Source: a virus
DNA: 25,847 nucleotides
Virus record (IMG/VR): IMGVR_UViG_3300031787_000738
Coordinates: 1-25,847 of that record
Direction: 5' to 3' (one strand)
The notes below the pieces were generated by a model. It did not search any database. It worked only from the letters and a program-made list of their open reading frames with translations, and was not told where the DNA came from. A program made the translations under genes and the position numbers. Shown piece by piece: positions 1-25,847 of this stretch (positions within the stretch are counted from its first letter, which is position 1; every line of letters begins with the position of its first letter).

Positions 1-1064
1 ATTATGAGTGGCTCGACAGCTTCGAGAATATCGTCATCTGTTTTGACAACGATGAAGCAGGCAGAGCAGCAGCTAATCAGGTTGCTGAAGTGCTTGGAAC
101 TAAAGCCAAGATATTTAAAGGAACCAAGGACTTTAAAGATGCCTGCGAATTCATCCAAGAAAACAAGGTAGCTGAGTTTGTAAACTTATGGTGGAGAGCT
201 GAGCGATTCACACCAGACGGAATCATCGATGGCTCTGTGCTCTGGGATGTGGTTAATCAGCCAGTGGAGAGAGCAGATGTACTCTATCCGTTTGCTGGGT
301 TGAATGACCTTACCTATGGTATCAGGTCTGGTGAGATGGTCACGATCACTGCAGGCTCTGGCCTGGGTAAGTCGCAGTTTCTTCGAGAAATTGTTTATCA
401 TATTCTGAACAGCAGCCAGGATAACATTGGTCTATTGTTCCTCGAAGAGTCGGTTAAACGCACAGCCAAGAGCTTGATGAGCTTGGCAGCTAATAAGCCA
501 CTGCACCTACCAGACATTGAGACCAGCCAGGACGAGCTGCGTGAAGCATTCGATGCTACGCTAGGTACTGGGCGTGTCTATCTGTTTGATCACTTCGGAT
601 CTACTGCAATTGATAACATCATCAGCAGGGTTAGGTTCATGGCGAAGGCGCTGAACTGTAAGTTTATTTTCCTGGACCATGTATCAATTGTTGTCTCAGC
701 TCAGGAGAATGGTGACGAGCGAAAGGCACTGGATGAAATCATGACCAAGCTGCGAATGATTGTGCAAGAGACTGGCATTGCTTTGTTTTGTGTCTCGCAT
801 CTCAAGCGTCCTGATGGCAAGGGACACGAGGAAGGAGCAAGCACCTCTCTGTCTGCACTACGAGGCTCAGGTTCGATTGGTCAGTTGTCTGACATGGTGC
901 TAGGCCTGGAGCGTAACGGACAGGCTGAGGACTTGAAAGAGCGTCACACAACACGAGTCAGGGTTCTGAAGAATCGCTTCAGTGGATTGACTGGCCCTGC
1001 CTGTGGGTTGTACTATGACAGGGTTACTGGACGCATGACAGAGACTGTGGTGGAGGAACTATGA
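1..1064 (+). CDS. T7 gp4-like primase-helicase, 5' partial
   Basis: The reading frame is open from base 3, so the gene begins outside the window. An apparent GTG start at 90 is only an internal codon. The first ~30 codons carry a TOPRIM primase motif (IVICFDNDEAGRAA, with the DND metal-binding residues). A RecA-type helicase domain follows: Walker A GSGLGKSQ (about bases 357-380), LLFLEES, Walker B-like FIFLDHVSIVVS, SHLKRPDGKGHEEG and LRGSGSIGQLSD, all closely matching the order in T7 gp4. The family forms a hexamer that unwinds the fork using NTP and primes the lagging strand. The protein ends in GRMTETVVEEL, without the long acidic tail and terminal Phe known in T7 gp4. The stop overlaps the next start as ATGA. 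Family identity is very secure. The zinc-binding domain, if present, is off the left edge. Confidence 0.95.
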   Translation, partial: YEWLDSFENIVICFDNDEAGRAAANQVAEVLGTKAKIFKGTKDFKDACEFIQENKVAEFVNLWWRAERFTPDGIIDGSVLWDVVNQPVERADVLYPFAGLNDLTYGIRSGEMVTITAGSGLGKSQFLREIVYHILNSSQDNIGLLFLEESVKRTAKSLMSLAANKPLHLPDIETSQDELREAFDATLGTGRVYLFDHFGSTAIDNIISRVRFMAKALNCKFIFLDHVSIVVSAQENGDERKALDEIMTKLRMIVQETGIALFCVSHLKRPDGKGHEEGASTSLSALRGSGSIGQLSDMVLGLERNGQAEDLKERHTTRVRVLKNRFSGLTGPACGLYYDRVTGRMTETVVEEL

Positions 1065-1714
1065 GTCATCCTGACCAAGCATTCGGTGATAAGACCTACT
1101 CACAATTTGGAGAGGACCTTATCCTATTGAATGTGTTTTATAAGTTAGGTATTGAGAAAGGCAGATACTTCGATGTAGGCGCACACAATCCATGGAACAT
1201 TAGTAACACTGCGTTATTGTATGAGCGTGGCTGGCGAGGCGTGTGTGTTGAAGCTAATCCAAATCAGATTAGTGGCTTTGAGTTAGCTAGGCCAGAGGAT
1301 AACATCCTGAATGTTGGGGTTGGCTGCTCAATAGGAACCGCACCTTTCTATATGATTGATGGATACTCAGGCAGGAACAGTTTTGATTTTACGAAAGTGT
1401 CTGACTTTATAGATAAGCACCAACAATTTAGTATTCGTGAAGTCAAAGAGATTCCAGTTGTAACAATCGACAGCTTGTTTAACAGTTTGTATGTCCCTGA
1501 TTTACTGTGTATCGACATTGAAGGCTTGGACTACTCAGTGCTGCTGAGTATGGAGACAAGGCCAAAGGTTATCTGCGTTGAGAATGAGGGACAGATCCAG
1601 GACTTTGATGACTTGCTAAAAGGAATGGGATATGATAAAATATTTAACACCGTAGCAAATGGAATCTACATACATGAGAGTTGCACTGGATATCGAAACA
1701 AACCTGAAGCATGA
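1061..1714 (+). CDS. FkbM-family SAM-dependent methyltransferase
   Basis: This 217-aa protein has the FkbM methyltransferase layout: an N-terminal YSQFGEDLIL (residues 13-22), SAM-binding FDVGAH (37-42), the VCVEANP strand-2 acidic residue, and CIDIEGLD (150-157) near the catalytic face. Known FkbM enzymes mostly O-methylate sugars or polyketides, and related proteins occur in cell-surface glycan clusters. Here the gene is wedged between helicase and polymerase, sharing ATGA with the helicase stop and 41 nt with the polymerase start, so it is co-expressed with replication genes. The substrate cannot be read from sequence. A glycan on the host surface or virion is the conventional guess; a nucleotide or DNA-linked substrate is possible given the location. 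Family confidence is high and role confidence is low. Confidence 0.85.
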   Translation: MSHPDQAFGDKTYSQFGEDLILLNVFYKLGIEKGRYFDVGAHNPWNISNTALLYERGWRGVCVEANPNQISGFELARPEDNILNVGVGCSIGTAPFYMIDGYSGRNSFDFTKVSDFIDKHQQFSIREVKEIPVVTIDSLFNSLYVPDLLCIDIEGLDYSVLLSMETRPKVICVENEGQIQDFDDLLKGMGYDKIFNTVANGIYIHESCTGYRNKPEA

Positions 1715-3314
1715 CCGCATCTGGGTTTGCTGCACCTATGACATTGACACCAAAGAAGTAAAGACATGGACAAACGCACAGGACTTCAACAAGTTTATTC
1801 AACAAGCGAAACTAGTGATAGCTCACAATGGGATCGGCTTCGACTTCCCAGTACTGAACAGAGTCTGGAAGACTACGATTCGACTGAGCCAAGTACAGGA
1901 TACACTGGTTATGTCAAGACTATCAAGCCCATCAAGGGACGGGGGACACAGCCTAGCAAATCTAGCAAAGCTCGTAAACAGAACCAAGAAGGAATACGAA
2001 GATTTCGAGGGAGGCCTGACACCAGAAATGGTTGAGTACTGTCAGGAGGATGTATCAATCTGTGGTGAGTTGTACCATTACCTGACCAGGGAACTGAAAG
2101 GATTCTCTGAGCAATCGATTAACCTGGAGCACAAGGTAGCAGCCATTGTTGCAAGGCAAGAGAAGCATGGATTTAAACTTGACACTGTGAAATCCCAATG
2201 CTTGCTAGGCCAATGGAAGCGCCGACTGTCTGACATAGAGGAGGACCTGCAGTCTGTATTCCCGCCCATAGTTACTGAAAGAATTAGTGAGAAGACGGGT
2301 AAGAAGTTGAAGGATGATGTGGAGGTATTCAACCCAGGTTCTAGGCAGCAGATTGCTAAGCGCCTGATAGAAAAAGGATGGAAGCCAACGAAGCATACTG
2401 AGAAAGGACAGGTGATTGTCGATGAATCAGTCTTGGATGGAGTTGATATACCAGAAGCAAAGCTCATTGCCGAGTATCTATTGCTTCAGAAACGGGTGGC
2501 TCAGGTTGAATCGTGGCTTGAGTTTGTATCTGACGAGCACAGGGTTCACGGTAAGGTCATCACCAACGGAGCAGTCACAGGACGCATGACACACCATAGC
2601 CCTAACATGGCGCAGGTCCCTAGTAGCTCTAGTCCCTGGGGTAAGGAGTGCAGGGATTGCTGGACAGTGGATGATGGTAAGGTATTAATCGGTGCAGACG
2701 CAGCCTCATTAGAATTGCGTATGCTTGCACATTACATGAAGGATGCACAGTATGCTAAAGAAATCGTTGAAGGTGATATCCACACCAAAAACCAAGTTGC
2801 GGCAGGTCTTCAAACACGAGCGCAAGCGAAGACATTCATCTACGCTTTACTATACGGGGCAGGACCTGCCAAGATCGGGAAGATTGTTGGTGGTTCGGCG
2901 AAGGAAGGACATGAACTCATCAGCAATTTTCTTCGTAACACGCCAGCCCTCAAGCGCCTTAGAGAAAAAGTTGAAAGTCTATCAGAGAAAGGGACGCTTC
3001 CAGGTCTTGACGGTAGGCAATTACAGGTTCGCTCCGCACACGCAGCACTTAACACACTACTCCAAAGTGCTGGTGCGATAGTGATGAAGCAGGCGCTAGT
3101 CATCTTGGACAGCAAGCTGCGTAAGTTTGCACCTAGCGCACAGTTTGTAGCTAATGTCCATGATGAGTGGCAAATAGAATGTAACGAAGTAGATGCAGAT
3201 TTAGTAGGTGATTTAGCGGTAAGCAGTATTAAAGAAGCAGGTATTGAGCTGGGTCTTCGCTGCCCATTAGATGGTGAATACAAGAAAGGAAAAACATGGG
3301 CAAGCACCCACTAG
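1674..3314 (+). CDS. DNA polymerase, family A (T7 gp5-like)
   Basis: I take ATG 1674 (546 aa), not ATG 1659, because MRVALDIET aligns with the start of T7 gp5 and GGA lies 10 nt upstream. 3'-5' exonuclease residues are visible: D6/E8 in DIET, Asp in NGIGFDFP, and Asp in EYCQEDVS. Polymerase motifs are all present: NGAVTGRMTH, motif A DAASLELRML (D342), motif B R382-K386-Y390-Y394 in RAQAKTFIYALLYGAG, motif C VHDEW (D497). Residue Y390 corresponds to T7 Tyr526 / E. coli Phe762, a site linked in published work to phage lifestyle and incorporation behaviour. It is shorter than T7 gp5 (704 aa). Only about 20 residues separate VFPPI (195-199) from VFNPGS (218-223), where T7 carries the much longer thioredoxin-binding loop. 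The 3' end overlaps the next ORF by 19 nt. Confidence 0.96.
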   Translation: MRVALDIETNLKHDRIWVCCTYDIDTKEVKTWTNAQDFNKFIQQAKLVIAHNGIGFDFPVLNRVWKTTIRLSQVQDTLVMSRLSSPSRDGGHSLANLAKLVNRTKKEYEDFEGGLTPEMVEYCQEDVSICGELYHYLTRELKGFSEQSINLEHKVAAIVARQEKHGFKLDTVKSQCLLGQWKRRLSDIEEDLQSVFPPIVTERISEKTGKKLKDDVEVFNPGSRQQIAKRLIEKGWKPTKHTEKGQVIVDESVLDGVDIPEAKLIAEYLLLQKRVAQVESWLEFVSDEHRVHGKVITNGAVTGRMTHHSPNMAQVPSSSSPWGKECRDCWTVDDGKVLIGADAASLELRMLAHYMKDAQYAKEIVEGDIHTKNQVAAGLQTRAQAKTFIYALLYGAGPAKIGKIVGGSAKEGHELISNFLRNTPALKRLREKVESLSEKGTLPGLDGRQLQVRSAHAALNTLLQSAGAIVMKQALVILDSKLRKFAPSAQFVANVHDEWQIECNEVDADLVGDLAVSSIKEAGIELGLRCPLDGEYKKGKTWASTH

Positions 3315-3505
3315 ACAAGGACGATGAATTCTGGACAGACATGGAGGATGTTGTATTCCTGTGTATAAAGAAGGACAGAACAGTTAGCATGAAGACATCT
3401 GTTATGGACATGGAAGAACTTAAGTCTATCTTCAGCACAGCGTTTATGATGGCCTTATTTCACGATATGAAATCATCACCAAAGGATGTTGACAAACTTC
3501 ACTGA
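3296..3505 (+). CDS. hypothetical protein, 69 aa
   Basis: A small acidic-to-neutral protein with no family I recognise. It starts inside the last codons of the polymerase gene. AAAGGA at 3285-3290 gives a good ribosome site 5 nt before ATG 3296, which supports real translation. The sequence has an N-terminal charged stretch (DKDDEFW), a central beta-like VVFLCIKK and a Met-rich helix-like segment (SIFSTAFMMALFHDM). No metal-binding, catalytic or membrane signature is clear. Its last codons and stop are overlaid by the -35 hexamer and spacer of the promoter at 3489-3516, so it is the last gene before a new transcription start. Probably expressed, function unknown. Confidence 0.6.
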   Translation: MGKHPLDKDDEFWTDMEDVVFLCIKKDRTVSMKTSVMDMEELKSIFSTAFMMALFHDMKSSPKDVDKLH

Positions 3506-3516
3506 TGTGTTATAAT
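3489..3516 (+). promoter_or_regulatory. consensus sigma70-type promoter with extended -10
   Basis: TTGACA (3489-3494), a 16-nt spacer and TATAAT (3511-3516) are both exact consensus hexamers. TG at 3508-3509 adds an extended -10. Predicted transcription start is about 3523, leaving a ~25-nt leader before ATG 3548 that contains a strong ribosome site (AAAAGGAG, about 3534-3541). The -35 overlaps the stop region of the preceding ORF. It would drive the ssDNA-binding protein and the downstream nuclease and metabolism genes from host RNA polymerase. Confidence 0.8.
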
Positions 3517-3547
3517 ATTATGGTAGTCATTTGAAAAGGAGAAGTAA

Positions 3548-3955
3548 ATGGATTTGAAACCGCTTAAAGTACAGGCAGAGATTATGTGGGCTTTCCTTGA
3601 TACGCCTAACCAGCTATCGGGTAAGTATCAGGTAGACCTCTGTAACCTTACCAAAGGCGCTGTAGATGCCCTGAAGTCTATGGGTGTAGAAGTACGGACT
3701 AAGCCTGACCAGCCTGAGAAAGGTATCTTCATCACGGCTAAGTCTGTTAACTATCCTATCAAGACAGAGGATAGTAACGGGAACCCTATCACTGCCAAGG
3801 TAGGCAATGGCAGCAAGGGTATCGCACTGCTCAAGCCCTATGAGTATTCGTACAAGGGTAAGAAAGGTATTGGCGTAGGTATTAATAAGCTGGTAGTGAC
3901 TGATCTCGTGGTGTATGAGGGTGAGCCAGTCGCTGCTACTGACGATGTACTGTAA
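3548..3955 (+). CDS. single-stranded DNA-binding protein, T7 gp2.5-like
   Basis: A 135-aa protein whose core tracks the OB fold of T7 gp2.5. GKYQVDLCNL matches the GVYKVDL strand of T7, and VGNGSKGIALLKPYEY followed by GVGINKLVVTDLVVYE matches the terminal strands (GGGSKLKVKYSLVPY ... LESVMLVEL, recalled from T7). In T7 the protein coats ssDNA and contacts helicase and polymerase through a long acidic C-terminal tail ending in Phe. Here the protein is much shorter than gp2.5 (about 232 aa) and ends in EGEPVAATDDVL, a minimal tail ending in Leu. It is the first gene after the consensus promoter and has a very strong ribosome site, consistent with the high abundance an SSB needs. The function rests on pattern match and gene position. 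Confidence 0.75.
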   Translation: MDLKPLKVQAEIMWAFLDTPNQLSGKYQVDLCNLTKGAVDALKSMGVEVRTKPDQPEKGIFITAKSVNYPIKTEDSNGNPITAKVGNGSKGIALLKPYEYSYKGKKGIGVGINKLVVTDLVVYEGEPVAATDDVL

Positions 3956-3965
3956 AGGAGATAGT

Positions 3966-4196
3966 ATGGCTGAAGCAAAAAAGGCAGTATCGAACCCGAA
4001 GTTAGCGTTTAAGGTTTCACCTGTGGAGTCTTCGTTTGAAGTTAGTACTCCAGGTCTGAGTGTCCTTGGTTGGGACGAAACATTCCGTTTCTCAATTGCA
4101 GCAGACGGTACTGTAACAATCAATGATAATCAGTTTAGCAGCAAGAAGCAAGCTGCTCAGGCACTTGAAACAATGGCAGCGTTTCTGAAGAAGTAA
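3966..4196 (+). CDS. hypothetical protein, 76 aa
   Basis: Start chosen at ATG 3966, 5 nt after AAAGGAG (3954-3960). Upstream in-frame codons lie inside the SSB gene and lack a ribosome site. The N-terminal third is Lys/Ala-rich and probably flexible (MAEAKKAVSNPKLAFK). A beta-rich middle follows (FEVSTPGLSVLGWDETFRFS, ADGTVTINDN), then an amphipathic helix (KKQAAQALETMAAFLKK). No known domain is recognised. It sits between SSB and 5'-3' exonuclease, and its stop shares TAATG with the exonuclease start, so translation of the two is coupled. A replication accessory role is a guess from context only. Confidence 0.7.
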   Translation: MAEAKKAVSNPKLAFKVSPVESSFEVSTPGLSVLGWDETFRFSIAADGTVTINDNQFSSKKQAAQALETMAAFLKK

Positions 4197-4900
4197 TGAT
4201 TGCTCTTATCGATGCCGACATTGTTTGCTACAGAATTGGGTTTGCTTCTGAGGATGTAAGCGACAGAATATGTTTGGCTCGTTGCGCTGAGTTTATGGAG
4301 GAGCTAGTGATGAAGCCTTGGGTAGGAGACTACCTGGGCTATCTCACTGGGTCCGACAATTATCGCAAAGAGATTGCAGTAACAGCACCATACAAAGGCA
4401 ATCGATCACAGTCTAAGCCACAACACTATGACCTTATCAGAGAATACTTAGAGAAGGCTTGGGGCTGTGAAGTAGTACAAGGCCAAGAAGCTGATGACGC
4501 TATCGGTATCAAGGCTTATGAGTTTGAAGATGTAGAAGATTATGTCATCATGTCTATCGATAAAGACCTGGACATGATTCGTGGATGGCACTACAACTTT
4601 GTTAAAGATAAGAAGTACTTGATTGAGGACCAGGATGCTATCAAACATTTCTATACGCAGATACTTACTGGCGATAGAGTTGATAATATTATTGGCCTGA
4701 AAGGCGTAGGCCCTAAGAAAGCTGAGAAGATTCTTGAGGACTGTGTTACTGAAGAAGATATGTATAAGGCAGTATTGAAGGCATATGATAACGATGAAAC
4801 TAGAGTCTTAGAGAATGGACAATTGTTATGGATACGAAGAAAAGAAAATCAGATTTGGTCTCCAGCCCTATTCAATACATCCAGTGGGTTGACGCAGTAG
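4196..4900 (+). CDS. 5'-3' exonuclease (FEN-like, T7 gp6 type)
   Basis: A 234-aa protein with the FEN/5'-nuclease layout: metal-binding MIALIDADIVCYR (D6, D8), an APYKGNR substrate motif (64-70), QEADDAIG (98-104), SIDKDLDMI (120-128), TGDRVDNI with D160/D163, and a helix-hairpin-helix DNA-binding motif GLKGVGPKKAEKIL (167-180). The family degrades 5' ends, removing RNA primers and, in T7-like phages, host DNA. It follows the 76-aa gene with a TAATG overlap. Its last ~73 nt encode a second protein in another frame. Length and motif order fit the phage branch of the family. Confidence 0.92.
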   Translation: MIALIDADIVCYRIGFASEDVSDRICLARCAEFMEELVMKPWVGDYLGYLTGSDNYRKEIAVTAPYKGNRSQSKPQHYDLIREYLEKAWGCEVVQGQEADDAIGIKAYEFEDVEDYVIMSIDKDLDMIRGWHYNFVKDKKYLIEDQDAIKHFYTQILTGDRVDNIIGLKGVGPKKAEKILEDCVTEEDMYKAVLKAYDNDETRVLENGQLLWIRRKENQIWSPALFNTSSGLTQ

Positions 4901-5169
4901 CTGATGTGGAATGGCAAGAGAATGTCAAAGCTGAAGTTCACTTATGTCACACTATTGGATGGATTGTTGATGAGACAGATGATGCCTTATGTGTTGCTAG
5001 TACAGTCAGTATGGACAGTAGCAATGCCCGTATGCATATCCCTAAGCAGTGGATTAAGATAAGAAAGGAAGTGGTCTTTGAAGCCGAGCAGCGCCAAGTC
5101 AAAAGGAAGACACCTGCAAAAGTGGGTAAGAGACCTAATCCTGTCAAAGTTCAATCTGGAGCACGATGA
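4828..5169 (+). CDS. hypothetical protein, 113 aa
   Basis: Starts inside the exonuclease gene (73-nt overlap, different frame) and ends inside the endonuclease gene (92-nt overlap). The central region looks like a small beta-rich domain: YIQWVDAVADVEW, a HTIGWIVDETDDALCVAS strand pair, HIPKQWIKI. The pattern recalls small phage proteins of the form W.D....T.GW...E.DD......S......IPK, which are uncharacterised. The C-terminal ~25 residues are strongly basic (KRKTPAKVGKRPNPVK) and coincide with the overlap. No alternative in-frame start with a better ribosome site is visible. Real gene likely, function unknown. Confidence 0.65.
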   Translation: MDTKKRKSDLVSSPIQYIQWVDAVADVEWQENVKAEVHLCHTIGWIVDETDDALCVASTVSMDSSNARMHIPKQWIKIRKEVVFEAEQRQVKRKTPAKVGKRPNPVKVQSGAR

Positions 5170-5419
5170 TGTACGCTCAGTTAGTATGGGCGTGTCAGGG
5201 GAGGACTTGCTATTTAGTCCAGCAGCCAGGCGGGTCTTACCAATCAGTGTGGAATGCAAGTCCAGAGCAACTATCTCAGTATACGGTTATTACGAACAAG
5301 CAAAGGGAAATGCAGGAGGACACGAACCTGTCGTTGTTATTAAACAGAATCGGTCCAGCCCTCTTGTAGTTGTAGATGCAGAGTATTTCTTTAACTTACT
5401 AAGGAGTAAACATGAGTAA
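5078..5419 (+). CDS. PD-(D/E)XK endonuclease, Holliday-junction-resolvase-like
   Basis: The start is probably TTG 5078: AAAGGAAG at 5064-5071 is well placed, and the N-terminus SSAKSKGRHLQKWVRDLIL is the basic helix typical of small phage nucleases of this kind. The active-site pattern is GEDLLF (D43), then VLPISVECKSR (E59-C60-K61), then YYEQAKG (Q75). This is the D...(E)XK...Q arrangement of resolvase-type PD-(D/E)XK enzymes. The role would parallel T7 gp3: resolving branched DNA before packaging and degrading host DNA. It lies next to the 5'-3' exonuclease in one overlapping block. The exact subfamily is not certain; the fold is likely. Confidence 0.75.
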   Translation: MKPSSAKSKGRHLQKWVRDLILSKFNLEHDDVRSVSMGVSGEDLLFSPAARRVLPISVECKSRATISVYGYYEQAKGNAGGHEPVVVIKQNRSSPLVVVDAEYFFNLLRSKHE

Positions 5420-5723
5420 TGTGTATCGTTTTATTTATGATTCAGACAAGAGCGAAGGTAATGGTGTTTATCCTGAAGCCTCTTCTCTTAAGGCTCGGCA
5501 CTACTTTGAAGATTGTGTTGCTTGGCCTCCCATCCTTTGGCAATTTTGTAAATTCCTAGAAAGCACTGGATATGTAGGTGTTATAGACCGAGTGATTATT
5601 AAGGACCCATATGGATTTGAAAAAACTCAGGGAATGTTTGAAACACTTGGCCCTGGTGAATACATTGCTCGTGTGGAAGAGGAAGAAGACGAAGTTGAAG
5701 AAGACGAAGAAAAGGAAGAGTAA
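5412..5723 (+). CDS. hypothetical protein with acidic C-terminal tail
   Basis: A 103-aa protein with AGGAG about 8 nt before ATG 5412 (7-nt overlap with the endonuclease). The N-terminal ~85 residues look globular and aromatic (VYRFIYDSD, CVAWPPILWQFCKF, GYVGVIDRVIIKDPYGF). The last 17 residues contain 13 Asp/Glu (VEEEEDEVEEDEEKEE). I do not recognise the family. Acidic tails on phage replication proteins commonly act as DNA mimics or docking segments, and the SSB and helicase here lack theirs. A replisome or nuclease partner is therefore possible but unproven. The stop shares TAATG with the metallophosphoesterase start. Confidence 0.7.
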   Translation: MSNVYRFIYDSDKSEGNGVYPEASSLKARHYFEDCVAWPPILWQFCKFLESTGYVGVIDRVIIKDPYGFEKTQGMFETLGPGEYIARVEEEEDEVEEDEEKEE

Positions 5724-6490
5724 TGACTGTTCATGCCATAATCCCAGACTGTCAAGTCAAGGACGGTGTTGACCTTAGTTATCTTACCTGGGTTGGGAAG
5801 TATCTAGCAGAGAAGAAGCCAGATGTAATTGTGCAGATTGGTGACTTCTCTGATATGCCCAGCTTGTCTAGTTATGACATAGGTAAGAAGAGCTTTGAAG
5901 GCAGACGATACAAGACTGACATAGAAGTAACCAGGAAAGCAATGGAGCTATTGCTTGCACCAATTAAGGAATACAATGAAAGAGCACGAAGAAATAAGGA
6001 TAAGCAATACCGACCCCGAATGGTTCTCACTCTTGGAAACCATGAAGAAAGAATTTCCAGGGCTGTCGAAGGAGACCCTAAACTTGACGGAACTATTAGT
6101 CTCAGTGATCTTAAGTACGAACATTATGGTTGGGAAGTTATACCGTACCTTGAACCTATTGTTATTGATGGGGTTGTGTACGCTCATTATTTTACTTCTG
6201 GCGTTATGGGGCGTCCTGTAACATCTGCTGCTGCACTGTTGTCAAAGAAACATATGAGTGCTGTGATGGGTCATGTACAGAATCGACAGATTGCCTACGC
6301 TAACCGAGCAGATGGCTCACAGATTACTGGCCTGTTCAGTGGCTGCTGTTATCTGCATGATGAAGACTACCTGGGTAGCCAGGGTAATAAGTACTGGCGT
6401 GGTATCTGGATGTTGCATGAGGTAAACAACGGCAGCTTTGATGAGATGCCTGTATCCTTAAACTATCTGAGGAAAAAGTATGAGCATTGA
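5723..6490 (+). CDS. calcineurin-like metallophosphoesterase
   Basis: A 255-aa protein with the metallophosphoesterase motif series: IIPDCQVKDG (D9), VQIGDFSDM, LTLGNHEER and VMGHVQNRQ, with a later FSGCCYLHDEDY. The first motif, usually D-x-H, is D-C-Q here; a Gln at this site is common in the phage branch as I remember it. Such enzymes hydrolyse phosphomono- or diesters using a two-metal centre. The phage substrate is unknown and could be nucleic acid or nucleotide. It is translationally coupled to the preceding gene (TAATG) and overlaps DUF3310 by 11 nt. The enzyme class is secure. Confidence 0.88.
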   Translation: MTVHAIIPDCQVKDGVDLSYLTWVGKYLAEKKPDVIVQIGDFSDMPSLSSYDIGKKSFEGRRYKTDIEVTRKAMELLLAPIKEYNERARRNKDKQYRPRMVLTLGNHEERISRAVEGDPKLDGTISLSDLKYEHYGWEVIPYLEPIVIDGVVYAHYFTSGVMGRPVTSAAALLSKKHMSAVMGHVQNRQIAYANRADGSQITGLFSGCCYLHDEDYLGSQGNKYWRGIWMLHEVNNGSFDEMPVSLNYLRKKYEH

Positions 6491-6782
6491 TAACGCAACA
6501 CCAGAAGATTGGAACAGAGTAGTTTGGAAAGACAACAGACCTACCACACTGAAAGACTACATAAAGTCTAAGCAAGTGGGAGGAACGCACTATAAAGGTA
6601 CTATTGAGCCTTGGGAAGCCATGCTAGCGTGGGGATTAGACCCTTGGTCATGCAATGTAATTAAGTATGTGCAGCGACACCGCAAGAAGAACGGTAAAGA
6701 AGACCTAGAGAAAGCCAAACACTACCTTGAATTCATGATAGAGAACTACGATGCCGTTGGTGACAAGTACTACAAAGATTGA
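6480..6782 (+). CDS. DUF3310 family protein
   Basis: A 100-aa protein with the DUF3310 signature: QVGGTHYKG, IEPWEAMLAWGLDPW, CNVIKYVQRHRKKNGKEDLEKAKHYL (split here: CNVIKYVQRHRKKNG then KEDLEKAKHYL). The family is widespread in phages and is sometimes annotated as a nucleotide-kinase-like protein, without firm biochemical support that I know of. GAGGA at 6469-6473 gives a good ribosome site for ATG 6480. It overlaps the metallophosphoesterase (11 nt) and the next gene (32 nt). A nucleotide-metabolism or DNA-related role is inferred from the company it keeps. Confidence 0.88.
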   Translation: MSIDNATPEDWNRVVWKDNRPTTLKDYIKSKQVGGTHYKGTIEPWEAMLAWGLDPWSCNVIKYVQRHRKKNGKEDLEKAKHYLEFMIENYDAVGDKYYKD

Positions 6783-7749
6783 TTGGTCCAATGCTGATAG
6801 GGACTATAAGCGAGGACAGAATCTAATCAGGCAAGGCGACTGGGCAAATGGCTTTAAGCTGCACGAGCTTCGAGCACTGCCTGATGCCTTCTGGAATCCT
6901 GCTGCTAAGTTTCCAGGGCACAGGACTAACTTCGATAGAGCACCTATATGGATGCCTGGGCAAAGCATTCGCAACAGGAATGTAATCATCTGGTCAGAGG
7001 CTGGGTGGGGAGATATGATTCAGTTCTCTCGCTTCATCCCTTTAATCAAGCAGATTGCTAGTAATGTACACTGTGTTTACCCAGATGCTATCTCAGGGCT
7101 ACTGAAGAGAATGAATAAGTCGATTGTCTATAGCCAGCAGTCTAGGGATTGCCCTCCTAGCTCTTACAGGGTCAAGATGATGTCGATGCCTTATCTGCTG
7201 ATGGAGCATGGTGTCATTGAAGCAAAACCTGTAGGACGCTGGTATGGTGCAGAAGGTCTGTATCGTAATCCTGATATAGTTAAACCTGTACGGTCTAAGC
7301 CACTTGTTGGTATCTTTTACCGCACTGACAACAAATCCTGGAACATGGCTGCAAAGCAGATACCGAAGGATATCGTTGATGAGTTTATAGAAAGACATCC
7401 CGAGTTTGAATTCGTGTCCCTGCAGCTAGGTGAAGGATTCCTGGATAGTCCATCTTGGATAGCGACTGCTGATAAGATACAGACCCTAGATGCAGTTATC
7501 TCTGTGGACTCAGCAATTGCTCACTGTGCCGCTAGCGTAGGTGTCAAGACACTGGACCTAATAGGTGATGAAACAATGGCGTGTTGGCGCTGGTATCCAG
7601 TCTCAGAGGCTACCTATTGGTACGACAACATGACCTGTATCTGGTGGGACCACTATGCAGACTGGGAGACAGGCTTGGAAAAAGCAATAACTTATCTGGA
7701 TAAGCCAGTAGTAAAAAAGCGTGGACGACCTAAGAAAAGTGTGGTATAA
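6751..7749 (+). CDS. glycosyltransferase-9-like protein with AT-hook-like C-terminus
   Basis: A 332-aa protein. A short TPR-like N-terminus (KRGQNLIRQGDWANGFKLHE) precedes a Rossmann-type region (VIIWSEAGWGDMIQFSRFIP). A heptosyltransferase/GT9-like C-terminal half follows: GIFYRTDNKSWNM, FVSLQLGEG, then IQTLDAVISVDSAIAHCAA (about 245-260), the acceptor/nucleotide-sugar motif of that fold. Such enzymes transfer sugars from nucleotide-sugar donors. The last residues KKRGRPKKSVV (322-332) match the AT-hook core (RGRP flanked by Lys/Arg), a minor-groove DNA-binding motif. The start is uncertain: ATG 6751 has only a weak ribosome site, and alternatives are codons 6757 and 6760. Acceptor unknown: host or virion glycan by family, DNA by the tail motif. 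Confidence 0.75.
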   Translation: MPLVTSTTKIDWSNADRDYKRGQNLIRQGDWANGFKLHELRALPDAFWNPAAKFPGHRTNFDRAPIWMPGQSIRNRNVIIWSEAGWGDMIQFSRFIPLIKQIASNVHCVYPDAISGLLKRMNKSIVYSQQSRDCPPSSYRVKMMSMPYLLMEHGVIEAKPVGRWYGAEGLYRNPDIVKPVRSKPLVGIFYRTDNKSWNMAAKQIPKDIVDEFIERHPEFEFVSLQLGEGFLDSPSWIATADKIQTLDAVISVDSAIAHCAASVGVKTLDLIGDETMACWRWYPVSEATYWYDNMTCIWWDHYADWETGLEKAITYLDKPVVKKRGRPKKSVV

Positions 7750-7750
7750 T
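7722..7750 (+). promoter_or_regulatory. probable sigma70 promoter before nrdJ
   Basis: TGGACG (7722-7727, 4 of 6 matches), a 17-nt spacer, then TATAAT (7745-7750) with an extended -10 TG at 7742-7743. The -10 covers the stop codon of the glycosyltransferase-like gene. Predicted start is about 7757, which is after ATG 7753 of the 54-aa ORF. It would therefore supply a transcript for NrdJ but not translate the 54-aa protein from its full start. Weaker than the promoter at 3489. Confidence 0.45.
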
Positions 7751-7752
7751 AT

Positions 7753-7917
7753 ATGACCTTGACATTAGAAGAGATCAAAGAAAGGATGAAACGGTGGGAT
7801 GAGATTTCCATCATAGAGGAATTGTCAATCCGTTCAGAGGATATAATTGAACGCTTTGATGATATAATAGAAGAGCAGGCAGATAGATTAGAGAAACTTG
7901 TTAACTGGGAAGAATAA
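7753..7917 (+). CDS. small acidic helical protein, 54 aa
   Basis: ATG 7753 to TAA 7915-7917 encodes a strongly helical, acidic peptide (MTLTLEEIKERMKRWDEIS, IIERFDDIIEEQADRLEKLV). The pattern of acidic heptads with Ile/Leu suggests a helical bundle or coiled coil. As I recall, similar short TLEEIKERM...EL..ISSE-like proteins recur in environmental phages near replication genes; none has a role I know. No strong Shine-Dalgarno precedes it, and it starts 3 nt after the upstream stop, so re-initiation is the likely way it is translated. It ends 4 nt before NrdJ. Confidence 0.7.
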   Translation: MTLTLEEIKERMKRWDEISIIEELSIRSEDIIERFDDIIEEQADRLEKLVNWEE

Positions 7918-7921
7918 AAAT

Positions 7922-9811
7922 ATGGATTACTATCAGCAATTTATTGCAAAGTCACGATACAGCCGGTTCCTACCTGAGATGAATCGGCGTGAGCATTGGC
8001 ACGAGTCTGTCAATCGCTATATGGTGTTTATGTATAAGCACCTGCAGGACAAACACAATTACAAGATGACTGATGACTTGTATAAAGAACTCAAAGATGC
8101 AATCATCAACCTAGAAGTGATGCCTTCTATGAGGGCTATAATGACCGCAGGTAAGGCACTAGAGCGTGACAACACTGCTGGCTATAACTGCAGCTACCTG
8201 CCTATTGATGACCCTAAAGCCTTCGATGAAGCAATGTATATTCTTCTCTGTGGTACAGGTGTAGGATTCTCTGTGGAGCAAAAATATGTTAATGAACTAC
8301 CTGAAGTGCCAGACCAGTTGTTTACTTCTGAGACTATTATTTCTGTTGCAGATTCGAAAGAAGGGTGGGCTAAAGCACTACGCCAAGTCATCGCTTTACT
8401 ATACTCTGGGGAAATTGCAAAGTACGACCTTAGCAGAATCCGTCCCGCTGGAGCCAGACTCAAGACTTTCGGAGGTAGAGCTTCTGGACCAGGACCTCTG
8501 GATGAACTTTTTAGATTTGTTATTGACAAGTTCCGAGGAGCCACTGGTAGGAAACTCACATCTCTCGAATGTCATGATATTCTCTGCAAAATCGGGGAAG
8601 TTGTTGTTGTGGGTGGAGTCAGGCGATCAGCAATGATTAGTCTGTCAGACTTAGAAGATGATAGGATGCGTCATGCAAAATCAGGAGATTGGTGGACACA
8701 CAATGGACAAAGAGCACTCGCTAACAACTCAGCAGCTTACATTACTAAACCAGATATTGGACAGTTTCTTTCTGAATGGACAAGCCTTTATAACAGTCAC
8801 TCTGGAGAGCGTGGTATCTTCTCACGAGCCGCAAGTAAAAGTCAGGCTAAGAAAAACGGGAGGCGTGATGGAGATTATGACTTCGGAACTAATCCCTGTT
8901 CAGAAATCATACTTCGACCATACCAATTCTGTAACCTCACAGAGGTGGTGGTCAGAGCAGAGGACACTGTAGAGTCGCTAGCCAAGAAGGTGCGTATTGC
9001 TACGATCCTGGGTACATTCCAGAGTACTATGACGCACTTCCCTTACCTGCGTAAGATATGGAATAAGAACACAGAAGAGGAGCGACTGCTTGGTGTATCC
9101 TTGACTGGTATCCTAGATAACAAGTGGATGGGAGAAGTAAATGACAGCACTGCGAAGGCTCTTGAACAGTTACGCCAAATCTCCGTTAGCACCAATATGG
9201 ACTTTGCAGCAACTCTGGGAATCCCTCAAGCTACTGCTATTACTTGTGTCAAACCTAGTGGCACTGTTAGCCAACTTGTTAATTCTGCCTCTGGTATTCA
9301 TACTCGACATAGTGATTATTACATACGAAGGGTTCGTGGCGATAAAAAAGACCCTCTTACGGCGTTTCTAGCAAATGCCGGCATTCCTGCTGAAGACTGT
9401 GTGATGCGTCCAGACAGCACTGCTGTGTTTTCTTTCCCAGTGAAAGCACCAGATAATGCTAGGACTCGTGAGCACTTAACTGCTTTGCAGCACCTGGAAC
9501 TGTGGTTGATGTATCAGCGCCACTGGTGTGAGCACAAGCCTTCTGTCACTATCTCTGTCAAGGAAGATGAGTGGATGGATGTTGGAGCGTGGGTATGGAG
9601 GAACTTCGATGAAATCTCTGGTATATCGTTCCTGCCTTGGGATGGAGGCACTTATCGTCAAGCACCTTATGAGGAGTGCAGCAAAGAGCAGTATGAGGAA
9701 CTTCTTGCTAAGATGCCTACATCTATTGCATGGGATAATCTTAAGGAAGAAGACGATAATGTCGAAGGAGCACAGACCTTAGCCTGTGTAGCGGGACATT
9801 GTGAAATATGA
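7922..9811 (+). CDS. nrdJ: adenosylcobalamin-dependent ribonucleotide reductase (class II, monomeric)
   Basis: I choose ATG 7922 (629 aa) over the upstream in-frame TTG 7898, which lies in the 54-aa gene. All five cysteines of the Lactobacillus leichmannii-type enzyme are visible: C90 in AGYNCSYLPI, the thiyl-radical C326 with E328 in NPCSEI, C337 in PYQFCNL (same 11-residue spacing), and the C-terminal redox pair C622-x4-C627 in ACVAGHCEI. CVKPSGTVSQLVNSASGIH is the phosphate/substrate-loop signature of this subclass. It reduces ribonucleotides, probably triphosphates, to deoxy forms for phage DNA synthesis. No separate beta subunit is needed, but coenzyme B12 is. No intein is seen. The protein is shorter than the bacterial enzyme (739 aa), as phage copies often are. 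Confidence 0.96.
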   Translation: MDYYQQFIAKSRYSRFLPEMNRREHWHESVNRYMVFMYKHLQDKHNYKMTDDLYKELKDAIINLEVMPSMRAIMTAGKALERDNTAGYNCSYLPIDDPKAFDEAMYILLCGTGVGFSVEQKYVNELPEVPDQLFTSETIISVADSKEGWAKALRQVIALLYSGEIAKYDLSRIRPAGARLKTFGGRASGPGPLDELFRFVIDKFRGATGRKLTSLECHDILCKIGEVVVVGGVRRSAMISLSDLEDDRMRHAKSGDWWTHNGQRALANNSAAYITKPDIGQFLSEWTSLYNSHSGERGIFSRAASKSQAKKNGRRDGDYDFGTNPCSEIILRPYQFCNLTEVVVRAEDTVESLAKKVRIATILGTFQSTMTHFPYLRKIWNKNTEEERLLGVSLTGILDNKWMGEVNDSTAKALEQLRQISVSTNMDFAATLGIPQATAITCVKPSGTVSQLVNSASGIHTRHSDYYIRRVRGDKKDPLTAFLANAGIPAEDCVMRPDSTAVFSFPVKAPDNARTREHLTALQHLELWLMYQRHWCEHKPSVTISVKEDEWMDVGAWVWRNFDEISGISFLPWDGGTYRQAPYEECSKEQYEELLAKMPTSIAWDNLKEEDDNVEGAQTLACVAGHCEI

Positions 9812-9936
9812 TGATTGAACTTAGCCTGATAGCAGGCATTATGCTAGGGTTTGAGTATGTACAAGACCCAGAGGATGATGCACACTATCTAGTAATAGAT
9901 ATCCTATTCGTCAGAGTGCTCATCGGATTCCGATAA
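9808..9936 (+). CDS. hydrophobic 42-aa peptide
   Basis: ATG 9808 overlaps the NrdJ stop (ATGATGA context), so it is read by coupling. The peptide has two hydrophobic stretches, IELSLIAGIMLGFEYV and HYLVIDILFVRVLIGF, separated by an acidic linker (QDPEDDA). It could associate with the membrane, or it could be a small beta-rich cytosolic protein; the stretches are short for spanning helices. Short proteins with this G..LG.E....D/E....ID.F..R outline recur in phage genomes from memory, function unknown. The last 33 nt run against the 3' end of the lysozyme gene on the other strand. Confidence 0.6.
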   Translation: MMIELSLIAGIMLGFEYVQDPEDDAHYLVIDILFVRVLIGFR

Positions 9937-10404
9937 ATACATCTCTTTCTCGTGCTTACGGCGCTTGACTAATCCAGGTAGTTCTTTACCGCCTGCTTTA
10001 GTCCACGCCAAAAAGCCTTCTGCGGCTCCTTCAAAGTCTCCACGATTATGCTTCTGTCTTATTGTGGATCTTTGGAGGTTGCCCAGTCCCACATTGAAGG
10101 CAAAGCTAACCAAGGCATCAAAGCGGCCTTGTGTAAGCCCTGTAGGACACATCCTAAGCACTCCCTGTTCAAATCGTAGCAAGTCCTTTGCAAGGATATC
10201 ATCCACTTCAGCCATGGATAGGGTTCTATCCCATCCAGCAGGGATTGGTAGGTTCTTTCGCTCATCTAGTTTGACTCCAATATGTCCAGGGTCAATAACA
10301 TGACCAACCCCGACAGTCCACAAAAGAGCAGGACAACGATAAGGACGAGTACGAACTCCTTCATCCCGCTTGATAGCCTCTATGCATTTCTTACTTACTT
10401 TCAC
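9904..10404 (-). CDS. GH24 endolysin (T4/P22-type lysozyme)
   Basis: A 166-aa muramidase. The catalytic triad is E15-C24-T30 in RDEGVRTRPYRCPALLWTVG, with exactly the T4 spacing (E11-D20-T26). The middle residue is Cys, as in the P1/R21 branch. Later, RFDALVSFAFNVG and GLVKRRKHEKEMYL match conserved GH24 segments. It cleaves the peptidoglycan glycan backbone at lysis. There is no signal peptide or SAR segment at the N-terminus, so it needs a holin to reach the wall; the next upstream gene is a holin candidate. The start is GTG 10404, overlapping the upstream stop as GTGA. The C-terminus ends in an acidic SESDEHSDE tail whose codons overlap the convergent 42-aa gene. Confidence 0.95.
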   Translation of the reverse strand: MKVSKKCIEAIKRDEGVRTRPYRCPALLWTVGVGHVIDPGHIGVKLDERKNLPIPAGWDRTLSMAEVDDILAKDLLRFEQGVLRMCPTGLTQGRFDALVSFAFNVGLGNLQRSTIRQKHNRGDFEGAAEGFLAWTKAGGKELPGLVKRRKHEKEMYLSESDEHSDE

Positions 10405-10904
10405 TTCTTAGACCAGCCACGAGAACCGAACCAGTAGCCTATAATTCCACCTAGCATAGCCATCTCATCTTCGCTAAACACCACATCTGAGAACTTGATT
10501 ACATCGTCAATGCTAGTAATCACTCCAGGTAGTGAGAAGATATGCCACATAATCCAGACATTGATTGCTATAAGCTCAAACACCAGCATATAGGTAATGG
10601 TAGGACGGACTGTGCCAACATAGTTGACTACCCAGGTAGAGGCTTTCTCAAGCACTTTCTGGTCATGTGCTAGAGCAGCATTCTGCATCTGTGCCTCAGT
10701 CTGCATAGCAATCTGGTCAGTGCGAATCTCTTCAACCTTTTGCTGTGCCAAGAAGCCTTCACGAGCAAGTGCTAACTCACGCTCTGTCTGAACCTTAGCC
10801 AACTCCATCTCATGCTTTTTGTCAGCCTTGTCTTGGAAGAAGTCTAGGACCTTTGGTAAACCAGAGATAAGTAGACCACCAAGTGTAGATAGTAAAGATA
10901 ACAT
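10401..10904 (-). CDS. 3TM-type holin-like protein
   Basis: A 167-aa protein with an N-terminal hydrophobic/amphipathic segment (LLSTLGGLLISGLPKVLDFF). A charged coiled coil follows (about 25-90: KADKKHEMELAKVQTERELA and onwards), then VRPTITYMLVFELIAINVWI as a clear membrane helix and MAMLGGIIGYWFGSRGWSKK as a second C-terminal one. The WVVNYVGTVRPTITY and YWFGSRG motifs resemble the 3TM holin family described for gene transfer agents (GTA_holin_3TM), by memory. It directly precedes lysozyme and overlaps it by 4 nt, as expected of a holin-endolysin pair. The alternative is a membrane-anchored spanin-like or structural protein. Confidence 0.7.
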   Translation of the reverse strand: MLSLLSTLGGLLISGLPKVLDFFQDKADKKHEMELAKVQTERELALAREGFLAQQKVEEIRTDQIAMQTEAQMQNAALAHDQKVLEKASTWVVNYVGTVRPTITYMLVFELIAINVWIMWHIFSLPGVITSIDDVIKFSDVVFSEDEMAMLGGIIGYWFGSRGWSKK

Positions 10905-11344
10905 TACATAACTCCAGTCAATTTAAAGATTCCATACACAACAGCACTAGCAACTAAAATCATTCCCCACTCTCGTCTAGTCTGCATACGCTTACGATAG
11001 AACTCATCATTAAGTTCTAGATGTTGTTTTCGTAGTTGTGTAATTAAGGACTTGACTTCTGACACTGCTGGCCTTCCAAACTCCACTTCAATCTGCTTAT
11101 ACATCTCTTGTTCTGCATCTCGTATCTGCCTAATGATTTTGTACTCTTCATAGGCAGTCATGAACATCATGTCACCACGGCGTTCAATCTGTTGCTGCTT
11201 CCTCTTCCAGGCGACTCTGGCCTTAGCCTCTTCGTCTAGGAATTGATTTACCTCGGTGGCAGTTTCCTTAATCTCCCTGCCAACCTTAACAGCTTCTTTA
11301 ATACCAGAGAGAGCAGCCCTAGTAGTTTGTATAGGGTCACTCAT
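10904..11344 (-). CDS. tail-anchored coiled-coil protein
   Basis: A 146-aa protein made mostly of charged helix (TRAALSGIKEAVKVGREIKE, KSLITQLRKQHLELNDEFYR) with one C-terminal membrane helix (WGMILVASAVVYGIFKLTGV). No catalytic motif. ATG 10904-side context: its stop shares TAATG with the holin-like start, placing it in the lysis block. It starts one base after the stop of the large internal protein gene. Its topology (soluble helical domain, C-terminal anchor) would suit a lysis regulator, an antiholin-like partner or a virion membrane protein. No i-spanin/o-spanin pair with a lipobox is visible. Function unknown. Confidence 0.75.
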   Translation of the reverse strand: MSDPIQTTRAALSGIKEAVKVGREIKETATEVNQFLDEEAKARVAWKRKQQQIERRGDMMFMTAYEEYKIIRQIRDAEQEMYKQIEVEFGRPAVSEVKSLITQLRKQHLELNDEFYRKRMQTRREWGMILVASAVVYGIFKLTGVM

Positions 11345-11345
11345 G

Positions 11346-13379
11346 TTAGTCCTCTAGTACATCTTGTTGCAGCCCACGCTTAGTTAAAAGGTTAAGGACA
11401 AACTCTGCTCTCTTTTCAGGATCTTGTACAAGCACAGACAGTGTACGCATACGCTCTGCCTTCCTCACCTGCTCTGCAACACCCTGCACCAGTCTGGCCT
11501 GCATAGGTCTAGACAAGGCTAAGAAGCCAGGATTCTGTGCTAGCATCGTAGCAGCACGATTGAGCTGGTCTCCAGCACGATTAGTCAGGTCAGCATACTG
11601 CTCAGTAGTCAGCTCTAGGCCACCTACTTTCCTATCCATAGGAGCCATACGCAGATAAGGATTATCAAAGATAGCCTGTGAGACTTCTCTTTCCAGTGGT
11701 GTTACCTGTATACCAGTCAGGACAGATCCAACATTCATTCTCTGTGTTTGGCCTAGTAAGTTAGTCTGCTCTGGTAAGGTTTCACGCAGCCCAGGTAAGC
11801 GACTCTTCAGGTTATTAAGAATCCAGTTAGCGGTGTCTGGGTCTTTAATCTCTCTGCGGATAGGGTCTTCCATCCTGGCAATCTGGTTCAGGATAGCTGG
11901 GACCACAGGGTTAGTTAAACTAACTAGATAAGACTCCAGGTAGCGGTCTGGTTCCTGCATAGCCAGCATAGCCTTGCCTAGACCTTCAGTAAAGGTCTTA
12001 TCCAGGAAGTTCTGTCCTACTATCTTGAAGATAGAACCAACGCCTGGACTTTCTCCCTTCATTCTACCAGTCTTCAGAGCATTCATACTGTCCACTACTA
12101 AGCCCATGACAGTAGAAAAGGGTTCAATTCGGTCATATGAGACCCATCTATCTCCCATCTTGATAGACATAGGAGGGACACCCGAAGCTATCTGACTAGC
12201 CCTGGTAGACGGGTCTGATGAGTAGTGACCAGTAACCAGCCCTTGCTGCACCATGCCATAGGTAGCCAACATAAACCCAGCACCCATAGCCTGCTGAGCA
12301 TAGAACTCAGGAATCTTCTCTTCCTTAAATGTACGCTCACCTTCCAGCTTTGCAATACGCTTATCTAACTGCTCAACCCTGGCCTGGGCTTTCTCAATCT
12401 GAGCAGGAAAGACAGCATTATCTAGTCTATCTTGTGCCTGCAGACGCTGAGCAGTGACCTTAGCAAGTTTCTCATTAATATCCTTGATGTCTAGTTTAGC
12501 CTGACGCACACGCAGCAGACCACCACCAGGGATGTAACCACCAGCCTCTTTAGCGATGTTAATACCAGTACGCAGGAAAGGAACAACCAGGTTTAACTCA
12601 GGAGCAATGTTCTTTGCTTCAGCCATTAGCTGACCGCCTTTGTCAATCAGCGACTTACCCAGCGGTGTACGGAATGTATTAAATGCAGCAAAGTTTTCTA
12701 GTTGATAGCGCAGTGCTGGGTCACGCCCTTCGAGGTACTGAAGCATAGTAGCGTTACCGTCTTTATTCTTCATTGCGATATCGTCTAACTCTTTGATGAA
12801 CTCTGCCCTGGTTGTACCACGCCTAGCAAAGTACTCATCAGGAAACTTCTGTTCAATCCTGTGGATCATAGCACGATACTCCATGCGCTCAAGCACTGCT
12901 GAGAATGCTTGGTCAAGAGCACCAGTAATCCTCTGAGGATAGGTCAAGATTGCATCACCATACTTATTCTTTACGATGTCGAATGCTTGATGTGTGTTAC
13001 CATCAAAGTCTTCTGTACGCTTAGACAGACCAGCCATGAACCTGGGAAATGCTTCAGTAAACCCTTCACCGATACCTCGAAGCATAGCTAAGCCTTCGCT
13101 AGGTCTACCAGCCAGTGCTCGTGTAACAGGCGCTAATGCAAGCTGTGCAGTCTGTGATACAAAGTTAACTACCTGAGTAGAGATAGCAGACAGGTAACTG
13201 TTACGAATAAATGCACCAATACGCTCTCGGATGCTAGGTTCTTTAAGCACCTTAGTAGCTGCATCAGATACCGCTGCCCCAGCCTCACCAGGAGACAGGA
13301 CAGGGTTAGTCATAATATCGTCAGTGGCCTTTACCCAGTTAGCTAGGAATTCTGCACACTTTTGAGTAATACCAGCCAT
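11346..13379 (-). CDS. large internal virion / ejection protein (LPD38-like)
   Basis: I take ATG 13379 (677 aa), which shares TAATG with the preceding stop; an upstream in-frame TTG 13385 is less likely. Features: a helical N-terminal part (IGAFIRNSYLSAISTQVVNF), LNLVVPFLRTGINIAKEAGG resembling membrane-interacting segments of podovirus internal proteins, a long coiled coil (about 300-350, LDIKDINEKLAKVTAQRLQA), then MGAGFMLATYGMVQQG. WVSYDRIEPFSTVMGLVVDS recalls the large polyvalent-protein domain LPD38, from memory. By order it takes the place of T7 gp16, which forms the ejection channel. No lytic transglycosylase motif is seen. Structural role likely, exact function inferred. Confidence 0.65.
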   Translation of the reverse strand: MAGITQKCAEFLANWVKATDDIMTNPVLSPGEAGAAVSDAATKVLKEPSIRERIGAFIRNSYLSAISTQVVNFVSQTAQLALAPVTRALAGRPSEGLAMLRGIGEGFTEAFPRFMAGLSKRTEDFDGNTHQAFDIVKNKYGDAILTYPQRITGALDQAFSAVLERMEYRAMIHRIEQKFPDEYFARRGTTRAEFIKELDDIAMKNKDGNATMLQYLEGRDPALRYQLENFAAFNTFRTPLGKSLIDKGGQLMAEAKNIAPELNLVVPFLRTGINIAKEAGGYIPGGGLLRVRQAKLDIKDINEKLAKVTAQRLQAQDRLDNAVFPAQIEKAQARVEQLDKRIAKLEGERTFKEEKIPEFYAQQAMGAGFMLATYGMVQQGLVTGHYSSDPSTRASQIASGVPPMSIKMGDRWVSYDRIEPFSTVMGLVVDSMNALKTGRMKGESPGVGSIFKIVGQNFLDKTFTEGLGKAMLAMQEPDRYLESYLVSLTNPVVPAILNQIARMEDPIRREIKDPDTANWILNNLKSRLPGLRETLPEQTNLLGQTQRMNVGSVLTGIQVTPLEREVSQAIFDNPYLRMAPMDRKVGGLELTTEQYADLTNRAGDQLNRAATMLAQNPGFLALSRPMQARLVQGVAEQVRKAERMRTLSVLVQDPEKRAEFVLNLLTKRGLQQDVLED

Positions 13380-14008
13380 TAGCAAGCCCCGTTATTAAAT
13401 AGTTTTGTTATCTGTGCATTAGCTTGAATCTGCTTGTACATATACTTATAAGTATTAAAACCTACAGACAAAGCATTCTGATCAGCTCTTACGCCAGCAA
13501 AGACAGCGATAGACTTAGCAATCTCTGCTCCATACCGAGCCATCATTTCCTGGTCACCAGACTCAAATGCTCTGAGGTATTGACGGTTTAGTAAAGGCAT
13601 TGACTCTAGACGATTAAGAAACGCAGGCAAAGCTAAAGCTCTCTCTTCGTTACTCAGTGGGTTTCCCTTCTCCACACGCATTAGAATCTCTTGTCCCAGC
13701 ACCTGTGCATCAGGACTATCAAAGCCAGACTCTCTAGCAGACTTCAGAGCTTTCTGGTAAGTCTCATTGGTAAAGGTATCCATCTGAATACCCTTGTTAG
13801 TCTTACCTTCGATACGCCTATTGAACACATAAGACAGACCTTCCATCAGGTCCTTTTCATCATCGTTAGCGTACACACGCTCGTTCATGAAGAACTTCTT
13901 CTTACCTTCATCCATCTTAATCAGTTTATCCATCTGATTAGATGTAATGTTATTCAACCTAACTTTAGGTAGAACATTTTTATACAGCGGTAAATCGCAT
14001 CTAGCCAT
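13379..14008 (-). CDS. helical protein of the ejection block, 209 aa
   Basis: The start is ATG 14008, inside TAATG formed with the previous stop; an upstream GTG 14017 lies in the previous gene. The protein is all-helical by appearance (NQMDKLIKMDEGKKKFF, EKDLMEGLSYVFNRRI, AQVLGQEILMRVEKG). Its repeated charged helices have no enzyme signature. It is coupled on both sides (TAATG at 14008 and 13379) to two larger proteins of the same character. The three reading frames may correspond to one larger protein in relatives, split here into separately translated pieces; that is inference. Function: probably a virion or ejection protein. Confidence 0.65.
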   Translation of the reverse strand: MARCDLPLYKNVLPKVRLNNITSNQMDKLIKMDEGKKKFFMNERVYANDDEKDLMEGLSYVFNRRIEGKTNKGIQMDTFTNETYQKALKSARESGFDSPDAQVLGQEILMRVEKGNPLSNEERALALPAFLNRLESMPLLNRQYLRAFESGDQEMMARYGAEIAKSIAVFAGVRADQNALSVGFNTYKYMYKQIQANAQITKLFNNGAC

Positions 14009-15525
14009 TATCGACACCCATCAAAGAAACCAGCCTCAACCATTTTAATCTGGTCATCAGCATCAATACCCTTAGTGATAAAGTCTTCAAAAGACTTAGC
14101 CTTAAAGTTACGACCATTTAGGACCTTCATATCATCTAGATATCTACGGTATGCTGAGACATTGCGTGTAGCCTCTGGCATACTCTTGATGAATGTTGGG
14201 TCAGTTCTCTGCATAATTGAGACAGCTTCTTCAGCCTGTTTAGGTGATAGGACAGCATAGCCCTTTAGAGTTCTATAACCAGCCCCTAAATTATACACTC
14301 TTTTTGAGAAATCGTCAAGGTATTTATCAGGAGGGTTAACCAGGGTGTCTACAGCCTTGGAGAAGCTAAACTTAAAATTATCTACTTTACCTATACCAGA
14401 CAAGCCAGCCTCACCTTGGGCTAACTTTCCAGACTGTACAACCTCTAGCCTGACATCCCTAGCCAGCTTACCGATGGTAGCGTCATCTGTCTCCAGAGCC
14501 TGTCTTAGGAAGGCCATATAATCATCGTGCCTAGCTGACTTAGTTGTCTGGTTTCCTACGATATACAGAGCCTTATCTATGTCAGACTCAAAATCAATGG
14601 TAGACTTAGCAAACCTGGGCTTAGCCCCTGCCAGGAACTGAGGCAATACAGGCAGAGTTTCCTCTTCTACTGTCTTGGCGATAGTAACAGCAGGGTCTTC
14701 TACCTTGGGTTGTAGCCCGTCTATGGTAGAGGCCCTACGATCCTCTGCTAACTGTCGTGCCTTAAGTAATTCCTCTGTTACTTCGGCTTCTTCTTTGACC
14801 CAGTTCCCATTCTCATCCATCTTTAGCTTGAAATGGGGTGTGGTAATCTCCTTACCGTCTGGGGAGAGTGTCCCTGTATTTATGATGTCATCAGCTACTC
14901 TAGGCCCAAACTTCTCTATGAGTTTGCCAATAATGCCGCCAAGACCAGCACCAAGAACACCGCCAACTGCAGTGTTTAATAAGCGACTATCCTGAAACTC
15001 TTCATATACTGGATCTAATGCCCCACCTACAGCCCCCGCAATACCAAACTGTTTAGCTCCTTGAGCAGTAGTTTTAATCTGACCGCCAAAAGGAATAAGA
15101 TTAAGTGGAGATGCAAGTAAACCAGTTATAAGGGAGCCATAACCTGCTACAGGATTCTGATCAGCAGCTAATCGAAAAGCTAACTCACGCTGAAAGTCAG
15201 TTTCTTGTTTTACATCTGGAGTAACTAAAGATGCTCTTTGACTCTCTGGAGCCAAAGGAGTACCTAACATTGCTGTTAATGGATCAGTTGGCTCAAACCC
15301 TTCAGGACCAGCTCCTACATTAATACCTGCTTTTTGTAAAAGCTGAGCACCTCCTCTGATATCTGAAGTCACGCCACGCTCTAATCCACGAGCAATGGTT
15401 TCTCTGATACCTATCTGACGAGGAGGACCAAGACCCAAATTTACCTGAATAGCCTTCTCAATTTCTTCAGGAGTCATCGAGTCAGGAAACTCTATGTTTC
15501 CATATACAGGTACATTAATAATCAT
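14008..15525 (-). CDS. internal virion-like protein with glycine-rich membrane segments
   Basis: A 505-aa protein. The N-terminus IEFPDSMTPEEIEKAIQVNL matches a short motif (F/P-D-G/S-M-T-x-E-E-I-x-x-A-I) found at the start of many phage internal and tail proteins. Glycine/alanine-rich hydrophobic segments follow (PVAGYGSLITGLLASPLNLI, FGIAGAVGGALDP, NTAVGGVLGAGLGGIIGKLI). These could insert into membrane, as DNA-ejection proteins do. The C-terminal half is helical and charged. No protease or transglycosylase motif is visible. It is TAATG-coupled at both ends, upstream to the 293-aa protein and downstream to the 209-aa protein. Confidence 0.65.
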   Translation of the reverse strand: MIINVPVYGNIEFPDSMTPEEIEKAIQVNLGLGPPRQIGIRETIARGLERGVTSDIRGGAQLLQKAGINVGAGPEGFEPTDPLTAMLGTPLAPESQRASLVTPDVKQETDFQRELAFRLAADQNPVAGYGSLITGLLASPLNLIPFGGQIKTTAQGAKQFGIAGAVGGALDPVYEEFQDSRLLNTAVGGVLGAGLGGIIGKLIEKFGPRVADDIINTGTLSPDGKEITTPHFKLKMDENGNWVKEEAEVTEELLKARQLAEDRRASTIDGLQPKVEDPAVTIAKTVEEETLPVLPQFLAGAKPRFAKSTIDFESDIDKALYIVGNQTTKSARHDDYMAFLRQALETDDATIGKLARDVRLEVVQSGKLAQGEAGLSGIGKVDNFKFSFSKAVDTLVNPPDKYLDDFSKRVYNLGAGYRTLKGYAVLSPKQAEEAVSIMQRTDPTFIKSMPEATRNVSAYRRYLDDMKVLNGRNFKAKSFEDFITKGIDADDQIKMVEAGFFDGCR

Positions 15526-16406
15526 TATTGTTTATATTCAATCTTACCAGTTTGAGGATTGTAGATAGGAGTCCCTGTAGGTTTAGCAGGAGCTGTAGTC
15601 CCTGGAGGAGTAGCTAATAAATCAGCATACGGACTTGGTGCAGCTAACCGTTTAACCTTTCCTTCATAAACCCTACCATCCATCGTATAAAGTTTTTCCC
15701 CTCGCTTAGTAAGAGGTCTTCCATCTTCTGTAATAATTGTTTCGCTTATCTCGCCACGAGCAAGTTTTGCAGCCTGTGCTAAAGCCAGTTCACGCTGTGC
15801 ATTTGATTTTGCAAGTTCAGCTTCTTGAATAGCCCTATCGTAGTTTTGTTTTCCAACTGCAGCGGATGCCCCAGCCAGAAGTATTTGACGCTGTGGAGAA
15901 TCTTCAGGCATTTGTAAAGCTCTGGCAATAGAACCATATGGGTCTTTGTTAACTTCATCAAGCAACACCTGACGCTCACGAAGACCAAGTTCAGACCTAC
16001 GAATACCAAGTTCTTCAGCCTGCCTAGCTTCAGTACGCTCTTGCTGGCGATACTTAGCAGCTTCCTGAGCAGCCATCATAGCCTGCTGACCAAAACCTAA
16101 TCCAGAAAACTTACGAGCCATTTCTTCATAAGATGCAGCAGGATTAGCTGGATCAAAGCTACTCATAGCTTCATTAAACACTCGCTGAGTTTCTGCTACT
16201 CTACGCAGTGCTGGATCAGATACTTCAAAGAATCCACGACCACCAAACAAGTTAGCAAGACCACGGCCTAGCACTGCTCCTGATGTAGCAGCCAATCCTA
16301 GTTGAGGATTCTGAAAGTTTTGATAACGCTGAATCTCTTGCTGTGCTAACTGACGAGCAAGGTACTCAGGGTCATTCTGTAACATCTGTTGTGCTGACAT
16401 TCCCAT
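15525..16406 (-). CDS. internal virion protein (gp15-position)
   Basis: A 293-aa, Gln/Ala-rich, largely helical protein starting at ATG 16406 with AGGA about 8 nt upstream; a second ATG two codons in is an alternative. It shows an N-terminal helix (NDPEYLARQLAQQEIQRYQN), a small hydrophobic patch (GAVLGRGLANLFGG) and a long helix (RQAEELGIRRSELGLRERQV). The C-terminus is Pro/Thr-rich and flexible (TPPGTTAPAKPTGTP). No enzyme motif. The position just after the gp14-like gene and the composition fit an inner-core or ejection protein. The stop shares TAATG with the 505-aa gene. Confidence 0.6.
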   Translation of the reverse strand: MGMSAQQMLQNDPEYLARQLAQQEIQRYQNFQNPQLGLAATSGAVLGRGLANLFGGRGFFEVSDPALRRVAETQRVFNEAMSSFDPANPAASYEEMARKFSGLGFGQQAMMAAQEAAKYRQQERTEARQAEELGIRRSELGLRERQVLLDEVNKDPYGSIARALQMPEDSPQRQILLAGASAAVGKQNYDRAIQEAELAKSNAQRELALAQAAKLARGEISETIITEDGRPLTKRGEKLYTMDGRVYEGKVKRLAAPSPYADLLATPPGTTAPAKPTGTPIYNPQTGKIEYKQ

Positions 16407-16417
16407 ATTATCTATCC

Positions 16418-17425
16418 TCAGAAGAACTGACCAAAGTCTTGATTACCATAGAATCTACCTGTACCAAAGCCACCACCTCCTCCAGGAGTTCCAAATGTCA
16501 ACGGAGAAGGACCACCCATACCACCAGAGGCAGCACCAATCAGGGTCTGTAGGAAAGCAGCATTAGCAGCGTTAGCTTGTTGTACGCCTTGGTAGCGAGT
16601 CTGAGCAGCTTGTGACAGACCAGCGCCTAAGAGACCAGCACCTGCCTGTGCTCCAGGTTGAGCAGCACCGCCGACAGCCATGCCAAGTTGGAACGGTTGT
16701 TGACCAAGTTGTTCTATTGTACCGACAGTACCAAGCAGCGAAGACAACGGAGCCAGTGCCTGAGTAGGAATAGCATACTGCTGACCTAACAGACTAGCAC
16801 CAGTACCGAATAGACTAGAGCCAAAACCTAGTTGCTGTTGAGCACCTTGTTCAGCCTGAGCAGCCAATGCTAAGTCTTGTTGTCTACGAGCGCCTGCTAA
16901 AGCAGCTAACTCAGGCTGTCCTGTGGTTCCAATATTTAATCCAGCACGACCACGACCAAAGACACCAGAAGCTAGTCTTGCTTCTTCAGCAGCACGAGGC
17001 TGGGCAAGGAGTGCCTGTTGCTGATTAAAGTAGCGTTGACGAAGTTCTTCAGGAGACTGTGCTAAGTATCGTTGACCAAGACCAAAAAGACCCATAGCAG
17101 CTTGACCTAATGGCTGTGCTGCTGCTTGAGCTTCTTCTGCAGTGGTAAGAGCACCACCAGTCAAACCCATCAGCCTGTCTTGGATAGCTCGTAACTCTGG
17201 AGCTACTTCATACTCTGCAGATGTAACACGAGGAACCCCGCCTACATCTGTAATACCAAAGCGTGAAGTGCCAAAGCGACTAGTCATCCCGACTGGTCTA
17301 AAGGCAGCTATATTAGCGGCTTGTCTGCCTGCCTCTGCCTGTTGAGCAGCAGCTTGTTCAGCGGCGCTCCTGGTAGAACTAGCACCAGTAAACGGATCTA
17401 ATATACTACTAACTATGCTGCCCAT
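16418..17425 (-). CDS. internal virion protein, gp14-like
   Basis: A 335-aa protein very rich in Ala, Gln and Gly. The N-terminus (GSIVSSILDPFTGASST, then a helix RSAAEQAAAQQAEAGRQAAN) resembles the start of T7 gp14-like ejection proteins. A short tandem repeat SRFGT-SRFGI appears near residue 50. The middle is helical (QPLGQAAMGLFGLGQRYLAQ) and the C-terminus is a glycine-rich, probably disordered tail (GTPGGGGGFGTGRF). In T7, gp14 forms part of the trans-envelope channel. The assignment rests on order (after gp11-, gp12-, gp13-like genes) and composition, not on a strong motif. It is TAATG-coupled to the gp13-like gene. Confidence 0.6.
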   Translation of the reverse strand: MGSIVSSILDPFTGASSTRSAAEQAAAQQAEAGRQAANIAAFRPVGMTSRFGTSRFGITDVGGVPRVTSAEYEVAPELRAIQDRLMGLTGGALTTAEEAQAAAQPLGQAAMGLFGLGQRYLAQSPEELRQRYFNQQQALLAQPRAAEEARLASGVFGRGRAGLNIGTTGQPELAALAGARRQQDLALAAQAEQGAQQQLGFGSSLFGTGASLLGQQYAIPTQALAPLSSLLGTVGTIEQLGQQPFQLGMAVGGAAQPGAQAGAGLLGAGLSQAAQTRYQGVQQANAANAAFLQTLIGAASGGMGGPSPLTFGTPGGGGGFGTGRFYGNQDFGQFF

Positions 17426-17706
17426 TATAAACTCCTGTAATAAATCTTATAAGTGTTACCATCATTACCTACGGTGTAGTCTCCAAATTTAAAACCTATT
17501 GATTCTCCAAACTTACCTAACTTATCATTATCTACTAGTCCATACAGCGGTAGGTTTAGTAGTGACTGCAGTAAATTCAAATCTCTAATGTAATTCTTCT
17601 TTACTTCTGCTGTCCACTTAAATACATCTGTGTGGATAAATACTAAGTTATTAAACCATTCGATGTATATTATGTAGTGTTCTCGTAAGACTATCGGTAT
17701 TTTCAT
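17425..17706 (-). CDS. T7 gp13-like protein (GNAT-related shape)
   Basis: I take ATG 17706 (93 aa), formed in a TGATG overlap with the tail-collar stop; an upstream ATG at 17727 lies inside that gene. The pattern NLVFIHTDVFKWTAEVKKNY, a middle YGLVDNDKLGKFGESIGF and a final YKIYYR line up with my memory of T7 gp13 (...KRKFRKLIMEY..., VGNTSHIRFLKTIGA, FQLFTI). T7 gp13 itself resembles a degenerate acetyltransferase. The gene lies exactly where gp13 lies in T7, between gp12- and gp14-like genes (with a collar fibre added). gp13 is needed for correct assembly of internal proteins in T7. Assignment is moderate. Confidence 0.5.
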   Translation of the reverse strand: MKIPIVLREHYIIYIEWFNNLVFIHTDVFKWTAEVKKNYIRDLNLLQSLLNLPLYGLVDNDKLGKFGESIGFKFGDYTVGNDGNTYKIYYRSL

Positions 17707-18386
17707 CAAGTCTTCATGATGTAGCACAACGCATAGTACGGAGGCAGGTTAGCGTTAGTGCCTGATGAACCAGTTGATGAGTTTTCTACTGTGATTCCTG
17801 TGGTTGCAGAACTCATGGTTAATTGTGTAAATGTTTCGCCGCCATTAGTTAATCCAGCAGTACCACTTGCGCCAGAGTTATAAACCTGTCGATTTGACGG
17901 TGATAGCGTGTGAGTATGGCCTGGGTCAGTAACAGTTGCTGTGTGTGTATGACTCACAACAATTGAATCAGCCGAGCCACCAGTATCGCCAACAGCATAA
18001 GTAGAACCAGCGCCTACAACAAAACGATTACGCAGATCTGGAGTGCTGTTAGAACCATTACACAAAACCCATCCAGTTGGGATACTAGCGACAGAGCCTG
18101 ACCATAGAACAATTGTACCAGAAGGAACAATGTTAGCAGCAGCAATAGCAGCTTGTACAAACGCTGTGGTAGCAATCTGTGTATTATTAGTAGTAGCAGT
18201 AGCCTGAGTAGGGGCTAGCGGTGTTCCAGTAAAGGTAGGACTATTTGTGTCAGCCTTAGAAGAGATAGCCGAAGCAATAGCATTATACTCGGTATCAATC
18301 TCTGTGCCTTTAATAATCTTACCTGCGTTACCGCTAGGCAGTGAATCCTTAGCAGCGAAGTTAGTAGCCTTGGTATAATTACTCAT
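17706..18386 (-). CDS. tail fibre with phage tail-collar domain
   Basis: A 226-aa protein. The N-terminal part (ATNFAAKDSLPSGNAGKIIK) is a virion-attachment region common in environmental phages. Next is a tail-fibre repeat (SPTFTGTPLAPTQAT...NNTQIATTAFVQAAI). A phage tail-collar domain follows: VPSGTIVLWSGSVASIPTGW, VLCNGSNSTPDLRNRFVVGA. HTHT-type histidine pairs (SHTHTATVTDPGHTHT) match metal-binding collar fibres such as T4 gp12. The end NLPPYYALCYIMK is the family terminus. It would be a trimeric tail fibre contacting the host surface. Its ATG shares 4 nt (ATGA) with the nozzle gene stop. Confidence 0.9.
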   Translation of the reverse strand: MSNYTKATNFAAKDSLPSGNAGKIIKGTEIDTEYNAIASAISSKADTNSPTFTGTPLAPTQATATTNNTQIATTAFVQAAIAAANIVPSGTIVLWSGSVASIPTGWVLCNGSNSTPDLRNRFVVGAGSTYAVGDTGGSADSIVVSHTHTATVTDPGHTHTLSPSNRQVYNSGASGTAGLTNGGETFTQLTMSSATTGITVENSSTGSSGTNANLPPYYALCYIMKT

Positions 18387-20236
18387 ACTATTTTTCCTTG
18401 TTTAATATATACATCAATCCGCTGGATAGAAATTGGATTACCATTAATCTCTGCCTCTAAACCTACCTGCATTACAGCGCCTGTACCGCCAGCCTGTATC
18501 TTGAACTTATCTAAGACGATACCATCTGAGAACTCAGCAATATTGTACTCACCTATATTATACTCGTAAATTACGGCTGTGTCAAGTTTTTTCGTAAATG
18601 CAAAGAAGTTTTCGTTATAGTCAAAGCCCCACTTTACAGCTACATCCTGGTTAGAACCACCAATTACCACAAACCCAACCTGCTTCATAATCTTCTCCCT
18701 GGTAGGAGCATCGAAGTCAAAGTAGTTTGTGTAGTAACTAAACCGATAGTTAACAGCATTGTCGGTATGACCAAAGTATTTACCAATATACCCAGGTTTG
18801 CCAATGTATAGGTCTTTGGTATTAGTAACCAAGAATGACCTTGGCTCTATGTTAGTCCATGTGGTAACCCTGGCTGATCCATCCTGCAGCGGTGCTCTCA
18901 TGTCAAAGCAGTATACAAACTTGGTGGTAGGCAGAGCCAATAGATAGAAAGCATCTCGCTCGTAGTAGACAGATTTGATATTAGTTGCTGTCTCAGAAGC
19001 CACATTACCCATCAGGTCATCACGAACATTCTTAGAGATATCCCTCATAGGCAGAGACTTCTCTTGGATGACTCGCTGCAGACTACGCACACCAGCATCA
19101 GACAAGAAGATGATATCCGTACCAGTGCTCTGCACCGAATCCCTAGCAACACAACCAACATTAGGAATGTAGTCTGCTAGTGTCAGTGTAGTAACATCAA
19201 TTGGGTTTGCATAGACAGCAATGTTGTTACGACCAAAGATAATAAGGAATCCGTTGTGCGCCGCCATAGCAACTATCTTGTCTGTATTAGGAAATATAGC
19301 ATTAAGAGACAGAGAGCCTGAGTCACCGCCTTGGAAGTCAGAGCCATCCAATAAGCGACTAAAGTAGACTGTCTGTGGGTCTCCTACGATATCTGCTAGC
19401 CATATACGACCATAAGCAGCGAGAGCACAGTTAGGGCTAAAATCGGCTGTTGTGTAGCCAAGAGGTATAGTACCAACATCTCCAAGCCTTTGAAATCCGT
19501 AGGAACCTGCGTGACTGTGTGGATTAGCAATCGTTGTCACAGTGCTGGTAAGTGCGTTACCATTGCTATAACCTGCTCCACCAGTAGTAATTGTTACTGT
19601 AGCCACACCAGTACCAGACAAAGTAGCAACAGTTACTGTGGCAGCGGTAGTGCCACCAGATAGTGTAAGGATATCTCCAACATTGTAGCCGCTACCAGCC
19701 GCTGTAACTGACAAGGCAGTGATAACACCACTAGAGACAGTAGTAACTGAGAAGGTAGCACCAGTGCCTGGAGTAGGCATACGATGGTATACCAGTGTAG
19801 GATGACCAGTCTGTGCTATGTAGGCATGAGGCTCTGCTTCTGCAGCGTCACCATAAGGCAGAGCAGCAGCTTGCCAGTTGTTACCAGTAATCGTATAGGT
19901 AAGATTAGCACTATTAGCCTGATTACGCACAGAAGCAGTAGTCATCGTGGTAGTGCCAGTAAACAAATGATTATTACCGCCACTAATGAACTGACTAGAA
20001 CCATTGTCTGTCAACTCAAACATGAACTGCACTGGGTTAGCAGAGCCTAAGTCAGTGTTGACTGCACTGTTAACTGTTGTCCAGCCTCTACGAGCACCAA
20101 TACGACCATAGCGGTCAACGACACAGTTGTTAGCCTCTAGCGCAAATCCTGAAGACAGCGATACCGCAGACTCTTGGATGTTTAATCCAAAGAATCCTGG
20201 TGCAGCAATAGAAGCGGTTTGGGTCTCTTGTGCCAT
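18383..20236 (-). CDS. tail nozzle (tubular protein B, gp12-like)
   Basis: Start ATG 20236 in TAATG with the adaptor stop (617 aa). The N-terminus PGFFGLNIQESAVSLSSGFA, then NNCVVDRYGRIGARRGW, is the hallmark of podovirus nozzle proteins. The rest is beta-propeller-like (YGRIWLADIVGDPQTVYFSR, AMAAHNGFLIIFGRNNIAVY, GTDIIFLSDAGVRSLQ). Residues ~160-245 hold an extra Gly/Thr/Val-rich insertion with two related halves (AGSGYNVGDILTLSGG and GGAGYSNGNALTSTV), likely a surface decoration domain. Near the C-terminus is a short repeat, YNIGEYNIAEF. The codons of KLDTAVIYEYN also form a consensus promoter on this strand. The protein closes the tail tip and carries fibres in T7. Confidence 0.88.
   Translation of the reverse strand: MAQETQTASIAAPGFFGLNIQESAVSLSSGFALEANNCVVDRYGRIGARRGWTTVNSAVNTDLGSANPVQFMFELTDNGSSQFISGGNNHLFTGTTTMTTASVRNQANSANLTYTITGNNWQAAALPYGDAAEAEPHAYIAQTGHPTLVYHRMPTPGTGATFSVTTVSSGVITALSVTAAGSGYNVGDILTLSGGTTAATVTVATLSGTGVATVTITTGGAGYSNGNALTSTVTTIANPHSHAGSYGFQRLGDVGTIPLGYTTADFSPNCALAAYGRIWLADIVGDPQTVYFSRLLDGSDFQGGDSGSLSLNAIFPNTDKIVAMAAHNGFLIIFGRNNIAVYANPIDVTTLTLADYIPNVGCVARDSVQSTGTDIIFLSDAGVRSLQRVIQEKSLPMRDISKNVRDDLMGNVASETATNIKSVYYERDAFYLLALPTTKFVYCFDMRAPLQDGSARVTTWTNIEPRSFLVTNTKDLYIGKPGYIGKYFGHTDNAVNYRFSYYTNYFDFDAPTREKIMKQVGFVVIGGSNQDVAVKWGFDYNENFFAFTKKLDTAVIYEYNIGEYNIAEFSDGIVLDKFKIQAGGTGAVMQVGLEAEINGNPISIQRIDVYIKQGKIV
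18557..18585 (-). promoter_or_regulatory. consensus sigma70-type promoter inside the nozzle gene
   Basis: On the minus strand TTGACA (18585-18580), a 17-nt spacer and TATAAT (18562-18557) form an exact consensus promoter with ideal spacing. It lies inside coding sequence for the C-terminus of the nozzle protein and points toward the tail-collar, gp13-like, internal virion and lysis genes. Predicted start is about 18550, roughly 165 nt before the tail-collar ATG. No extended -10 TG is present. It would give these genes host-polymerase transcripts separate from the upstream tail genes. Confidence 0.7.
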
Positions 20237-20892
20237 TAAACTGGGTCCCAAAGGAATTCGTCAGGATACTTATTACCTTCGATAGAGATATGGTCTGCTA
20301 ATGAAGTCTGATATAATCCATAGGCTTCTGAGCTACGCAGTCCACCATCTTCACCACGCTCTGCCAAAGCCTTTGCATAGGCCAGGAAGATGACAGGTTC
20401 TGCAGGAACTTTGAGTTGGTCAGCATTAGCAGATAACTCAGCCTGTGGTTTAATCAAGTTAAAGTTAATTGTGTATGCACCATTAGGGATAGGATAAAGG
20501 TCTACCTGTGTATCGCCATTAGAGTCTACACCGTTAAAGTTAAAGTAGCGTGGAGCAGACTTCTCAGGAGTATCAACTAGGAACCACTCGTCCATCTCCA
20601 TAGTAGAGGCGTTATTCAGGAACCAGTTGCTTGTGTCATTAATCACATCGAAGACACGGAAACGAATACCAGAGCCAGTTAACACATAGTTAAACAGATC
20701 TGTAGAGGTAGCAACTGTGATAGTCTCTGACAGAGCATTCCAATTATAGGCATCTTCCACCTGTCTCTTAGCATCATTAACAAACTTACCAATGAGCTTG
20801 GAGTATGCAGTATCCGTAACAGATGTAACTTCATTCTCACGCAGACGAATGAGCACATCGTTAACAAGTTGTAGATAAGTCTTGTTAGCCAT
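20236..20892 (-). CDS. head-tail adaptor (tubular protein A, gp11-like)
   Basis: A 218-aa protein. TYLQLVNDVLIRLRENEVTS, then LIGKFVNDAKRQVEDAYNWN, is the typical N-terminal helical pattern of podovirus adaptor/gatekeeper proteins. Beta strands (TQVDLYPIPNGAYTINFNLI) and a helix (EPVIFLAYAKALAERGEDGG) follow, ending KYPDEFLWDPV. In T7 the gp11 ring joins the portal to the gp12 nozzle. The gene directly precedes the nozzle gene and is coupled to it by TAATG, the same order as gp11-gp12. It starts immediately after the stop of the DUF6321-like gene (TAAATG). Confidence 0.85.
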   Translation of the reverse strand: MANKTYLQLVNDVLIRLRENEVTSVTDTAYSKLIGKFVNDAKRQVEDAYNWNALSETITVATSTDLFNYVLTGSGIRFRVFDVINDTSNWFLNNASTMEMDEWFLVDTPEKSAPRYFNFNGVDSNGDTQVDLYPIPNGAYTINFNLIKPQAELSANADQLKVPAEPVIFLAYAKALAERGEDGGLRSSEAYGLYQTSLADHISIEGNKYPDEFLWDPV

Positions 20893-21138
20893 TTAGCAAT
20901 CCCATTTCCTTAGTGCCAACGCCTTCCTTGTTGGTCTACCTTTTTCATCCTTCATAGGTCCTGGCATACCGCCCATACGAGCACAGAATGACTTCCTACG
21001 AGCAGCAGCCTTGGGAGACTTCTTAGCCTCTTTAGAAGACACTGGAGGCTTTAGGTTAGCGCCTTCCTTAGCCTTGAAGTATGCCCTGCCTTTAGCGTTT
21101 AAACCGCCTTCAGGATTCTGATAGACTTTCTTGACCAT
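20893..21138 (-). CDS. small basic DUF6321-like protein
   Basis: An 81-aa lysine/arginine-rich protein. GGLNAKGRAYFKAKEGANLK, then ARRKSFCARMGGMPGPMKDE and KGRPTRKALALRKWDC, match a short conserved protein (named DUF6321 in my recollection) seen in many marine and large phages. No characterised function is known to me. The conserved Cys residues (SFCARM and the terminal WDC) may bind metal or form a disulphide. It sits in the virion operon between small basic proteins and the adaptor, with ATG 21138 in a TAATG overlap. It might be a packaged or assembly-related DNA- or RNA-binding protein; this is a guess. Confidence 0.8.
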   Translation of the reverse strand: MVKKVYQNPEGGLNAKGRAYFKAKEGANLKPPVSSKEAKKSPKAAARRKSFCARMGGMPGPMKDEKGRPTRKALALRKWDC

Positions 21139-21281
21139 TATTTCTTCGCAGTCTTTTTAGCTTCTTTAAATGCCTTAGCAGTAGGAGCGCCTTTGGTTCC
21201 AGGCTTACGCATCTTCTCTCCAGAACCTTCTTTGATACGCTTACGCTTGGCCCAGATGTTAGAGTAGAGTCCTTGTTTCAT
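21138..21281 (-). CDS. small basic protein, 47 aa
   Basis: The frame runs from ATG 21281-21279 to TAA 21140-21138. It encodes MKQGLYSNIWAKRKRIKEG, then SGEKMRKPGTKGAPTAKAF and a KEAKKTAKK end: about one third Lys/Arg with no hydrophobic core beyond the N-terminus. I remember the block SGEKMRKPG-KGAPT recurring in environmental phage contigs, always uncharacterised. The start overlaps the previous stop (ATGA) and the stop overlaps the next start (TAATG), so the three tiny genes form one coupled unit. Likely nucleic-acid binding by charge alone. Confidence 0.75.
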   Translation of the reverse strand: MKQGLYSNIWAKRKRIKEGSGEKMRKPGTKGAPTAKAFKEAKKTAKK

Positions 21282-21442
21282 TTCTTTTTCTTCTTCTTTG
21301 ACATACCAGCCATTGATAGGCCGATAGCTACTGCTTGTTTCTGCGGATAACCTTCTTTACGCAGTTTACTAATCTTAGCAGATGCTGCTGCTTGCTTGCC
21401 CTTCTTAGTGTAGGGATACTTCTTTCCGTCAACCATTGGCAT
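21278..21442 (-). CDS. small basic protein with poly-lysine tail, 54 aa
   Basis: AAGGAG (about 21453-21448) gives a good ribosome site for ATG 21442. The peptide MPMVDGKKYPYTKKGKQAAA, SAKISKLRKEGYPQKQAVAI, GLSMAGMSKKKKKK ends in six lysines. The GKKYPYT-KGK and KEGYPQKQAVAIGLSMAG blocks are, from memory, a conserved small phage protein of unknown role. It is the first of three coupled basic genes, and its ATG lies just after the 115-aa virion protein stop. The Lys run is encoded by an A-rich tract that also holds the next gene's weak ribosome site. Confidence 0.75.
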   Translation of the reverse strand: MPMVDGKKYPYTKKGKQAAASAKISKLRKEGYPQKQAVAIGLSMAGMSKKKKKK

Positions 21443-21452
21443 ACTATTCTCC

Positions 21453-21800
21453 TTAGAATTGGAATTGGACTGCGGTTTCAGGGATAAACTCTACTGTTGC
21501 TATATAGGTTACGGTATTGGTGCTAGAGTTTTGTACACGAATCTGATCCCCAGCTTGTAAAACTACCTCTGCCTCTCCATCTAATCTAATAAACTCACCA
21601 GCACCTAAGTTCTTACCACCAACAATGAAGTATTCAGTGTTAGTAGAGACATCATACCAATAGACCTTTGGAGTGTCATTGCCGGTAAGACTAATGATAT
21701 ACATTAACTGCCAAAGACCAGTATTCTTGGTAGGAACCGTAAGAATAGTATCCTTGGTGGTGGTGGTCTTAGTTGTAACAGCGGAGACTTTTCTGCTCAT
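21453..21800 (-). CDS. beta-rich probable virion protein, 115 aa
   Basis: A Thr/Val-rich protein with alternating beta-strand pattern and no cysteine or charged clusters: VTTKTTTTKDTILTVPTKNT, WQLMYIISLTGNDTPKVYWY, EFIRLDGEAEVVLQAGDQIR, TVTYIATVEFIPE. This looks like a jelly-roll or Ig-like head/tail decoration or fibre-base protein. The GAGEFIRLDGEAEVVLQAGD-type segment recurs in small structural proteins of environmental phages, from memory. It begins two bases before the stop of the 55-aa gene's end (no overlap) and precedes the tiny basic genes. Role inferred from position and composition. Confidence 0.7.
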   Translation of the reverse strand: MSRKVSAVTTKTTTTKDTILTVPTKNTGLWQLMYIISLTGNDTPKVYWYDVSTNTEYFIVGGKNLGAGEFIRLDGEAEVVLQAGDQIRVQNSSTNTVTYIATVEFIPETAVQFQF

Positions 21801-21801
21801 A

Positions 21802-21969
21802 TTAACCTATTTTAAGAACTAAACTAAGTAACAGAACTACGATGAAACCAGTAGTCCCAAGCAGGATCTGTTCTAGTCTCTTTAGCCTAGCATTGATGCC
21901 TGCATAGCGTTCAGCGCAGACTGCTTCATGGGTGTCAAGTTGTCCTTTAACTTGGTCTATTGGTGACAT
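21802..21969 (-). CDS. 55-aa coiled-coil/membrane peptide (XhlA-like)
   Basis: ATG 21969 to TAA 21804-21802, with GGAG about 7 nt upstream of the start. The first part is a short coiled coil with a Cys (DQVKGQLDTHEAVCAERYAG, INARLKRLEQIL). It is followed by one C-terminal membrane helix (GFIVVLLLSLVLKIG). This is the shape of haemolysin XhlA-like small proteins that partner holins. The lysis genes are more than 10 kb away in the same operon, so it may be an accessory holin/antiholin or a tail-associated membrane protein. Confidence 0.75.
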   Translation of the reverse strand: MSPIDQVKGQLDTHEAVCAERYAGINARLKRLEQILLGTTGFIVVLLLSLVLKIG

Positions 21970-21971
21970 CA

Positions 21972-22544
21972 CTATCTCCACTTAGGTCCTTCCATCCAAG
22001 CTACTAACGAGTGCCTAGTTCCTTTGGTTACTGGGTTTACTTTATGTACTATGAAAGACGGGAAGATTAGTGCTGTTCCTTGTGTCTTTACCTGCTCTTT
22101 ATCTGGTGCTCCAAGGTGCAACGGTTGCATCTCAAAGTCACCGCCTTCGTACTCTTCAGGGTCTGTTAGCTGACAGATAAACGATAACTTCCTGTGAGCC
22201 TGTCTGCCATCATCCCAGTTTACATCGTTATGCCAATTATAATAACCTTGGTCTTCTGCATTATACTCTGTGAACTGTAACTCATTTAAGTGCCACAGTT
22301 CTGCACCAAAGGCATTATGATTAGCAATATGGAACAGGTTAGTTATTTCATGGTACAGCCAACCTAGTTCCTGATTATCTCTGGTAATCCATCTTACTTT
22401 ACTTCTACGAACCCTGGTATTTACATTAGAGCCACTAAATCCTATGATTGCATCTTGTGGTTCTATCTTTTTACCTTGTTCTACTATCTGTTGGCAGAGG
22501 TCTTTGTTATACCTTTGTTGCCACATTTGCCACATTGCGTTCAA
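21972..22544 (-). CDS. 2OG-Fe(II) oxygenase (prolyl-4-hydroxylase/PKHD type)
   Basis: A 190-aa protein with a full catalytic set: iron ligands H105 and D107 in YNWHNDVNW and H167 in FPSFIVHKV, and the 2-oxoglutarate-binding R177 in TKGTRHSLVAW. LSFICQLTDPEEYEGGDFE is the core strand of the PKHD/P4Hc family. These enzymes hydroxylate amino-acid side chains or other small substrates using 2OG and O2. The start is probably TTG 22544, with AGGGAG 5 nt upstream and a TTGA overlap with the previous stop; ATG 22535 is the alternative. Location in the tail-fibre block suggests modification of a fibre or of a host-surface component; this is inference. Confidence 0.9.
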   Translation of the reverse strand: MNAMWQMWQQRYNKDLCQQIVEQGKKIEPQDAIIGFSGSNVNTRVRRSKVRWITRDNQELGWLYHEITNLFHIANHNAFGAELWHLNELQFTEYNAEDQGYYNWHNDVNWDDGRQAHRKLSFICQLTDPEEYEGGDFEMQPLHLGAPDKEQVKTQGTALIFPSFIVHKVNPVTKGTRHSLVAWMEGPKWR

Positions 22545-23098
22545 TTATTCTCCCTGGGCCAATTCTGATTCATCACCACATCAATCAGTGCAGGAACATC
22601 TGCACAGGCAGCAATAGCGGTCTCAAGTCTGTTAGCCTCAGCAATTACTGCAACTCTGAATGCTTGAGTAGCTGCAGGAATATCAATACTACGCTCAACT
22701 TTTCTAATCACCATCCAGTCAGTAGCAGCCAGCATCTTGCCTGCTGTGTCTTTAACCTGTGCAGTCCATTGGCTCTTCAGTCCCTTGGTTACCAGACGCT
22801 TGTTGGAATCCACCATAGTGGGTTTGCCATCGACTTCACCTAAAACTTTTTCCCACAGCGGGTTACCGTCTTGGTCTACTTCCTCACGGTCGTTCAAAAG
22901 TTTTGGGTTATTCTGCCCCCAGTAGAATCTCTGGTCATAATCAGGTGCGGCAGGCTCAAATGGGTCTGGGTCGCCGTTCTCCACAATGCCAACCTTAGTC
23001 CTGATAGCGGCATCTAATAGGTTGTTGTAGCGCACTCCGTCTGTGCGGAAGAACTCTACTCTAATGTTTACGGGTTGTCCGTTGTATAAGTAAGCCAT
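22541..23098 (-). CDS. tail-fibre assembly-like protein
   Basis: A 185-aa protein. The C-terminal block LAATDWMVIRKVERSIDIPA, followed by AATQAFRVAVIAEANRLETA, resembles phage tail-fibre assembly and XkdW/DUF4376-type proteins, whose ending follows TDW-x-x-x-R...YR....... The N-terminal ~110 residues are beta-rich and acidic (YLYNGQPVNIRVEFFRTDG, FYWGQNNPKLLNDREEVDQD). It follows the large fibre gene by 9 nt and has AGGA in front of ATG 23098, consistent with a chaperone for that fibre. It ends in a TTGA overlap with the oxygenase. A structural fibre-tip protein is an alternative. Confidence 0.6.
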   Translation of the reverse strand: MAYLYNGQPVNIRVEFFRTDGVRYNNLLDAAIRTKVGIVENGDPDPFEPAAPDYDQRFYWGQNNPKLLNDREEVDQDGNPLWEKVLGEVDGKPTMVDSNKRLVTKGLKSQWTAQVKDTAGKMLAATDWMVIRKVERSIDIPAATQAFRVAVIAEANRLETAIAACADVPALIDVVMNQNWPRENN

Positions 23099-23107
23099 GT
23101 TATTTTC

Positions 23108-25573
23108 CTATCGTGCGAGGGAGTACTTAAAGGGGTTTTCGGCAAAGGCGGCATAAATGTAGGTCACGCCACTTGAATTCATAGCTCCACTAACCGCAAC
23201 ACGAATCTTAAAACCATTAGATACAAAGTCTATCAACTGACCCGTCTGTTCAGCGGTTGATGCGTTTGCTACCAAGTAGTTTGTTGACACATTATATGGG
23301 CTTCTTGCAACATCTTCCATGACCCAATCGCCAGTAGAACTAGACGCTTTAATCATAATAAATCTCGGCCTAAACCCAAGGAACACAAAAGGCCCATCCG
23401 TAGAACCATTGCCCGTGTAACTACCAAAGGCAGAATAGCCAGCCACGGGTGCGAAGCAGTAAAATATATGAGATGCGCCGCTTTGGTTTGTGTTGCTATT
23501 AGTGCCAACAGAAAACACGCTTGATGTCGGAGCGGTGTCGTTCCAGTATGCAGTTGCAGCAGATGTTGTAAAGGCATTGGTAAGATTTATCCAGCCAATA
23601 TTATTAGCACCAACAGAGGCATGGTATACAGGCCAGTTACTACCCCCTGCATCACTGTAATTCCTGCCAAAAATAAACCGAGGTGCAGTCCCAAGTCCAT
23701 GCCCGATTGTTCCTGCGCTTCCTGTGCCAGTTGTCTTGACAATGCTAAACCCAGCCGTGGTATTTGCTCTTACTGTGCTGGCTATTGATGGCACATTTAC
23801 TGGTGAGGTAGCGTATTGACCCACCGATATTGTTTGATTAGACCCACCTGCGTTCCAGTTCCAGAACGCATAAGTTCGTCCGCTGAAATTTAGATAACCA
23901 GACGTGTCATTTGGTAGGCTATATCCGTTGGAATTAAAGGATGTTAATTGACCAGCGGTTGTATCTTCGGCGGCTGTGGTATTTGTGGCTAATGACTTAT
24001 CAACACCACGCACAACATCGTATAGCAAATGCCCAGACGAAGAATTGCTCCCTTTAGCCCACAAGAAATCAGGTTGAAAGTTAAGACCAGTTACCGACCG
24101 AGCCGACCCAGTTCCAGTTTCAAGCAAAACATTAAAGTAATCATTCGCCTGTGTCGTGCTAGTAGCACCTATGGTTACGGGAGGTAGGTTCTGTGTGCAG
24201 AGTGCCTTATATCCGCTTGGGGCCGTATTTGCAAAAGCCCTTTGCCCAAAATTCCAAGAGTTTGCGGTTGTAGAGGATTCAGCAGAACAAGCAAAAAAGT
24301 ATGGGCCGCTGGTTAGTCCAGTAAATGCCGCAGTTCCAGAGTTTTGAACCGCACCATTTTTGTAAAAATATAAAGCACCAGCATCAGCATCAAACGCTAT
24401 GCCAATAGTATCGCCATCTGTGTAGGTATTACCATAACTTGTGTATGTTCCAGAATTTACTTTTCTTCCATCGTAATAATAAGCCCAAGTATTTGCATCC
24501 TGACCAAGATAGCGGTTTGCCGCAACCATGTTTCCATTTGCAATACCCGGAACAAATTCTGTTTTATCCCCGATAGTTACTTCTGCATACCACTTGCCGC
24601 TGGTCATTCCCATTGTTGACCAGACCTGTCCGTTACTTGCAGATGAACGAGTTATGTCAAGATTGCCATTTGCCAGCGTAACGCCTGTGCTATTTTGATT
24701 CAGAGGATTCAGCGTAGCGTAATTCCCACGCACCTCACCACCAACACCTGTGTCTGTGCCATACGATGTAGGCGTGTCTACTAAGGAGTCATTACCAACA
24801 CCAGCGGCGACAGAGAATAGATTAGGCGTCCAGTTATTACCGTTGCCGGATGAGTCCTTGCCTAGTGTTGTCGAGGTAGTGTTGGAGTTATCTGAGAAGT
24901 TGAGATAAAAGCCGTTAGTGCCGTATGTGCCTGTGTATTTAACTGGCTCCCATACGCCTGTGCTTGCGTTGGTCTGACCGAATGAGGATGGGGTTAGGGC
25001 TTGACCGTCAATGAAGTTTATTTCGGTGAGGTAGCCTGAGAAATATGTGGAAGTGTTCCAAGGACTAACACCAATGTTATGGACATAGGTATTTGTATTT
25101 ATTGCTGATGTTTGACTACTAGACGGTGCTGTACCAGACCAAGTGTAATTAACACCGTTTACATACATTAACAGCTTGTTGGCTTGAGTTACTTGTGCTG
25201 AGTCATACGCAACAACCACATGATACCAAGCACTAACATCACGAAACACGGCAGTCGTTAATATGTCAATGTTTGTTGTTGATGACAAACGATTATAAAA
25301 TCTAATACATTCAACCCCGGTTCCATCGCCAAAACCAATAAATCCTGAGTTAGCACTAGTTCCATCACCGCCTTCAAAAAAACGATAGCCAGCAGTATTT
25401 CCTAATGCACTGCGCTTAATCCATCCACTCCATGTCCAAATGTTTCGGCTTGTTGGCGTACTAAAGGTTCTATTAAGGTACGCAGTATCCGCAGAGTTAA
25501 ACCGCAGACTGCGTTCTATCTGATAGCCGCCAGACGGAGCACCGCCTATTAATACTTGTTGACTGCCACTCAT
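23108..25573 (-). CDS. large tail-fibre / receptor-binding protein (LamG + SPRY)
   Basis: Start ATG 25573 (821 aa), in TAATG with the previous stop. Domains in order: a LamG/concanavalin-like module at ~22-235 (LRFNSADTAYLNRTFSTP, WTWSGWIKRS, WYHVVVAYDS, YVNGVNY, YLTEINFIDG); a SPRY-like module at ~300-460 (GKWYAEVTIGD, DGDTIGIAFDADAGALYFYK, PYFFACSA). Next come three related C-terminal segments beginning FQPDFLWAKGSN, TAPRFIFGRNYS and FRPRFIMIKASS, each with a DUF7483-like outline (name from memory). All are carbohydrate- or protein-binding beta folds, so it is the likely host-recognition fibre. It ends YIYAAFAENPFKYSLAR. No enzyme (lyase, sialidase) motif is seen. Confidence 0.85.
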   Translation of the reverse strand: MSGSQQVLIGGAPSGGYQIERSLRFNSADTAYLNRTFSTPTSRNIWTWSGWIKRSALGNTAGYRFFEGGDGTSANSGFIGFGDGTGVECIRFYNRLSSTTNIDILTTAVFRDVSAWYHVVVAYDSAQVTQANKLLMYVNGVNYTWSGTAPSSSQTSAINTNTYVHNIGVSPWNTSTYFSGYLTEINFIDGQALTPSSFGQTNASTGVWEPVKYTGTYGTNGFYLNFSDNSNTTSTTLGKDSSGNGNNWTPNLFSVAAGVGNDSLVDTPTSYGTDTGVGGEVRGNYATLNPLNQNSTGVTLANGNLDITRSSASNGQVWSTMGMTSGKWYAEVTIGDKTEFVPGIANGNMVAANRYLGQDANTWAYYYDGRKVNSGTYTSYGNTYTDGDTIGIAFDADAGALYFYKNGAVQNSGTAAFTGLTSGPYFFACSAESSTTANSWNFGQRAFANTAPSGYKALCTQNLPPVTIGATSTTQANDYFNVLLETGTGSARSVTGLNFQPDFLWAKGSNSSSGHLLYDVVRGVDKSLATNTTAAEDTTAGQLTSFNSNGYSLPNDTSGYLNFSGRTYAFWNWNAGGSNQTISVGQYATSPVNVPSIASTVRANTTAGFSIVKTTGTGSAGTIGHGLGTAPRFIFGRNYSDAGGSNWPVYHASVGANNIGWINLTNAFTTSAATAYWNDTAPTSSVFSVGTNSNTNQSGASHIFYCFAPVAGYSAFGSYTGNGSTDGPFVFLGFRPRFIMIKASSSTGDWVMEDVARSPYNVSTNYLVANASTAEQTGQLIDFVSNGFKIRVAVSGAMNSSGVTYIYAAFAENPFKYSLAR

Positions 25574-25847
25574 TAGCTTACATTCCCTTGTACAACACAA
25601 ACAGTACTAGAAATAAACACGATAGTTGCTAAACCTCTAGATGCTAAGGTCATAGTTGCTTTATCAGAGTCGGTTCCTGCGATATATGCTGTGGTAATAG
25701 AGCAAGTGATAGTAATTGTGCCAGAGGTGTTATTAAAGACAGAGATAACATCACCTTCAGCAAAAGTTGCATCTGGGATAGTAATAGATCCACCAGAACC
25801 AACTTGAACATACTTACCAATATCTGCTGTCGCAAGAGTATAAGATG
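25573..25847 (-). CDS. tail-fibre protein, 5' partial (C-terminal domain)
   Basis: The minus-strand frame is open from the window end to TAA 25575-25573. The visible 90 residues read YTLATADIGKYVQVGSGG, SITIPDATFAEGDVISVFNN, TSGTITITCSITTAYIAGTD, ending TVCVVQGNVS. This is a small beta-rich domain I recall as a C-terminal cap of marine phage tail fibres and spikes. The N-terminus lies outside the window. The stop codon shares TAATG with the large fibre gene, so the two are translated together. Confidence 0.75.
   Translation of the reverse strand, partial: SYTLATADIGKYVQVGSGGSITIPDATFAEGDVISVFNNTSGTITITCSITTAYIAGTDSDKATMTLASRGLATIVFISSTVCVVQGNVS

Follow-up and report, generated by a model that had tools for sequence, protein, structure and literature searches.

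The window analysed here is the whole of a 25,847-nucleotide stretch (positions 1 to 25,847 of IMG/VR record IMGVR_UViG_3300031787_000738) from a freshwater phage. Three small genes, termed P3, P2 and P1, are located inside its head-and-tail gene cluster. The features of the locus are as follows.

21453..21800, minus strand: 115-aa acidic protein upstream of the trio, a frequent upstream neighbour in related loci
21449..21454, minus strand: Shine-Dalgarno sequence AAGGAG before P3, recognised from the sequence
21278..21442, minus strand: P3, ORF of 54 aa, net charge +14
21138..21281, minus strand: P2, ORF of 47 aa, net charge +13
20893..21138, minus strand: P1, ORF of 81 aa, net charge +16
20983..20985, minus strand: codon of Cys52 of P1 (SFCARM), paired with Cys81 in presence and absence across the family
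20896..20898, minus strand: codon of Cys81, the last residue of P1 (KWDC), paired with Cys52 in presence and absence
20236..20892, minus strand: head-to-tail adaptor (PF24175 SU10_adaptor, E 1e-11; phrog_10775, E 2e-14; synteny)

A sequence-only reading of this DNA had described three very basic proteins of 54, 47 and 81 aa at 20893-21442, coupled by ATGA and TAATG. All three ORFs were found there on the minus strand; P3 and P2 overlap by ATGA, and P2 and P1 by TAATG. The only strong Shine-Dalgarno sequence precedes P3, while P2 and P1 have weak ones and are both coupled by overlap. The ATG of the adaptor directly abuts the TAA stop of P1. The pI values of the three proteins are 10.4-10.7, and their structural neighbours are mostly acidic or neutral; the adaptor has a net charge of −14. 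The same reading had placed the trio between a beta-rich virion protein and the adaptor. The adaptor assignment holds, but the supposed virion protein is the 115-aa acidic protein, for which profile searches gave no confident family. Each trio gene is under purifying selection, with dN/dS values of 0.070 (P1), 0.080 (P2) and 0.034 (P3) from 35-51 distinct homologues each; therefore, the three are more than chance ORFs. The structural block also encodes a 2OG-Fe(II) oxygenase (PF13640) at 21972-22544, two genes further upstream than the 115-aa protein. An 830-aa virion-type protein at 23108-25600 combines a SPRY domain with DUF7483 and is likely a host-binding fibre.

P1 is a full-length member of DUF6321 (PF19846; phrog_4689). 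The match (E 1e-28, 100.3 bits against the curated membership cut-off of 28.5 bits) covers profile positions 2-72 of 72 and nearly the whole length of P1. Most database occurrences of DUF6321 are at the C-terminus of longer proteins from cyanophages, whereas P1 of the window is a separate small protein in a trio. P2 corresponds to phrog_16028 (E 6e-26, profile positions 2-48 of 50), with the conserved pattern GLYxNIxAKRKRI...SGEKMRKPGxKGAPTAxxF and invariant columns. P3 consists of an N-terminal GKKYPYT part and a C-terminal 'KEGYPQKQAVAIGLS' part. Only its second half (residues 15-53) is matched by phrog_2423 (E 2e-8), and its GKKYPYT start is unlike typical members of that family. The blocks singled out from the sequence, GKKYPYT, SGEKMRKPG and SFCARMGG, are real, and all three are conserved across homologues. 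DUF6321, phrog_16028 and phrog_2423 are family entries to which no function is attached, so no member of the trio is wholly new. DUF6321 was not mentioned in any paper found in a literature search, none of the three proteins matched a PDB sequence, and an NCBIfam search gave chance matches only.

The AlphaFold2 model of P1 is confident (pLDDT 84.8, pTM 0.62) and contains predicted helices at residues 15-25, 35-40, 42-56 and 71-78. Comparison of the model with PDB folds gave none with E < 1, and the best VIA-align Z score was 2.2; therefore, no fold was assigned. The only confident structural matches were other viral models of the DUF6321 type in BFVD, with TM scores up to 0.91. One of these BFVD entries, A0A6J5N5R9, is from an environmental phage; this 679-aa protein includes a P1-like domain and is named after a Ferritin/DPS domain, and DNA binding is a property of DPS proteins.

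The two cysteines of P1 are present or absent together. By alignment, 224 of 288 distinct homologues carry both and 56 carry neither. Six apparent exceptions were inspected: two are cut by contig ends, three in fact retain the final cysteine, and only L273 is genuine. After correction, about 227 homologues have both cysteines, 56 have neither, and one is an exception. The phage forms that lack the cysteines have an extra Lys-rich end instead. This co-occurrence in the aligned sequences fits a structural or redox pair.

Several lines of evidence link the three genes. The order P3-P2-P1-adaptor occurs in about 76 loci on IMG/VR contigs fetched with P1 or P3. Among 80 loci seeded with P2, P1 lies within 1.5 kb in 45 and P3 within 1.5 kb in 24. 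A binomial estimate for 45 of 80, with P1 placed randomly in a 40-kb genome, is about 1e-29; because related phages are over-represented and the loci are not independent, this figure is a guide only. In locus L225, P3, P2 and P1 are joined, in the order seen in the window, into one protein of 171 aa. A scan with this protein found P2-P1 in one ORF at 66 loci (58 distinct sequences) and P3-P2-P1 in one ORF at five; at three of the 66, a separate P3 ORF lies just upstream. The first module of the fusions varies, being P3 in some and a small MPSKSxxQHRLMEA module in most. In L328, L330 and L385 the fusion lies between capsid-type genes and a following gene that is called adaptor by position only; the capsid-type neighbour in L330 matches Phage_capsid_4 (E 3e-8). 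In the model of the fused L330 homologue, the P3 part is predicted as a helical hairpin (pLDDT 80-90). The P2 part of the fused P3-P2-P1 model is weak (mean pLDDT 65.7), and thus no contacts between modules are claimed. P3, P2 and P1 form a unit, for which the natural fusions are stronger evidence than the linkage count, and the earlier description of a conserved, uncharacterised trio is borne out by them. ORFs of 134-144 aa that appeared to be further P1 fusions were rejected, as they are stop-to-stop read-outs that extend upstream of the real start. One 47.8-kb contig, IMGVR_UViG_3300042465_003683 (L112, L141), contains two P3...P1-adaptor blocks, only one of which has P2; either two phages were merged by the assembly or the tail module is duplicated.

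The unit is not obligatory. P1 occurs without P2 or P3 in about 50 of 80 P1-seeded loci, and it is also a mobile C-terminal domain of larger proteins. A tblastn search with the P1 variant of P-SCSP1 matched 538 phage records. The same kind of search with P3 gave no match in cultured phages; therefore, the distribution of P3 rests on IMG/VR. In P-SCSP1u, P1 and P2 are encoded between the capsid and adaptor genes. Neither P1 nor P2 was found in the head and tail region of P-SSP7 and Syn5, which are closely related to cyanopodoviruses that carry the trio; the trio is thus accessory and not essential to every T7-like head. The pelagiphage HTVC168P carries a trio of 35, 49 and 81 aa (+16, +17 and +25) with overlapping starts between the scaffold and capsid genes; instead of P3, it begins with another Lys-rich peptide. 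The linkage anticipated by the sequence-only reading is present, together with some of the independent scatter, that of P1, which it had named as counting against itself. Its term "undescribed system" was too strong, since each part has a family entry, P1 occurs alone or fused, and P-SSP7 and Syn5 lack P1 and P2.

Two further observations concern the neighbourhood of these modules. A small Lys-rich ORF of phrog_34011 (WEKxRPKxLGKPKxLTPAQK...GRPYPN) adjoins P1 in other phages, and among the 80 P1-seeded phage loci, 25 have it close to P1 as an independent small ORF. Examples beside P1 are as follows.

L028, 6242-6418: phrog_34011 ORF
L033, 5807-5977: phrog_34011 ORF
L037, 6242-6418: phrog_34011 ORF
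L071, 5847-6044: phrog_34011 ORF

In S-RIP2 (L163, 3989-4501), the P2 module is in frame with a cyanophage outer-membrane-protein-like barrel (PF24653). S-RIP2 and HTVC168P are both cultured phages that have P1 and P2 in stand-alone form.

Proteins that contain the P1 domain have been detected in virions. In T4-like cyanophages the domain forms the end of proteins of about 400-700 aa, such as syn9 gp114 and S-SCSM1_29 (phrog_727/T4-GC119), two homologues of which are virion-detected. Unlike the trio, these proteins have several Cys-bearing modules, are mostly encoded near terminase genes and are not accompanied by P2 or P3. The annotation of the P-SSM4 homologue points to similarity with T4-GC119, a protein of S-SM1. 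The DUF6321 proteins of T4-like cyanophages at L173 (2666-4219) and L172 (2882-4213) include additional short modules with cysteines (KDACYxKVKSRYSVWPSAYASGALVKCRK and CWxGYKKxGMKKK...PNCV), and these are found again in other phage proteins. The S-SCSM1 protein SSCSM1_29 is labelled "virion protein" in its record. In that phage, 45 proteins including NMNAT were found by mass spectrometry (PMC9602691), and NMNAT bears the same note in the record; therefore, the label follows mass spectrometry. ORF137 of S-CREM2 was detected by mass spectrometry with four peptides and 4.1% coverage (PMC10665884, Table 3). Its C-terminus is formed by a P1-like domain (E 9e-8), and its GenBank entry has no virion label. 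Both detected proteins are multi-module proteins of 490-517 aa. CsCl preparations can carry contaminants. For phages with stand-alone P1, P2 or P3, a literature search found no virion proteome. The cryo-EM models of P-SCSP1u hold capsid, portal, adaptor, nozzle and fibre only (PMC10575957); thus, neither P1 nor P2 has an ordered place in the shell or tail of that particle. This is equally compatible with a disordered location inside the particle and with absence from it.

DUF6321 is also found outside phages. In bacterial and archaeal genomes, 68 loci were found by a scan; many are on short contigs that may be phage. In Bradyrhizobium (contigs up to 2.45 Mb), Granulicella and Corallococcus, the gene lies among ordinary genes, and its neighbours are the same in related species of Bradyrhizobium and Granulicella. 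A prophage origin of the copies in these two genera was rejected because their neighbours are of housekeeping type, as judged from sequence, and are shared between species. DUF6321 is present in 12 of 60 Bradyrhizobium genomes and in 2 of 60 genomes of the family of Granulicella, and in none of 14 control genomes. In Bradyrhizobium it is fused to the phrog_34011 module. Several chromosomal proteins have tails or linkers rich in Lys/Arg and Ala/Thr/Ser, in which K+R make up 39-47% and acidic residues are rare or absent. Such segments are shared with the bacterial histone-H1-like proteins (Hc1/Hc2, AlgP), a likeness that is compositional. The long Lys/Ala-rich, low-complexity tail of the histone-H1-like nucleoid proteins is absent from P1 of the window.

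We favour the reading that the trio are packaged, nucleic-acid-binding minor head proteins, to which we assign a probability of roughly 0.45. The three small basic proteins would then be a single functional unit, synthesised late along with the components of the head and tail. Bound to the genome, they would be packaged into the head, where they would neutralise or organise the DNA, and they may enter the cell with it. P1 would be a small folded helical domain whose end may be clamped by the Cys52-Cys81 pair, and P2 and P3 would be its Lys-rich helical or flexible partners. For the window phage, we infer the packaging, the DNA binding and the effect on the state of the DNA. The T4 internal head proteins (IPI-III) are small, basic and packaged with DNA; they may serve as a comparison for how the trio might work.

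This reading is favoured by the conserved order, the linkage and the fusions between capsid-type genes and genes in the adaptor position, and by the position of the HTVC168P trio between scaffold and capsid genes. The detection of the P1 domain in virions of S-SCSM1 and S-CREM2 and the H1-like chromosomal relatives also argue for it. The location of P1 and P2 outside the cryo-EM models of P-SCSP1u is as expected for internal, unordered proteins. Against it, the P1 model matches no solved fold, and the mass-spectrometry detections concern large multi-module proteins, one of them at low coverage. A packaged DNA condenser was one of three roles suggested by the sequence-only reading; the virion data on homologues and the H1-like relatives make it the best supported of the three without proving it.

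The trio might instead help to assemble the head or to join head and tail, for instance through binding to the scaffold, the capsid or the acidic adaptor; in that case it would not have to remain in the particle. The recurrence of its genes in the head/connector block agrees with such a cofactor, since they are found directly before the adaptor, between scaffold and capsid, between capsid and adaptor, and beside the portal (e.g. L033). The negative charge of the window adaptor and the lack of order of P1 and P2 in the P-SCSP1u particle point the same way. However, P-SSP7 and Syn5 share the head and tail parts and yet lack P1 and P2 in that region, and a phage-specific factor would not explain DUF6321 in bacterial chromosomes away from phage genes. 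We regard this role as doubtful. It is improbable that the trio are injected host-takeover proteins, packaged in a few copies, with the host's nucleic acid, RNA polymerase or ribosomes as early targets. P1 domains do occur in multi-module proteins of 1019-1217 aa on metagenomic contigs, one with a weak Acb1-like match, which we take to be reminiscent of polyvalent injected phage proteins. Cyanophage virions are also reported to carry non-structural regulatory proteins (PMC9602691, PMC10665884). However, the trio has no known effector fold or target, and its sequences differ little between phages whose hosts are very different, a pattern uncommon among host-specific effectors. A late, RNA- or ribosome-directed role of the same basic modules outside the particle is very unlikely: small basic folded proteins often bind RNA, and the SFxARM...RKALALRKW block of P1 presumably bears a loose resemblance to small ribosomal proteins, but the P1 domain was detected in virions of two phages.

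The packaged reading can be extended to a broader and rather unlikely proposal. DUF6321 and the P2, P3 and phrog_34011 modules might constitute an unrecognised class of nucleoid proteins common to phages and bacteria. The phage set, separate or fused, would be packaged with the genome, and some bacteria would keep a chromosomal version with an H1-like tail. The cysteine pair of the phage form would lock the domain and might act as a redox switch as the particle leaves the cell.

The modules of the trio occur in hundreds of marine and freshwater phage records, mostly of T4-like cyanophages. The fusion series shows which of these small proteins belong together, and the virion detections and the chromosomal relatives turn modules annotated as "unknown" into a testable DNA-packaging hypothesis.
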